Assembly: GCF_024748615.1 (NCBI RefSeq)
Contig: NZ_CP087168.1
Coordinates: 496,001 to 560,000, forward strand
From: Pseudomonas sp. B21-048
GTDB taxonomy: Bacteria > Pseudomonadota > Gammaproteobacteria > Pseudomonadales > Pseudomonadaceae
Length of the DNA stretch: 64,000 nt
Direction of reading: 5' to 3'
The notes beneath the pieces are model-generated. The model was not told the origin of the DNA and searched no databases. It saw nothing but the letters and a program-made list of their open reading frames with translations. Position 1 is the stretch's first letter; each line of letters begins with the position of its first letter. The translations under genes were made by a program, and so were the position numbers. This document shows, one piece after another, positions 1 to 64,000 of the stretch.

Positions 1-156
1 CAAGGGCTGCAGTATCTGGCCGCGATGGACGAACAACAACGTCGCCAGTGTGCCGAGCTGATGTTCGACCGCTTGCGTGAACGCTTCTCCGATCGCGCGG
101 TGCGCGATGCTTTCTGGCATTTGCCGCACGTCACCGAACTGGAACCGAGGGGCTGA
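1..156 (+). CDS. C-terminal end of a probable glycosyltransferase (5' end outside window)
   Basis: An open frame runs from the first base to a TGA at 154-156 and gives the last 51 residues of a protein. The tail is a charged helix (for example RRQCAELMFDRLRERFSD), which resembles the C-terminal helix of GT-B glycosyltransferases of LPS core loci. The stop overlaps the next start (TGATG), so the two genes are probably translationally coupled. In P. aeruginosa the gene at this place, before mig-14, is the core glycosyltransferase wapH; that identity is inferred from position only. No catalytic motif is visible in the fragment. Confidence 0.5.
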   Translation, partial: QGLQYLAAMDEQQRRQCAELMFDRLRERFSDRAVRDAFWHLPHVTELEPRG

Positions 157-1052
157 TGCTCAACCGATTTCAAGGCTGGCGCGAACGGGGCTGGGCGCCG
201 GTCGACGCCTCGACTTATGCACAGGCCTGGCAACGTTTTGGCGGCAGCGTCGCGACTCATCCACTGGTGATCGAACGTCTGGCGCAGTTGGCTGACATTC
301 CGGTGCGCTATTTGGCCTGGGAACAGAACGGCGAAGTGAAAGCGGCCATCCCGACCTGGGGGCGCGACCTGGCACTGTCCAAGGATGTGCTCAAACGCAG
401 TGGTAAAAAGGGCCTGTTCGACCTCGGTAATGCTGAACTGATTCTGCCGGCCGCGCCTGATGCCCAGGCACCGCTGCGCCATCGCGGGCGTTACCTGTCG
501 GCGCTGAGTGAAGGCCGTTTCACCGGCATCAAGTTGCAGGCCGAACAACTGGCGCTGGCCCGCACGCCTGAAGAGCTGTCGAAGAAGTTTCGCTACAACC
601 AGCGCCGCGAATTGCGTTTGCTGGAAGAGGCCGGTGGTGTGGCGCGGCCGGTTGCCGAGTTTTCCAGCAGCGAACTGGCGGCGATCTATTGCGACCTGTT
701 CCAGCGCCGTTGGGGTTTCCCGGCCACCGGTGCCGCCCGCATGGGCGAAGTGATCGAGCTGTTGCGCGAATTGCTGATCGGCTCGGTGATTTTCCTCAAC
801 GACGCTCCGATTGCGACTCAACTGGTCTACCGTGTCGAGGCGCCGGAGTGGATCAGCGTCGAATACGTCAATGGGGGGGTCGATCCCGAGACCCGCGAGT
901 TCAGTCCTGGCAGCGTGCTGAGTTTCCTCAATACCCAAAGCGCCTGGGAACACGCCCGCGCATTGGATAAGCCTCTGCGGTTTTCCTTTGGTCGGACCGA
1001 CCGTGAGTACAAGGATCGCTGGTGCAATTCTGTGCCGGTCTTCACCGTATGA
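156..1052 (+). CDS. mig-14: Mig-14 family protein (antimicrobial peptide resistance, GNAT-like fold)
   Basis: This 298-residue protein has the length and general character of the Mig-14 family, which in Salmonella and P. aeruginosa contributes to resistance to cationic antimicrobial peptides. The family is related to GNAT/FemAB-type acyltransferases. The stretch KKFRYNQRRELRLLEEAGG (about residues 146-164) and the C-terminal FSFGRTDREYKDRW resemble the FemAB-like acceptor region. There is no signal peptide. The ATG overlaps the preceding stop (TGATG), and its own stop overlaps the next start (ATGA), so it sits inside a tightly coupled LPS-core operon. The biochemical reaction is not established; a role in modifying surface polysaccharide is an inference from context. 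Confidence 0.8.
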   Translation: MLNRFQGWRERGWAPVDASTYAQAWQRFGGSVATHPLVIERLAQLADIPVRYLAWEQNGEVKAAIPTWGRDLALSKDVLKRSGKKGLFDLGNAELILPAAPDAQAPLRHRGRYLSALSEGRFTGIKLQAEQLALARTPEELSKKFRYNQRRELRLLEEAGGVARPVAEFSSSELAAIYCDLFQRRWGFPATGAARMGEVIELLRELLIGSVIFLNDAPIATQLVYRVEAPEWISVEYVNGGVDPETREFSPGSVLSFLNTQSAWEHARALDKPLRFSFGRTDREYKDRWCNSVPVFTV

Positions 1053-2494
1053 GCCAACCCATGAGCCGCAAACAGCAACTGCTCAAGCGCCATCGGCGCA
1101 ACAAACGCATAGGCCTGCTGATTGCGTTGATGCTGTTGATCGCTATTGGCGTGCTGGTGGCCTGGTGGCTGCCGCTGGTGCTTGCGGTGCTGGGCTGGGT
1201 TGCCCATGAGGCGTGGTTCGCCGATCACCTTTTCTATTCGCCTAAAGACGATTACCAATACAGCTTCCCGCCGTACACGGCGCAGCCAAAAATTCACCTG
1301 GACGGTGAGCGACTACGGCTGGACGAGGGCGTCATGCTGGTCGATGACGCCACGCTGGTATTGGCGCTGCGGGTGAAAAGTACTTGGCTGGGGCGCTTTA
1401 TCGATCCGGTGGTCGAATTGACGGGTGGCGACAATCCCGACCGGCAAACGTTCGAGCGCGGTGTCGACGGCCTGCGTTATCTCAATCTCAGTGGTCAGGC
1501 ACAGGCGCTGTCGCGCGGTGATTTGCATCTGCGCGGGCGTTTCTGCCGATTGCGTGGCGAGCCAGTGCTTTGGGCGTTCGAACAGCCGGACTACCGTCGT
1601 CAGCGTGTGATGGTGATTGCGCCACACGCCGACGACGCCGAATTGGCCGCCTACGGTTTGTACAGTCAGGCCGACGAAGTCTGGATCGTTACCCTGACCG
1701 CGGGCGAGATCGAAGCCGAACACTATCAACAGTTAGGCTTGAACAAGGTTGAAGCGACGCGCCTCAAAGGTCGCTTGCGGGCCTGGGACAGTATCGCTGT
1801 GCCGCGCTGGGCCGGGGTGCCCGAGGCACATTGCGTGCAGTTGGGGTATTTTTGTCTGCAACTGGCAGCGATGCAGGACGCTCCAGCCACGCCGGTGGGT
1901 TCGCGCGAAGCGGATTTGAGTGACACCCGCTTGTTCCGTCAGTTGAATCCATTTGTTCTGCCGGGCGACATCGACGGTGCGCCGACCTGGAATAATTTGC
2001 TGGCCGATCTGCGTGAGTTGCTGCTGCGAGCCCGTCCCGAAGTCATCGTGCTGCCGCACCCGACCTTCGACCCCCATCCTGATCACATCTGTGCTCAGGC
2101 AGCGGTTCTCGAAGCGTTAAGAGGGTTGGAATGGCAACCGACCACCGTGCTGGGCTACGCCAATCATCTGCACGACAATGACCGTTGGCCAATGGGTGAT
2201 GCCGGTCATGGCATCGCCTTGCCGCCAGCATTCGATGCAGCCGCGCCGATGCAGCCGTGCTGCCTGCCAATTCCCCCGGCGCTGCAGCATGATAAGGCGA
2301 TGGCGTTGGCCATGATGCACGATCTGCAACCGCCGCCTCCGTTCAAGCGACGCCTGCGGCGGTTATTGCAATGGGGTTTGGCCGGTAGAGTGCCGTCCGT
2401 CTATGGACAGAACGATTTTTTTCGCAAGGCGGTCAGACGCCATGAATTGTTCTGGGTTCTGAAGCATGATGAAACATCTGTGAGGCAGAAATGA
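1049..2494 (+). CDS. dnpA: PIG-L family de-N-acetylase, DnpA-like
   Basis: This 481-residue protein has a basic N-terminus, one or two hydrophobic segments (about residues 20-50), a domain of unknown role, and a PIG-L/LmbE deacetylase domain. The zinc-site motif APHADDAE begins near residue 193, and the second metal motif DPHPDH lies further on. PIG-L enzymes remove N-acetyl groups from sugars. The P. aeruginosa homologue at this locus, DnpA, affects fluoroquinolone tolerance and persistence. I chose the ATG at 1049, which overlaps the mig-14 stop (ATGA), rather than a start 27 bases upstream inside mig-14. A likely substrate is an N-acetylated sugar of LPS or another surface glycan, but that is inference. 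A T7 run near 2417 is in frame. Confidence 0.82.
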   Translation: MSQPMSRKQQLLKRHRRNKRIGLLIALMLLIAIGVLVAWWLPLVLAVLGWVAHEAWFADHLFYSPKDDYQYSFPPYTAQPKIHLDGERLRLDEGVMLVDDATLVLALRVKSTWLGRFIDPVVELTGGDNPDRQTFERGVDGLRYLNLSGQAQALSRGDLHLRGRFCRLRGEPVLWAFEQPDYRRQRVMVIAPHADDAELAAYGLYSQADEVWIVTLTAGEIEAEHYQQLGLNKVEATRLKGRLRAWDSIAVPRWAGVPEAHCVQLGYFCLQLAAMQDAPATPVGSREADLSDTRLFRQLNPFVLPGDIDGAPTWNNLLADLRELLLRARPEVIVLPHPTFDPHPDHICAQAAVLEALRGLEWQPTTVLGYANHLHDNDRWPMGDAGHGIALPPAFDAAAPMQPCCLPIPPALQHDKAMALAMMHDLQPPPPFKRRLRRLLQWGLAGRVPSVYGQNDFFRKAVRRHELFWVLKHDETSVRQK

Positions 2495-2534
2495 AGCTCC
2501 CAGCGTCCTAGCATGGTCGCGTATTCAAGCAGCA

Positions 2535-3431
2535 GTGAGTATTTCTGTGATCAATCCATGCCCGCGTATTCTTTTTTTGATCCCGTACTTCGGTCATTGG
2601 CCGTTCTGGATGCCGTTTTTCCTTGAGAGTTGCCGACGCAACGCCGATATCGACTGGCTGCTGTTCAGTGACTGCGGTACACCCGAGAATCTGCCGCCCA
2701 ACGTAACCGTCGAGGCCATGAGCTTCAGCGATTACTGCGCGCTGGTGTCGCGGCGGCTGAATATTGACTTTGCGCCTGATGCCGTCTACAAGCTCTGCGA
2801 CATCAAGCCCGCGCTGGGGCATATCCATGTCGACCGCCTGCAGGGTTATGATTTCTGGGCGTTCGGCGATATTGATCTGGTGTACGGTGACCTGCGAAGT
2901 TATTTCACCGCGGCGCGGCTGGCCGGTTATGACCTGTTCTCTACCCATGAACGACGGGTGGCGGGGCATCTCTGCCTGATGCGCAATACCGCGCGCAAGC
3001 GTGAGTTATTCATGCAGATCAAGAACTGGCAGACACGTTTTACCGATCAGGCGCATCACGCGCTGGATGAGGGCGCATTCAGTCGAATCTTCCTCTGGCG
3101 CAAGAATTTTCCCGAGCCCTTGTTCTCCTTGATAGGCAAGTTCAATCCGTGGCGTCGCCGCAGCGAATTCACCGAGGCGTTCAGTACCCCGGGTGGTCGT
3201 ATAAAGTGGCACGACGGTACGGATGACTTTCCGTGTCACTGGTATTGGCGCAATGGCTGTTTGAGTAACGATCGCGATGGCGATCGCCGGTTTCCGTATT
3301 TTCATTTCGTCTGCTGGAAACGCAACGAATGGTCACGGTTGCCCCCACCCGACCCGGCCGAGGTCAAGCGCATTGCCGCTGAACCGGCCTGGGTCATCGA
3401 TGCGACTGGTTTTCACCGGGGAGAGTTATGA
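2535..3431 (+). CDS. DUF6625-type protein of LPS/surface polysaccharide cluster
   Basis: This 298-residue cytoplasmic protein begins with PRILFLIPYFGHWPFWMPFF, followed by DWLLFSDC and FGDIDLVYGDL. A hydrophobic strand at the N-terminus with a later D-x-D (DID, near residue 114) is what glycosyltransferase-like GT-A folds show, and I recall this family as DUF6625. No signal peptide or membrane segment is evident beyond the first strand. The start is a GTG; no clear ribosome binding site is visible, and a second in-frame GTG lies 12 bases on. The 3' end overlaps the following glycosyltransferase start (ATGA). It is probably a sugar transferase acting on LPS core or another cell-surface glycan, but donor and acceptor are unknown. 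Confidence 0.7.
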   Translation: MSISVINPCPRILFLIPYFGHWPFWMPFFLESCRRNADIDWLLFSDCGTPENLPPNVTVEAMSFSDYCALVSRRLNIDFAPDAVYKLCDIKPALGHIHVDRLQGYDFWAFGDIDLVYGDLRSYFTAARLAGYDLFSTHERRVAGHLCLMRNTARKRELFMQIKNWQTRFTDQAHHALDEGAFSRIFLWRKNFPEPLFSLIGKFNPWRRRSEFTEAFSTPGGRIKWHDGTDDFPCHWYWRNGCLSNDRDGDRRFPYFHFVCWKRNEWSRLPPPDPAEVKRIAAEPAWVIDATGFHRGEL

Positions 3432-4582
3432 GTCAACGGTCAAAGGTTCTGCAATTGCAGCCTGACTACAACGTCAAAACCCATGATTTTGCCGACCTCG
3501 CGGAGCAGATCGTGAAGGCCCTGCCAAGCGATCGCTATGAAGTGACCGCGGCGTTCCTGCGCGGCAAGCCCGGGCCTGGCGAAGCGATGAGCCGCGCCGA
3601 CCGTTCGGTGTATTTCGAGTTTTCCGACAAGTCCCTCAAGGGCATGCGTCTGCGGGCGATGTGGCAGTTGTACAAGTTCTGCCGCGCGGAAAAGTTCGAC
3701 GTGGTGATTTGTAACCGTTTCAAGCCGGTGAACATGATGTTGACGCTCAACCGTTGGTTGAAAGTTCCGCTGTGCATCGGCATCTCCCATGGTTTCGGCG
3801 AGTACGACCGGTTTTACCGGCGCCGCCAGACTCAGCGTCTGATCGATCGTCACTGGCGCTTTGTCGGCGTGTCGCCAGCGGTCAAACAGTACCTGCTCGA
3901 GTGTGACTGTGGCTTTACCGACCAGAATACCTATGCGATCACTAACGCCATCGACATTGAGCAGGCAGAAGGTTTACAGCACAGCCGCGAACAGGCTCGC
4001 GAGCTGCTGGGCATCGACTCGTCGGTGCGCCTGATCGGTGCATTGGGTCGGTTGGTGCCGGTCAAGGGCCATACCTATCTGTTGCAGGCATTTGCCGCGC
4101 TCAAGGACAAATACCCGAACACCCAACTGGCGATCATCGGTGCGGGGCGTGAAGAATCGCGCCTGGCCGGCGAAATCGAACGCTTGGGGCTGACTGGCCG
4201 CGCACATTTGCTGGGTTTCAAGGAAAACGCCTTGCAGTATGTTCGTGCGTTTGACATCTGGACCATGCCCTCCCTGGCCGAAGGCTTGGGTCTGGCATTG
4301 CTCGAAGGCATGAGCGGCCACTTGCCGGTGATCGCCTCGAATGTGCCGGCCATGCTGCCACTCATTCAGGGCGCGGGCGGTTTGGCGATTACCCCGGCGG
4401 ACGTGCCGACCTTGGTCGCGGCACTGGATAACTACCTTGGGCTGTCGGACGACGAACTCAAGGCCAAAGGCGAGCAGGCCTATCGTTATCTCCAGGAACA
4501 ACACGACATCGAGGTGTTCCGTCAGGAATACCTGAACCTGATCGACTCCGGTTTGAGTCAAGCTTGCAAGGAACAACCATGA
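3428..4582 (+). CDS. ssg: GT4 family glycosyltransferase, Ssg-like
   Basis: This 384-residue GT-B enzyme has the N-terminal acceptor half (SHGFGEYDRFYRRR) and a C-terminal GT4 half: GALGRLVPVKGHTYLLQAF, AIIGAGREE, then the nucleotide-sugar motif MPSLAEGLGLALLEGM, the E-x7-E signature of the family. It matches the size and position of Pseudomonas Ssg (cell-surface sugar glycosyltransferase), which affects LPS core, O-antigen and exopolysaccharide in several species. The start overlaps the previous stop and the stop overlaps the next start (both ATGA), so it is translationally coupled on both sides. The transferred sugar cannot be read from sequence. Confidence 0.8.
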   Translation: MSQRSKVLQLQPDYNVKTHDFADLAEQIVKALPSDRYEVTAAFLRGKPGPGEAMSRADRSVYFEFSDKSLKGMRLRAMWQLYKFCRAEKFDVVICNRFKPVNMMLTLNRWLKVPLCIGISHGFGEYDRFYRRRQTQRLIDRHWRFVGVSPAVKQYLLECDCGFTDQNTYAITNAIDIEQAEGLQHSREQARELLGIDSSVRLIGALGRLVPVKGHTYLLQAFAALKDKYPNTQLAIIGAGREESRLAGEIERLGLTGRAHLLGFKENALQYVRAFDIWTMPSLAEGLGLALLEGMSGHLPVIASNVPAMLPLIQGAGGLAITPADVPTLVAALDNYLGLSDDELKAKGEQAYRYLQEQHDIEVFRQEYLNLIDSGLSQACKEQP

Positions 4583-5463
4583 GCGACTCGCAACCCCTCG
4601 TCACGGTCATCATCGCGTCGTACAACCATGGTCGATATATCGAGGAAAGCATTCTCAGTGTCCTCGATCAGACGTATAAAAATATCGAGCTGCTGGTCGT
4701 CGATGATGGCTCCAGCGATGACAGCGTCGAGCGGATCAGTGCCCTGCAGGCGCGGCATGGTTTCGATTTCCGGGTTCAACAGAATCAGGGCCTGACCAAT
4801 ACCCTCAACGGCGCCATCGCTCGTTCAAAGGGCAGCCTGATCGTGCCGTTCGGTTCCGACGACATCATGCTGGCGGAGCGTATCGCCACTCAGGTGGCGT
4901 ACATGGATGGCAAACCCGAGGTCGGGATCTGTGCCGGCAACATCGAGTTGATTGACGCCGACGGCAATCTGTATCCGGAGAAACGTCAGCGCCGCGATGT
5001 GCCATTCCGTCGCCTGGATTTCGATGACATGTTCCTGGAGCGCAAACCTTATCCGCCGGCACCGACCCTGATGATCCGTCGCGAAGCCCTGGACAAAGTA
5101 GGTGGCTTCGATCCGAATATTCGCCTGGAAGACCTGCTGATCGAGTTGAAGGTCACTCGCGCCGGTTACTTCATCGACGGCCTGAATGTGCTGATGGCGC
5201 GCTATCGCAAACACGCCACCAACTCCTACAAGAATCACCGCTTCATGGTCGACAACATCCTGCGCTCCTACGCGCTGTTCAGCGATCATCCGCTGTACGA
5301 CGAGGTGCGCTACAAGTTCCTCAGTTCGATGTTCCTGAAAACCGCCAATCGCGATCGCAAGCTGGCGCGGGAACTGCTGGCGCAGATACCGTTCAAGGCC
5401 TGGAACAAGAAGACCTTGCGCGGTCTGGGGCGCTTGTTTTTTTCGCCGCTGGAAAAGAACTGA
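4579..5463 (+). CDS. wapR: GT2 family glycosyltransferase, WapR-like
   Basis: This 294-residue GT-A enzyme opens with VTVIIASYNHGRYIEESILS and DQTYKNIELLVVDDGSSDDS, the classic GT2 nucleotide-binding region, followed by GSDDIM as the D-x-D metal site (about residue 93). In P. aeruginosa the GT2 gene next to ssg is WapR, the rhamnosyltransferase that makes the core acceptor for O-antigen. The length fits. I chose the ATG at 4579 because AAGGAA lies just upstream and it overlaps the ssg stop; a TTG 15 bases earlier is less likely. A T7 run near the 3' end (5437-5443) is in frame. It ends 35 bases from an opposing acyltransferase gene. The donor sugar is inferred from synteny. Confidence 0.75.
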   Translation: MSDSQPLVTVIIASYNHGRYIEESILSVLDQTYKNIELLVVDDGSSDDSVERISALQARHGFDFRVQQNQGLTNTLNGAIARSKGSLIVPFGSDDIMLAERIATQVAYMDGKPEVGICAGNIELIDADGNLYPEKRQRRDVPFRRLDFDDMFLERKPYPPAPTLMIRREALDKVGGFDPNIRLEDLLIELKVTRAGYFIDGLNVLMARYRKHATNSYKNHRFMVDNILRSYALFSDHPLYDEVRYKFLSSMFLKTANRDRKLARELLAQIPFKAWNKKTLRGLGRLFFSPLEKN

Positions 5464-5497
5464 AATTGGTGCAGTAGGCGGCGAACATTTTCAAACC

Positions 5498-6712
5498 TTA
5501 ACGGGCGGTCTTTTCCACCAGGCTCTTGCCGCCCTTTCGGCGTTGGCGCAGCCACTGCAAGAGGTTCTTGCCGGCGGTCATGCCGGGCTGCTCGATGTAC
5601 AGGAATGTCAGACTGCTGATGATGATCAACAGGCAGCTGCACAGGGCGAGCAGCGGCAGGAAGGTCCAGGTTTCACGGGCATCCAGCTCAAGCATCAGTG
5701 GCAGGCGCTGCATCACTACCCAGAGCACGAAACCATGCAGCAGGTAAGTGCTGTAGCTGATTTCTCCGAGCCAGCGGATGCTGCGCGGTTTCAGGGCGCC
5801 AAACAGCGTGTTGCCAGACGCCACGATCACAAAAAATAATGAAAGCAGCAACGGCATCGGGCGGAATGTGCGGTTGAATGCCGTAAATGTAATCGCCAGG
5901 GCCAGCAAGGCGATGATGCCGGCCAATCGTGTCTGGCTCCAGGCGACCAGGTGTGGTCGGCGAATCCAGTACGCGGCGCCAATGCCGCCCAAAAAACTGG
6001 CCAGGTAGTGCTTTTTCAGTGAATGCTCCCAGCCGACCAACTGATACAGGGTGTAGATACCCATCAGGCACAGCGCCATTTGTAGCCTGTTACCGCGATA
6101 GATGAACACCATGGCGGCCAGTGGCAAGGCCAGATAGAAAAACACTTCGTAGCTCAGCGTCCAGGTGACGTTGGCAATCAGCATTCCGGTCTGTGGGTAT
6201 TGGTTGACGTCCGGTCGGTCGAAGGTCAGCCAGGCCAGCGTCTGGCCAAGCAACTGAGTAATCGGTTCCTTGAGTTCCCAGTCCTGCTGGTAGAACACGG
6301 TGACGAATACGATCAGCATCAGCGGCAAATACAGCGGATAGAGACGAAACAGCCGCGATACCGCAAAGGCCAGCCAGTCGTGTTGACGGCCCTGGGTAAG
6401 CAGTCGGCCCCAGAACAGAAAACCGGTGATCATGAAAAACAGCGCAACGCTGCCCTGGCCCAGCTGTGAGTAGAAATTGCTCGGCGGAAATTCGATCACG
6501 CCGGTCCGCAGGAAAATCCAGGTAATGATCGAGTGGTGCACGAATACGCCGAACGCCAGATACCCGCGTAGGCCATCGATGCTGGCATAGCGGTTCTCGC
6601 CGGAGTACTTGAGGTGTCGGGCGATGTTCGGAACGGCGCGCAACAACAGAGCGGCGGTGACGATGGCCAGCAGATAGGCTGCCAGTGCAATAAGCGGGTT
6701 GGTATCGGTCAT
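5498..6712 (-). CDS. Acyltransferase family 3 (OafA/YrhL type) integral membrane protein
   Basis: This 404-residue protein has about ten hydrophobic segments and the acyltransferase-3 start pattern YASIDGLRGYLAFGVFVHHS (about residues 42-61), with the conserved arginine and histidine. A second family block, FYSQLGQGSVALFFMITGFLFW, follows. Such enzymes O-acetylate sugars of LPS, peptidoglycan or exopolysaccharide at the inner membrane, using cytoplasmic acetyl-CoA. Its ATG overlaps the stop of the upstream ligase/kinase gene (TAATG), so the two are translated together. That suggests it decorates the O-antigen or core handled by that ligase. It converges with the wapR-like gene. Confidence 0.85.
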   Translation of the reverse strand: MTDTNPLIALAAYLLAIVTAALLLRAVPNIARHLKYSGENRYASIDGLRGYLAFGVFVHHSIITWIFLRTGVIEFPPSNFYSQLGQGSVALFFMITGFLFWGRLLTQGRQHDWLAFAVSRLFRLYPLYLPLMLIVFVTVFYQQDWELKEPITQLLGQTLAWLTFDRPDVNQYPQTGMLIANVTWTLSYEVFFYLALPLAAMVFIYRGNRLQMALCLMGIYTLYQLVGWEHSLKKHYLASFLGGIGAAYWIRRPHLVAWSQTRLAGIIALLALAITFTAFNRTFRPMPLLLSLFFVIVASGNTLFGALKPRSIRWLGEISYSTYLLHGFVLWVVMQRLPLMLELDARETWTFLPLLALCSCLLIIISSLTFLYIEQPGMTAGKNLLQWLRQRRKGGKSLVEKTAR

Positions 6713-8577
6713 TAATGAGCCCGGACCGGATGACTCCCCGCCAGTACTTGCCTGTACAGATTGTCAACGGCGGCTTTCGACGCCGTTACGGCGTATCCCT
6801 GCAGTAGCGCGTCAAAATGATCCTCGAACAGCCAGCGTCGATCCTCGGTGTAACGCTGCATATGGCGCAGATTGCGCTGGCGCAGGGACAGGCTCAGCGA
6901 TGATGGATAGATGCGCATATCCGCCAGATCGATCAGGCCGAATTCTCCGTCGTTCAGTACCAGTACATTGCCCAGGTGCAGCGAACGAAAATAGACACCT
7001 TGCTCATGCAGCTGCGCCATGAATTTGCCAAAACGCTCAACCAGCGCCTGACGCACCGCGGGGGCGGTAATGCCTTGAAGCACCTGCCGCAAGGTGCTGC
7101 CTGGCAGAGGCGAATAGTGCACGGCGCTGCTGCCGTCATTGAGGCGGTAGAGGTCCAGAATCCGAGGGGTCGGGATCCCCCTGTTGCATAATTGCTCGCT
7201 GTTGACGGCAAAACGTTCGGAATAGGGGTTGAAGCTGCCCGAGGTGTACCAGCGACGGCGCCGGAATAGCTTGAGGAAGCTGCCATCGACCAGGCGCAGG
7301 ACTTTGGGGCCCAGGCCGTCTTCTTCGATCACCTGGGCGCCGGCAGTCAGCGCTTGCAGGGCTGGCGGGGTCAGCGTCTTGACTGGCATCGCCAACAGGC
7401 GCCGGGCTCGCTGGTTGATGCTCAGTGCGGCAATCAGTGCCAGTGGAATCCACAGCAGAAACCAGTGTTCCTTGGGTCGGGAAATAATTCCGCCGCCTTC
7501 GGTCAGACCTGCCCCGATGCCGAACACCAGCCAGGTCGAGGCTGTGATGAACAGCGGTTGCAGGCGATTCCGCCAGCTGTTCAGCAAGCCCCAGGCCTGG
7601 AAGAACAGCCATGGCAGCAAGCCGAAAATGCCGACGTAATAAAGTACACCCAAGGCGAAGCTGTGAGGCTCTTGCAAGGTGTAACCAATGCCGGGATCGA
7701 GGGTCAGGCTGGCGTTATAGCCATGACCGATCCATGGGTGATCGGCAATTTTGTGCAGGGCCAACTGCCAGATTTCGAATCGATAGGAATCGCCGCGCTC
7801 GATGATCATTTTTGAAAACATCACGGCAACCGCCGCGCTGCTAATAACCAAGGTCCCCAGCAATACGAAAGAACGACGGTTCCAGCAAATGAAGCTCAGC
7901 CAAAAGGCCGCCAGTGTCAACGCAACCAGCGGCGTTCTGGACCCGGTGGCGATCACCGCGGCGAACATGATCACCATCGCCGGAATGCTCAACCAGAGCA
8001 CCTGGCGACGCTTGCTGGTCATACTCAGGCTCAGCCAATAGGTGCAAAAGAAACCGAATACGTGGGAGCTGAGCAGCGGATTATCGAATGCGCCGCCTCC
8101 GATCAAACGCATGCCTGGCTCGTAGAGACGGGCAAACATGAACAAGTTGTAGACCGAAGCAAGCAGCCCGACTATTGCGGCGCTGAATAGCAGGGGCTGA
8201 ACGATGTCGCCGCGGTAGCGCACCAGCAGGTAGCAGCCGACGACCAGCATCAGGGTATGCAAGGAGGGCTTGAACTGACGCATGACGCTATGCTCCATCG
8301 GCGGCCCCCAGCTCAGGCTGAGCAAGGCCCAGGCGGCGAACAGCAGCATCGCGATGAAGATCGGTTCACGCAGCATTTCTTTGAAGTCACGGGAGCGCAG
8401 GCACAGGGCGATCAGCGCTGGAATGCTGAACAAGCCATAAAAAAGCTTGTGATGCAGACTGCGGCCCGGCAGAAAGAACATCGCACACAGAAGCAGGAAA
8501 TAGCCGAGTGGAAGAATCCAGAGGCAAATGAAATCGAAGACTCGATTGGACGTGCTGTTGAAACCACTGAGTTGCAT
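6712..8577 (-). CDS. waaL: O-antigen ligase (WaaL/Wzy_C) fused in frame to a kinase-like (InaA/WaaP-type) domain
   Basis: One open frame joins two functions. Residues about 1-400 (621-residue form) are a polytopic membrane protein of the O-antigen ligase/polymerase family, with a periplasmic loop and the family motif HPWIGHGYN plus PHSFALGVLYYVGIFG. Residues about 415-621 are soluble and kinase-like: candidate ATP lysine in SFLKLF (near 436), YFRSLHLGNVL (near 529-539) at the catalytic loop, and GLIDLAD (D550) at the metal site. In P. aeruginosa these are two adjacent genes. The catalytic loop reads F-R-S where H-R-D is usual. The frame stays open upstream to an ATG at 8724 (670 residues). 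I prefer 8577 because the extra 49 residues are not ligase-like, but neither start has a good ribosome site. Confidence 0.75.
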   Translation of the reverse strand: MQLSGFNSTSNRVFDFICLWILPLGYFLLLCAMFFLPGRSLHHKLFYGLFSIPALIALCLRSRDFKEMLREPIFIAMLLFAAWALLSLSWGPPMEHSVMRQFKPSLHTLMLVVGCYLLVRYRGDIVQPLLFSAAIVGLLASVYNLFMFARLYEPGMRLIGGGAFDNPLLSSHVFGFFCTYWLSLSMTSKRRQVLWLSIPAMVIMFAAVIATGSRTPLVALTLAAFWLSFICWNRRSFVLLGTLVISSAAVAVMFSKMIIERGDSYRFEIWQLALHKIADHPWIGHGYNASLTLDPGIGYTLQEPHSFALGVLYYVGIFGLLPWLFFQAWGLLNSWRNRLQPLFITASTWLVFGIGAGLTEGGGIISRPKEHWFLLWIPLALIAALSINQRARRLLAMPVKTLTPPALQALTAGAQVIEEDGLGPKVLRLVDGSFLKLFRRRRWYTSGSFNPYSERFAVNSEQLCNRGIPTPRILDLYRLNDGSSAVHYSPLPGSTLRQVLQGITAPAVRQALVERFGKFMAQLHEQGVYFRSLHLGNVLVLNDGEFGLIDLADMRIYPSSLSLSLRQRNLRHMQRYTEDRRWLFEDHFDALLQGYAVTASKAAVDNLYRQVLAGSHPVRAH

Positions 8578-8733
8578 GCTGAGAGATTCAATCCTGAAGT
8601 TGATCGGCCATTTCTGGGCGATGGCTATTTGATGCTGAATGCAGCGCTTAACAATAACAGCCTTTATGCGATTGCCAGAACCCTGAAGAAGCTGTGCTAA
8701 AGTCGGCGTCCTTTTTATCGACATTCGCGTGAT

Positions 8734-10536
8734 ATGACCGACTCCAGTCTCGCCGCAAGCCCATCGAGCTTGAAAATCTACTTCCGCCTGCTCGGCTATG
8801 TCCGGCCGTACATCAGTCTGTTCCTGATCAGCATTGTCGGTTTTCTGATTTTCGCTTCGACCCAGCCAATGCTCGGCTACATCCTCAAGTACTTCGTCGA
8901 CGGCCTGTCCAACCCCGAAGCGGTACTATTTCCAAGCGTGCCCTACTTGCGTGATCTGCAACTGCTGCAGGCGGTGCCCTTGCTGATCATCCTGATCGCC
9001 GCATGGCAGGGTCTGGGATCTTATCTGGGCAACTACTTCCTGGCCAAGGTTTCCCTCGGATTGGTTCACGATTTGCGTGTGCAGTTGTTCAATAACCTGC
9101 TGGTTTTGCCCAACCGCTACTTCGACAAGCATAACTCGGGTCATCTGATTTCACGCATCACCTTCAATGTGACCATGGTCACGGGGGCGGCAACAGATGC
9201 GATCAAGGTCGTAATCCGTGAAGGCATGACGGTGATTTTCCTGTTCGCCTCGCTGCTGTTCATGAATTGGCGCCTGACGCTGGTCATGGTTGCGATCCTG
9301 CCGTTAATCGCCCTGATGGTACGCACCGCCAGCAAAAAATTCCGCAAGCAGAGCAAGAAAATCCAGGCCGCCATGGGGGACGTGACCCACGTGGCTTCGG
9401 AAACCATTCAAGGCTATCGCGTGGTGCGCAGCTTCGGCGGCGAAGTCTACGAGCAGAAGCGCTTCCTTAACGCCAGCCAGGGCAATACCGACAAACAACT
9501 GCGCATGACCCGTACCGGCGCCATCTATACGCCGCTGCTGCAACTGGTGATCTACAGCGCCATGGCGGTGCTGATGTTTCTGGTGCTATTTCTGCGCGGT
9601 GATGCGTCTGCCGGTGACATGGTGGCCTATATCACTCTGGCGGGCCTGCTGCCCAAACCGATCCGTCAGTTGTCGGAAGTCAGTTCGACCATCCAGAAAG
9701 GTGTGGCGGGTGCCGAGAGCATCTTCGAACAGCTGGATGTCGAGCCCGAACTCGATACCGGCACCGTCGAGCGCGATGCTGTCAGCGGTCGGCTGGATGT
9801 GCGTCACTTGAGTTTCACCTATCCGGGCACCGAGCGTCAGGTACTCGATGACATCAGTTTCTCGGTAGAGCCGGGGCAAATGGTGGCATTGGTGGGGCGT
9901 TCGGGCAGTGGCAAGTCAACCCTGGCCAACCTGATTCCGCGCTTCTATCACCACGACAAGGGCGAAATCCTGATCGATGGCGTTGAAGTGGAGCAGTACA
10001 GACTGCTGAACCTGCGCAAGCACATTGCCCAGGTGACCCAGCATGTGACGTTGTTCAGCGACACGGTAGCCAACAACATTGCGTATGGCGATCTGGCTGG
10101 GGCACCCCGCGAAAACATCGAGAAAGCAGCAAGAGACGCCTACGCGATGGACTTCATTGCGCAGTTGCCCGAAGGCCTGGACACTCAGGTCGGCGAAAAC
10201 GGCGTGTTGCTGTCCGGCGGTCAGCGCCAGCGTCTGGCGATTGCCCGGGCCCTGCTGAAGAACGCGCCGTTGCTGATCCTCGACGAAGCCACTTCGGCCC
10301 TCGATACCGAGTCCGAGCGGCATATTCAGGCCGCGCTGGATCAAGTCATGAAAGGCCGGACCACCCTGGTGATTGCTCACCGACTGTCGACGATCGAGAA
10401 GGCTGACCTGATTCTGGTCATGGATCAGGGCCACATTGTCGAACGTGGCACCCATGCCGAGCTTCTGGCGCAGAACGGCTACTACGCCCGCCTGAATGCC
10501 ATGGGCCTTGATGCCCCGGCCGAAGACATCGCCTGA
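8734..10536 (+). CDS. msbA: Lipid A export ABC transporter MsbA
   Basis: This 600-residue half-transporter has six N-terminal membrane helices (about 25-320) and a C-terminal ATPase. The Walker A motif GRSGSGKST is at 388-396, the signature LSGGQ at 493-497, and Walker B with catalytic glutamate (LLILDEATSALD) has D517/E518. MsbA works as a homodimer that flips lipid A-core from the inner to the outer leaflet of the inner membrane, before Lpt transport. Length and motifs are normal. It is divergent from the ligase/kinase gene, so the 156 bases between them should hold promoters for both. A strong hairpin follows its stop. Confidence 0.95.
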   Translation: MTDSSLAASPSSLKIYFRLLGYVRPYISLFLISIVGFLIFASTQPMLGYILKYFVDGLSNPEAVLFPSVPYLRDLQLLQAVPLLIILIAAWQGLGSYLGNYFLAKVSLGLVHDLRVQLFNNLLVLPNRYFDKHNSGHLISRITFNVTMVTGAATDAIKVVIREGMTVIFLFASLLFMNWRLTLVMVAILPLIALMVRTASKKFRKQSKKIQAAMGDVTHVASETIQGYRVVRSFGGEVYEQKRFLNASQGNTDKQLRMTRTGAIYTPLLQLVIYSAMAVLMFLVLFLRGDASAGDMVAYITLAGLLPKPIRQLSEVSSTIQKGVAGAESIFEQLDVEPELDTGTVERDAVSGRLDVRHLSFTYPGTERQVLDDISFSVEPGQMVALVGRSGSGKSTLANLIPRFYHHDKGEILIDGVEVEQYRLLNLRKHIAQVTQHVTLFSDTVANNIAYGDLAGAPRENIEKAARDAYAMDFIAQLPEGLDTQVGENGVLLSGGQRQRLAIARALLKNAPLLILDEATSALDTESERHIQAALDQVMKGRTTLVIAHRLSTIEKADLILVMDQGHIVERGTHAELLAQNGYYARLNAMGLDAPAEDIA

Positions 10537-10543
10537 CCCCGAT

Positions 10544-10570
10544 GCGAGGGTGAGCCTGGCTCGCCCTCGC
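10544..10570 (+). terminator. Strong hairpin after msbA
   Basis: GCGAGGGTGAGC pairs with GCTCGCCCTCGC across a CTG loop (12 base pairs, one G-T). It starts eight bases after the msbA stop. No U-run follows, so it may be a transcript-stabilising or Rho-assisted end rather than a classical terminator. It separates msbA from hldE. Confidence 0.6.
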
Positions 10571-10739
10571 GTTCACCGGCGTGCAATGCGTACGGTGTTT
10601 GAATCAGGGCCTCACGAATTTCTTGATCAATAAATGAGCAAAAACGCCAGCTGATTCATCCCGTTGCAGCCGTCACGCAAGCCAGCGCCAACCCTGTGTT
10701 AATATCGCGCCCCTGTTCATTTTGTATGTGGGTTGCTCC

Positions 10740-12161
10740 ATGAAGTTGTCCATGCCGCGATTCGATCAAGCCCCTGTCTTGGTGGTCGGCGATGTCATGC
10801 TCGACCGTTACTGGCATGGTGGTACCTCACGGATTTCCCCTGAGGCGCCGGTACCGGTAGTCAAAGTCGAGCACATCGAGGACCGCCCGGGCGGTGCCGC
10901 CAACGTTGCCCTGAACATTGCCGCGCTTGGTGCGCCAGCCTCGCTGGTTGGCGTCACCGGCGACGATGAGGCAGCCGATAGCCTGGTCAATAGCCTCAAG
11001 GGCGCCGGCGTGCGGGCGTTGTTCCAGCGCATCGCGCACCAGCCGACCATCGTCAAGTTGCGAGTGATGAGCCGTCACCAGCAATTGCTGCGTATCGACT
11101 TTGAAGAACCTTTCTCCACCGACGCCCTGGCGCTGGGTGAGCAGGTCGACGAGTTGCTCGAAGGCATCAAGGTGCTGGTGCTGTCCGACTACGGCAAAGG
11201 CGCGCTGAAAAACCATCAGGTGCTGATCCAGGCCGCCCGTGCCCGTGGCATTCCGGTGCTGGCCGATCCCAAGGGCAAGGATTTCTCGATCTACCGTGGC
11301 GCGAGCCTGATCACGCCGAACCTCAGCGAATTCGAAACCATCGTCGGCGGTTGCGCCGATGAGCACGAACTGGTGAGCAAGGGCGCGCAGTTGATGCACG
11401 ACCTCGACCTCGGAGCGTTGCTGGTGACCCGTGGCGAGCACGGCATGACGTTGCTGCGTCCGGATCATCCCGCACTGCACCTGCCGGCCCGTGCCCGTGA
11501 AGTGTTCGATGTGACCGGCGCCGGTGACACGGTGATTTCTACCTTGGCGGCGGCGATCGCCGCAGGCGAAGAACTGCCCCACGCGGTGGCCCTGGCCAAT
11601 CTGGCGGCGGGCATCGTCGTTGGCAAACTCGGTACGGCGGCCATCAGTGCCCCGGAATTGCGTCGTGCTATCCAGCGCGAAGAAGGTTCCGAGCGTGGTG
11701 TGTTGGGGCTGGAACAGCTGTTGTTGGCGGTCGACGACGCGCGTGCGCACAACGAGAAGATCGTCTTCACCAATGGCTGCTTCGACATCCTGCATGCTGG
11801 CCACGTGACCTACCTTGAACAGGCGCGTGCCCAAGGCGATCGTCTGATCGTGGCGGTCAATGACGATGCGTCGGTGAGCCGCTTGAAAGGGCCGGGTCGT
11901 CCGATCAACAGCGTCGATCGTCGCATGGCCGTACTGGCTGGTCTGGGTGCAGTGGATTGGGTGATCAGCTTCCCTGAAGGCACACCGGAAAACCTGTTGC
12001 GCGAGGTCAAGCCGGACGTACTGGTCAAGGGCGGCGATTATGGGATCGATCAGGTGGTCGGTGCAGACATCGTCACGGCTTATGGCGGGACGGTGAAAGT
12101 GTTGGGGCTGGTGGAAAACAGCTCGACCACGGCGATTGTCGAGAAAATCCGCAATCACTGA
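10740..12161 (+). CDS. hldE: Bifunctional heptose kinase/adenylyltransferase HldE
   Basis: This 473-residue enzyme has two domains. The N-terminal PfkB-type kinase (about 1-320) phosphorylates D-glycero-D-manno-heptose 7-phosphate at C1; the signature DVTGAGDTV holds its catalytic base. The C-terminal nucleotidyltransferase (about 340-473) transfers AMP and shows FTNGCFDILHAGHVTYLEQA with the HxGH motif. The product feeds inner-core heptose synthesis. The frame extends upstream to a TTG at 10722, but the ATG at 10740 gives the standard N-terminus (MKLSMPRFDQAPVLVVGDVM). The roughly 200 bases before it, after the msbA hairpin, should contain its promoter; I could not identify one with confidence. 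A REP-type doublet follows the gene. Confidence 0.95.
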   Translation: MKLSMPRFDQAPVLVVGDVMLDRYWHGGTSRISPEAPVPVVKVEHIEDRPGGAANVALNIAALGAPASLVGVTGDDEAADSLVNSLKGAGVRALFQRIAHQPTIVKLRVMSRHQQLLRIDFEEPFSTDALALGEQVDELLEGIKVLVLSDYGKGALKNHQVLIQAARARGIPVLADPKGKDFSIYRGASLITPNLSEFETIVGGCADEHELVSKGAQLMHDLDLGALLVTRGEHGMTLLRPDHPALHLPARAREVFDVTGAGDTVISTLAAAIAAGEELPHAVALANLAAGIVVGKLGTAAISAPELRRAIQREEGSERGVLGLEQLLLAVDDARAHNEKIVFTNGCFDILHAGHVTYLEQARAQGDRLIVAVNDDASVSRLKGPGRPINSVDRRMAVLAGLGAVDWVISFPEGTPENLLREVKPDVLVKGGDYGIDQVVGADIVTAYGGTVKVLGLVENSSTTAIVEKIRNH

Positions 12162-12174
12162 AACGGCGCGGTCA

Positions 12175-12308
12175 CTGTGGCGAGGGAGCTTGCTCCCGCT
12201 GGGTCGCGAAGCGGCCCCAAAGCCATAGACCGCAGTTTTTCAGACTGATCGCGCGCGAGTTTTACGACTGCTGCGCAGCCGAACGGGAGCAAGCTCCCTC
12301 GCCACAGG
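12175..12308. repeat. REP doublet (REPIN-like), copy 1
   Basis: Two inverted copies of a palindromic unit flank about 80 bases. The left unit contains TGTGGCGAGGGAGCTTGCTC, and its reverse complement ends the element. Each arm also folds on itself (GGGAGC TT GCTCCC). The same unit recurs at 15386-15536 and 46563-46708 in this window. It lies between the hldE 3' end and the 3' end of an opposing gene, so it may also end both transcripts. Confidence 0.85.
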
Positions 12309-12313
12309 TTTCC

Positions 12314-13279
12314 TTATCGTGCGGCCTTGCGCGGCACGATTCTTTTCAGCAGTTGCTTTGCTTTTCCGTGCAGGCGGGCCAAACCGGAATCCTTCCCGGG
12401 CGGGCTCAACCCCTGTTGCCGCACCCAATCCTTCCAGCGAATCCGCTCATCCTTCACCAGCCAGCCTTCCTGCCGGGCAAAACTCTCCGCCAGATACAAC
12501 CCGCGGGTGCTCGCCGGATACAGCTGATCCTTTTTCAAGGTATACAGCTCGGCCATTGGCTGGCCATCCTGCAGTGGCATCAAGTACAAATCGGGACGTT
12601 TACGATCGAGCCGGGCCACCAGTTGATCGCCTTCCAATCGTTCATCAACATGAAACAGGCTCAGGGATTTGGCTTCCTTGGGCACCTCCAGTCGCAAGTC
12701 GTAGATCAGTTGCAGCGACGCCGTCGGCAAATGCACATACGCCTGCGGACGCTCGATCAGCGGCATGTTGGCACAGCGCACCGGCCGCGCCGAGCCGGAC
12801 AACGGCGTCAGGCGAAACGGCAGGGCTTCGCGGTAATGCAAGGCGGCCGAGTAGGGCGATGGCAGCCACGTGTCGTTGAAGCGCCCACTGAGCCAGCCTT
12901 CCGGGGTTTCCAGCAGGCATTCTTCGGCAATTTCCTGGGTCGCCGTGTGCAACGGCAGGTTCAGTTCATGGGCCGGCACATAACCCGAGATCAGCTTGAG
13001 GACCACATCGCCGCGGTCCTGCCGACGCTGACGCACCAACACCCAGTAATCGCGATTCTGCCAATGCAGGGTCAGGCGCACTGAAACCCCAAGATTCGCC
13101 AGCTCCAGGGCAAACCGCTCACTGTCGGCCACCGTCACCGGGCGGCGACGCTGCAAAGTCTGGGAGAAATTCAATGGCATCCCGACGCTCTGGTAACTCA
13201 GGCCTTCGGGAGTCGCTTCGACGAATAACGGGAGGGTCTTGAAGTTGCTCGGGTTCTTTCTAATCAGCGTACGCGGCAT
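12314..13279 (-). CDS. Conserved Pseudomonas protein of unknown function (321 residues)
   Basis: I do not recognise a functional domain. The protein is soluble, has no signal peptide and is rich in Arg and Leu, with a basic C-terminal tail (KAKQLLKRIVPRKAAR). Repeated stretches such as LTLHWQNRDYWVLVRQRRQ and LKLISGYVPAHELNLPLHTA suggest a mixed alpha/beta fold. Homologues, as I recall, are common in Pseudomonas next to the same aldo/keto reductase and are sometimes labelled a metal ABC transporter ATPase. No Walker A, signature or Walker B motif is present, so that label is unsupported. It is the last gene of a reverse operon with the reductase and oxidoreductase, only 32 bases downstream. 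Confidence 0.75.
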   Translation of the reverse strand: MPRTLIRKNPSNFKTLPLFVEATPEGLSYQSVGMPLNFSQTLQRRRPVTVADSERFALELANLGVSVRLTLHWQNRDYWVLVRQRRQDRGDVVLKLISGYVPAHELNLPLHTATQEIAEECLLETPEGWLSGRFNDTWLPSPYSAALHYREALPFRLTPLSGSARPVRCANMPLIERPQAYVHLPTASLQLIYDLRLEVPKEAKSLSLFHVDERLEGDQLVARLDRKRPDLYLMPLQDGQPMAELYTLKKDQLYPASTRGLYLAESFARQEGWLVKDERIRWKDWVRQQGLSPPGKDSGLARLHGKAKQLLKRIVPRKAAR

Positions 13280-13311
13280 GTCGGCTCCTGCTTAAGGCCG
13301 CGTGGGCGGCA

Positions 13312-14124
13312 TCAATGGCTGCGAAGGACCTGGGCAGCGGTCGCGACGTTGTGGGCGAGGTGCAGCGGATTGATGGTCCCGACAATAGCACTGGCCACAC
13401 CCGGGTGTTCAAACAACAACTCGAAGCTGGCGCGCACCGGGTCCACGCCGGGGCTCAGGCAGACATGACCACTGGCCAAGGCTTTTTTGACCAGGATCGC
13501 TTTGCCGTGAGCAGCAGCATAGTCAATGACTGGCTTCTCGTTCTGTTCGTTCAGATTGTAGGTGACCATCGCGCAATCACCTTGTTCCAGAGCCTTCAAG
13601 CCGCCTTCGACGGTTTTGCCGGAAAAACCGAAACCGCGAATCTTGCCTTCGCGCTTGAGCTCGGCAAGGGTGACATAGACCTCGCTGTCATTGAGGATCG
13701 CCAGGTCATTGCCGTCGGAATGCACCAACACCAGATCGATAACATCCGTTTCCAGACGTTGCAGGCTGCGCTCCACCGACAGGCGAGTATGGGCAGCGCT
13801 GAAATCATGACGCGACTGGCCGTCGGCAAACTCTTCGCCAACCTTGCTGACGATCACCCAGTCCTGACGTTGACCCCGCAGCAACGGGCCAAGACGTTCT
13901 TCGCTACGGCCATAGGCTGGTGCGGTGTCGATCAGGTTGATGCCCAGGTCGCGCGCGAGTTTGAGCAGCATGCGTGCTTCGTCATCGCCGGGAATCTTGA
14001 AGCCGTTGGGGTATTTCACCCCTTGATCGCGACCGAGTTTTACCGTGCCCAGGCCTAGTGGCGAAACCAGCAGGCCGGTGCTGCCCAAAGGGCGATGCAG
14101 GTCGTGCAGGGTCGGTTGGCTCAT
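13312..14124 (-). CDS. Aldo/keto reductase family oxidoreductase
   Basis: This 270-residue protein shows a TIM-barrel aldo/keto reductase pattern: LGLGTVKLGRD near the start, then NLIDTAPAYGRSEERLG with the catalytic Asp and Tyr (D-x4-Y), VIVSKVGEE with the catalytic lysine, and DLVLVHSDG for the histidine position. It probably uses NADPH to reduce a carbonyl; the substrate is unknown. The frame is open 249 bases further upstream, but the ATG at 14124 overlaps the stop of the FAD oxidoreductase gene (ATGA), which decides the start. It forms a coupled reverse operon with that gene and with the unknown protein downstream. Confidence 0.88.
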   Translation of the reverse strand: MSQPTLHDLHRPLGSTGLLVSPLGLGTVKLGRDQGVKYPNGFKIPGDDEARMLLKLARDLGINLIDTAPAYGRSEERLGPLLRGQRQDWVIVSKVGEEFADGQSRHDFSAAHTRLSVERSLQRLETDVIDLVLVHSDGNDLAILNDSEVYVTLAELKREGKIRGFGFSGKTVEGGLKALEQGDCAMVTYNLNEQNEKPVIDYAAAHGKAILVKKALASGHVCLSPGVDPVRASFELLFEHPGVASAIVGTINPLHLAHNVATAAQVLRSH

Positions 14125-15296
14125 GGCAGCAGTTGCTCCCAGGCAGGGACACCTATCGGTGGTTTTGGCAATTGCGGCAACGGCGCGGGATGGCTCGGCT
14201 GAATGCCGTCGCGTTGCAGAGAGGCGAAGACACGATCGGCGAAGTCCGGCGCGAGGGCCAGTTTGGTCGGCCAACCTGCCAGCAGGCGACCCTGCTCGGC
14301 GATGAAGGCGTTGTCCGGGCGGGTCAGGCCCGATTGCAGGGGTTCGGCGCGGTCGACCCGCAAAGTCGCCCACTGCGCGCTGCTCAGGTCAATCCATGGC
14401 AGCAGATTGCCGAGTTCTTTTTGCGCGACGGCGATCTGTGCTGCCGGATCGCGGGCCACGCCTTCGGCTTCGGCGATGTCGCCACCCAGGTACCAGACCC
14501 ACTGGCCATCGGTGGCAGGGTGAGTCGTTACGGTGACGCGCGGCTTCGGCCCGCCACCCAGGCAATGGGCGTACAGCGGTTTGATGCCTGGACCTTTGAC
14601 CATGATCATGTGCACGGGTCGGCGCTGCATGGCGGGCTGGCTCAGGCCCAGTGCCGTGAGCAGGTCGGCGGTGCCGGCACCGGCGCTGAGGACGATGCGC
14701 TGGGCGCGAATCTCGCGTTCGTCGACGTTCAAACCGACCAGTTCGCCATTTTCCAGCAGCGGTTCGATGTGCTGACCGGCCAGAAGACTGTCACCGGCCA
14801 GATCAGCCAAGCGCTGGATGACGCTCGGCACGTCGACTACCAGTTCCGCCAGGCGATAGACCTTGCCCTTGAAACGTTTGTCTTGCAGGGCCGGCGGCAG
14901 TTGCTCGCCTTTGACTTGGTCGACACGCCCGCGCACGGCCTTGCTGGCGAAAAAACTGGTGAGATTGCCGGCGAGGGTGCCGGGGGACCACAGGTAGTGG
15001 GCATCAGACAGCACACGTACGCCCGACAGGTCCACCTCGCCATCGCCGGCCAGGGCTTCACGCCAGCGACGCGGCATATCGGCGATGGCTTCGGAGGCAC
15101 CGGTCAGGGCACCGTGCAGCGCGTACTTGGCGCCGCCGTGGATGATGCCTTGGGACTTCAGGCTCTGCCCGCCGCCGAGGCTGGCGCTTTCCACCAGCAC
15201 AGTCGAAAAGCCCTGGCGGCGTAAGCGTGCATTCAGCCAGAGGCCGGCGACACCAGCGCCGACAATCAGAATGTCGGTGGAAATAACAGATGGCAT
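14121..15296 (-). CDS. FAD-dependent oxidoreductase (DAO family)
   Basis: This 391-residue protein begins with the dinucleotide-binding fold DILIVGAGVAGLWLNARLRR (G-x-G-x-x-G, about residues 7-26), then VLVESASLGGGQS. The C-terminal half has the pattern of glycine/D-amino-acid oxidases (GQWVWYLGGDIAE, FIAEQGRLLAGWPTKLALAP). It should bind FAD non-covalently and oxidise an amine or hydroxy acid; the substrate is unknown. It is the first gene of a reverse three-gene unit with the aldo/keto reductase (4-base overlap) and the 321-residue unknown protein. A REP-type doublet lies upstream, between it and the SMR gene, so it probably has its own promoter in 15297-15385. Confidence 0.85.
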   Translation of the reverse strand: MPSVISTDILIVGAGVAGLWLNARLRRQGFSTVLVESASLGGGQSLKSQGIIHGGAKYALHGALTGASEAIADMPRRWREALAGDGEVDLSGVRVLSDAHYLWSPGTLAGNLTSFFASKAVRGRVDQVKGEQLPPALQDKRFKGKVYRLAELVVDVPSVIQRLADLAGDSLLAGQHIEPLLENGELVGLNVDEREIRAQRIVLSAGAGTADLLTALGLSQPAMQRRPVHMIMVKGPGIKPLYAHCLGGGPKPRVTVTTHPATDGQWVWYLGGDIAEAEGVARDPAAQIAVAQKELGNLLPWIDLSSAQWATLRVDRAEPLQSGLTRPDNAFIAEQGRLLAGWPTKLALAPDFADRVFASLQRDGIQPSHPAPLPQLPKPPIGVPAWEQLLP

Positions 15297-15385
15297 GCAG
15301 CGACCTCAGTGTTCAAGACGAGGGCGCAGTATACAGACTCGATGCAGAGGGGATTTGTTGGTGATCAATAGAGAGGATGCAAAAC

Positions 15386-15536
15386 CTGTGGCGAGGGAGC
15401 CTACTCCCGCTCGGCTGCAAAGCAGTCGTAAATCCGGCTGTCTCGGTGTGTCAGATGAATCCCGGGTTCAGGTTTTGGGGCTGCTGCGCAGTCCAGCGGG
15501 ACGGTGCGGCGTTCCGACAAGCTCCCTCGCCACAAA
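15386..15536. repeat. REP doublet (REPIN-like), copy 2
   Basis: The left unit reads CTGTGGCGAGGGAGC with a diverged palindrome (CTACTCCCGC), and the right unit is AAGCTCCCTCGCCACA. It belongs to the same family as copies 1 and 3. The central region (GGCTGCAAAGCAGTC and CTGCTGCGCAGTCC) differs. It lies just after the 3' end of the SMR gene and upstream of the FAD oxidoreductase. Confidence 0.8.
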
Positions 15537-15545
15537 GGTTGGGCT

Positions 15546-15878
15546 TTAGTGCCCGCCAGTCTTGGAGAACAGCTGAATAACCACAACACCCAGCACAATC
15601 AACGCCATCCCCAGCATCGCCGGCACATCCAGCTTCTGCCCGTAGATAAACAGCGCCGCGACGCTGACCATTACGATGCCCATGCCGGCCCACACCGCGT
15701 AGGCCACGCCTACCGGAACGCTGCGCACCACCAGGGTCAGCATCCCGAACGCAATACCGTAACCAACGATAACCAGCAGCAACGGCAATGGCGTGCTGAA
15801 ACCCTTGACCGCTTTCATCGAAACGGTAGCGATCACTTCGGCGCAGATGGCGATAGCCAGGTAGTAGTAAGCGGTCAT
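15546..15878 (-). CDS. Small multidrug resistance (SMR/EmrE-type) transporter
   Basis: This 110-residue protein has four membrane helices. The family-defining glutamate lies in helix 1 (AIAICAEVIATVSMKA, E14), and helix 3 has PVGVAYAVWAGMGIV, the conserved segment that includes the dimer GG7-type region. It works as an antiparallel dimer that exchanges protons for cationic drugs such as quaternary ammonium compounds, or for guanidinium in the Gdx subgroup. I cannot decide the subgroup from sequence alone. It is divergent from a LysR regulator, which is the natural candidate to control it. Confidence 0.92.
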   Translation of the reverse strand: MTAYYYLAIAICAEVIATVSMKAVKGFSTPLPLLLVIVGYGIAFGMLTLVVRSVPVGVAYAVWAGMGIVMVSVAALFIYGQKLDVPAMLGMALIVLGVVVIQLFSKTGGH

Positions 15879-15941
15879 GGGTCAATCCTCGTGTGAAAGT
15901 GTTGCTTTCTGAGGTCGGCATTCTAGAGATCCGTCAGATGC

Positions 15942-15956
15942 GGTAAAGTCATTACC
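15942..15956. promoter_or_regulatory. Candidate LysR operator between SMR and LysR genes
   Basis: The interrupted palindrome GGTAA-agtca-TTACC lies 27 bases before the LysR start and 64 bases before the SMR start. LysR-type regulators bind partly palindromic sites of about 15 bases in such divergent regions. The assignment rests on symmetry and position only. Confidence 0.4.
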
Positions 15957-15982
15957 TATCTGTTATGAAGATGGGTTGAGCC

Positions 15983-16873
15983 ATGAATATGCAATGGAAT
16001 CTGGAACAGCTGCGCTTGTTTGTCAGCGTCGCGGAACAGCGTTCGTTTTCCGCGGTGGCGCGGGATCAGCGCAAGGCGCAGTCGGCGGTCAGCAGTTCGA
16101 TTGCGCTGCTGGAAGAAGATTTGGGCGTCAGCCTGTTCGACCGCAGCAGTGGTCGTCAGCCAAAACTTACCGAGGCCGGCACCGCCCTGCTTGAAGAGGC
16201 GCGGGAAGTACTGCGTCAATGTGAACGCCTCAATGGCCGGGCATTGGCGATGATGCGCGGTCAGGAAGCGACTCTGCGTGTGGCTCAGGACGAAGCGATG
16301 CCCTATCAAGCAGTGGTTGAAAGCTTCGAGGCCCTGGCCGAACAGTTTCCCAGCCTCGAAGTGCAGCTGACCAGTGCCGCCCAAGGCGATGTCGCGCGCA
16401 AACTGGTGGAGCGCCGGGCTGACCTGGGCTTGCTGTTTTATCACGACCAGATTCCCGAAGCGCTCGAACGGCGGGTGCTGGGCAGCGTGGAAATGGTCAC
16501 CGTGTGCGGCGTGGGGCATCCCTTGGCGAAGCAGGCGCAAGTCGATTGCCAGCAATTGGCGCAGCATCGGCAGTTGCTGATGTCGACGCAGTCCAGTGTC
16601 TATCCCGGCAGTGAGCCGGCCAGCCCGCAGGTCTGGCGCGCCGACAGTTTCTACGTGATGGCTGAATGGGTGATGCGTGGCCTGGGCTGGGCCTGGTTGC
16701 CACGACATGTGGTGCAGTACCCGACGTATCAGAATCTGATGGTCGAACTGGCCAGCGAATGGACGCCGCCGGCATTGATTGTCGAACTGGTCTGGCGCCG
16801 TGACGAGCCTCTCGGCCCGGCGGCCCGTTGGCTGGCGGAACGTTTTGCCGTGCACTTGCAGGCGATTGGCTAA
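15983..16873 (+). CDS. LysR family transcriptional regulator
   Basis: This 296-residue protein has an N-terminal winged helix-turn-helix (LRLFVSVAEQRSFSAVARDQ, then SAVSSSIALLEEDLGVSLFD, about residues 10-55) and a C-terminal periplasmic-binding-like effector domain. Two starts are possible, ATG at 15983 or the second ATG six bases on. It is transcribed away from the SMR gene across 104 bases containing a 15-base dyad. It probably regulates the SMR exporter and itself; the inducer is unknown. Its stop is 23 bases before waaA, close enough for read-through. Confidence 0.9.
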   Translation: MNMQWNLEQLRLFVSVAEQRSFSAVARDQRKAQSAVSSSIALLEEDLGVSLFDRSSGRQPKLTEAGTALLEEAREVLRQCERLNGRALAMMRGQEATLRVAQDEAMPYQAVVESFEALAEQFPSLEVQLTSAAQGDVARKLVERRADLGLLFYHDQIPEALERRVLGSVEMVTVCGVGHPLAKQAQVDCQQLAQHRQLLMSTQSSVYPGSEPASPQVWRADSFYVMAEWVMRGLGWAWLPRHVVQYPTYQNLMVELASEWTPPALIVELVWRRDEPLGPAARWLAERFAVHLQAIG

Positions 16874-16895
16874 AAAACCGATAAACTCCGCCGCC

Positions 16896-18173
16896 ATGAA
16901 TAGAACTCTCTACACCGCGCTGTTTTATCTGGGGCTGCCATGGGTAGCGATTCGGCTTTGGCTGCGGGCGCGTAAGGCGCCGGCGTATGCCAAGCGCATT
17001 GGCGAGCGTTTCTCCCTTGCGCTGCCGGCGATGAAGCCGGGCGGCCTCTGGGTGCATGCGGTGTCGGTGGGCGAAAGCATCGCCGCGGCGCCGATGATTC
17101 GTGCCTTGCTGCAACGCTATCCGACGCTGCCGATCACCGTCACCTGCATGACCCCGACCGGCTCCGAGCGCATCCAGGCACTGTTCGCCAACGAGCCGCG
17201 CATTCAGCACTGCTATTTGCCGTACGACTTGCCTTGCGCAGCAAAGCGATTCCTTGATCGGGCCCGGCCGAAACTGGCGGTAATCATGGAAACCGAGCTC
17301 TGGCCCAACCATATCCACCAATGCGCCAAACGCGGGATTCCCGTGGCGCTGGCCAATGCGCGACTGTCCGAGCGTTCGGCCAAAGGCTATGGCCGCTTCC
17401 ATAAACTGACCCGGCCGATGCTCGCCGAGATGAGCCTGTTCGCGGTGCAGACCGAAGCCGAGGCGCAGCGCTTCCGGGATTTGGGCGCACGCCCGGAAAC
17501 CGTTGAAGTGACCGGTTCGATCAAGTTCGACCTGACCATCGACCCGCAACTGCTGCAGCGTGCCAGCGAATTGCGTGCGCAGTGGCAGGCACAGGATCGC
17601 CCGGTGTGGATCGCCGCAAGTACGCATGAAGGTGAAGACGAGGTGGTGCTGGCTGCCCATCGTCGACTGCTGGCCAGTCATCCCGATGCCTTGCTGATTC
17701 TGGTGCCGCGTCATCCGGAACGTTTCAACCCTGTGTTCGAATTGTGCCGACAGCAGGATTTCGCCACGGTACGGCGTTCGTCGGGCGAGCCGGTTACCGC
17801 AGACACTTCGGTGCTTTTGGGCGACACCATGGGCGAGTTGTTGTTTCTCTATGCGTTGGCCGACAGCGCGTTTGTCGGCGGCAGCCTGGTGCCGAACGGC
17901 GGTCATAACCTGCTGGAGCCGGCGGCCTTGGCCAAACCGGTGCTCAGCGGGCCGCACCTGTTCAACTTCCTCGAAATCGCCGCGCAGTTGCGCAGCGCCG
18001 GGGCGTTGGCCGAGGTCGATGATGCTGAGGGTCTGGCGCTGGCGGTGCAGCGGCTGTTCGAATTACCGAGCGATGCGCAGCGGATGGCAGAGGCGGGGCT
18101 GAAAGTGATGCGCACCAATCAGGGCGCGTTGCAGCGGTTGCTGGATGGGTTGGGGCGGTTGATCGAGCGTTAG
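16896..18173 (+). CDS. waaA: 3-deoxy-D-manno-octulosonic acid transferase WaaA (KdtA)
   Basis: This 425-residue GT30 enzyme adds Kdo from CMP-Kdo to lipid IVA at the inner membrane. It has an N-terminal anchoring helix (YTALFYLGLPWVAIRLWL), the acceptor-side base in WVHAVSVGESIAA, and the donor-side signature METELWPNH. The C-terminal half shows VPRHPERFNPV and GGSLVPNGGHNLLEPAALAKP. Length and motifs are normal. The frame is open further upstream into the LysR gene, but the ATG at 16896 gives the standard N-terminus. It ends at a strong bidirectional terminator shared with the opposing TolC-like gene. Confidence 0.96.
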   Translation: MNRTLYTALFYLGLPWVAIRLWLRARKAPAYAKRIGERFSLALPAMKPGGLWVHAVSVGESIAAAPMIRALLQRYPTLPITVTCMTPTGSERIQALFANEPRIQHCYLPYDLPCAAKRFLDRARPKLAVIMETELWPNHIHQCAKRGIPVALANARLSERSAKGYGRFHKLTRPMLAEMSLFAVQTEAEAQRFRDLGARPETVEVTGSIKFDLTIDPQLLQRASELRAQWQAQDRPVWIAASTHEGEDEVVLAAHRRLLASHPDALLILVPRHPERFNPVFELCRQQDFATVRRSSGEPVTADTSVLLGDTMGELLFLYALADSAFVGGSLVPNGGHNLLEPAALAKPVLSGPHLFNFLEIAAQLRSAGALAEVDDAEGLALAVQRLFELPSDAQRMAEAGLKVMRTNQGALQRLLDGLGRLIER

Positions 18174-18191
18174 ACCGAGTTGCCTGAAGCA

Positions 18192-18234
18192 AAAAGATCG
18201 TCCGAACGCGGCCCGAGCCTTCGGACGATCTTTT
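18192..18234. terminator. Bidirectional rho-independent terminator between waaA and tolC
   Basis: A 15-base perfect stem (AAAAGATCGTCCGAA with TTCGGACGATCTTTT) closes a 13-base loop and has A-runs on one side and T-runs on the other, so it can end transcription in both directions. The TolC-like stop codon lies only 5 bases beyond it. Confidence 0.9.
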
Positions 18235-18238
18235 GCTT

Positions 18239-19678
18239 TTATTGAGCCGGATTAGCCCGTAATTGCTCCGCCGCAGCCTTGGCCAGATCCGGTGGCAGGA
18301 AGTCCTTGTCCGGGTTGTAATCGGCTTTGAGATAACGCGTCAAATCCTGCAAATCCCCCGGGTTCAAGGTGCCAGCAGCCTGCTTCAGGCGCAGGTTGTC
18401 GAGGATGTAGTCGTAGCGGGTGTTGTTGTAGTTGCGCACCGAGGTGTACAGCTGACGCTGGGCATCGAGCACGTCGACGATGTTGCGCGTCCCCACTTGA
18501 TAACCGATTTCGGTCGCTTCCACCGCGCTCTGGTTGGAGATGATCGACTGCCGGCGGGCCTGCACCTGCTCGACGTCGGTGTTCACGGCGCGGTGCAGGT
18601 TGCGGGTGTTTTCCACGACCTGACGGCGCAGCGCTTCGCGTTGTTGTTCGGTCTGATCCAGCCGTGAGTAAGACTCGCGTACCTGGGAGCTGGTCAGACC
18701 GCCGCTGTAGATCGGGATGCTCAATTGCAGGCCAACCGTGCGCTGCTCGACATCGCCACCGTAACGCACGCCGTTCGGGTTCGGGTTGGTAAAGCCGAGG
18801 GCGTCGTTGTCACCTTTCTGGTATTGCGCGACCGCATCCAGGGTCGGCGCATGTCCGGCCTTGCGCTGCTTGAGGGTTTCCTCGGCGGCGCTCACCGCGT
18901 AATTACTGGCCAGCAGATTGAGGTTCTGCTTGGCGGCGGTGTCGACCCAGGCTTTGGCATCGTTCGGTGCCGGCGGCAGGATCGGCAAGGTATGGACGAT
19001 GCCCTGGATCGAGTTGTACTGGCGGTTGGTCAGGGTGATCAGCGCTTCGAACGCGTCGTCCACCTGACGTTGAGCGAGAATCCGGTTGGCCCGCGCCGTG
19101 TCGTAACTGGCTTGGGACTGCAGCACGTCGGTCTTGTCCGACAGGCCGACATCAAAGCGCTCGTTGGACTGGTCGAGTTGACGCTTGAACGCCGCTTCTT
19201 CGGCCTTGGTCGAGGCCAGGGTGTCCTGGCTGCGCAGCACGTTGAAATAGCTTTCGGCGCTTTGCAGAATCAGGTTCTGTTCGGTGGCCGAGAGTTGCAA
19301 GGCGGCCTGTTCGTTGACGTCCTTGGCGGCCTGCAACTGGAACCAGCGATCGGCGCGGAAAATCGGTTGTGCCAGGGTCGCCTGATACACCGTGCCACTG
19401 CGGGTCGAGGTCAGCGATGGCTGATCAATCGAGGTGCGGGTATTGTTCAGGTCGGCACCGGCGGACAGGTTGGGCAACAGCCCGGCGCGGGCCTGGGGCA
19501 CGACTTCCTTCTGGGCACCATATTGAGCGCGGGCAGCGGCGATGTCGGCGTTGTTGTCCACCGCTTCCTGATAGACGCTGACCAGATCCGTCTTGGTCGA
19601 TAAGGGCGCTTCTGCTGCCCAGGCCATTCCATTGGACGCACAAGACACGGCAAGGGCCAGTGAGAGTTTGCGCAGCAT
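18239..19678 (-). CDS. tolC: TolC family outer membrane channel protein
   Basis: This 479-residue precursor has a signal peptide (MLRKLSLALAVSCASNGMAWA, cleaved near residue 21-22) and two tandem outer-membrane efflux repeats. Repeat one runs through LVSVYQEAVDNNADIAAARA and GLLPNLSAGA; repeat two includes LQLSIPIYSGGLTSSQVRES and TEIGYQVGTRNIVDVLDAQR. The closed trimer forms an outer-membrane beta barrel with a periplasmic alpha-helical tunnel used by type I secretion and efflux systems. No inner-membrane partner is adjacent. It is transcribed away from the thiC riboswitch and shares a terminator with waaA. The symbol is by family and synteny. Confidence 0.9.
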   Translation of the reverse strand: MLRKLSLALAVSCASNGMAWAAEAPLSTKTDLVSVYQEAVDNNADIAAARAQYGAQKEVVPQARAGLLPNLSAGADLNNTRTSIDQPSLTSTRSGTVYQATLAQPIFRADRWFQLQAAKDVNEQAALQLSATEQNLILQSAESYFNVLRSQDTLASTKAEEAAFKRQLDQSNERFDVGLSDKTDVLQSQASYDTARANRILAQRQVDDAFEALITLTNRQYNSIQGIVHTLPILPPAPNDAKAWVDTAAKQNLNLLASNYAVSAAEETLKQRKAGHAPTLDAVAQYQKGDNDALGFTNPNPNGVRYGGDVEQRTVGLQLSIPIYSGGLTSSQVRESYSRLDQTEQQREALRRQVVENTRNLHRAVNTDVEQVQARRQSIISNQSAVEATEIGYQVGTRNIVDVLDAQRQLYTSVRNYNNTRYDYILDNLRLKQAAGTLNPGDLQDLTRYLKADYNPDKDFLPPDLAKAAAEQLRANPAQ

Positions 19679-19849
19679 GAGGCTATCCCTAAAAATTACG
19701 CTGATAATTTGAGCGCCAAGGCTACGGCGCGGGAGGCTGCAGCGTCAAGGCCGAGCGTCAAGGCGCGGCACGGCGTAGCGAGTGTAGTTGCACGCGCGTA
19801 CAGCAACAATCGGTTAATGATGCCATTCATCACGGTCATTGCCGCGGCG

Positions 19850-19879
19850 TTGGCGTTCTTTGCCGGTTGTGTCTAGACT
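19850..19879 (+). promoter_or_regulatory. Candidate promoter for the TPP riboswitch-thiC transcript
   Basis: TTGGCG and TAGACT are separated by 18 bases and would start transcription near 19886, exactly at the first base of the riboswitch. The hexamers match the sigma-70 consensus only moderately, so position is the main support. Confidence 0.4.
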
Positions 19880-19887
19880 GGCCGGGT

Positions 19888-19978
19888 TCTTGTCGGGGTG
19901 CCTTGCTATAAGGCTGAGATCGAATAATTTCGGATCCCGTTGAACCTGATCAGGTTAGCGCCTGCGTAGGGAACAAGA
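19888..19978 (+). ncRNA. TPP riboswitch (THI element)
   Basis: The conserved THI-box blocks are present in order: CGGGGTGCC, GGCTGAGA, CCGTTGAACCTGATC, GGTTAG, and CCTGCGTAGGGAACAAGA. Helix P1 pairs TCTTGT (19888-19893) with ACAAGA (19973-19978). It lies 172 bases before the thiC start on the same strand and should repress thiC when thiamine diphosphate is bound. Downstream, a second TCTTGT (20001-20006) can pair with the same ACAAGA, an arrangement that competes with P1. Confidence 0.96.
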
Positions 19979-20069
19979 TTTCTCGTCACCCGGCGAGTCC
20001 TCTTGTGCTTCGTCCGGGATGTTGTTCGACAATCGAACACCCCTCGTGCATCGAGCACAGCACAGCTGA

Positions 20070-22040
<1,971 letters not shown>

Positions 22041-22046
22041 GCCCCA

Positions 22047-22126
22047 AGCGGCAAGCTCCAAGCTGCAAGAAAAAGCAGGTCCTGCTTTGCTTCTAACTTG
22101 TAGCTTGCCGCTTAAAGCTTGCCGCT
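22047..22126. repeat. Inverted repeat between thiC and cytX
   Basis: The left arm AGCGGCAAGCTCCAAGCTGC is matched by a right arm that ends in GTAGCTTGCCGCTT and GCTTGCCGCT. A smaller palindrome lies inside (AAAGCAGG / CCTGCTTT). This is the GCAAGCT-type dispersed palindrome seen in many Pseudomonas intergenic regions. It fills most of the gap between two genes that are probably co-transcribed, so it may tune the relative level of cytX mRNA. Confidence 0.7.
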
Positions 22127-22148
22127 GCTTCTATCGAGATAACCCCCC

Positions 22149-23441
22149 TTGAGCATTCAACCCAGCACTTATTCCCCGGATTGCGCGGTGCCGATCGACA
22201 AGCGTGTCTTCGGCGGCCGTGATCTGTGTTCCCTGTGGTTCTCCCTCGGCATCGGCCTGATGGTATTGCAGACCGGCGCGCTGCTCGCTCCAGGTCTGGG
22301 CCTGTCCGGCTCATTGCTGGCGATTTTTCTCGGCACGCTGGTCGGCGTTCTGTTGCTGGCCGCCGTCGGCGTGATCGGCAGCGACACCGGCCTGTCGTCG
22401 ATGGCCGCGCTCAAACTCAGCTTGGGCCGTCATGGCGCCAGCCTTCCGGCGGTGTTGAACTTGCTGCAACTGATCGGTTGGGGTTCGTTCGAAATCATCG
22501 TGATGCGCGACGCCGCCAGTCTGCTCGGCGCCCGTGCCTTCAGCGAAGGCAGCCTGTGGTCGAATCCGCTGCTGTGGACGCTGTTCTTCGGTGCATTGGC
22601 AACTCTGCTCGCCGTCAGTGGCCCATTGACCTTTGTGCGCAAAATCCTACGCAAGTGGGGCATCTGGCTGCTGCTGGCCGCGTGCATCTGGCTGACCTGG
22701 AACCTGTTCACCAAAGCCGATCTGGCCGCGTTGTGGGCGCAGGCCGGTGATGGTTCGATGCCGTTTGCCGTGGGCTTCGACATAGCGATCGCCATGCCGC
22801 TGTCCTGGCTGCCGCTGATTGCCGACTACTCGCGATTCGGCAAGCGCGCGAAGAATGCTTTCGGCGGTACGGCGCTGGGCTTCTTTATCGGTAACTTCTG
22901 GCTGATGAGCCTGGGCGTGGCCTACACGTTGGCGTTCGCGCCGAGCGGTGAAGTGAATGCCTTGCTGCTGGCGCTGGCCGGTGCAGGTTTGGGGATTCCT
23001 TTGCTGTTGATTCTGCTGGATGAGTCGGAAAATGCTTTTGCCGATATTCACTCGGCGGCGGTGTCCAGCGGGATTCTGTTGCGCTTGAAAGTCGAGCATC
23101 TGGCCTTGGCCATCGGCGTAATCTGCACACTGATCGCCTGTCTGGCGCCATTGGCGCAATACCAGAACTTCCTGCTGCTGATCGGCTCGGTGTTTGCGCC
23201 GCTGTTCGGCGTAGTACTGGTGGATCATTTCATCCTGCGCAAGCGCAGTGCTCATGTAGCGTCAGCCGCATTGCGCTGGCCGGCGTTGCTCGCCTGGTTG
23301 GGCGGGGTGAGTACCTATCATTTGCTGGCCAATCTCTATCCGGACATCGGCGCAACCCTGCCATCGCTGGTACTGGCAGGGCTGCTACAACTGCTGCTCG
23401 GTCGAGCCTTCAGCTACGGCCGGGAAACAGCTCAGGTTTGA
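22149..23441 (+). CDS. cytX: Putative hydroxymethylpyrimidine transporter CytX (NCS1 family)
   Basis: This 430-residue polytopic protein has about twelve membrane segments and the nucleobase-cation-symport-1 pattern. Helix 1 carries the glycine-rich run FSLGIGLMVLQTGALLAPGL, and later come MPLSWLPLIADYSRFGK and LLLIGSVFAPLFGVVLVDHF. CytX proteins are the NCS1 subgroup linked to thiamine genes and are thought to import hydroxymethylpyrimidine. The only suitable start is a TTG at 22149 with no clear ribosome site, which hints at low or coupled translation. It lies downstream of thiC on the same strand, so the same TPP switch probably controls it. Its last 32 bases overlap the end of an opposing lipoprotein gene. 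Confidence 0.85.
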   Translation: MSIQPSTYSPDCAVPIDKRVFGGRDLCSLWFSLGIGLMVLQTGALLAPGLGLSGSLLAIFLGTLVGVLLLAAVGVIGSDTGLSSMAALKLSLGRHGASLPAVLNLLQLIGWGSFEIIVMRDAASLLGARAFSEGSLWSNPLLWTLFFGALATLLAVSGPLTFVRKILRKWGIWLLLAACIWLTWNLFTKADLAALWAQAGDGSMPFAVGFDIAIAMPLSWLPLIADYSRFGKRAKNAFGGTALGFFIGNFWLMSLGVAYTLAFAPSGEVNALLLALAGAGLGIPLLLILLDESENAFADIHSAAVSSGILLRLKVEHLALAIGVICTLIACLAPLAQYQNFLLLIGSVFAPLFGVVLVDHFILRKRSAHVASAALRWPALLAWLGGVSTYHLLANLYPDIGATLPSLVLAGLLQLLLGRAFSYGRETAQV

Positions 23442-24156
23442 AAATACCGTTCAGGCGCGGGTAGGGGATCTTCAGTTCGACGTGGCCCAATGCGTAAGGC
23501 GCAAGGGTGCTTACTTCGTACTTGAGGATCACCCCGCCGTAGGTCAGCGCCACGTTCTGGGTTTTCACGAAGGGCCAGCGCTTCACGAACTCCGGTTCCT
23601 GGTCGAGTTTGGTGCTGATCAGCCAGCTGTTGTGCGCCACTTGGGCTGCTTTCCAGAACGCCTCTTCCTGCCCCGGGATCAACATATCCGACAGTGTCAG
23701 CACTTTATGCTGCTGACGTGAATAGTTGATGAAACCACGACCCGGCGTGCCATGGGCGCCGCCGGTGTCCAGGTAGCTGGACAATTCAACAATCACCAAG
23801 CCGTCATGCTGCTCACGTACCTTGGCTTGCAGGTAGCTGCTGTCATGCGGGCCGGTACTGCTCAAAAACTGCTCGCGATAGGCCGCCAGCGTCGGCGCTA
23901 CGGGGGCGTCGGGTGAGGTGCGGGTCATTTGCAGCAGGCGTTTTTCGATGATGCCGTCAAGCGCAGGCTCATCCGGGAAATGTAGCGTATCGATGTTCAC
24001 CAACGGGCAGTCAGGGGTCGTGCAGTCTGGTTTCAACTGTTCCGAGGTGTCGCGGGTAGTTTCCAGCGGCGCCCGGTAGTTGGGCTGGAACAGACTCTGG
24101 CAAGCGCCCAGGGTCAGGGCGATTGCGGCCACAGAGGCGATTTTAAAAAGCGACAT
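23410..24156 (-). CDS. RsiV/DUF3298-type lipoprotein
   Basis: This 248-residue precursor has a lipoprotein signal ending in the lipobox L-G-A-C (cysteine at residue 19). The mature part shows a DUF3298/DUF4163-type fold (YREQFLSSTGPHDSSYLQAK, GGAHGTPGRGFINYSRQ, VLTLSDMLIPGQEEAFW). In Bacillus, RsiV is an anti-sigma factor that binds lysozyme through this domain. Here no sigma factor is adjacent and there is no anti-sigma N-terminus, so only the periplasmic domain is shared and the role is unknown. Its 3' end overlaps the 3' end of cytX by 32 bases, giving complementary transcripts. Confidence 0.8.
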   Translation of the reverse strand: MSLFKIASVAAIALTLGACQSLFQPNYRAPLETTRDTSEQLKPDCTTPDCPLVNIDTLHFPDEPALDGIIEKRLLQMTRTSPDAPVAPTLAAYREQFLSSTGPHDSSYLQAKVREQHDGLVIVELSSYLDTGGAHGTPGRGFINYSRQQHKVLTLSDMLIPGQEEAFWKAAQVAHNSWLISTKLDQEPEFVKRWPFVKTQNVALTYGGVILKYEVSTLAPYALGHVELKIPYPRLNGIFKPELFPGRS

Positions 24157-24332
24157 GGGCGTCCTTCATAAAACAGGGAAAGGCGAAAAGTTACCCGCTT
24201 CGACTCTTAACGAAGCAGTCAGTTCGCCACTAAGCTAATTAGAGTTGGTTTCGCCCTCACCGTCTATCCCGCTGACTGGAAAGGGGCTGCATCAAACATC
24301 GCGGGCGCGTTAGGATGGCGCGAAGTCGAGGT

Positions 24333-24356
24333 TGCAAGTAACAATGCAAGTAACAA
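24333..24356 (+). repeat. Tandem 12-base direct repeat upstream of nudF
   Basis: TGCAAGTAACAA occurs twice with no gap, 41 bases before the nudF start. It may be a tandem binding site or a chance duplication. It lies inside the 240-base region between the lipoprotein gene and nudF. Confidence 0.6.
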
Positions 24357-24396
24357 AAAGGAGCCTCGAATCGGATTTGCAGTAAAGAGGATTGTC

Positions 24397-25014
24397 ATGA
24401 CTGATTTTGCCAACGCTATTCCGACCGCCGTTGATATCGTTCGGCGCGAAAAGTGCTACGAGGGCTTCTATAAGCTTGATCGCGTGCACTTGCGCCACGA
24501 ATTGTTCGCCGGTGGCATGAGTCGCGAGATCAATCGTGAATTGTTTGTTCGTCACGATGCGGTGTGCGTATTGCCTTACGATCCTCAGCGCGACGAAGTG
24601 GTGCTGATCGAGCAGTTTCGCGTCGGCGCCATGGGCAAGACCGACAACCCGTGGCTGATCGAGCTGGTCGCCGGTCTGATCGACAAGGATGAAGTACCGG
24701 AAGAAGTTGCTCACCGCGAAGCGCAGGAGGAAGCTGGGCTTGTATTCGGGGCACTCTGGCCGATAACCAAATATTTTCCATCGCCGGGTGGCAGTAACGA
24801 ATTTGTGCATTTGTATCTGGGGCGTTGCGACAGTACCGGGGTTGGCGGCCTGCATGGTCTGGAGGAAGAGGCAGAAGATATCCGCGTCACGGTCTGGGCG
24901 TTCGAAGATGCCCTGCAAGCCGTACGCGACGGACGTATTGCCAACGCGCCAAGCATCATTGCCTTGCAATGGCTGGCTTTGAACCGCGTTGAAGTGAGGG
25001 GGTTATGGTCGTAA
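24397..25014 (+). CDS. nudF: ADP-ribose pyrophosphatase (Nudix hydrolase) NudF
   Basis: This 205-residue hydrolase contains a complete Nudix box, G-x5-E-x7-REUxEExGU, at residues 93-115 (GLIDKDEVPEEVAHREAQEE and on). The region before it (VVLIEQFRVGAMGKTDNPWL) and after it (SPGGSNEFVHLYLGRCD) are ADP-ribose pyrophosphatase features. It cleaves ADP-ribose to AMP and ribose 5-phosphate, preventing non-enzymatic ADP-ribosylation. AGAGGA lies 8 bases before the ATG. The next gene starts 10 bases inside its 3' end, so the two are coupled, and cpdA and yqiA follow on the same strand. Confidence 0.93.
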   Translation: MTDFANAIPTAVDIVRREKCYEGFYKLDRVHLRHELFAGGMSREINRELFVRHDAVCVLPYDPQRDEVVLIEQFRVGAMGKTDNPWLIELVAGLIDKDEVPEEVAHREAQEEAGLVFGALWPITKYFPSPGGSNEFVHLYLGRCDSTGVGGLHGLEEEAEDIRVTVWAFEDALQAVRDGRIANAPSIIALQWLALNRVEVRGLWS

Positions 25015-25457
25015 ACAAGCTGCGCGATCGCTACCGGATTGACCTCGTGGGGCTGCAAGCCTCCTGCGAGGCCAACTACGCGCGCCTGATGCGACTGCTG
25101 CCGGATATGCGTAGCGAGCCGCAGGCGCGGCGCATTGCCGTGACCCACGGCGACCAGATGCTTGGCGTGCTGGCCCTGGAAGTGTTGCAAGTCTGCCCGT
25201 ACACCACGACCCTGCAAGTGCGCCAGGAACACAGTCTGCCGTGGCTGCCGGTGCCGCAACTGGAAGTTCAGGTCTATCACGACGCGTGCATGGCCGAGGT
25301 CGTCAGCGCTGAGCATGCACGACGCTTCCGGGGCATCTATCCTTACCCGAACGCCGCGATGCATCAGCCGGATGAAAAAGCTCAGCTCAATCTGTTCTTG
25401 GGGGAATGGCTGAGTCACTGTCTGGCATGTGGGCACGAGTACGCAGTCGTTCGGTAG
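25005..25457 (+). CDS. DUF1249 domain protein
   Basis: This 150-residue soluble protein matches the DUF1249 family, with LRDRYRIDLVGLQASCEANY near the N-terminus, the middle strand LEVQVYHDACMAEV and the conserved end YPYPNAAMHQPDEKAQLN plus LGEWLSHCL. Function is unknown. The family regularly lies between nudF and cpdA in gamma-proteobacteria, so it may act with them. A GAGGGGG ribosome site lies inside the nudF coding region and the genes overlap by 10 bases. Confidence 0.88.
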   Translation: MVVNKLRDRYRIDLVGLQASCEANYARLMRLLPDMRSEPQARRIAVTHGDQMLGVLALEVLQVCPYTTTLQVRQEHSLPWLPVPQLEVQVYHDACMAEVVSAEHARRFRGIYPYPNAAMHQPDEKAQLNLFLGEWLSHCLACGHEYAVVR

Positions 25458-25555
25458 TTGTGAACTGCGTCCGGTTCACAGGTTTCCTCTTTTGATCGCC
25501 CCCCAGCATAATTGCGGCACTTATCCATCCCGTGATCACGCCCTGGGAGAACGCC

Positions 25556-26371
25556 TTGCCGAGCGTATCCACATTGACCACCGCCGATCCGGCGTTGCTG
25601 GTGCAACTCTCCGACAGCCATCTGTTTGCCGAGGCGCACGGGACGTTGCTGGGCATGAATACCCGCGACAGCCTGCAAAAAGTCATTGAGCTGGTAAAAC
25701 TTCAGCAGCCGCAGACCGACCTGATCATTGCCAGTGGTGATCTTTCGCAGGACGGGACGCTGGAGTCGTATCAGCTGTTTCGCGACCTGACCCGGCAGAT
25801 CGATGCGCCGGCACGCTGGATACCCGGTAATCATGACGAGCCGCAGATCATGGCCAAGGCAGCCGTGCAGAGTGCGCTGCTGGAACCGGTGGTGGACATC
25901 GGCAACTGGCGCGTCACCTTGCTCGACTCTGCGGTGCCAGGCTCGGTGCCGGGGTATTTGCAGGATGAGCAGTTGCAGTTGCTGGCCCGTTCATTGAGTG
26001 AGGCGCCGCAGCGACATCATCTGGTGTGTTTCCATCATCATCCGGTATCAATCGGGTGTGCGTGGATGGAGCCCATCGGGTTACGCAATCCAGAAACGTT
26101 GTTCGCGGTGCTGGATCGCTTTCCACAGGTGCGTGCGGTGTTGTGGGGGCATGTGCATCAGGAAATTGACCAGATGCGCAACGGTGTTCGCCTGATTGCA
26201 TCGCCTTCGACCTGCATTCAGTTCGAGCCGGGCAGTGATGATTTCAAGGTGAGCGAGCAGGCGCCGGGTTATCGGTGGTTGCGGCTGTTGCCGGATGGTC
26301 GGCTGGAAACGGGTGTGGAACGCGTCACCGGGTTCGATTTCCAGGTGGATTACGGCTCCAACGGCTACTGA
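25556..26371 (+). CDS. cpdA: 3',5'-cyclic-AMP phosphodiesterase CpdA
   Basis: This 271-residue metallophosphoesterase hydrolyses cAMP and so sets the level available to Vfr/CRP. Metal-binding motifs appear in order: LVQLSDSHL (D20, H22), ASGDLSQDG, PGNHDE, HHHP and WGHVHQE. The frame also has a GTG at 25532, but the TTG at 25556 has GGGAG at the right distance and gives the family N-terminus, so I chose it. It follows the DUF1249 gene by about 98 bases and precedes yqiA. Confidence 0.93.
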   Translation: MPSVSTLTTADPALLVQLSDSHLFAEAHGTLLGMNTRDSLQKVIELVKLQQPQTDLIIASGDLSQDGTLESYQLFRDLTRQIDAPARWIPGNHDEPQIMAKAAVQSALLEPVVDIGNWRVTLLDSAVPGSVPGYLQDEQLQLLARSLSEAPQRHHLVCFHHHPVSIGCAWMEPIGLRNPETLFAVLDRFPQVRAVLWGHVHQEIDQMRNGVRLIASPSTCIQFEPGSDDFKVSEQAPGYRWLRLLPDGRLETGVERVTGFDFQVDYGSNGY

Positions 26372-26402
26372 CACTTTTCCCGCAGATGTGCCGATTTCCA
26401 CT

Positions 26403-26426
26403 GTAGGAGCCTTCGGCAGCTCCTAC
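26403..26426. repeat. Short palindrome (GTAGGAGC type)
   Basis: GTAGGAGC and GCTCCTAC flank CTTCGGCA, giving a small hairpin between cpdA and yqiA. It is related to the longer palindrome at 47445-47488, which has the same GTAGGAGC ends. Confidence 0.65.
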
Positions 26427-26517
26427 GGGGGGCTCTTCATTTCCATGCATGTCGGCAACCAACACGCCCCGACACCCTGTAAACTGCGCCTCTTTACCCG
26501 ACGCACAAGGCGCTCAA

Positions 26518-27126
26518 ATGTCTGGTTCGATTCTTTATATCCACGGTTTCAACAGCGCGCCGGCGTCGAAAAAGGCCTGCCAGTTGATCAATGTGATGGA
26601 ACGGCTGGGCTTGAGCGATCAGTTGCGAGTGCCGGCCTTGCATCATCATCCCCGCGAGGCCATCGGTCAGCTGGAGCAGGCGATTGCCGAGCTGGGGCGG
26701 CCGCTGCTGGTCGGCAGCTCACTCGGCGGCTACTATGCGACTCACTTGGCCGAGCGCCATGGCTTGAAAGCCCTGTTGATCAATCCTGCCGTCAGCCCGC
26801 ACCGGATGTTCGACGGGTTCCTGGGGACGCAGAAAAACCTGTACACCGACGAGACCTGGGAAATGACCCGCGACCACGTAACGGCCCTGGCCGAGCTGGA
26901 AGTGCCGGCACCCCAGGATCCGCAGTGGTTTCAAGTGTGGTTGCAGACCGGCGATGAAACGCTGGATTATCGCCTCGCCCAGCAGTATTACCGGGCCTGT
27001 GCCTTGCGCATCCAGGCGGGCGGCGACCATAGTTTCCAAGGTTTTGCCGAGCGATTGCCGGCAATGTTGAGTTTCGCCGGCATCGGCGCAGATTTGTATC
27101 AGGCGATTGATTTCACTGCACTGTGA
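26518..27126 (+). CDS. yqiA: YqiA/YcfP-type alpha/beta hydrolase (esterase)
   Basis: This 202-residue protein has the alpha/beta hydrolase start ILYIHGFNSAPASKKA, a nucleophile elbow G-S-S-L-G (S68), and a C-terminal histidine in AGGDHSFQGF. It matches the UPF0227/YqiA esterase family, which hydrolyses short-chain esters; the natural substrate is unknown. I chose ATG 26518 because the residues encoded upstream are not family-like. The gene lies between cpdA and parE, the conserved order in many gamma-proteobacteria. The 53-base gap to parE suggests co-transcription. Confidence 0.88.
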   Translation: MSGSILYIHGFNSAPASKKACQLINVMERLGLSDQLRVPALHHHPREAIGQLEQAIAELGRPLLVGSSLGGYYATHLAERHGLKALLINPAVSPHRMFDGFLGTQKNLYTDETWEMTRDHVTALAELEVPAPQDPQWFQVWLQTGDETLDYRLAQQYYRACALRIQAGGDHSFQGFAERLPAMLSFAGIGADLYQAIDFTAL

Positions 27127-27178
27127 TTTGTCGCCTCTTTTTCACAGAACACTTTTTACAGGCGGACGACGAGACCCC

Positions 27179-29083
27179 ATGGCCACTCCCAGCGCTAGCT
27201 CTTATAACGCAGACGCCATCGAAGTCCTCTCGGGCCTCGACCCGGTGCGCAAACGCCCCGGCATGTACACCGACACCAGTCGGCCGAACCACCTCGCCCA
27301 GGAAGTCATCGACAACAGCGTCGACGAAGCCTTGGCCGGGCATGCGACATCGGTGCAGGTCATCCTGCACGCCGATCACTCGTTGGAAGTCAGCGATGAC
27401 GGCCGTGGCATGCCAGTGGACATTCACCCGGAAGAGGGTGTGTCGGGCGTCGAGCTGATCCTTACCAAGCTTCATGCGGGCGGCAAGTTTTCCAACAAGA
27501 ACTACCAGTTCTCCGGCGGTTTGCACGGGGTGGGTATTTCCGTGGTCAACGCCTTGTCGACCGAAGTCCGGGTGCGTGTAAAGCGCGACGGCAACGAATA
27601 CCAGATGACTTTCGCTGATGGTTACAAGAAGACCGAGCTGGAAGTGATTGGCACCGTCGGCAAGCGCAACACTGGCACCAGCGTGTTCTTCGCGCCGGAC
27701 CCGAAGTATTTCGATTCGCCGAAGTTTTCCATCAGCCGCCTCAAGCACGTGCTCAAGGCCAAGGCCGTTCTGTGCCCGGGGCTGCTGGTCAGTTTTGAAG
27801 ACAAGGCCACCGGCGAAAAAGTCGAATGGCATTACGAAGATGGCCTGCGCTCCTACCTGGTGGACGCCGTCAGCGAATTCGAACGCCTGCCGGACGAACC
27901 GTTCTGCGGCAGCCTGGCCGGTAACAAAGAAGCGGTCGATTGGGCGCTGCTGTGGTTGCCCGAGGGCGGCGACAGCGTTCAGGAAAGCTACGTCAACCTG
28001 ATCCCGACGGCCCAGGGCGGTACACACGTCAACGGTCTGCGTCAGGGCTTGCTCGATGCGATGCGCGAGTTCTGCGAGTTCCGCAGCTTGTTGCCGCGTG
28101 GCGTGAAGCTGGCGCCGGAAGACGTCTGGGAACGCATTGCGTTCGTCCTGTCGATGAAGATGCAGGAACCGCAATTCTCCGGTCAGACCAAGGAACGCCT
28201 GTCATCCCGTGAAGCGGCCGCTTTCGTTTCCGGTGTGGTCAAGGACGCTTTCAGCCTGTGGCTCAACGCCCACCCGGAAACCGGCATGCTGCTGGCGGAA
28301 CTGGCGATCAACAACGCCGGCCGTCGTCTGAAGGCCAGCAAAAAGGTCGAGCGTAAGCGCATTACCCAAGGGCCGGCGTTGCCGGGCAAACTCGCCGACT
28401 GCGCCGGGCAGGACCCGATGCGTTCCGAGCTGTTCCTGGTGGAAGGTGATTCCGCCGGCGGTTCGGCCAAGCAGGCGCGGGACAAAGAGTTTCAGGCGAT
28501 CCTGCCATTGCGCGGCAAGATTTTGAACACCTGGGAAGTCGACGGCAGCGAAGTGCTGGCCAGCCAGGAAGTGCACAACATCGCCGTGGCCATCGGTGTC
28601 GATCCGGGCTCGGCGGACATCGCCCAGCTGCGTTATGGCAAGATCTGCATCCTCGCCGACGCCGACTCCGACGGTCTGCACATCGCCACGTTGCTGTGCG
28701 CCTTGTTCGTCCAGCATTTCCGCCCGTTGGTGGATGCCGGTCACGTCTACGTCGCCATGCCGCCGCTGTACCGTATCGACCTGGGCAAAGAAATTTACTA
28801 TGCCCTGGACGAGGCCGAGCGCGATGGCATTATTGATCGTCTGGTCGCCGAGAAGAAACGCGGCAAACCACAGGTCACCCGATTCAAAGGTCTGGGTGAA
28901 ATGAACCCGCCGCAGCTGCGCGAAACCACCATGGACCCGAACACACGGCGTCTGGTGCAGTTGACGCTGGAAGATTTCGACGCGACCTCGGAAATGATGG
29001 ACATGCTGCTGGCGAAAAAACGCGCCGGCGATCGCAAGTCCTGGCTGGAGTCCAAGGGCAACCTGGCCGAGGTTCTGGGCTGA
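27179..29083 (+). CDS. parE: DNA topoisomerase IV subunit B (ParE)
   Basis: This 634-residue GHKL ATPase powers decatenation of daughter chromosomes with ParC. It shows EVLSGLDPVRKRPGMYTD, the ATP-site Asn in VIDNSVDEAL, DDGRGMPVD, and GGLHGVGISVVNALS. The TOPRIM half has LVEGDSAGGSAKQARD and the later metal triad DADSDG. Length is typical. I chose ATG 27179 as the standard N-terminus. Its TGA overlaps the start of the next gene (TGATG), and two further genes link it to parC, so the two topoisomerase IV subunits are probably made from one transcript. Confidence 0.97.
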   Translation: MATPSASSYNADAIEVLSGLDPVRKRPGMYTDTSRPNHLAQEVIDNSVDEALAGHATSVQVILHADHSLEVSDDGRGMPVDIHPEEGVSGVELILTKLHAGGKFSNKNYQFSGGLHGVGISVVNALSTEVRVRVKRDGNEYQMTFADGYKKTELEVIGTVGKRNTGTSVFFAPDPKYFDSPKFSISRLKHVLKAKAVLCPGLLVSFEDKATGEKVEWHYEDGLRSYLVDAVSEFERLPDEPFCGSLAGNKEAVDWALLWLPEGGDSVQESYVNLIPTAQGGTHVNGLRQGLLDAMREFCEFRSLLPRGVKLAPEDVWERIAFVLSMKMQEPQFSGQTKERLSSREAAAFVSGVVKDAFSLWLNAHPETGMLLAELAINNAGRRLKASKKVERKRITQGPALPGKLADCAGQDPMRSELFLVEGDSAGGSAKQARDKEFQAILPLRGKILNTWEVDGSEVLASQEVHNIAVAIGVDPGSADIAQLRYGKICILADADSDGLHIATLLCALFVQHFRPLVDAGHVYVAMPPLYRIDLGKEIYYALDEAERDGIIDRLVAEKKRGKPQVTRFKGLGEMNPPQLRETTMDPNTRRLVQLTLEDFDATSEMMDMLLAKKRAGDRKSWLESKGNLAEVLG

Positions 29084-30069
29084 TGCGATTTGGCTGGGCC
29101 CTGGCGTGTGCGTTGCTGCTGACCTCGATAACGGTTTCGGCGCAGCCTCCCGAGCTGCGCCTGTTATCCGAGCATGCTGTCGACGGCATGCGCGGCGGCA
29201 ATCTGTCGGGGCTGGCCCAGTGCGGCAAGGATCTGTGGACCGTTTCGGATCGTGACGATGACCAAATCTATCGCCTCGACACCCGCAACACTACCTGGCA
29301 AGCCGAAACCGTGCGCATGGACGTACCGCTGGTGCCCGACAGCGGATTACCCTGGGGCTTGCGTTCGCGGACCTGGGCGGCGTCGTTCGTGCGGGGTGGG
29401 AACCTGGATTTCGAAGGCATCACCTGTGACAGCGCCGGCAATCGTTACATCGTCAGCGAAGCGCACGCCGCGGTGCTGCAAGTTCCGCCAATCGGGCCTG
29501 CGTCCTGGCTGAAAATCTCACCGATGCTGGTTCGCGAAGCGCGGGCCAGTGGCATGTTGCTGCACTTCAATGCGTTGTTCGAAGGCCTGACGATCAATCC
29601 GGCCGGTGACACGCTGTGGCTGGCCGCTGAGCGTGAGCGCCGTGGTTTGCTGCTGATCAAGCGCAAACAATCGGTCTGGGACTGCGACGGTGGCTGTGTG
29701 CTGCTGAGTGAAGCGGGGGTGGAAATGCAGCCAGCGCAATTTCCCAAGGCCAGAGCGCGCTCCCGGGATTTTGCTGATCTGTCATTGTTCGACGGCAAGC
29801 TGTTTACCCTTGAGCGCAACGCCTTTCAGGTCTGCCGCCGTGACGCAGTGACGGCCAAGGTCGAGCGCTGCTGGTCGTTTGCCGACGAGGCGTTGCAGGA
29901 AAACCGTCGTTATTCACAGCCCTTTGGGCTGGCGGAAGCATTGATCGTGGACGTCGACGGCGCCTGGATCGGCATCGATAACAACAACGGCGCGCGCGCC
30001 GACGGCGAGACACGCCCGATTGTCTGGCGCTTTGCCGCGCCTGAAGGTGGCTGGAGCGCCAAGCCATGA
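29083..30069 (+). CDS. Esterase-like activity of phytase family protein, exported
   Basis: This 328-residue precursor starts with a signal peptide (MRFGWALACALLLTSITVSA, cleaved near residue 20) and then a beta-propeller-like region, with NLSGLAQCGKDLWTVSDRDD and LDFEGITCDSAGNRYIVSEA. The SDRDDD and EG pattern fits the phytase-like esterase family. The end carries a conserved IDNNNGARADGET block that is probably part of a metal or substrate site. The reaction is unproven. It is coupled by start/stop overlap to parE upstream and to the aspartic protease gene downstream. Confidence 0.8.
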   Translation: MRFGWALACALLLTSITVSAQPPELRLLSEHAVDGMRGGNLSGLAQCGKDLWTVSDRDDDQIYRLDTRNTTWQAETVRMDVPLVPDSGLPWGLRSRTWAASFVRGGNLDFEGITCDSAGNRYIVSEAHAAVLQVPPIGPASWLKISPMLVREARASGMLLHFNALFEGLTINPAGDTLWLAAERERRGLLLIKRKQSVWDCDGGCVLLSEAGVEMQPAQFPKARARSRDFADLSLFDGKLFTLERNAFQVCRRDAVTAKVERCWSFADEALQENRRYSQPFGLAEALIVDVDGAWIGIDNNNGARADGETRPIVWRFAAPEGGWSAKP

Positions 30070-30587
30070 GTCAACAACCACCGGGCAAGCGCGCTGGTCG
30101 GGTGTTGATGATCCTGGCCTGGTGCGCCGCGCTGTTTTTGGCAACGCGGTTTTTCGGCCAATGGGAAGAGCGCCAGCAAAACCCGAACGGGGTGGTCAGT
30201 TCTGAGCAGGGCGAAGGTTTTATCGAAGTGAAACTGATTGGTAACAGTCAGGGGCATTTTGTCGCCAGTGGCCAGATCAACGGCCAGCCAGTAGATTTCA
30301 TGCTCGATACTGGGGCCACCGACGTTTCGATCCCGGCCAGTCTGGCCGAGCGGCTGAAACTGGAAAAAGGTTTCGGGGTGACCCTGAGCACGGCCAATGG
30401 CTTGAGCCAGGGTTATCGAACCCGCATCGACCGGCTACAACTGGGCGACATCGTGCTGCGTGATGTTCGCGCGCTGGTTGCGCCAGGCCTGGAAGGCAAT
30501 CAGGTGCTGCTCGGCATGAGCGCACTGAACAAACTTGAATTTACCCAGCGCGGTGGCACCATGCTGCTGCGCCAGACCACGAAATAA
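30066..30587 (+). CDS. Membrane-anchored retropepsin-like aspartic protease (TIGR02281 type)
   Basis: This 173-residue protein has one N-terminal membrane helix (about residues 12-31) and a periplasmic protease domain. The active-site motif [13 protein letters not shown] (D81) is the single D-T-G of retropepsin-like enzymes that act as dimers. [10 protein letters not shown] and [14 protein letters not shown] complete the fold. Substrates are unknown. The start overlaps the preceding stop (ATGA), and parC begins ten bases after its end. Confidence 0.87.
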
Positions 30588-30597
30588 TGAGGCCCGC

Positions 30598-32865
30598 ATG
30601 AGCGACTCCCTTGATCTCAGCCTGGATGGTGTAGAGCGCCGGTCACTGGCTGACTTCACCGAAAATGCCTACCTCAACTACTCGATGTACGTGATCATGG
30701 ACCGTGCCCTGCCGCATATCGGCGACGGTCTGAAACCGGTACAGCGGCGCATCATCTACGCGATGAGCGAGTTGGGGCTGGACGCCGATTCCAAGCACAA
30801 GAAATCGGCGCGTACCGTCGGTGACGTGCTCGGTAAATTCCACCCGCACGGCGATTCGGCATGCTACGAAGCCATGGTTCTGATGGCCCAGCCGTTCAGC
30901 TACCGCTACACGCTGGTCGACGGCCAGGGTAACTGGGGTGCGCCGGACGATCCGAAGTCCTTCGCCGCCATGCGTTACACCGAAGCGCGGCTGTCGCGTT
31001 ATTCCGAAGTGCTGCTCAGCGAACTGGGCCAGGGCACCGCGGATTGGGGGCCGAACTTCGACGGCACGCTGGAAGAGCCTTTGGTGTTGCCGGCCCGTTT
31101 GCCGAACATCCTGCTCAACGGCACCACCGGTATTGCCGTGGGCATGGCCACCGACGTACCGCCGCATAACCTGCGCGAAGTCGCGACCGCTTGCGTGCGC
31201 TTGCTGGACGAGCCGAAAGCCACGGTCGAACAGCTCTGCGAACACATCCAGGGCCCGGATTACCCGACCGAAGCGGAAATCATCACGCCGCGCGCCGACC
31301 TGCTGAAAATCTACGAAACCGGCAAGGGCTCGGTGCGCATGCGCGCCGTCTACCACATCGAAGACGGCGACATCATCGTCACCGCGCTGCCGCATCAGGT
31401 TTCGGGCGCCAAGGTGCTGGAACAGATAGCGGCCATGATGCAGGCCAAGCCCTCCAAGGCTCCGCAGATCGCTGACCTGCGAGATGAATCCGACCACGAA
31501 AACCCGTGCCGGATCGTGATCATTCCGGGTGCACGCAAAAACTTTGACCATGACGCGCTGATGCAGCACCTGTTCGCCAGCACTGAGCTGGAGTCGAGCT
31601 ACCGGGTCAACATCAACATCATCGGTCTGGACGGCAAACCGCAGTTGAAAAACCTGCGGGCTCTGCTGGTCGAGTGGCTGGAATTCCGGGTGCAGACCGT
31701 GCGTCGCCGCCTGCAATTTCGCCTCGACAAGGTCGAGCGTCGGCTGCACCTGTTGGACGGTTTGTTGATTGCCTACCTCAACCTGGATGAAGTGATTCAT
31801 ATCATCCGCACCGAGGAACACCCGAAAGCCGCACTGATCGAGCGTTTCGCCCTGAGCGAAATCCAGGCCGATTACATCCTCGACACCCGTCTGCGTCAGT
31901 TGGCGCGACTGGAAGAAATGAAGCTGCGTGCCGAGCAGGATGAACTGCTCAAGGAGCAGGCCAAGCTGCAAGCCCTGCTGGGCAGCGAAGCCAAGCTGAA
32001 AAAGCTGGTACGCACCGAGCTGATCAAGGACGCCGAAACGTATGGCGACGACCGTCGTTCGCCCATCGTCGAGCGTGCAGAAGCCAAGGCTTTGACCGAG
32101 CACGATCTGCTGCCGAACGAGAAAGTGACCGTAGTTCTGTCGGAAAAAGGCTGGGTTCGCTCTGCCAAGGGGCACGAAATCGACGCCACCGGGCTTTCCT
32201 ACAAGGCCGGAGATGGTTTCAAGGCCTTGGCGGCCGGGCGCTCCAACCAGTTTGCGGTGTTTATCGACTCCACCGGTCGCAGCTATTCGGTAGCCGCGCA
32301 TACGCTGCCATCGGCCCGTGGCCAGGGCGAACCGCTGACCGGTCGTCTGACACCGCCGCCAGGGGCGAGCTTCGAATGCGTGTTGATGCCTGAAGACGAT
32401 TCGCTGTACGTAATTGCGTCTGATGCCGGATACGGTTTCGTGGTCAAGGGTGAAGACCTGCAAGCCAAGAACAAGGCGGGCAAGGCTCTGTTGAGTCTGC
32501 CGAACAACGCCAAAGTTATTCTGCCGCGTCCGGTAGCCGATCGTGAGCACAACTGGCTGGCTTCGGTGACCACCGAAGGTCGCCTGCTGATTTTCAAAAT
32601 CAGCGATCTGCCACAATTAGGTAAAGGTAAGGGCAATAAGATCATCGGGATTTCCGGTGAGCGTGTTGCCAGTCGCGAGGAATATGTCACGGACATCGCC
32701 GTTTTGCCGGAGGGTGCCACTTTGGTGCTACAAGCCGGAAAACGTACCTTGTCGCTGAAAGCGGATGACCTCGAACACTACAAAGGTGAGCGTGGGCGTC
32801 GCGGTAACAAGCTGCCGAGGGGCTTTCAGAGGGTGGATGCGCTGTTCGTCGAAAACCTCAATTAA
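30598..32865 (+). CDS. parC: DNA topoisomerase IV subunit A (ParC)
   Basis: This 755-residue subunit cuts and rejoins DNA with ParE. The catalytic tyrosine is Y127 ([11 protein letters not shown]). The quinolone-resistance region reads [12 protein letters not shown] with S87 and E91, the susceptible residues at these positions, so no common resistance change is present there. The C-terminal domain contains several beta-pinwheel blades (for example [20 protein letters not shown]). ATG 30598 gives the normal N-terminus. A hairpin follows the stop. Confidence 0.97.
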
Positions 32866-32874
32866 GCGTGCTAG

Positions 32875-32911
32875 AGCGCTCGATCTACGATTTAACGCGT
32901 AGATCGGCGCT
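32875..32911 (+). terminator. Hairpin after parC
   Basis: AGCGCT-CGATCTACG pairs with CGTAGATCG-GCGCT around a short loop with one bulge, ten bases after the parC stop. Only a weak T-run follows, so it may be a leaky terminator before the PqiC-type gene. Confidence 0.55.
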
Positions 32912-33041
32912 TTGCCGCTGGAGTCGGAACGCATATTCACGGATGATATGGCCTTTCAAGCGCCGGCGTGGCCGAGCGTTCTTCATATTTTTTGAGTATT
33001 TTCACTGTGGTGAGCCTTGTGGCAACCACCTGGATGGGACG

Positions 33042-33755
33042 ATGACTGCTCTGCGCCTTCCTTTTATTTTGATGCTCGCTGGCGTACTTGGCCTGGCGGG
33101 TTGCAGCGTTCACCAGCCGGTATCGCTGTATCAGCTGGACAGCGGAAGTCCGGCTCAGCCTGCGCAAAGCGCCGGCATGGCGGTATTGCTGGGGCCGGTA
33201 ACGGTTGCCGATTACCTGCAACGCGAAACCTTGCTGCAGCGTCAGCCCGATGGCAGCCTGCAAGCGTCGGTTGACGGTCGTTGGGCGGGTAGCCTGTCGT
33301 CCGACATCGATCAGTTGTTGCTGCGTCAGGTTGCCGGTCGTCTGGATAGTCAGCGCGTTGTCCTGGCGCCGGCGACAGTGGGTTTCGCGCCGGATGTTCA
33401 GGTTCTGTTGACGATCACGCGTCTGGACTCGGGTGCATCGCAACCGGCGGTGCTTGATGCGCAATGGCGCCTGATCGACCGTCGTGGTCAGGTGCGCGAT
33501 AACCGCATCATTCATCTGCAGGAGCAGCACGCTGGCGGGACTGCGGCTCAGGTTCAGGCTCAGGGTGTGTTGCTGCAGCGTCTGGCCGAACAACTGTCGA
33601 CGGCGCTCAAGCCACTGGCCAACCAGCCGCCGATCGCCGAGGCACCTCGCAAACAGGCTGCCAAGCCTGTGGCGCCGGCAGCAGAGCCGGAGAAGCAACC
33701 GAAGATTCCGATGGCTTCGCCGATTCGCACGGATATGGAAGTGTTCAGGTTCTAA
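33042..33755 (+). CDS. PqiC-type outer membrane lipoprotein (ABC-transport auxiliary)
   Basis: This 237-residue lipoprotein has a signal ending in the lipobox L-A-G-C (cysteine at 21), then SLYQLDSG, the start of the ABC_trans_aux/DUF330 fold. The core (VLLGPVTVADYLQRETLLQR, then LSSDIDQLLLRQVAGRLDSQ) is typical. PqiC docks MCE-type lipid-transport assemblies at the outer membrane. No pqiAB genes lie nearby, so its partner must be elsewhere. The C-terminus is a Pro/Ala-rich tail. I chose ATG 33042, the only start in frame with the signal peptide. Confidence 0.85.
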   Translation: MTALRLPFILMLAGVLGLAGCSVHQPVSLYQLDSGSPAQPAQSAGMAVLLGPVTVADYLQRETLLQRQPDGSLQASVDGRWAGSLSSDIDQLLLRQVAGRLDSQRVVLAPATVGFAPDVQVLLTITRLDSGASQPAVLDAQWRLIDRRGQVRDNRIIHLQEQHAGGTAAQVQAQGVLLQRLAEQLSTALKPLANQPPIAEAPRKQAAKPVAPAAEPEKQPKIPMASPIRTDMEVFRF

Positions 33756-33773
33756 GCCTGGATTGATCCAAAG

Positions 33774-33799
33774 CAAAGCCCGCATTGATGCGGGCTTTG
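33774..33799 (+). terminator. Rho-independent terminator after the PqiC-type gene
   Basis: CAAAGCCCGCAT pairs with ATGCGGGCTTTG across a 2-base core, followed by TTGTTT. It lies 19 bases after the stop codon. Confidence 0.85.
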
Positions 33800-33827
33800 T
33801 TGTTTCAGCAGGGTGACGCTGCTGATC

Positions 33828-33958
33828 TGATCATTCCCACGCTCTGCGTGGGAATGCAGCCCGTGACGCTCTGCGTCACATCGGTGCCAGGTTCTGAGGA
33901 GGGGCTGGAACGCAGAGCGTTCCTGGAGGCATTCCCACGCAGAGCGTGGGAACGATCA
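33828..33958. repeat. Compound palindrome (CACGCTCTGCGTGGGAATG type)
   Basis: Outer arms TCATTCCCACGCTCTGCGTG and its reverse complement flank two smaller palindromes, GTGACGCTCTGCGTCAC (33862-33878) and GGAACGCAGAGCGTTCC (33906-33922). This dispersed element is recognisable in many Pseudomonas genomes. It is not the same family as the GAGGGAGC doublets. It lies between two converging genes. Confidence 0.8.
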
Positions 33959-33993
33959 GCCCGCAGACGATCACTCATTTGCGGGCTTCTTTA
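33958..33993 (+). terminator. Second hairpin with T-run before the YtjB-like gene
   Basis: AGCCCGCA pairs with TGCGGGCT across 14 bases and is followed by TCTTT on the plus strand. It could back up the terminator at 33774-33799. Confidence 0.5.
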
Positions 33994-34008
33994 CAGCAGG
34001 GCCAAGGC

Positions 34009-35544
34009 TTACGCCCGGCGTTCATGCATCCGCGCCAGTTGCCGTTCCAGCATCGACGGATAAGGCTCCATCAAGCGCTCTACGCAGCATGCACCTTCAG
34101 GGCTTGCGATCGGCCGGATTCGTGCACGCTGGCGAATCAGTGCGTCGTCGCTGATCTTGCGCTCCACCAGCAGCAGGTTGCGGCTGTGTTGCGACAGGGC
34201 CAGTGCATCCTGAGCGGTTTCGGTCAGCAGCAGATCAATCTGGCTCAAGCCGAACAACTCGTCACCCAGCGTCAAACCCAGTTGCAGTTGCAGGGTGATG
34301 CCGCTGTCGGCGACTTCGATCTGCAACTGATGGCCCAAGGCACGCAGCAACTCACCGCAGCAGATGGCGTTGGTCAGGTAGTCGTCGCCACTGTCTTCGG
34401 TGTGGAACAACATCAGCGTGCTGCCATCGTTCAGGGTGTGCAGTTCGCTCTGGTAAAGCGAGGCGGCCTGATCGAGGCAATCGCGGTAGCGTTTCAGCAG
34501 TTCTTCCAGGCGTGCGCGGGGCAGGCGGCGCAGTTGATCCTGTGCGCCCAGTTGCACGGCCAGTACCGCGCTGTGCTGAGGCACGTTCGATACCGGTGGC
34601 TTGACGACGGGTTTCGGTGCGCTGTCTGCGGAATCGTCACGCAGATCGGCAAACGGATCTTCGTCGTCCTCATCGTCCTCGACGGTGCTGACCGTACGCC
34701 GCGGCGCTGGCTTGAGGCCGGCCACAGGCCTGGTCTCATCGAAACCCGGGTCGCGCAGGTTACGCACTTCGAAGGTCGGCTCGTTATCGTCGGCGTCCTC
34801 GTAATCGCTGTCGTCGTATTCAGGCTCCGGCGCGGATTCCGGCTCGGCCGGCTCTGGCGCAAAATTGGCGTGCAGCTGACGAGCCAGGTCGCCGACCTCA
34901 TCCTGGCGCTCGGTGGCCGGGGTGTATTCGTCGATATTGCGCAGCCATACCCGCAATTGCATCAGCGGTGTGGAGATATTGCGTCCCAGGCGCAGGCTCA
35001 AGGCCAGGGACAGGGCCAGCAGAATCGCACTCAGAATGCCCATGCTTTGCAGGCTGATGGTCATCGGTTGCTGGAACTGATCCATGTCCAGGCTGATGCG
35101 CAGTTGCCCGGCGGTCACGTCCTGGAAGGTGATCTTGCTTTGGTAAATACCCTCGGCTTCGCCCAGCAGGCTGTGCTTGGGCCGCTGGCCGGACTCGGCA
35201 AGGATGCGGTTGTCCATGCTGTAGATGGCCGCGTGGGCCACCAGTTTGTTCTTGGTCAGGTTGTTGAGCAGCACGTTCAGGCTGAGGATGTCATTGGACA
35301 CCAACAGTTCCGTGGCCGAGGTCGCGGTCTGGGTGGTCAGGCTTTCGCCCAGGGCATCCGCCTGCTCGTGCATGGCCTGCTTGAACTGCAAACCCATCAC
35401 GCAGGCATAGATCACCAGGGCCAGAGCGACCAGGATCACGTTATGGCTGGCAATGCGCAATGCGATCGGTACACGGCGGTGACGCAGTGCGCGGAAGATC
35501 AGCAGAAAGAAGTTATCGGTTTTAACTGGCGTGGGCCGGTTCAC
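34009..35544 (-). CDS. AhpA/YtjB-family membrane protein (SMP_2 domain)
   Basis: This 511-residue protein has two membrane helices (about 25-48 and 165-185, the second IALLLALSLALSLRLG-like) around a periplasmic segment. A long acidic, low-complexity cytoplasmic linker follows (many D/E, for example EDDEDDEDPFADL). The C-terminal half (GQAALGIQ-type fold, LQLQLGLTLGDELFGLSQID) is conserved. It matches the family named for E. coli YtjB and the older 'virulence factor haemolysin' label. Function is unknown. The frame is open to an ATG at 35607, but the GTG at 35544 starts the homologous region. It is divergent from serB, as ytjB is in enterobacteria. Confidence 0.75.
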   Translation of the reverse strand: MNRPTPVKTDNFFLLIFRALRHRRVPIALRIASHNVILVALALVIYACVMGLQFKQAMHEQADALGESLTTQTATSATELLVSNDILSLNVLLNNLTKNKLVAHAAIYSMDNRILAESGQRPKHSLLGEAEGIYQSKITFQDVTAGQLRISLDMDQFQQPMTISLQSMGILSAILLALSLALSLRLGRNISTPLMQLRVWLRNIDEYTPATERQDEVGDLARQLHANFAPEPAEPESAPEPEYDDSDYEDADDNEPTFEVRNLRDPGFDETRPVAGLKPAPRRTVSTVEDDEDDEDPFADLRDDSADSAPKPVVKPPVSNVPQHSAVLAVQLGAQDQLRRLPRARLEELLKRYRDCLDQAASLYQSELHTLNDGSTLMLFHTEDSGDDYLTNAICCGELLRALGHQLQIEVADSGITLQLQLGLTLGDELFGLSQIDLLLTETAQDALALSQHSRNLLLVERKISDDALIRQRARIRPIASPEGACCVERLMEPYPSMLERQLARMHERRA

Positions 35545-35678
35545 TTGAGCTCGGCTCTTTGTCCGTGAAGTTGACGCGCAGTATAGCGACAGGCCATAGG
35601 TCGTCAAAGCGCTCGCGGTGCCCGATGGTCACTGAAAATGGGTAGAATGCGATTTTTTTCCACCTGCGGGGGTGCGCC

Positions 35679-36894
35679 TTGCGCGAAATCGTCCTGATAA
35701 ACATCACGGGAGTCGACCGTCCGGGTCTGACTGCGGCCATTACCGGCGTTCTGGCCCAAGGTGGTGTGAACATTCTCGACATCGGTCAGGCGGTGATCCA
35801 CGACACGTTGTCGTTCGGCATCCTGGTTGAAATTCCCGATACCGAGCAAGGCAACTCGGTGCTCAAAGACATCCTGTTCAAAGGCTATGAGCTTGAGCAA
35901 CAGGTGCGTTTCACGCCGGTGTCCGAAGAGGATTACCAGCTATGGGTCGGCAATCAGGGAAAAAAAACGCCACATCGTCACCCTGTTGACCCGCAAAGTG
36001 ACCGCCGAGCAATTGCAGCGTGTGAGCTCGATCACCGCCAAATATGGTTTGAATATCGACCATATCGATCGCCTGTCCGGGCGCATGCCGCTGGACACTC
36101 CGGCTGACAAGGGCAAGGGCTGCATCGAGTTTTCCGTGCGCGGCGAGGCGGCTGACCCGCAAGCGCTGCGAGCGGAATTCCTCAGCGTCGCGCAAGAGCT
36201 GAACGTCGATATCGCCTTCCAGGAAGATTCGCTGTTCCGCCGTAACCGCCGTCTGGCGGTGTTCGACATGGACTCGACGCTGATCGAAGCCGAAGTCATC
36301 GACGAATTGGCCAAGGCTGCTGGTGTGGGCGACCAAGTGTCCGCGATCACTGAACGGGCGATGTCCGGCGAGCTGGACTTCCGCGCCAGCTTCAAGGAGC
36401 GCCTGGCCTTGTTGCAAGGTCTGGATGTCAGCGTGCTGGACTCTATCGGCGCCTCGCTGCGCCTGACCGAAGGCGCCGAAACCCTGTTCGCCGAACTCAA
36501 GCGTCTGGGCTACAAGACGGCGATTCTGTCGGGCGGCTTCACCTACTTCGCCAAGCAACTGCAGGCCAAGCTGGGCATCGACTATGTGTTCGCCAACGAA
36601 CTGGCTGTGGTCGATGGCAAAGTTACCGGTGTGGCGGTCGAGCCGATTGTCGATGCACAGCGCAAGGCCGATCTGCTGCGTGAGCTGGCGCATAAGGAAG
36701 GTTTGCGTCTGGAGCAGACGATTGCCGTCGGTGACGGTGCCAACGACCTGCCGATGCTGGCGATTGCCGGGTTGGGCGTGGCGTTCCGTGCCAAGCCGCT
36801 GGTCAAGCAATCAGCGAAGCAGGCGATTTCCACCCTTGGGCTGGATGGCGTGCTGTATTTGCTGGGCTTGCGGGATCGCGACGGGCAGCTCTGA
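35679..36894 (+). pseudogene. serB: Phosphoserine phosphatase SerB, interrupted by a +1 frameshift in an A8 run
   Basis: The gene would encode a 404-residue SerB with two N-terminal ACT-like domains and a HAD phosphatase domain (FDMDSTLIEAEVIDELA, then LSGGFTYF and GDGANDLPML). It makes serine from phosphoserine in the cytoplasm. The frame from the TTG start at 35679 (GGGGG site upstream) runs through SEEDYQLWVGNQGKK and then leaves the family, stopping at 36107. The rest continues in the next frame. The switch lies at 35960-35967, an eight-A run; with seven As the sequence reads GNQGKKRHIVTLLTRK and the length is a multiple of three. Either the base count is wrong, or the gene is really broken, or polymerase slippage restores the frame. 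Confidence 0.9.
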
Positions 36895-36944
36895 GTTTCA
36901 GGTTGTCTGGGCGAAAGCATCACCGCCGATCAAATGCCTGACGC

Positions 36945-38732
36945 TTAAAGCGACTTCCACAACGAATCAAACTCTCCCACAGCCCCGACCACGCCGCTCT
37001 TCGCGGCGTTTTCGTTTCTGGCTGTCTCAAGCAAACGATAGGCAAACTGATTAAAACTGTTGGTGCTCGCCACCCGACGCTCCAGCCCGGCCCGGTATTC
37101 TTCGCCATTGATATTGATCAACACCTTATTGCCTTCCTGGAACGGCAGGCGCGGCGAGAGCAGGGTGGCCGGCAGGTCGATGGCGCTGATGGCGGGCAGC
37201 GACAGTCCGCGCAAGTACTGGCTGTGCTCGTCGTCGGAGCGTATCAGTTGCAGGCCGCAGGGTTCGGCACAAGGCGCGACTTGCTCGATACCCATCTGCG
37301 TGCCGCCGCCTCGCACCTGGCGGATCCAGCGCACCACGGCAATGCTCCAGCCTTGGCCGGCGGTAGCCTCGACACCGACCATTTCGCCAGCCTGTAATTC
37401 GGCGGGCACCGCGCCGTGCCAGGCCAGGCAATAGCCGCCAGGGCTGTGATTGATCACCGGCAGCACATAGGTCGGAAAATACTGCTGGCGATCGGATGCC
37501 TCGTGGCTGTCATCGTGCTGAAGGTGCGGGTATTCGATCTCTTCGTAGGGCAGCAGAGTGTCTGCCGTGCCATGCGGGGCGGCATCGAAGGCCTGTTTCC
37601 ATTGGTCTTTGGCGCGACCTGTCGGGTCGATAACCGAAAACTGTGCGGGACGGGCGCCGGGTTTTTTCAGGATGTCGCTAAACGAGCGTTGCTCGCCGAG
37701 ATAGAAGTGCAACGCGCTCATGCCCACGCACAGGGTCAACGTGCCGTGGCCGACGGTGCGCTGGAAACTGCGCTCGGCGGCCTGACCCCAGGCGGCATAC
37801 AGGTGTTGCAGCGTATCCAGAGTCAGCCCTGCCGGAACGAGCAACGAAGATGCCTTGTCGGCCGACTGCAAATGGGTTTCGATGGCCGCGACCAGAGGTT
37901 GCGGATCGATCCCCAGCAAGCGCTTCTGTTGTTCGGCAGGGAATTTAGAGCGGTAGCGCGGCCCGGTGTCGAGATCCGGGGCGATAGCAAACAGCCCGTT
38001 GTCCGGTTTGGCCGGTTGCAGCTTGATCCTCTGGCTCCAGGGTTCGAGTACCTCGGCGAGCCGGGCGATCTGGTTCTGGCGCAGTTGATTGCAGCGTGAA
38101 GCACCCAGGAGGAGGGCGACGACGTAGGTTTGCTCGATGCTCAGGTTTTGCGTCTGGTTGGCCAGTTCATCATGCACGCTCAAATGTTGCAGTTGGAACT
38201 GACAGCCAGTCCGGTACAGCTGATGTAACTCCAGCCACAGATTTTCGGGCGCCGGACAATAGAGTTCAGTGGCGCGGATCAACGCGCCGTTCAGGCAATG
38301 GATCGCTCGTTGCAAAGCCTGGGTCAGCAACGCTGCACGGTCCTTGCTGAAGCGCGGTGCGATGCGGATGACGATTTGCTTGTAGCCGATCGCCAAGTGG
38401 CTCTGCAGCGCCTGGCAAAGGTTGGCGATTTTGCGCGAGCGTTCGTCGAGCACAATGGCCTGATGCAGGAAGTGCCGCTCCAGGTGCTTGCAGACGTAAT
38501 ACACCTCGGGCCGCAACAGTTCGAGCAATTGCAGGCGATTGTCGCTGGGTGTAAGCAGTTGGTTGAGTTCGCTCAAGCCTTGATACAACTGGCGAGCGGT
38601 TTCGCCGATGTTGGCTTTGGGCAGATTGGCGATCCAGCGCTTGAGGTCGCGTGGCGTGGCTTCGCAGAAAGACAGACGCGATTGCGTCGGAATCGGTGCG
38701 CGTAGCAGCAGGACAGGATTGGTCTCATTCAT
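36945..38732 (-). CDS. PilZ-domain protein, PA4958-like
   Basis: This 595-residue cytoplasmic protein has a helical N-terminal two-thirds of unknown fold and a C-terminal PilZ-like domain (about 414-500). The second c-di-GMP motif is present as N428-H-S430-P-G-G433 (N/D-x-S-x-x-G), followed by the barrel strands GEMVGVEA, VVRWIRQV and MGIEQV. The first motif, R-x3-R, is not clear upstream (RQQYF), so binding needs testing. The frame is open to 38984, but the ATG at 38732 starts the conserved region. In P. aeruginosa the gene at this place (PA4958) neighbours fimX; no fimX is present here. Confidence 0.7.
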   Translation of the reverse strand: MNETNPVLLLRAPIPTQSRLSFCEATPRDLKRWIANLPKANIGETARQLYQGLSELNQLLTPSDNRLQLLELLRPEVYYVCKHLERHFLHQAIVLDERSRKIANLCQALQSHLAIGYKQIVIRIAPRFSKDRAALLTQALQRAIHCLNGALIRATELYCPAPENLWLELHQLYRTGCQFQLQHLSVHDELANQTQNLSIEQTYVVALLLGASRCNQLRQNQIARLAEVLEPWSQRIKLQPAKPDNGLFAIAPDLDTGPRYRSKFPAEQQKRLLGIDPQPLVAAIETHLQSADKASSLLVPAGLTLDTLQHLYAAWGQAAERSFQRTVGHGTLTLCVGMSALHFYLGEQRSFSDILKKPGARPAQFSVIDPTGRAKDQWKQAFDAAPHGTADTLLPYEEIEYPHLQHDDSHEASDRQQYFPTYVLPVINHSPGGYCLAWHGAVPAELQAGEMVGVEATAGQGWSIAVVRWIRQVRGGGTQMGIEQVAPCAEPCGLQLIRSDDEHSQYLRGLSLPAISAIDLPATLLSPRLPFQEGNKVLININGEEYRAGLERRVASTNSFNQFAYRLLETARNENAAKSGVVGAVGEFDSLWKSL

Positions 38733-38930
38733 GCCGTAGACAAACTCCGACCCGTTAAATGGGCAGTGAATGATCTGACTGTAGCAGCTATGGATTCTTA
38801 CCGTTTGTCTGTCAGTCGAGTGCCATCCGGGCGTACTACTAATCTGACACTCGTGCGACCGGATACACAGTCGTATGGCCTGCTGCCTACGCAGGGCAGG
38901 TCTCTTTGTAACTTCAAGGAGATGAAGTTT

Positions 38931-39332
38931 ATGTCTATATATGTAGTGGCAAATCAATGGGGCGGTAGTTCGGCACCCTGGCATCCGGGCGGAAACTGGA
39001 CGCTAGGCGCGCGGGACAACCAGAACGTTGTCGCGATCGAGATCAAATCGGGAGATGGCGGGAAGAGTTTCACCGGCACCATGACGTATGCGGGTGAAGG
39101 TCCCATTGGCTTCAGGGCTCAGCGCACGGGCCAGAACCAGTACAACGTTGAAAATCAGTGGGGTGGCAACGATGCCCCGTGGCATCCGGGTGGCAAATGG
39201 GTCATCGGAGGTCGGGATAATCAGAACGTTGTGGCGTTGAGCGTGACCTCCAGCGATGGAGGGAAAAACCTCAGTGGCACCAATACCTACGCCGACGAAG
39301 GGCCGATCGGCTTCCGTGGACAGATAGAGTAA
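38931..39332 (+). CDS. OAA-family high-mannose-binding lectin (Pseudomonas agglutinin type)
   Basis: This 133-residue protein consists of two tandem repeats (about residues 4-66 and 71-133). Each carries NQWGG, APWHPGG, GxRDNQNVVA, SxDGGKxxxGT and Y-x-x-EGPIGF; the repeats align with an offset of 67. This is the fold of Oscillatoria agardhii agglutinin, which binds branched mannose on high-mannose glycans, and the sequence closely matches my memory of the P. fluorescens lectin. There is no signal peptide, as in relatives. AGGAG lies nine bases before the ATG at 38931, which decides the start; further in-frame ATGs upstream lack it. It stands alone between opposing genes, as an accessory gene would. 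Confidence 0.93.
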   Translation: MSIYVVANQWGGSSAPWHPGGNWTLGARDNQNVVAIEIKSGDGGKSFTGTMTYAGEGPIGFRAQRTGQNQYNVENQWGGNDAPWHPGGKWVIGGRDNQNVVALSVTSSDGGKNLSGTNTYADEGPIGFRGQIE

Positions 39333-39348
39333 CGGCACCACCGAAATG

Positions 39349-39380
39349 TCCGACCCCGCGAAGACGTTCGCAGGGTCGGA
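39349..39380. terminator. Bidirectional hairpin between lectin and psd genes
   Basis: TCCGACCC pairs with GGGTCGGA, and an inner GCGAA/TTCGC stem extends it. It starts 17 bases after the lectin stop and 9 bases before the end of the opposing psd gene. No U-run follows on either strand. Confidence 0.65.
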
Positions 39381-39388
39381 TCAGGGGG

Positions 39389-40249
39389 TCAGGCGGTTGG
39401 CAAGCCGATGCCCTGGCCCATCTGCACGGGCGAAAGGGCGCCCAGCCCTTCGGCCCATTTCACTTGATCCGGCCCGAACAGCACCACAGCCGTAGAACCG
39501 AGCTTGAAGCGACCCAATTCGGCGCCTTTCTCCAGATGGATCGGCGCACGGGCCGCTTCGTCGTAACGAAAGGTTTTCAGCTCGCGCTTTGGTGGCGTGA
39601 CCAGCCCGGCCCAGACAGTTTCGATCGACGCCACAATCATCGCGCCCACCAGCACTACGGCCATCGGGCCACGTTCGGTGTCGAAAATGCACGCCACGCG
39701 CTCGTTGCGAGCGAACAGTTCCGGTACGTTTTCAGCGGTGGTCTGGTTGACCGAGAAGATGCGGCCGGGGATGTAGACCATCTCGCGCAGGGTGCCGGCC
39801 AGCGGCATGTGCACGCGGTGGTAATCCTTGGGCGACAGGTAAATGGTGGCAAAATCACCGCCCATGAATGGCGCGGCGTTGGCCGTGTCACCCCCCAGCA
39901 GTTCCAGCACGCTGAAGCTGTGGCCCTTGGCCTGGAAAACGCGACCGTGTTCGATCGGGCCGAGCTGGCTGACGGCACCGTCGGCCGGGCTGAGGATTGC
40001 GTCTGGGGTTGGGTCCAGCGGGCGAGCGCCGTCTTTCAAGGCACGAGTGAAGAAGGCATTGAAGTGCTCGTAAGCCGTCAGGTCTTCGACCAGTGCCTGG
40101 GACATGTCCACTTGATAACGCTTGGCGAACCAGGCGGTCAAGGCGTTCTTGAACCAGCGTACGCGGCATTCGGCAATGCAGCCGGCCAGTCGCGAGAGCA
40201 AGTGGTGGGGCAGCAGGTATTGGCTGAGGATAAACAAACGCTTATTCAT
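39389..40249 (-). CDS. psd: Phosphatidylserine decarboxylase (proenzyme)
   Basis: This 286-residue proenzyme makes phosphatidylethanolamine in the inner membrane. Self-cleavage at L-G-S-T, with S252 becoming the pyruvoyl group, splits beta and alpha chains. DHRVH-type residues appear as [12 protein letters not shown], and SPADG lies near the middle. Length and motifs are normal. It is 18 bases after the end of rhdA on the same strand, so the two are probably one transcript with the HDOD gene upstream. Confidence 0.95.
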
Positions 40250-40267
40250 TAACTGTCCTTAAAAACC

Positions 40268-41083
40268 TTAAATCTCTACGGGCGTGTCGGGATGGTTGCC
40301 CCATTCGCCCCAGGAGCCGGCGTAGCCTTTGACACGCGGATAACCGAGCGACTTGGCCACCAGGTACGTGAAGCCAGAACGGTGGTGAGTCTGGCAGTGG
40401 GTAATGACTTCTTTGTCTTTGGTGATACCGAGTTGTTCCAGGATTTTCGGCATGTCGGTGCGGATGCGAAGGTAGCGCGCTTGATCCATGCCGGCTGTCC
40501 ACTCGAAATTGACCGCGCCGGGAATGTGCCCGCCCTTGGCTGCCAGCACTTTCTCGCCGGAGTACTCCAGCGGCCCGCGTGCGTCCCAGATTGCCAGATC
40601 GGCGGCACCGAGACGGCTTTGCAGGTATTCGCGGGTGGCGATGGGGTCATCGTGCAGCGTCAGGGCGACCGGGCCGCCGACCGCTGGCGGGATCTGGATA
40701 GACATGGGCAAGCCTTCTGCCAGCCAGGCCGGCAGGCCACCATCGATATAGTGATACTTGCTGTGGCCGATGACATCCAGCAGCCAAATAAAGCGCCCGG
40801 CCCAACCGCCACCTTCGTCGTCATAGACGACGTAGACCGCCTCGGGGTTGTGGCCCAGTTCGCCGAATAATGCTTCAAGCGCGGCTTGGGTCGGCAGCAG
40901 ACCTGGCGCAGGCGCCTGACCCAGTTGAGTACGTTTTGGATCGACAAAGCGTGCTCCGGGAATATGCCCTGCGGCATATCGGGCGCTGCTGGTCAGGTCC
41001 ACCAGAATCAGTTCGCGGGAATCGAGACGCGGGAGCAGGTCGCTCGGCTCGATCACCAGCGCCAAGCCAGAGAAGTCAGACAT
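40268..41083 (-). CDS. rhdA: Thiosulfate sulfurtransferase RhdA (rhodanese)
   Basis: This 271-residue protein has two rhodanese domains. The C-terminal one carries the active-site loop C230-Q-T-H-H-R-S, identical to Azotobacter RhdA and unlike the more common C-R-x-G loops; the N-terminal domain is inactive. It transfers sulfur from thiosulfate to cyanide or to acceptor proteins. The ORF begins 18 bases earlier, but MSDFSGLALVIEP at 41083 is the usual start. It lies between the HDOD gene and psd, as in P. aeruginosa. Confidence 0.94.
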   Translation of the reverse strand: MSDFSGLALVIEPSDLLPRLDSRELILVDLTSSARYAAGHIPGARFVDPKRTQLGQAPAPGLLPTQAALEALFGELGHNPEAVYVVYDDEGGGWAGRFIWLLDVIGHSKYHYIDGGLPAWLAEGLPMSIQIPPAVGGPVALTLHDDPIATREYLQSRLGAADLAIWDARGPLEYSGEKVLAAKGGHIPGAVNFEWTAGMDQARYLRIRTDMPKILEQLGITKDKEVITHCQTHHRSGFTYLVAKSLGYPRVKGYAGSWGEWGNHPDTPVEI

Positions 41084-41135
41084 GTGAGGTCTCCAGAGCA
41101 CAAAGGGGAGGATTGTAGCGCAGCGTCATGGGGGC

Positions 41136-41176
41136 CTGTTATCAGTTATTTCGGTACAGGAAGTAACTGATAACAG
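41136..41176. terminator. Hairpin between the HDOD gene and rhdA
   Basis: A 13-base perfect stem, CTGTTATCAGTTA with TAACTGATAACAG, closes a 15-base loop. It lies in the gap between the end of the HDOD gene and the rhdA start, with no clear U-run. It may be a Rho-assisted end or protect the rhdA-psd messenger. Confidence 0.6.
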
Positions 41177-41178
41177 CC

Positions 41179-42712
41179 CTAGCGGTGACTGAAGTTGTGC
41201 AGGGCTTTCTCGATGCATTGCGCGGTTTTGCCGAACGCTTGCACGGTGATTTCCGAGAACGGCCCACCGCCCTGATCCGCCACCACGATCATGATCACCC
41301 GGCCATTGTTGACCAGCGAGCGCAGCAACAAGTGTTCGCCGCTGAACTGTTGACGCAGGCTGGCCGGCAGCAGGGCCGAGAATTGTGCGTTGTTGGCCGG
41401 CGTCAGGCGCACCTGCGCCTGTTGCGTGAGCAGGCGCTGCAGCACAGTGCTCTGACTGACCACCAGATTCAGGCCGGCCACTTCCTTGGGCAACCCGGCA
41501 GTCTGGTGCGCGCGCAGATTAGCGTGCGTACGGTCAGCCATCAGAATCATCACCCGCCGCATGCCGCACGCCAACAGGGCGTCTCGGGCCGATGTGGTCA
41601 AGTGCATGGCATTGGTAAAAGGACTCGGCTCCACCAGCAACTCGGCGCATTGTTTGCGCCACTTCGCCAGGTCTTCGGCAGTGGGCGCCGGGGCTGGTAG
41701 GAAGCCGGCGTGAAGGCGGTTGGTCCCCGACGGCCAGATCAGCGCTTCGGCCGGGTGCCAGAGGTCTGGCATGGCGTGTTGGCGGGCACTGTTAGCGGCC
41801 TGTTGGTGCAATTGTTGCCGCACCTCATCCAGCGGAATTTGCAAGTAAAGGCTGGTCAGGTATTGCCAGCGTTCGCAATGGGGACTGTCCCAGGCTTGTT
41901 GTGCCGACAGTGCCAGACCATTGGCCAGCAGCACGGTATTGGCTGGCTGATTGAGCCAGCGGCGCAGCGTCGGGTCGTCATCGAGGCGATTCTGTTGGCG
42001 CAGCGGGTGCTCGCTGTCACGCGCGATGCGCAAGACTTTCACCAGTTCACGTTGCTCATTGAGCAGCAGCCGATAACCCTGTTGGACCCAGATCGGCAAA
42101 CGCCAGGTGTCCACCAGCGTCAGACAGATTTCCAGCAGACGCACGCCGAACAATTGCGTTTCGACTCTGCGCGCCGACTCACCTTTATGGATGACCCGCA
42201 GCTCCCACTCTTCGAGCAACTGCGGATGGGTTAATGCCATGGGCCACAGTGGCGAAAGAAACAGCAGGCTGCCCCAGTGGATGTCTTGCCATAGCCGTGC
42301 CAGGCGACTGGCAAAAAAAACCGTTGGCCTGTTGCGTGGCGTGCTGGCTGATCAGCTGGAGCTGGCGCAGTGCAACGGGAATCTGTGATTGAGGTTCGGC
42401 CGGCAGGCGCTCGAGCAATTCTTCGGTGCGTTTCAAACCGAGGCGATTGATTGCCACCTCAAGGTTTTCAGCAGGCTCGGTCATGCTGCCATGGGTATGG
42501 CGGTTAGCTTCGCGAATCACGCTCAAGGCCAGAGCCGGGCTGTCCTGCATCAGTTCGGCGATGTCTCGCAGTGAGCTGCGGTTATCGCGGATGGTTTTGC
42601 TGACGCGGTCATGACTGGCTTGCGGAATCGGCAGGCGCACACCATCCAGAAGCTTGACCCAGCCTTCGAGCGTGGTTGGTCTTGGCGTTGGGACGTTCGT
42701 TTCGTTAGCCAT
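41179..42712 (-). pseudogene. HDOD-domain protein gene, interrupted by a +1 frameshift in an A8/T8 run
   Basis: Two partial frames together spell one HDOD protein of 510 residues. The upstream part (from 42712) has PTTLEGWVKLLDGVRLPIPQ and the HDOD core (SPALALSVIREANR, AINRLGLKRTEELLERLP). It runs into nonsense after QQANGFF at 42313-42320, where the coding strand has eight Ts. With seven, it reads QQANGFFASRLARLWQDIHW and joins the second frame (MALTHPQLLEEWELRV), and total length becomes a multiple of three. HDOD proteins are signalling or regulatory modules lacking HD-hydrolase residues. The gene sits next to rhdA and motA, as PA4955 does in P. aeruginosa. It may be truly broken or reflect a base-count error. 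Confidence 0.88.
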
Positions 42713-42782
42713 GTCTGGACGCAATCATCGTCTGCATTACCTATCTCTGCGCGGGTCAAAATAGCTTTTCGCCTGAACTGGC

Positions 42783-42809
42783 TATAGTCTGGCGCAGTTT
42801 TGCCGATAA
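42783..42809 (+). promoter_or_regulatory. FliA (sigma-28) promoter of motAB
   Basis: TATAGTCT (42783-42790), an 11-base spacer, and GCCGATAA (42802-42809) match the flagellar consensus TAAAGTTT-N11-GCCGATAA; the -10 element is exact and the -35 element differs at two positions. It precedes motA by 68 bases, so motAB are late flagellar genes. Confidence 0.85.
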
Positions 42810-42877
42810 GGAGAAGAAGAGATTTTTTAACTTCCGAATATGACCTTGAACCCGACTCAGTAAGTGCTCTCCTACCT

Positions 42878-43729
42878 ATGGCTAAAATTATCGGCATCAT
42901 CGTCGTATTCGCGAGCGTGCTCGGCGGATACGTGCTTTCCCACGGCAAGATTGCCGCTCTCATCCAGCCTTTCGAGGTGATGATTATCGGGGGGGCGGCC
43001 CTTGGCGCATTTCTGCAGGCCAACCCTGGTTACATGACGATGCATGTGCTCAAGAAATCCTTGGGTATGTTCAGCTCGCGTTTCAACCACACCTTCTACC
43101 TGGAAGTGTTGGGCCTGATTTACGAGATCCTCAACAAGAGCCGCCGCGAAGGCATGATGGCGATCGAAGGCGACATCGAAGATGCCGCCGCGAGCCCGAT
43201 CTTCGCCAAGTACCCGGCGGTGCTCAAAGACGAACGCATGACCGCGTTCATCTGCGATTACCTGCGCATCATGTCCTCCGGCAACATGGCTCCCCATGAG
43301 CTGGAAGGCCTGTTCGACATGGAGCTCTACAGCCTCAAGGAAGACCTGGAACACCCTGCCCACGCGGTGAACGGCATTGCCGACGCCATGCCCGGTTTCG
43401 GTATCGTCGCGGCGGTATTGGGCATCGTGGTGACCATGGCGTCCCTGGGTGAAGGTGATCAGAAATCCATCGGCCTGCACGTGGGTGCGGCCCTCGTCGG
43501 TACCTTCTTCGGTATTCTCGCGGCGTACGGCTTCTTCGGCCCATTGGCCACTTCCCTGGGCCACGATGCCAAGGAAGAACTGAACATCTACGAAGCCATC
43601 AAGGCTTCGCTGGTGGCTTCGGCTTCCGGGATGCCGCCGTCGCTGGCGGTGGAGTTCGGTCGCAAGGTTCTGTACCCGGCGCACCGTCCTAGCTTCGCTG
43701 AGCTGGAACAAGCGGTTCGCGGTCGCTAA
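42878..43729 (+). CDS. motA: Flagellar motor stator protein MotA
   Basis: This 283-residue protein has four membrane helices (first MAKIIGIIVVFASVLGGYVL, and a pair near residues 170-225) and a large cytoplasmic loop with charged residues that contact FliG. Conserved prolines lie in GIADAMPGFGIVAAVLG and HVGAALVGTFFGILAAYG. It forms the MotA5MotB2 proton channel that drives the flagellum. The frame is open upstream to 42800, but ATG 42878 gives the family N-terminus. It is coupled to motB (3-base gap) and driven by a FliA promoter. Confidence 0.96.
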   Translation: MAKIIGIIVVFASVLGGYVLSHGKIAALIQPFEVMIIGGAALGAFLQANPGYMTMHVLKKSLGMFSSRFNHTFYLEVLGLIYEILNKSRREGMMAIEGDIEDAAASPIFAKYPAVLKDERMTAFICDYLRIMSSGNMAPHELEGLFDMELYSLKEDLEHPAHAVNGIADAMPGFGIVAAVLGIVVTMASLGEGDQKSIGLHVGAALVGTFFGILAAYGFFGPLATSLGHDAKEELNIYEAIKASLVASASGMPPSLAVEFGRKVLYPAHRPSFAELEQAVRGR

Positions 43730-43732
43730 GTC

Positions 43733-44761
43733 ATGGAAAATAACCAGCCGATAATCATCAAGCGCGTCAAGCGCATCGCCGGCGGGCATCACGGAGGCGC
43801 CTGGAAAATCGCCTTCGCGGACTTCGCGACCGCGATGATGGCGTTCTTCCTGGTGTTGTGGCTGCTGTCCACCGCGACGCCGGAACAGAAGATTGCCATC
43901 GCCGGTTACTTCAAGGACCCGGTCGGGTTTTCCGAAAGCGGTACGCCGTACATCATCGACCTGGGGGGCACGCCGACCCTGGCGCCGGAGAGCACCCTCA
44001 ACCCCGAGGTGAAATCTCAGCCGCAGCCAGACAAGGTGACCATCGACGCTGAGCAAGTTGAAGGCATGGCCGAGCAGGTCGAGAAGGAACGCCTCGAACT
44101 GTTGCTGCAAGAACTGCAGAACAAGGTCGAAGAGAACCCGCAGCTGAAGAAGTTCAAGGACCAGATTCTGTTCGAAATCACGCCGGACGGTTTGCGCATC
44201 CAGATCGTGGACGCCGAAAACCGGCCGATGTTTGACTCCGGCAGTGCGCGTCTGAAGCCGTATTTCGAAGACATCCTGCTGGCCATGGCCGACACCATCA
44301 AAGCGGTGCCGAACAAGATCAGCATCAGCGGCCATACCGATGCCAAGCCGTACTCGGGCACTGGCGACTTCGGTAACTGGGAACTCTCGGCCAATCGCGC
44401 CAACGCGGCTCGTCGTGCGTTGGTCGCGGGCAGTTATCCGGACGCTCAGGTCGCGCGGGTGGTCGGTTACGCCTCGTCGGCGCTGTTTGACCGTGAGAAC
44501 CCGTTCAATCCGGTCAACCGCCGTATCGACATCGTGGTACTGACCAAGAAAGCCCAGAAGGCCATTGAAGGTTCGCAAGGTGCAGAGCCTGCGCCAGTGC
44601 CGAAGCAAGGGCAGGGTGGCCCGGGCGAAATGCCCGCGCCGCCAGTCGATCCGAATGCCTTGCCGGCGGATAAGGAGCCACTGCCGGCCCATGAGCTTCG
44701 GGAGCGGTTGAATCTGTTTGATAATCCGGCGCCGAAACCAGCGGAAGCGCCGAAGCAGTGA
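43733..44761 (+). CDS. motB: Flagellar motor stator protein MotB
   Basis: This 342-residue protein has a short cytoplasmic N-terminus (RRIAGGHHGGAWKIAFADF), one membrane helix, and a periplasmic OmpA-like peptidoglycan-binding domain (SISGHTDAKPY, then ANAARRALV and NRRIDIVVL). The proton-binding aspartate is D30, as expected for MotB (E. coli D32). A plug helix lies just after the membrane segment. A Pro/Ala-rich tail ends it. It follows motA closely and precedes a strong terminator. Confidence 0.96.
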   Translation: MENNQPIIIKRVKRIAGGHHGGAWKIAFADFATAMMAFFLVLWLLSTATPEQKIAIAGYFKDPVGFSESGTPYIIDLGGTPTLAPESTLNPEVKSQPQPDKVTIDAEQVEGMAEQVEKERLELLLQELQNKVEENPQLKKFKDQILFEITPDGLRIQIVDAENRPMFDSGSARLKPYFEDILLAMADTIKAVPNKISISGHTDAKPYSGTGDFGNWELSANRANAARRALVAGSYPDAQVARVVGYASSALFDRENPFNPVNRRIDIVVLTKKAQKAIEGSQGAEPAPVPKQGQGGPGEMPAPPVDPNALPADKEPLPAHELRERLNLFDNPAPKPAEAPKQ

Positions 44762-44767
44762 TCCATG

Positions 44768-44795
44768 AAAAAGCCGACAGTGATGTCGGCTTTTT
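44768..44795 (+). terminator. Rho-independent terminator after motB
   Basis: AAAAAGCCGACA pairs with TGTCGGCTTTTT over a 4-base loop, with a six-T run from 44791. It starts 7 bases after the motB stop and ends the motAB transcript. Confidence 0.93.
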
Positions 44796-44861
44796 TGTGG
44801 CTTTTCTGTTTCTGCAGGTTGCTGATCATTTTCGTAGCATCACGAAAATGATCCAGGCTAC

Positions 44862-45893
44862 CTAATAGCTGCTTTCCGGCAAGCTGGCGATGATCGACCG
44901 ATAACTGTTCATCCGTTGCTGCTGCACGCGACCTTCTTCGAGGGCCTTGAGCAGCGCACATCCTGGCTCGCGGTCGTGCTTGCAATCGCGGAAACGGCAG
45001 GTGCCGATCAGGTCGTTGAACTCGATGAAACCGGCTTCGACGTCGGCACGGCTGACGTGACCCAGGCCGAACTCGCGGATACCCGGGGAGTCGATCAACT
45101 CACCGCCACCGGGGAAGTGGAACAACCGCGCGGTAGTCGTGGTGTGGGTGCCCTGGCCCGACAGCTCGGACAGCGGGCCGACGCGGGTGTCGACTTCCGG
45201 CAGCAGGCTGTTGACCAGCGACGACTTGCCGACACCGGACTGGCCGACGAATACGCTGATGTGCCCGTCCAGCTGCTTCTGCAACTGCTCCATGCCATTG
45301 CCGTGGTGGGCCGACACTTCCAGCACCGGGTAACCCAGCGTGCGGTAAACCGCCAGCAAGGCATTCAGTGCCGGGGCGTTCTGCTCGTCGATCAAGTCGA
45401 ATTTGTTCAGCAGCAGCAACGGCCGAATACCGGCGTGTTCCGCAGCGACCAGATAACGATCGATCAGGTTGGCGTGAGGCTCGGGCAACGGGGCGAAGAC
45501 GATAACGATCAAGTCGACGTTGGCCGCCACCGGCTTGAGCTGGCCACGGCTGTCGGGACGGCAGAGCTCGGTTTTACGCGGCAGTTGCGCCACGATCACG
45601 CCGATGCCCTGGTTGCCGGCACGCCACACAACCTGATCGCCGGTCACCAGCGCTGGCAGGTTGGCGCGCAAATGGCAGCGGAACACCTGGCCGGCCAATT
45701 CGCCATCGAGGGCCTCGACTTCGACCTGCACACCGAAGTGCGCGATCACCAGGCCGGTCTGTTCCGGACCCAGGTCGCCACCTTCGAGTGCCTCGACAGC
45801 CGAGGACTCGCGTTTGGCGGCGCGGGCAGCGCGCTCGCCCTGAATCTTTTCGATGCGCCAGTTTTGACGACGATTGAGTTGGCGTTTGGCCAT
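44862..45893 (-). CDS. rsgA: Ribosome small subunit-dependent GTPase A (RsgA)
   Basis: This 343-residue circularly permuted GTPase matures 30S subunits. An N-terminal OB fold ([18 protein letters not shown]) is followed by NKFDL (G4), then the P-loop [20 protein letters not shown] (G3), and the C-terminal zinc motif C-x5-C-K-H-x5-C ([14 protein letters not shown]). It starts by the conserved basic helix [14 protein letters not shown]. It is divergent from orn over 107 bases, the usual order. Confidence 0.96.
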
Positions 45894-46000
45894 GGGTGTT
45901 CCGTATCGAGAATGCAGCGATTAGGTAAAACGGCCGCGAGTTTAGCACGCCCGGTGGCCTCCCTAGGCTAAACTGCACACCTACGCCGAGGAGCCGACTC

Positions 46001-46543
46001 ATGCAAAACCCGCTAAATCTGATCTGGATCGACCTGGAAATGACCGGTCTGAACCCTGATACCGACGTCATCATCGAGATGGCCACTATCGTCACCGACA
46101 GTAATTTGAACACCTTGGCCGAAGGTCCGGTGATCGCCATCCATCACAGCGACGAGATCCTCGCCGGTATGGACGAGTGGAATACCCGTCAGCACGGCGG
46201 CTCCGGGCTGACCCAACGAGTTCGCGACAGCCGCATCAGCATGGCCGAAGCCGAAGCCGAGACCATCGCCTTCCTGGAGAAATGGGTGCCGAAGGGCAAG
46301 TCGCCGATCTGTGGCAACAGCATCTGCCAGGACCGTCGCTTCCTTTATACCCACATGAAGTCGCTGGAAAGCTACTTCCACTACCGCAACCTCGACGTGT
46401 CGACTCTTAAAGAGCTGGCCGCGCGCTGGGCGCCGGACGTACGCGACAGCTTCAAAAAGGGCAGCACACACCTGGCCCTGGACGACATCCGCGAATCGAT
46501 CGCCGAGCTGCAGCACTACCGCAAGAATTTCATCAAGTTCTGA
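46001..46543 (+). CDS. orn: Oligoribonuclease (Orn)
   Basis: This 180-residue DEDD exonuclease degrades 2-5 nucleotide RNAs, including pGpG from c-di-GMP turnover, and is essential or important in Pseudomonas. The first motif is WIDLEMTGL with D11 and E13; further residues lie in [11 protein letters not shown] and [11 protein letters not shown]. Length is standard. A REP-type doublet begins 20 bases after the stop. Confidence 0.97.
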
Positions 46544-46562
46544 TTGGTCATAGGGTGGGCTT

Positions 46563-46708
46563 TTGTGGCGAGGGAGCTTGCTCCCGCCGGTCGATCCGCG
46601 TCCGGGCGCAGCGGTCATAAAGTCAGCCGGCGCGGTCTATCTGAAGAATCGCTCTGTCAGCAAAGGGGCCGCTCCGCGGCCCAGCGGGAGCAAGCTCCCT
46701 CGCCACAG
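46563..46708. repeat. REP doublet (REPIN-like), copy 3
   Basis: TTGTGGCGAGGGAGCTTGC with its reverse complement, GCAAGCTCCCTCGCCACA, frame about 95 bases. The arms are almost identical to those of copy 1. It occupies most of the orn to TRIC gene gap. Confidence 0.87.
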
Positions 46709-46789
46709 GTTCTCTGTGCTTTCTCTTGCCCTCTTTTGGTGCTGTTCCTAAATGGCTAGACTGCGCGCCTTCTTGTAAGGACCGCCACC

Positions 46790-47401
46790 ATGTTGCTGAT
46801 GCTCTACCTGATAGCCATTACTGCCGAAGCCATGACTGGCGCCTTGTCTGCGGGCCGTCGCGGCATGGACTGGTTTGGCGTGGTGCTGATTGCATGCGTC
46901 ACAGCGCTGGGTGGCGGTTCGGTGCGTGACGTGTTGCTTGGCCACTACCCGCTGACCTGGGTCAAACACCCGGAATACCTGGTGCTGACCTCTGTCGCGG
47001 CGATGCTGACGATCTTCATCGCCCGCTGGATGCGCCATCTGCGTTCGCTGTTTCTGGTGCTCGACGCCGTGGGTTTGGTGGCGTTCACCCTGATCGGCTG
47101 CATGACTGCCCTGGAAATGGGCCATGGCATGCTGGTGGCGTCGGTCAGCGGTGTGATCACCGGGGTGTTCGGTGGCATCCTGCGGGACATCTTCTGCAAC
47201 GACATTCCGCTGATCTTCCGCCGCGAGCTCTATGCCAGTGTCTCGTTTGCGGCGGCGTGGTGTTATCTGCTCTGCCTCTACCTGCAATTACCCGGTGAAC
47301 AGGCGATCCTGATCACCCTGTTCGGCGGCTTCCTGCTGCGCTTGCTGGCGATCCGTTTCCACTGGGAAATGCCCAAGTTTGTTTATAACGACGAGGCTTG
47401 A
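46790..47401 (+). CDS. Trimeric intracellular cation (TRIC) channel family protein, YadS/YicG-like
   Basis: This 203-residue protein has seven membrane segments and two pseudo-repeats with the family motif G-G-G-x-x-R-D: ALGGGSVRDVLLG (about residue 44-56) and FGGILRDIFCND (about residue 125-136). Prokaryotic members form trimeric potassium-permeable channels. It may instead be an exporter of small organic molecules such as glycine; sequence cannot settle this. It lies between REP palindromes and the queG gene. Confidence 0.87.
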   Translation: MLLMLYLIAITAEAMTGALSAGRRGMDWFGVVLIACVTALGGGSVRDVLLGHYPLTWVKHPEYLVLTSVAAMLTIFIARWMRHLRSLFLVLDAVGLVAFTLIGCMTALEMGHGMLVASVSGVITGVFGGILRDIFCNDIPLIFRRELYASVSFAAAWCYLLCLYLQLPGEQAILITLFGGFLLRLLAIRFHWEMPKFVYNDEA

Positions 47402-47444
47402 CCCTCACGAAATACCCCTCATTTTCCAGGCTGTACTCATACCG

Positions 47445-47488
47445 GTAGGAGCTGCCGCAGGCTGCGAACAGCCTGCGGCAGCTCCTAC
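47445..47488. repeat. Perfect 20-base palindrome (GTAGGAGCTGCC type)
   Basis: GTAGGAGCTGCCGCAGGCTG and its exact complement are joined by a CGAA tetraloop. It lies between the TRIC gene and queG, and its right arm contains the queG stop codon (TAG on the minus strand). It could serve as a terminator for both. Confidence 0.85.
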
Positions 47489-48549
47489 GCCAGACCGTGT
47501 TGTTTCAAGGCCCATTCGACGTGTTCGCGTACCAGTTCCGACGGATAGTCCCGCCGTGCCTTCAGCGCCTCCAGCACCGGAATCGTTGAAGGCGCGTTGC
47601 CCAATCCCACTGCCAGATTGCGCAACCAACGCTCGTAACCCGCGCGTCTGAGTGGTGAGCCCTCGGTACTGCTGAGAAATTTTTCCTCGTCCCACATGAA
47701 CAGTTCGGCCAGTTCGGCGTTGTCCAGATTGTGCCTTGGTTTGAAATCGCTTTCGCCGGAAGGCCGGGCGAAGCGGTTCCATGGGCAGACGATTTGGCAG
47801 TCATCGCAACCGAACACCCGGTTACCGATCAATGGCCGCAAATCTTCGGGGATCGCACTTTTCAGTTCGATGGTCAGGTACGAAATGCAGCGCCGGGCGT
47901 CCAGTACATACGGACCAACGAAGGCGTTGGTTGGGCAGATATCCAGACAGGCGGTGCAGCGACCGCAGTGTTCGGTGACGTGGGGCGGGTCGACCGGCAG
48001 CGGCAGGTCGACGAACAGTTCGCTGAGGAAGAAGTAGCTGCCAGCCTTGCGATTCAAGACCAAGGTGTTTTTGCCGATCCAGCCAAGGCCAGCCTGTTCG
48101 GCGATGGCTTTTTCCAGCACCGGGGCGCTGTCGACAAAGGCGCGGTAGCCGAACGGACCGATCACCGCCTGAATTTTTTCCGCCAGTTGTTGCACGCGTT
48201 TACGGATCAGTTTGTGGTAATCGCGGCCCAAGGCATAACGCGAGACGTAGGCTTTTTCCGGTTCGGCCAGGCGTTTGGCCATTTCGGTGTCGCCCGGCAG
48301 GTAGTCCATGCGCAGGGAAACGACGCGAAGCGTGCCCGGCACCAGCTCTTCCGGGTGTGAACGTTTGCTGCCGTGGGCGCCCATATACTCCATTTCGCCG
48401 TGGTAGCCAGCTTCGAGCCAGCGCTCCAGGTGCTGCTCATGCTCGGCCAGGTCGAGGCCGCTGATGCCGACTTGCTGAAAGCCCAGCTCGCGGCCCCAGT
48501 CCTTGATCGATTGGGCGAGGGCGGGCATGTCTGTGGTAATAGCGGGCAT
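47485..48549 (-). CDS. queG: Epoxyqueuosine reductase QueG
   Basis: This 354-residue cobalamin-dependent enzyme converts epoxyqueuosine in tRNA to queuosine. Two 4Fe-4S clusters are bound by CGRCTACLDICP and by CDDCQIVCPWN. The N-terminal half has SLRMDYLPGDTE and YALGRDYHKLIRKR. The frame is open to 48621; ATG 48549 gives the family N-terminus, but the ATG at 48528 also fits. Its stop codon lies in the palindrome at 47445-47488. It is divergent from nnrD with a 63-base gap. Confidence 0.93.
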   Translation of the reverse strand: MPAITTDMPALAQSIKDWGRELGFQQVGISGLDLAEHEQHLERWLEAGYHGEMEYMGAHGSKRSHPEELVPGTLRVVSLRMDYLPGDTEMAKRLAEPEKAYVSRYALGRDYHKLIRKRVQQLAEKIQAVIGPFGYRAFVDSAPVLEKAIAEQAGLGWIGKNTLVLNRKAGSYFFLSELFVDLPLPVDPPHVTEHCGRCTACLDICPTNAFVGPYVLDARRCISYLTIELKSAIPEDLRPLIGNRVFGCDDCQIVCPWNRFARPSGESDFKPRHNLDNAELAELFMWDEEKFLSSTEGSPLRRAGYERWLRNLAVGLGNAPSTIPVLEALKARRDYPSELVREHVEWALKQHGLA

Positions 48550-48612
48550 GAGACGAGAGAAACCTGAGCTGAGGTGCGTATAATTCTGCCAGACATCGGA
48601 GCCTGAAGACGC

Positions 48613-50112
48613 ATGCCGCACACTAAAGATGAATTACCCGACGCGCTGTATAGCGCCGCGCAAGTCCGAGGGCTCGATGCGAGCCTGATTGCGGCCGGTA
48701 CACCGGGCTTCGAATTGATGCAGCGTGCGGCGCGGGCGACCTGGCGCGCGCTGGTCCGTCATTGGCCAGCGGCGCACGAATTGAGCGTGGTGGCCGGCCA
48801 CGGCAATAACGCGGGCGACGGTTACCTGGTGGCCGTGCTGGCCCGACGTGCCGGCTGGCACGTGCGGGTGCTGGCTGCCGGTGATCCCGGGCGTTTGCAG
48901 GGCGATGCCGCGTCGGCCCATGCCGAGGCGGTAGCCGAAGGCGTTGCCATTCAAGACTGGAACGCACATTCAGAATTACGCGGCATTGTGCTGGATGCCT
49001 TGCTCGGCACCGGCCTGACCGGTGAAGTGCGCGAGCCATGCGCCAGTGTCATCGCCGCGATCAACGCCAGTGGGCTACCGGTGGCGGTGGTGGATATCCC
49101 CTCGGGGCTGTGCGCCGATACGGGGCGCATACTCGGCATTGCGGTTCGAGCCGATCTGACGGTGACGTTCATCGGTTTGAAGCTCGGTCTGTTCACCGGT
49201 GACGCTGCGGATGTGGTCGGCGATTTGGTCTTCAATGATCTGCAAGCCGCCCCCGAGACGTTTATCGGGGCCACGGTCAGCGCGCGTCGCCTGACGGCCG
49301 ATAATGTGCCGCGTCTGACCGGTCGCGCTTCCACTTCCCACAAAGGCAACTTTGGCCACGTATTGCTGATCGGCGGCGATCGCGGTTTCGGCGGCGCCAT
49401 TTTGCTCAGTGCACAAAGCGCCCTGCGCGGCGGTGCCGGCATGGTGTCCGTGGCCACTCGCAACGAGCATGTTTCGGCTGCCTTGGCGCGATTGCCGGAA
49501 GCAATGGTGCTCGGCACTTCGTCGGCCAATCAATTAATGGGCTTGCTTGAGAAGGTCACGGTGCTGGTCGTCGGCCCAGGGCTGGGGCCGGGCGCCTGGG
49601 GACGCAGTCTGTTGTCGGCCGCGGCCAATGCGCCGCTGCCACAAGTCTGGGATGCCGATGCGTTGAACCTGTTAGCCGACGGTGGCGTGAGCCTGCCTGC
49701 AGGTTGTGTTATCACGCCGCACCCGGGCGAAGCCGCGCGATTGCTGAATATATCGACGGCCGATGTTCAGGCCGATCGTCCGGCCGCTGCCCATGCATTG
49801 AGCAAAAAATATACAGCGGTGGTGATTCTCAAGGGCGCCGGCAGTTTGATCGCCAGCCCCGACGGGCGTCTGGGGTTGTGTCATCAGGGCCATCCGGCCA
49901 TGGCATCTGCCGGTTTGGGCGATGTGCTGGCCGGTCTGGTCGGCGCCTTGCTCGCTCAAGGCATGGACGCGTACGACGCGGCATGCCTGGCGGTCTGGCT
50001 GCACGCCAATGCCGGTGCGCAACAAGGTAAATTCGGCCGCGGGCTGGCGGCCAGTGATCTGATTCCAGCCATTCGTCAGTTGTTGGAGGAGCAAGCACCG
50101 TGTCTGAAGTAA
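48613..50112 (+). CDS. nnrD: Bifunctional NAD(P)H-hydrate epimerase / ADP-dependent dehydratase
   Basis: This 499-residue protein repairs hydrated NAD(P)H. The N-terminal epimerase domain has AGHGNNAGDGYLVAVLA and GTGLTGEVREP; the C-terminal kinase-like dehydratase has LIGGDRGFGGAI, GPGLGPGAWG, TPHPGEAARLL and SAGLGDVLAGLVGALLAQG. It heads a tight operon with tsaE (13-base overlap) and may be led by the divergent promoter region shared with queG. Length and domain order are standard. An A6 run in the C-terminal domain is in frame. Confidence 0.95.
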   Translation: MPHTKDELPDALYSAAQVRGLDASLIAAGTPGFELMQRAARATWRALVRHWPAAHELSVVAGHGNNAGDGYLVAVLARRAGWHVRVLAAGDPGRLQGDAASAHAEAVAEGVAIQDWNAHSELRGIVLDALLGTGLTGEVREPCASVIAAINASGLPVAVVDIPSGLCADTGRILGIAVRADLTVTFIGLKLGLFTGDAADVVGDLVFNDLQAAPETFIGATVSARRLTADNVPRLTGRASTSHKGNFGHVLLIGGDRGFGGAILLSAQSALRGGAGMVSVATRNEHVSAALARLPEAMVLGTSSANQLMGLLEKVTVLVVGPGLGPGAWGRSLLSAAANAPLPQVWDADALNLLADGGVSLPAGCVITPHPGEAARLLNISTADVQADRPAAAHALSKKYTAVVILKGAGSLIASPDGRLGLCHQGHPAMASAGLGDVLAGLVGALLAQGMDAYDAACLAVWLHANAGAQQGKFGRGLAASDLIPAIRQLLEEQAPCLK

Positions 50113-50570
50113 CCCTGTACCTGGCTGATGAAGAGGCGATGACCGCGTTTGGTGCGCGCATCGCACAAACCACTGAAGGGCACGGTCTGATTTTTCTTGA
50201 GGGGGATCTGGGCGCGGGGAAAACCACGCTGTCCCGGGGCATCATCCGAGGCCTGGGGCATACCGGCGCGGTAAAAAGTCCGACCTTCACCCTGGTAGAG
50301 CCTTACGAGATCGGCGACATCCGTGCCTTCCATTTCGACCTCTATCGACTGGTCGATCCGGAAGAGCTGGAGTACCTCGGCATCCGCGACTATTTCGAAG
50401 ACGACGCATTGTGCCTGATCGAATGGCCCCGCAATGGTGCAGGCTTTTTGCCAAAGCCCGACCTGACCATTACCATTAGCCCGCAAGACAGCGGGCGTTC
50501 GCTGAAAATTTTGCCCCAGGGCTCGCGTGGCGAGTCGTGGTGTGCCTCTTTGGCATTGGAATCCAATTAA
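50100..50570 (+). CDS. tsaE: tRNA threonylcarbamoyladenosine biosynthesis protein TsaE
   Basis: This 156-residue P-loop ATPase supports t6A37 synthesis with TsaB and TsaD. The Walker A motif is EGDLGAGKTTLSRG (near residue 33), followed by SPTFTLVEPY and FDLYRL. The GTG start lies inside the end of nnrD. The amiB start is 15 bases after its stop. Confidence 0.95.
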   Translation: MSEVTLYLADEEAMTAFGARIAQTTEGHGLIFLEGDLGAGKTTLSRGIIRGLGHTGAVKSPTFTLVEPYEIGDIRAFHFDLYRLVDPEELEYLGIRDYFEDDALCLIEWPRNGAGFLPKPDLTITISPQDSGRSLKILPQGSRGESWCASLALESN

Positions 50571-50585
50571 ATGATGGGGTTAGGT

Positions 50586-52001
50586 ATGCGCTTTCGCGCG
50601 TTGGTTGCTGCCGTAGGATTGTTGTTTTTGGCGGTGACCGTCGACGCTGTGGCCGAGACGAAGGTCAACAGTGTTCGCCTGTGGCGGGCGCCGGATAACA
50701 CGCGACTGGTGTTTGACCTGACAGGGGCTGTCCAGCACAGCGTCTTTACCCTGACCGCCCCGGATCGGCTGGTGATCGACATTAATGGCGCGACCCTCGG
50801 TGCACCGCTGAACGTCAACACCTCGAACACCCCGATTACCGCCATGCGCTCGGCTCAGCGCACGCCGACCGACCTGCGGGTGGTTATCGACCTGAAAAAG
50901 GCCGTGACGCCGAAAAGCTTCTCCCTGGCCCCCAACGCCCAGTACGGCAACCGCCTGGTGGTCGATCTGTTCGATAACCCGGCTGACGCCGCGCCTCCTC
51001 CGGCGCCGACGCCTTCGGTCGCAACGGTTCCCGCGGTGCCAGTCACGCCTGTCGAACCGGCGATCAAGCTGCCACCCGCTCCGGCCGGCAAGCGCGACAT
51101 CATCGTGGTAATCGATGCCGGCCACGGTGGCGAAGACCCGGGCGCCTCGGGCTCTCGCGGGCAGCGTGAGAAAGACGTGGTGCTGGCCATCGCCCGTGAA
51201 CTACAGCGTCAGGTCAATGGTATGAAAGGCTTCCGCGCCGAACTGACGCGTACCGGCGACTACTTCATTCCATTGCGCGGCCGTACCGAAATCGCCCGCA
51301 AGAAGGGCGCCGATCTATTCGTTTCGATCCACGCTGACGCTGCACCTTCAGCCGCCGCGTTCGGGGCGTCGGTGTTCGCCCTGTCCGACCGCGGCGCTAC
51401 GTCGGAGACCGCCCGTTGGCTGGCCGACAGCGAAAACCGTTCCGACTTGATCGGCGGTGCCGGCAACGTCAGCCTCGATGACAAGGACCGCATGCTGGCC
51501 GGCGTGTTGCTCGATTTGTCGATGACCGCTTCCCTGACATCCAGTCTGAACGTTGGCCAGAAAGTCTTGAGCAACATCGGTCGCGTCACGCCGCTGCACA
51601 AACAGCGCGTGGAGCAAGCCGGGTTCATGGTGCTGAAGTCGCCGGATATCCCGTCGATCCTGGTGGAAACCGGTTTTATCTCCAACGCCAACGAGGCTTC
51701 CAAGCTTGCCGCAGCGAACCACCAGCAGGCACTGGCGCGTTCTATCAGCAGCGGCGTGCGGCAATTCTTCCAGCAGAATCCACCGCCGGGTACTTACATT
51801 GCCTGGTTGCGCGACTCCGGCAAGATAGCCCAAGGCCCGCGTGATCATCGTGTGAGCCCCGGCGAAACCCTGGCAATGATCGCTGTGCGCTATCAGGTGT
51901 CTCCGGCCACCTTGCGCGGCGCCAACAACCTGTCGAGCGATGAACTCAAGATCGGTCAGCACTTGACCATTCCAGGCACCGAACTGGCGGCCAAAGAATG
52001 A
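50586..52001 (+). CDS. amiB: N-acetylmuramoyl-L-alanine amidase AmiB-type
   Basis: This 471-residue periplasmic enzyme cleaves septal peptidoglycan cross-bridges for daughter-cell separation. It has a signal peptide (cleaved near residue 23, after AVA), an AMIN domain (about 26-130), a Pro-rich linker, an Amidase_3 zinc domain (about 170-395; [13 protein letters not shown] with zinc His and Glu) and a C-terminal LysM motif (about 425-465). I chose ATG 50586 because GGGG precedes it; an in-frame ATG 15 bases upstream abuts the tsaE stop. Its stop overlaps the mutL start. Confidence 0.93.
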
Positions 52002-53908
52002 ATCAGAGCGTGATCAGCAGCGCTCGCATCGAGCTGCTCAGCCCACGACTGGCGAACCAGATTGCCGCCGGTGAAGTGGTTGAGCGCCCGGCCTCGGTCA
52101 TCAAGGAGTTGCTGGAGAACAGCCTCGACTCCGGTGCCAAACGCATTGATGTCGATGTGGAACAGGGCGGCGTCAAGCTGCTGCGGGTACGCGACGATGG
52201 CAGCGGCATTTCCGCCGATGACCTGCCTTTGGCCCTGGCCCGTCACGCCACCAGCAAGATTCGTAATCTGGAAGACCTTGAACAGGTGATGAGCCTGGGG
52301 TTTCGCGGTGAGGCACTGGCGTCCATCAGCTCCGTGGCGCGTCTGACCCTGACGTCCCGCACTCGCGATGCCGATCAGGCGTGGCAGGTGGAAACCGAAG
52401 GCCGGGACATGGCGCCGCGCGTGCAACCGGCGGCCCATCCGGTGGGGACTTCGGTGGAAGTGCGCGATTTGTTCTTCAACACCCCGGCGCGCCGTAAATT
52501 TCTCAAGACCGAAAAAACCGAGTTCGATCACCTGCAAGAAGTAATCAAGCGTCTGGCGCTGGCGCGGTTCGATGTGGCGTTCCATCTGCGCCACAACGGC
52601 AAAACCATCCTCAGCCTGCACGAAGCCCACGATGACGCGGCCCGCGCCCGGCGTGTGGCGGCGATCTGCGGGGCGGGTTTTCTGGAGCAGGCGTTGCCGA
52701 TCGAAATCGAGCGCAACGGCCTGCACTTGTGGGGCTGGGTCGGGTTGCCGACCTTCAACCGCAGCCAGGCAGACTTGCAATATTTCTTTGTGAATGGCCG
52801 TGCCGTGCGCGACAAACTGGTGGCCCACGCGGTGCGTCAGGCTTATCGCGACGTGCTGTTCAACGGTCGGCACCCGACGTTCGTGCTGTTTTTCGAAGTC
52901 GATCCGGCGGGCGTCGACGTCAACGTGCACCCGACCAAGCACGAAGTACGCTTCCGTGACGGGCGCATGGTTCACGATTTCCTCTATGGCACTTTGCACC
53001 GCGCCCTCGGCGATGTGCGGCCGGAAGATCATCTGGCCGCGCCTGTCGCGACGGCCATGGTCAGGCCCACCGGGCTCGACGCCGGTGAGTTCGGTCCGCA
53101 GGGCGAAATGCGTCTGGCGGCCAATGCGCTGCTGGAACAGCCTCAGGCACAACCGTCGTTCAACACGCCGGCGGGCTCCGGCGCTGGTGCCGGTTATCAG
53201 TATCAATACACGCCGCGGCCTCAGTCTGGCGTGCCCGTCGCTGAAGCTCAGGCGGCCTATCGCGAGTTCTTCGCGCCGTTGCCTGAGGCCAACGCGGTCT
53301 CGCTGCCGGCCGGGCAAGACGATATTCCGCCGCTGGGTTACGCGTTGGCGCAGCTCAAGGGCATCTATATTCTTTCGGAAAACGCCCAGGGCCTGGTGCT
53401 GGTAGACATGCATGCCGCCCATGAGCGGATCATGTACGAACGCCTGAAAATCGCCATGGCCAGTGAAGGCCTGAGCGGTCAACCGCTGTTGGTGCCAGAG
53501 TCCTTGGCGGTCAGTCAGCGCGAAGCCGATTGCGCTGAAGAGCATGTCGCCTGGTTCCAGCGATTGGGCTTTGAATTACAGCGCCTTGGCCCGGAATCTC
53601 TGGCGATCCGGCAAATCCCCGCGTTGCTGAAACAGGCTGAAGCCAATCGACTGGTCAGCGACGTTCTGGCGGATTTGATGGAATACGGCACCAGCGACCG
53701 GATTCAGGCACACCTGAACGAACTGCTCGGTACTATGGCCTGCCACGGCGCGATTCGCGCGAATCGGCGTCTGGCCCTGCCGGAAATGAACGGTCTGCTG
53801 CGGGACATGGAAAACACCGAACGCAGCGGTCAATGCAACCATGGCCGACCGACCTGGACCCAATTGGGCCTGGACGATCTGGACAAACTGTTTTTGCGCG
53901 GTCGTTGA
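51998..53908 (+). CDS. mutL: DNA mismatch repair protein MutL
   Basis: This 636-residue protein has an N-terminal GHKL ATPase ([36 protein letters not shown]) and a C-terminal dimerisation domain. The endonuclease motif D-M-H-A-x2-E-x4-E is present ([12 protein letters not shown]), as in other MutLs that nick DNA. The gene is intact. It lies inside the amiB-mutL-miaA-hfq set; start and stop overlap both neighbours (ATGA-type at 51998 and TGATG at 53908). Confidence 0.97.
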
Positions 53909-54879
53909 TGAGCCAGTTCCCTCCTGCGATTTTCCTGATGGGGCCGACGGCTGCCGGCAAGACCGACCTAGCCATCGAACTCACCAAGGTCCTGCCTTGC
54001 GAGCTGATCAGCGTCGATTCGGCGCTGGTTTACCGTGGCATGGACATTGGCACCGCCAAGCCCTCCAAAGAACTTTTGGCCGAATTCCCACACCGCCTGA
54101 TCGATATTCTCGACCCTGCCGAAAGTTATTCCGCCGCGGATTTTCGTCGCGATGCGCTTGAGGCCATGGCCGAGATCACCGCGCGGGGCAAAATTCCGCT
54201 ATTGGTAGGCGGCACAATGCTCTACTACAAGGCTTTGCTCGAAGGTCTGGCCGATATGCCAGCGGCCGACCCGGACGTTCGCGCGCAAATCGAAGAGGAA
54301 GCTGCGCGCCTTGGCTGGCAAGCCCTGCACGATCAATTGGCGGTCATCGATCCGCAGTCCGCGGCGCGTATTCATCCGAACGATCCACAACGCCTCAGTC
54401 GAGCGCTGGAAGTTTATCGCGTCAGTGGTCAGAGCATGACTGAGCTACGCTTGCGACAATCTGCGCAAAGTACTGAAGCAGCCGCTTCGGGACTGCAACA
54501 ATTGCCCTATACTGTCGCGAACTTGGCCATCGCCCCGGCAAATCGCCAGGTACTGCACGAGCGTATTAAACAAAGATTCACAAATATGTTGGAACAGGGA
54601 TTCATCGACGAGGTCGTAGCCCTGCGAGATAGAGGTGACCTGCATTCGGGTTTGCCGTCTATACGTGCTGTAGGCTATCGACAAGTCTGGGATTACCTGG
54701 ATGGCAAGCTGACGCAAGCCGAGATGCAGGAGCGTGGAATCATTGCCACGCGCCAATTGGCAAAGCGCCAGTTCACCTGGCTGCGCAGTTGGGCTGATTT
54801 ACATTGGTTGGACAGCCTCGATTGCGACAATCTGCCGCGCGCCTTGAAATACCTCGGGACCATCTCCATATTGAGCTGA
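53908..54879 (+). CDS. miaA: tRNA dimethylallyltransferase MiaA
   Basis: This 323-residue enzyme adds the isopentenyl group to A37 of tRNAs reading U-starting codons. The P-loop is [11 protein letters not shown] (about residue 11), with [16 protein letters not shown] and the tRNA-binding [11 protein letters not shown]. The frame opens 75 bases earlier inside mutL; ATG 53908 overlaps the mutL stop and is standard. It precedes hfq by 94 bases. Confidence 0.96.
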
Positions 54880-54901
54880 GTCCTTGCAATTGCCGTCTAT
54901 C

Positions 54902-54924
54902 CTTGGGGGTGTGACGGCCCCAAG
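54902..54924 (+). terminator. Possible attenuating hairpin upstream of hfq
   Basis: CTTGGGG pairs with CCCCAAG around nine bases, 50 bases before the hfq start. It lacks a U-run, so it may only modulate the read-through from miaA. Confidence 0.4.
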
Positions 54925-54973
54925 CCATCTGTTTACCTATTTTTTATATTGAATCCTTAAAGGAGTGCGGCAC

Positions 54974-55234
54974 ATGTCAAAAGGGCATTCGCTACAAGAC
55001 CCTTACTTGAATACTTTACGTAAAGAGAAAGTGGGGGTTTCCATCTACCTGGTCAACGGGATCAAACTGCAAGGCACGATCGAGTCTTTCGACCAGTTCG
55101 TTATCCTGCTGAAAAACACCGTTAGCCAAATGGTTTACAAACACGCTATCTCTACAGTGGTGCCGGTTCGTCCAATTCGTCTGCCTAGCGCAACCGAATC
55201 CGAAGCAGGTGACGCTGAGCCAGGTAACGCCTGA
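54974..55234 (+). CDS. hfq: RNA chaperone Hfq
   Basis: This 86-residue protein forms a hexameric ring that pairs small RNAs with mRNAs. Sm1 contains [20 protein letters not shown] and [18 protein letters not shown]; Sm2 is [10 protein letters not shown]. The first residues read [13 protein letters not shown] chose ATG 54974, preceded by AAAGGAG, over a GTG nine bases upstream. The C-terminal tail is short and acidic, typical of Pseudomonas Hfq. Twelve bases separate it from hflX. Confidence 0.98.
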
Positions 55235-55246
55235 TAGGAGTCTCCT

Positions 55247-56548
55247 TTGTTCTTTGAGCGCCACGGTGGTGGTGAACGGGCAATTCTCGTTCACTTGGAT
55301 GGTCAGGACCCTGAGGCGCGCGAAGATCCGCAGGAGTTTCAGGAGTTGGCAATTTCGGCTGGCGCCGAGACCGTCGCGTTTTTTAACGTGCCGCGTCATC
55401 GGCCAACCGCCAAAACCCTGATTAGCAGCGGCAAGGTCGAAGAGTTACGCGACCTGGTCAGCGCCGAACAGGTCGATCTGGTGATTTTCAATCACATCCT
55501 CACGCCCAGTCAGGAACGTAACCTCGAACGTATTTTCGAGTGCCGCGTGATTGACCGCACGGGTTTGATTCTCGATATCTTCGCCCAACGCGCCCGCACC
55601 CATGAAGGCAAGCTCCAGGTCGAACTGGCCCAGCTTGAACACATGAGTACGCGGCTGGTTCGTGGCTGGACTCACCTTGAGCGGCAGAAGGGCGGTATCG
55701 GTCTGCGCGGCCCGGGTGAAACCCAGCTGGAAACCGACCGGCGCCTGTTGCGGGTTCGCCTGCGGCAGATCAAGGGGCGCCTGGAAAAGGTTCGCAGCCA
55801 GCGCGAGCAATCTCGTCGCGGGCGCAAACGTGCTGACATTCCGACGGTTTCACTGGTGGGTTATACCAACGCCGGCAAATCGACGCTGTTCAACTCGGTC
55901 ACCGATTCCGACGTCTTCGCCGCCGACCAGCTATTCGCTACCCTCGACCCGACCCTGCGCCGACTCGAACTCGATGACCTCGGGCCGATCGTGCTGGCCG
56001 ACACCGTGGGCTTCATTCGCCACTTGCCGCACAAACTGGTCGAGGCATTTCGGGCTACGCTCGAAGAGTCGAGCAACTCCGACCTGCTGCTGCACGTGAT
56101 CGATGCGCATGAGCCTGAGCGGATGGCCCAGATTGAACAGGTCATGGTGGTGCTCGGGGAGATCGGGGCGCAGGACTTGCCGATCCTTGAGGTATACAAC
56201 AAACTCGATTTGCTCGAGGGTGTTGAGCCGCAGATCCAGCGCGATGCCGATGGCAAACCGCAGCGGGTCTGGTTGTCGGCCAAGGACGGTACCGGCCTGG
56301 ACCTGCTCAAGCAGGCTGTGGCTGAACTGTTAGGCAGTGATTTGTTTGTTGGCACCTTGCGCTTGCCGCAACGTTTTGCTCGACTGCGTGCGCAGTTTTT
56401 CGAACTCGGTGCGGTGCAAAAAGAAGAACATGACGAAGAAGGCATCAGCTTGCTGGCCGTTCGCTTGCCACGGATCGAGTTGAATCGACTCGTGAGTCGC
56501 GAAGGTCTGCAACCGATGGAATTCATCGAGCAACACACTTTGCAATAA
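55247..56548 (+). CDS. hflX: Ribosome-associated GTPase HflX
   Basis: This 433-residue GTPase rescues and splits stalled ribosomes. The N-terminal nucleotide-binding domain ends in the glycine-rich RGPGETQLETDRRLL, followed by the G1 motif GYTNAGKSTLFN, G3 DTVGFIRHLPHKLV and G4 NKLDLL. The start is a TTG with TAGGAG six bases before it. It is normal in length. Confidence 0.95.
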   Translation: MFFERHGGGERAILVHLDGQDPEAREDPQEFQELAISAGAETVAFFNVPRHRPTAKTLISSGKVEELRDLVSAEQVDLVIFNHILTPSQERNLERIFECRVIDRTGLILDIFAQRARTHEGKLQVELAQLEHMSTRLVRGWTHLERQKGGIGLRGPGETQLETDRRLLRVRLRQIKGRLEKVRSQREQSRRGRKRADIPTVSLVGYTNAGKSTLFNSVTDSDVFAADQLFATLDPTLRRLELDDLGPIVLADTVGFIRHLPHKLVEAFRATLEESSNSDLLLHVIDAHEPERMAQIEQVMVVLGEIGAQDLPILEVYNKLDLLEGVEPQIQRDADGKPQRVWLSAKDGTGLDLLKQAVAELLGSDLFVGTLRLPQRFARLRAQFFELGAVQKEEHDEEGISLLAVRLPRIELNRLVSREGLQPMEFIEQHTLQ

Positions 56549-56644
56549 AAGCCTGAGAAAGCGGTTGTGCCGTGGTGACAGGCATTCTGTAGCATTGGTC
56601 GGCGCGCCGTGGGTGCGTCTTTGCTTTATCAGATGGAGAGCGCT

Positions 56645-57817
56645 ATGGCTTGGAATGAGCCGGGTGGCAACTCGAATAATCAGGATCCTTGGGGTGGCAA
56701 GCGCCGCAATAACGGCGACCGCAAGGGACCACCGGATCTCGACGAGGCCTTCCGAAAGCTGCAGGAAAGCCTGAACGGGTTGTTCGGTGGTGGTAAAAAA
56801 CGCGGTGACGAGGGCGGCGGTTCGGGCAAGAGTGGCGGCTTCGGCGGCCTGCTCGGCATCGGCCTGGTCGTGCTGGCGGCCGTGTGGCTGTACAGCGCTG
56901 TCTACGTGGTCGACGAGCAGGAGCAGGCGGTAGTGCTGCGCTTCGGCAAATACTATGAAACCGTCGGCCCAGGACTGAACATCTATTTCCCGCCGATCGA
57001 TCGCAAGTACATGGAAAACGTCACGCGTGAGCGTGCCTATACCAAGCAGGGTCAAATGCTGACTGAAGACGAAAATATCGTCGAAGTGCCGCTGACCGTG
57101 CAGTACAAGATCAGCAATCTGCAGGATTTCGTACTGAACGTCGATCAGCCGGAAATCAGCCTGCAGCATGCGACTGACAGTGCCTTGCGTCACGTGGTGG
57201 GTTCTACCGCCATGGATCAGGTGCTGACCGAAGGTCGTGAATTGATGGCCAGCGAAATCAAGGAACGTCTGCAACGCTTCCTCGATACCTATCGCACCGG
57301 CATTACCGTCACCCAGGTCAACGTACAGAGCGCAGCGGCACCGCGTGAAGTTCAGGAAGCCTTCGATGACGTGATCCGTGCCCGTGAAGACGAGCAGCGT
57401 TCGCGCAACCAGGCTGAAACCTACGCCAACGGCGTCGTGCCGGAAGCCCGTGGTCAGGCCCAGCGCATCCTCGAGGATGCCAACGGTTACCGTGACGAGA
57501 CCGTCTCCCGCGCCAAGGGTGAGGCTGATCGCTTCACCAAGCTGGTGGCCGAGTATCGCAAGGCCCCTGAAGTTACCCGCCAGCGTCTGTACCTGGACAC
57601 CATGCAGGAAATCTTCAGCAACACCAGCAAGGTTCTCGTGACCGGCAACAAGAATGGCCAGAACAATCTGCTGTACTTGCCGCTGGACAAGATGATCGAC
57701 AGTGGTCGCAGCCCCGGCGCTCCAGTGACCGGCGCAGCAGCCAGCAGTAATGAAGTGAATGCGCGTGCGGCAGCTGATCTGCAGCAACAGCAAGCGCGTA
57801 CCAGGGAGAGTCGCTGA
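56645..57817 (+). CDS. hflK: FtsH protease modulator HflK
   Basis: This 390-residue SPFH-domain protein forms with HflC a cage around FtsH in the inner membrane. A glycine-rich N-terminus (MAWNEPGGNSNNQDPWGG) precedes one membrane helix (about 76-98), then the SPFH domain (VDEQEQAVVLRFGKYYETVG) and a coiled coil rich in A, E, R. GGAGAG lies before ATG 56645; the upstream in-frame ATG at 56609 has no such site. Its stop overlaps the hflC start (TGATG). Confidence 0.96.
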   Translation: MAWNEPGGNSNNQDPWGGKRRNNGDRKGPPDLDEAFRKLQESLNGLFGGGKKRGDEGGGSGKSGGFGGLLGIGLVVLAAVWLYSAVYVVDEQEQAVVLRFGKYYETVGPGLNIYFPPIDRKYMENVTRERAYTKQGQMLTEDENIVEVPLTVQYKISNLQDFVLNVDQPEISLQHATDSALRHVVGSTAMDQVLTEGRELMASEIKERLQRFLDTYRTGITVTQVNVQSAAAPREVQEAFDDVIRAREDEQRSRNQAETYANGVVPEARGQAQRILEDANGYRDETVSRAKGEADRFTKLVAEYRKAPEVTRQRLYLDTMQEIFSNTSKVLVTGNKNGQNNLLYLPLDKMIDSGRSPGAPVTGAAASSNEVNARAAADLQQQQARTRESR

Positions 57818-58686
57818 TGAGCAATAAATCGCTGATCGCCCTTATTGTCGGCGTCGTCGTGGCGATCGTTGCCTGGAACTGCTTCTACATCGTGGCTCAG
57901 ACCGAGCGCGCGGTGATGCTGCAGTTCGGTCGCGTGGTTCAGACCGACGTTCAGCCGGGCCTGCACGTGAAAGTGCCTTACGTAAACAAAGTGCGCAAAT
58001 TCGACGCGCGCCTGATGACACTGGATGCACCGACACAACGCTTCCTGACGCTGGAAAAGAAAGCCGTGATGGTCGATGCCTATGCCAAGTGGCGCGTGAA
58101 AGATGCCGAGCGCTTCTACACCGCGACTTCCGGCCTCAAGCAGATTGCCGACGAGCGTCTTTCCCGTCGTCTGGAGTCGGGCCTGCGGGACCAGTTCGGT
58201 AAGCGCACCCTGCACGAAGTGGTGTCTGGTGAGCGTGATGCGCTGATGGCGGACATCACCTCTTCGCTGAACAAGATGGCGGAAAAAGAGCTAGGCATCG
58301 AAGTTGTCGATGTTCGGGTCAAAACCATCGACTTGCCGAAAGAGGTGAACCGCAGCGTGTTCGAGCGTATGAGCACCGAGCGGGAACGTGAAGCTCGCGA
58401 GCACCGCGCCAAGGGTAACGAGCTGGCGGAAGGCATCCGTGCCGACGCCGATCGTCAACGCCGCGTGCTGCTGGCTGAAGCCTATCGTGAATCCGAAGAG
58501 GTTCGCGGTGACGGTGACGCCCAGGCTGCTGCGATCTACTCCAAGGCATACGGTCAGGATCAGGAGTTCTACGCGTTCTACCGTAGCCTGCGCGCCTACC
58601 GTGAAAGCTTCGCGAACAAATCCGATGTCATGGTCCTGGACCCGGGCAGTGACTTTTTCCGTTACCTGGAAAAAGCCAAGCCTTGA
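57817..58686 (+). CDS. hflC: FtsH protease modulator HflC
   Basis: This 289-residue SPFH-domain partner of HflK has one N-terminal membrane helix (about 4-23, LIALIVGVVVAIVAWNCF) and the SPFH signature QTERAVMLQFGRVV, with a long coiled coil (ERMSTEREREAREHRAKGNE). It starts inside the hflK stop. The usual downstream DUF2065 gene is not seen: 313 bases of non-coding sequence separate it from hisZ. Confidence 0.96.
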   Translation: MSNKSLIALIVGVVVAIVAWNCFYIVAQTERAVMLQFGRVVQTDVQPGLHVKVPYVNKVRKFDARLMTLDAPTQRFLTLEKKAVMVDAYAKWRVKDAERFYTATSGLKQIADERLSRRLESGLRDQFGKRTLHEVVSGERDALMADITSSLNKMAEKELGIEVVDVRVKTIDLPKEVNRSVFERMSTEREREAREHRAKGNELAEGIRADADRQRRVLLAEAYRESEEVRGDGDAQAAAIYSKAYGQDQEFYAFYRSLRAYRESFANKSDVMVLDPGSDFFRYLEKAKP

Positions 58687-58702
58687 TACGACGTTGACCT
58701 GA

Positions 58703-58747
58703 ATCATCCCGCCGGGCGGCTAAAACCTCGGGCGGGGTGATCCTTTT
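58703..58747 (+). terminator. Terminator after hflC
   Basis: ATCATCCCGCC pairs with GGCGGGGTGAT (two G-T pairs), with a GGGCGGC-rich loop and CCTTTT after it. It starts 17 bases after the hflC stop. Confidence 0.8.
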
Positions 58748-58770
58748 GGAAAACGTGTGTATGATGCGGC

Positions 58771-58794
58771 AGCCGGGAAATTCCCGGCTTTTTT
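58771..58794 (+). terminator. Rho-independent terminator upstream of hisZ
   Basis: AGCCGGG pairs with CCCGGCT over an AAATT loop, followed directly by six Ts. It lies 205 bases before hisZ. It may back up the hflC terminator or attenuate a promoter located between the two hairpins. Confidence 0.8.
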
Positions 58795-58999
58795 GCGTCT
58801 GCACGTTTGATTGCTGTTTTTATGCGGGCGCCCGAGTTGAATAACTCGACAGGTTTTTCGAGGAAAGTGGTTGGCGAAGCCGGTTTCAGGCTTTTCGCCC
58901 CGTTGTTCATGCGCGTGGTTTGCACATGAGCCGATCATTTTCTGCTTCACTCAAGGCTCGCCCAAAGGCTTGTCGCCCGGATCATAGGGGAATGGCGTA
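58795..58999 (+). other. Non-coding leader before hisZ
   Basis: I see no gene here. Two short stems share one strand: CGAGTT/AACTCG (58833-58848, GAAT loop) and CTCGA/TCGAG (58845-58862). They cannot form together. With the terminator just upstream this may be a structured 5' leader for hisZ, but no known riboswitch core is recognisable. GGGGAA lies before the hisZ ATG. Confidence 0.35.
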
Positions 59000-60187
59000 A
59001 TGGCAACGGTAGACCGCTGGCTGCTGCCAGATGGCATCGAAGAAGTACTGCCACCAGAAGCTGCGCGCATCGAAGTAGCGCGTCGCCAGGTGTTGGATCT
59101 GTTCCAGAGCTGGGGTTACGAGTTTGTCGTGACTCCCCATATCGAGTACCTGGAATCCCTGCTGACCGGCGCAGGTTCTGACCTCGATCTGCGTACCTTC
59201 AAGGTCATCGACCCGCAGTCGGGCCGGCAGATGGGTTTCCGTGCCGACATCACGCCGCAAGTGGCGCGCATCGATGCGCACACCCTGCGTCGCGAAGGGC
59301 CGAGCCGTTTGTGTTATGCCGGCAGCGTGCTGCATGCTCAGCCGCGCGCCTTGTCGTCCTCGCGCAGCCCGATTCAACTGGGCGCCGAGTTGTACGGCGA
59401 TGCCAGCCCGAGCAGTGACGTGGAAGTCATCAGCCTGATGCTGGCCATGCTGCAACTGGCCGATGTGCCGGATGTGCACATGGACCTGGGTCATGTCGGT
59501 ATCTATCGCGGCCTGGCCCGCGCCGCCGGTTTGTCCGGCGAAGTCGAGCAACAGTTGTTCGACGCGTTGCAACGTAAAGCCATCGACGAGGTCATTACCT
59601 TGACCGAAGGCCTGCCCGCCGATCTGTCGGGCATGCTGCGTGCGCTGGTCGACCTGTGTGGCGGTCGTGAAGTGTTGAGTGCAGCGCGTGAGCGTCTGGC
59701 CAATGCGCCGGCACCCGTGTTGGCGGCTCTGGACGATTTGCTGGCGATTGCCGCACGTCTGTCCACGCGTTTCCCGGAATTACCGCTGTATTTCGACCTG
59801 GGCGAGTTGCGCGGCTATCACTACCACACGGGTGTAGTGTTCGCCGTGTTCGTGCCGGGTGTTGGCCAGTCCATTGCTCAGGGTGGTCGTTACGACGACA
59901 TCGGCGCCGACTTCGGTCGTGCCCGTCCGGCAACGGGTTTCTCTACCGATTTGAAAACCCTGGTGACCCTGGGGCGTGCTGAAATCGAGCTACCGTCTGG
60001 CGGTATCTGGATGCCTGACAGTACGGATGCAGCACTCTGGCAGCAGGTTTGCGAGTTGCGCAGTGAGGGTCAGCGTGTCGTTCAGGCGTTGCCTGGGCAA
60101 CCTTTGGCCGCCGCCCGTGAAGCGGACTGCGACCGGCAATTGATTCAGCAGAACGGGCTTTGGCAAGTATTGCCGCTGGCTTCTTGA
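59000..60187 (+). CDS. hisZ: ATP phosphoribosyltransferase regulatory subunit HisZ
   Basis: This 395-residue paralogue of histidyl-tRNA synthetase binds short-form HisG and permits feedback by histidine. It has the class II core ([19 protein letters not shown], motif-2-like) but lacks the tRNA anticodon domain. It begins with the family [17 protein letters not shown]. Only the regulatory subunit is here; hisG must lie elsewhere. A 54-base gap separates it from purA, so the two may be co-transcribed. Confidence 0.95.
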
Positions 60188-61531
<1,344 letters not shown>

Positions 61532-61550
61532 TAAGCCGTTGATGTAAAAC

Positions 61551-61578
61551 ACAAAGGCCCCTTAATTGGGGCCTTTGT
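61551..61578 (+). terminator. Rho-independent terminator after purA
   Basis: ACAAAGGCCCC pairs with GGGGCCTTTGT across TTAATT, followed by CGTTT. It starts 20 bases after the purA stop. Confidence 0.88.
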
Positions 61579-61680
61579 CGTTTATGCCTGTCGCACGGCA
61601 TGACCTTTGCTGTGATCTTGTTAAAAGCATCGCTTCCAGTGTGCCATCAATTTAATGGCGCCCAAGCAGAGGGATTTAAA

Positions 61681-63615
61681 GTGTCGGCCGTTCTCTCACT
61701 GTTACAAAGCCGTCTCTTGCGGCCCGTGTTCGTTACCCTTGGTATCGCCCTTTTGGTGCAGGTGCTGGTGGCTGTCGCTCTGACCCGGAGCACCGTGACT
61801 GCGCTGGAGGCTGATCTGGGTGCACGGCTGGACGCTGATAGCCAAAAGCTCTCTGGTGAGCTTGAGCAGGCAGGCCGTGAAGTCACGTCGAGTCTGGATA
61901 GTCTCTCCACCAGTACCCGTCAGCGCTTGACCGTCGGGCTGTCTTCGCGTCTGAAGGACGAGCAGGCACAACTGCGTACGACGCTGGAAAAGGATCTGAA
62001 GGATTCGGCCAACGACATGGCACAGCTTCTGGCCTCGGTCGCACCCCGCGCTATGTGGGACAGCGACATTCCCACCCTGTCCGAATTCGCTCGCCGTGCC
62101 CAGCGCAATCCCAATGTGTTGTTCGTGGTCTACGACGACGCCACGGGCCAGCACCTGACGCGCTACCTCAACCGGGAGAACCCGATCAACAAGGCGCTTC
62201 TGGAAAAGGGTCAAGGTGAGCGGGCGCTGGACAAGGTGCTGGATGCGGCGAAGAGCGATCCGTCGGTCTACTACCTTGAAGCTTCGATCAACCCCAATGG
62301 GGTGGAGATCGGCAAGGTTTTGATGGGTGTCTCGACCGCCTCGGTGGAAACCGATCTGGCGGCGCTGGACAAGCGCTTCTCGGCGCTGATCGCCAGTAGC
62401 GATCAATTGGTGGGTGACAGCCTCAAAGGCGCGGCAGCTGATAGCGCAGCGGCGATGCGTGGACGTCTGCAATCGGCGCAGTCCACCGCCACTGAAATGA
62501 AAGCCAATACCACTGGTGCGGTGCAGGAAGCTGCCGGGGCTTTGCGCTGGCGCATCGGTATGGGGCTGGCGGTGGTGGGTTTTGGTGTGCTGTTGTTGCT
62601 GGCGGTGGTGCTGGGTCGGCGAGTGGTCAATCGCTTGAAGCTGCTGATCGCCGCCATGGATGACCTGGCGGCAGGTGAGGGCGATTTGACCAAGCGTGTG
62701 CAGATCAACAGCCAGGATGAGATTGGCGACATGGCCTCGGCGGTCAATCGCTTTGTGGATAAGTTGCAGCCGATCGTGCGGGAGGCGGGCGATGTGGCCC
62801 AGCGTACCGGCGTGGAAATCGGCGCCATGACCCTGCGCAATGCCGGTGCGGATGCAGCGGCGGGCATGCAGCGCGATGAAGTGGCTGAAAGTTTGCGCGC
62901 GTTGTCGCAAATGGCTGACGAAGCTCAGTCTGAAAGCCACGCCATGCAGGCTGCTTTGAAGCAAGTGGTGGACATTCGCCAGGCCACGGATGAAAACACT
63001 CGGACCTCGGCGAAAGTCGGCGGCCTGATCGAAGCGTTGGCCGGACAAGTTGACACTGGCGCGAAAGTCATTGAGCGCCTGGCGCAACAGAGTGAGCAGA
63101 TTGAAGTGGTGTTGACGGTGATTCACGGGATCGCCGAGCAAACCAACTTGCTGGCGTTGAACGCGGCCATTGAGGCGGCGCGTGCCGGCGAGACCGGTCG
63201 GGGGTTTGCCGTGGTGGCGGATGAGGTGCGGGCGCTGGCGAGCAAGACTCAGAGTTCAACCGGCGACATTCAGGCCCATATCGTTGCGCTGCAGCGGGGC
63301 GCGCGGGAGGCTGTTGCAGCGATTGGTCAAGCTGGACGTCAGGCCAGCGAAGGTTTGTTGGTGTTGCGCGACAGTGCGCGGTTGCAGCAGTCGGTGCAGG
63401 CGTCGGTCGAGCAGGTGCATGCGGCGATCGGTCTGGCGACCCAGGCCGCGGCGCATCAGGCGCAAGGTGCACAGGCAGTGCGTGGGCGGGTTGAGACCAT
63501 TCATGCGCAGGCTGAGAGGGCTGCTCAGGCGGTGGTGGAAACCACGGCCAGCGGCAAAGTGCTGGATGGCTTGGCGGCGCAGTTGAAGGCGAGCCTGGGG
63601 CAGTTCAGGGCTTAA
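61681..63615 (+). CDS. Methyl-accepting chemotaxis protein
   Basis: This 644-residue receptor has a short cytoplasmic N-terminus, TM1 (about 12-35), a periplasmic sensor (36-289), TM2 (290-312), HAMP (about 313-365) and the signalling helices (366-644). The tip reads [20 protein letters not shown], the conserved CheA/CheW contact. The sensor has [17 protein letters not shown] and VLMGVST, suggestive of a Cache/PDC-like fold; the ligand is unknown. There is no C-terminal CheR-binding pentapeptide. GTG 61681 has GAGGG at the right distance; an upstream in-frame ATG does not. It lies where P. aeruginosa has only tRNA-Leu between purA and rnr, so it is probably an insertion. Confidence 0.92.
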
Positions 63616-63642
63616 ATTTTTTCTGCGTTCTGCAGGTCTGGC

Positions 63643-63738
63643 GCTTTCGCGGGCAAGTCGGATCGCCGCCCGCTCGCTCCTATAAGGATTACGCAATTGC
63701 AGGGGTGAGCGGGCGGCGATCCGACTTGCCCGCGAAGC
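63643..63738. repeat. Long inverted repeat between chemoreceptor and tRNA-Leu
   Basis: GCTTTCGCGGGCAAGTCGGA and GATCGCCGCCCGCTCGC form the left arm, and its complement ends with CCGACTTGCCCGCGAAGC. About 33 bases pair around a roughly 25-base centre. It is a third class of Pseudomonas dispersed palindrome, distinct from the GAGGGAGC doublets. It starts 28 bases after the chemoreceptor stop. Confidence 0.85.
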
Positions 63739-63764
63739 TTTATTTCTGAGAGCCAGAAATGCAA

Positions 63765-63784
63765 AAACCCGCTTTCGCGGGTTT
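63765..63784 (-). terminator. Terminator of the tRNA-Leu transcript
   Basis: AAACCCGC and GCGGGTTT pair over a 4-base loop. Read on the minus strand it is followed by a T-run (TTTTTGC), and it lies 36 bases after the tRNA 3' end. Between them AAATTCAAG/CTTGAATTT (63790-63815) forms another hairpin. Confidence 0.8.
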
Positions 63785-63819
63785 CTGTGAAATTCAAGAT
63801 CGTGACCTTGAATTTGAAT

Positions 63820-63906
63820 TGGTGCCCAGAAGAAGACTCGAACTTCCACGACCTTGCGGTCACCAGCACCTGAAGCTGGCGTGTCTACCAATTTCACCAT
63901 CTGGGC
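63820..63906 (-). tRNA. tRNA-Leu (anticodon CAG)
   Basis: On the minus strand the acceptor arms GCCCAGA and TCTGGGC pair, the D-arm GGTGAAATTGGTAGACAC follows, and the anticodon arm CCAGC-TTCAGGT-GCTGG places CAG in the loop. A long variable arm and the T-arm GGTTCGAGTCC-type sequence (GTTCGAGTC) complete it, with CCA encoded at 63820-63822. The 87-base length with a long variable arm is typical of leucine tRNAs. It reads CUG codons. Confidence 0.96.
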
Positions 63907-63940
63907 AGTATCTTCAGCGTTGCCGCTGTTGATGTGGCGC

Positions 63941-63969
63941 ACTATACGGAGCGCCTTTTGATCTGTAAA
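63941..63969 (-). promoter_or_regulatory. Sigma-70 promoter of tRNA-Leu
   Basis: On the minus strand TTTACA (63964-63969) and TATAGT (63941-63946) are separated by 17 bases, and transcription would start about 28 bases before the mature tRNA. GCGC follows the -10 box, as in stringently controlled tRNA promoters. Confidence 0.8.
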
Positions 63970-64000
63970 CCCCTGATTTGGATTTAATAAATCAGATGCT

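Follow-up and report, generated by a model that had tools for sequence, protein, structure and literature searches.

The window analyzed here, a 64,000-nucleotide stretch of the Pseudomonas sp. B21-048 genome, which was assembled as one contig of 5.71 Mb with 99.95% completeness, contains on its forward strand a serB gene divided between two reading frames. Translation starts from the TTG codon at position 35679, and the 5′ reading frame (35679 to 36107) encodes the first ACT domain, followed by an out-of-frame tail that ends with the TGA codon at 36105 to 36107, giving a product of 142 amino acids. The remaining part of serB (35968 to 36894, same strand), coding for the second ACT domain and a complete HAD phosphatase domain, is in a different frame, whose open stretch extends from 35827 to 36894. 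The change of frame, seen both in the sequence itself, AGGGAAAAAAAACGCC, and with a frame-change model trained on long open reading frames (ORFs) from the same genome, coincides with a run of eight adenines (A8) at 35960 to 35967; the model placed the switch at base 35960. The interval from 35679 to 36894 comprises 1216 bases, which is not a multiple of three. The initial annotation, which described serB as broken at this run, had its coordinates right.

Both halves of the gene are recognizable. The 5′ ORF matches the Pfam domain ACT_6 (residues 3 to 79, 91.9 bits), whereas the 3′ ORF matches ACT_PSP_2 (39.1 bits), HAD (90.8 bits), and, over positions 1 to 219 of 219, TIGR00338 (265.4 bits with a cutoff of 144.15), and its translation contains the FDMDST and GDGAND motifs. 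Judging from the ACT_6 and TIGR00338 matches and the frame model, the frame break at A8 is more than a chance juxtaposition. The domain order (two ACT domains followed by HAD) and the HAD motifs are those of the SerB proteins of the TIGR00338 family, which in the relatives are ∼400 to 408 amino acids long. Unlike in the usual SerB, however, the first ACT domain and the remainder of the protein are in different frames in this assembly, and its serB lacks the single frame through the ACT domains and the phosphatase that the relatives have.

Searches for SerB in 57 genomes gave matches in 51 of them, including the genome analyzed here, and all 35 same-genus relatives among these matches encode SerB in one open frame. 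Similarly, one frame of 400 to 408 amino acids was found in each of the best 80 of 551 named loci. The assignment of A8 as the abnormal state is borne out, and the relatives checked carry one open SerB frame, but seven As are not the usual state either: among these best 80 loci, the site contains at most six As (2, 3, 5, and 6 As in 16, 29, 11, and 24 loci, respectively), and in the four closest serB genes it reads GGC AAG AAA, with three As. Nor did the proposed check for close relatives that combine A8 with an intact SerB reveal any such case among those 80 loci. A pattern representing one extra base within the Gly-Lys-Lys codons had a single match among 398 genomes of the genus, namely, the genome analyzed here; this pattern sees only fitting codons, and its uninterrupted form suits 58 of the 115 fetched loci, or about half. 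A pattern of seven to nine As with serB flanks, applied to the same 398 genomes, picked up this genome and the relative G140 and no others; G140 has seven As at the site and an intact SerB of 404 amino acids.

The nearest named serB genes among the best 80 of 551 loci are those of Pseudomonas farris SWRI79 (94.8% identical), P. mandelii, Pseudomonas sp. Irchel s3b2, and P. lini, and for this reason the genome is placed in the P. fluorescens complex. A DNA pattern scan of the named genomes, in which records very near this genome may be left out, returned no match. No same-species intact SerB, identical to both halves, was found among the 11 proteins opened from the best 120 of 1636 protein matches; nine of these 11 are 404 amino acids long and two (P0001 and P0002) are 375 amino acids long. 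Likewise, nothing clearly equivalent to the 142-aa stub turned up in a protein search, the top match being 91% across 73% of the query. Among the relatives checked, the serB break is private to this assembly.

Codon comparisons indicate that little time could have passed since any real break. Relative to P. farris, and excluding the three run codons, there are 0 amino acid changes and 8 silent ones in the 93 codons that precede the run and 1 and 51, respectively, in the 308 codons that follow it; the P. farris SerB differs in a single residue, near the C terminus, of the 401 compared. In comparisons with six other relatives, there are 1 to 6 amino acid versus 8 to 17 silent changes before the run and 2 to 9 versus 48 to 87 after it. 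The low ratio of amino acid to silent changes shows that both halves have been under selection, and SerB was therefore in use until now. By this reasoning, the break is either very young or not real, as a gene in long decay would be expected to look otherwise.

The neighborhood of serB was compared with that of G005, a relative for which 170 kb could be aligned at 88.4% identity. This comparison and the frame model identified a second eight-base run in the same window (42313 to 42320, reverse strand; T8 in the coding sense), missed in the initial annotation, that breaks an HDOD-domain gene (41179 to 42724, reverse strand) into a 5′ ORF (42185 to 42724) and a 3′ ORF (41179 to 42240). The 5′ piece matches the Pfam HDOD domain (27.8 bits), and the 3′ piece has no family match; the two share a single frame in each of the 18 matched same-genus relatives and are in two frames here. 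Another break, 55 kb upstream, is found at a G7 run (G000:C1:477105-477111, where G000 is the genome analyzed here; positions 1105 to 1111 of L056), in a gene whose translation presumably represents a PhoD-type phosphatase. Both halves of this gene are in one frame in G005, and the fetched stretch of G140 has no match to it. The runs in the HDOD gene and in the G7-broken gene are each one base longer than the corresponding runs in G005, so that both breaks have the same direction as the one in serB. The three in-gene run breaks span 61 kb (G000:C1:477105-538320). A fourth frame change at an A8 run (G000:C1:2159499-2159508; L155) is in a decayed transposase, presumably IS66-like as judged by eye, and was found in stretches selected for their A8 runs, which are not part of the 1.382 Mb scanned for breaks. 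With the neighboring HDOD and G7 breaks, the question is less about serB itself than about whether the sequence is of poor quality locally or mutations have clustered here by chance.

The scanned 1.382 Mb consisted of 184 kb that include the window, 400 kb, and 798 kb, with a 4-kb overlap included. Only the serB, HDOD, and G7 cases were accepted there as in-gene breaks at runs of at least 7 bases; the 1.198 Mb made up by the other two segments had no accepted case. The frame model, with stricter cutoffs around the window than in the other two segments, returned 6 strong candidates in the 184 kb, 3 of them near runs of at least 6 bases, as well as 12 candidates in the 400 kb (0 near runs) and 40 in the 798 kb (6 near runs). 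The single-contig relatives G140 (240 kb) and G005 (220 kb) yielded 5 and 6 candidates, respectively, with 0 near runs of at least 6 bases. Because the model gives false switches at gene junctions, the run-near candidates were judged by eye, and the six in the 798 kb were rejected as gene junctions or noncoding; this reading was confined to the run-near candidates, with 3 of 6, 12 of 12, and 34 of 40 candidates, respectively, being distant from runs. A second test of the 1.382 Mb detected 14 frame switches at runs of at least 7 bases, which by eye comprised the 3 breaks and 11 gene junctions or noncoding sites. Of the 41 A/T7 runs in the 1.382 Mb that are flanked by coding sequence on either side, 34 are in one frame; the other 7 were dismissed as breaks, being gene junctions or noncoding by eye. 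The two T7 runs offered as controls in the initial annotation do lie within open ORFs (2416 to 2422 inside the ORF 1022 to 2494 and 5437 to 5443 inside 4564 to 5463), but at 72 and 20 bases from the ORF ends they make a weak test. Other approaches proved less useful: six-frame tblastn, whose 60 and 23 candidates were for the most part repeats and shadow ORFs, was too noisy and revealed the serB frameshift clearly in just one of the two directions; a frame test with fixed windows was likewise too noisy to use; and the frame model, when switching was made costly, gave 0, 1, and 0 switches and was not usable.

The number of A8 runs in the genome, 158 in 5.71 Mb, can be compared with 185 in 7.0 Mb, 192 in 6.8 Mb, and 170 in 6.5 Mb for three relatives. 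Among the 84 of these 158 runs that were tested, which were drawn from the first 100 positions and covered 40 of 53 stretches, 67 are not coding on both sides, 1 is at a gene junction, 13 are in frame, and 3 are broken, so that 13 of 16 in-gene runs are in frame, the exceptions being serB, the HDOD gene, and the decayed transposase. Of 30 A8 loci from three relatives, 4 are in frame and 25 are not coding on both sides; the remaining one (L106) has a switch that turned out to be a gene junction and not a break. Systematic A8 overcalling throughout the genome is rejected, as the A8 counts are normal and the in-gene A8 runs tested are mostly in frame; genome-wide homopolymer error is similarly rejected, since run lengths are not inflated and few genes in the sequence scanned are broken at runs. 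The chance that the other two breaks would fall in the same 184 kb is about (184/1382) squared, or ∼0.018, with the window having been chosen for one of the breaks. Statistically, this clustering is weak and suggestive only.

The serB break closely resembles ordinary homopolymer frameshifts, whether fresh pseudogenes or residual consensus errors, with the same single-base change in a run, in one genome, and with both halves otherwise pristine; nothing essential differs, although three cases per 61 kb are slightly odd. Most likely, this is an ordinary event, correctly observed, that involves no new mode of gene control. A local error in the consensus is judged to have a marginally better than even chance of explaining A8, slightly ahead of a fresh mutation; it fits the cluster of the three breaks and the finding that no relative checked has lost serB, and it is the local clustering that makes for this slight lean. 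Silent third-position differences in the lineage make an unbroken A-run out of the Gly-Lys-Lys codons, and this lineage-specific run is recorded as eight, a one-base length change at the very tip of the tree that is private to the assembly; under such a scenario, the change would stem from a local length error of the assembly. The living strain would then probably have a working SerB, and the sequencing reads would be expected to disagree with the consensus at the serB run.

Several observations speak against a local error: runs in the rest of the assembly show little disturbance, the total A8 count is not inflated, the cluster is statistically weak, and the transposase break is far from the other three. 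The state of the runs elsewhere also speaks for a real mutation, a very recent slip of replication in the isolate that was sequenced, with SerB truncated. This alternative must be given substantial weight, if somewhat less than an even chance. Replication slips readily on long A runs, as stated in PMC1088944. However, a fresh mutation leaves the local cluster of breaks unexplained, and no relative checked has lost SerB, even though ThrH scores over the cutoff in 24 of the 28 relatives searched (this genome excluded). There is also no sign of a mutator: MutS and MutL are intact, both scoring over the cutoff in open frames with no internal stops, and a mismatch-repair defect was accordingly discarded as the cause.

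If serB is indeed truncated, the strain would have to rely on ThrH, serine supplied by the medium, or small amounts of a SerB catalytic fragment restarted from the ATG codon at 36085. ThrH, named in the initial annotation as a possible rescue, is in fact encoded by an intact gene in this genome (386 bits), as is SerC, which is consistent with a fresh mutation. In P. aeruginosa, ThrH has been reported as a second phosphoserine phosphatase (cited in PMC5764234). The latter paper describes P. stutzeri SerB as dispensable in some defined media, again compatible with a recent loss, and suggests ThrH as the reason; since that organism still depends on serB to some extent in the majority of defined media, which for its part favors a consensus error here, ThrH is probably a partial backup for SerB. 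The literature on serB with serine auxotrophs in Pseudomonas that was searched held nothing on this question. Three same-genus genomes (G001, G003, and G006) have no ThrH over the cutoff and still have SerB open, providing natural contrasts for the study of the backup.

The ACT stub has no catalytic part. The ATG at 36085 is in the SerB frame, 20 bases ahead of the TGA codon of the stub, and ribosomes might therefore restart there, although no clear Shine-Dalgarno sequence was seen for this codon. The putative product (36085 to 36894, forward strand; 269 amino acids) would keep the whole catalytic domain. It matches solved phosphoserine phosphatases, including 1f5s, a 211-aa enzyme, nearly all of which aligns with its residues 53 to 253; 1f5s appears too short to contain ACT domains of the SerB kind. 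The resemblance of the catalytic domain alone to this enzyme is a further point in favor of a real mutation.

A very improbable alternative is that the run is a slippery site in use, where RNA polymerase or the ribosome slips to make some full-length SerB. Rescue at an A11 run, at about 20 to 25%, is described for Citrobacter tssM1 (PMC4256274), and judging from the serB sequence, a tRNA-Lys bound to AAA could shift downstream by one base and pair again. Similarly to tssM1 and to the A9 run of Thermus dnaX (described in PMC1088944), serB has an A-run at the frame change. However, the serB run is shorter than either, it is unconserved, and one base would have to be lost (or two gained), whereas the tssM1 rescue adds bases. 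Polymerase in runs mainly inserts and rarely deletes (PMC5574713), which is the wrong direction for the serB message. For ribosomes, PMC4363877 has at least two AAA codons translated normally and describes sliding for three or more, and the serB frame has two. A large share of genomes show selection against slippage-prone A/T runs at a length of nine (PMC1088944), and programmed slippage is expected at ∼9 or more As; the serB run has eight. A conserved recoding site is rejected, the run with its offset being present in 0 of the best 80 of 551 named loci and in 1 of 398 genomes of the genus, this one included, the latter count being blind where the codons differ. The initial annotation had listed slippage among the possible rescues; as a likely rescue it is not supported for a short, unconserved run that would need to slip in the wrong direction. 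Least credible of all is a real but leaky A8 serving as a reversible serine switch, in which the majority of cells would produce just the ACT stub, slippage or reversion of the run length would restore SerB in a minority, and phosphoserine phosphatase activity would come from ThrH or the ACT-free restarted fragment.

This case serves as a warning, with a core biosynthesis gene seemingly lost in one assembly and intact in all relatives checked. Until the reads have been inspected, any prediction that this strain requires serine should not be trusted. If A8 proves to be real, the strain would provide a natural test of how far ThrH can replace SerB in Pseudomonas.
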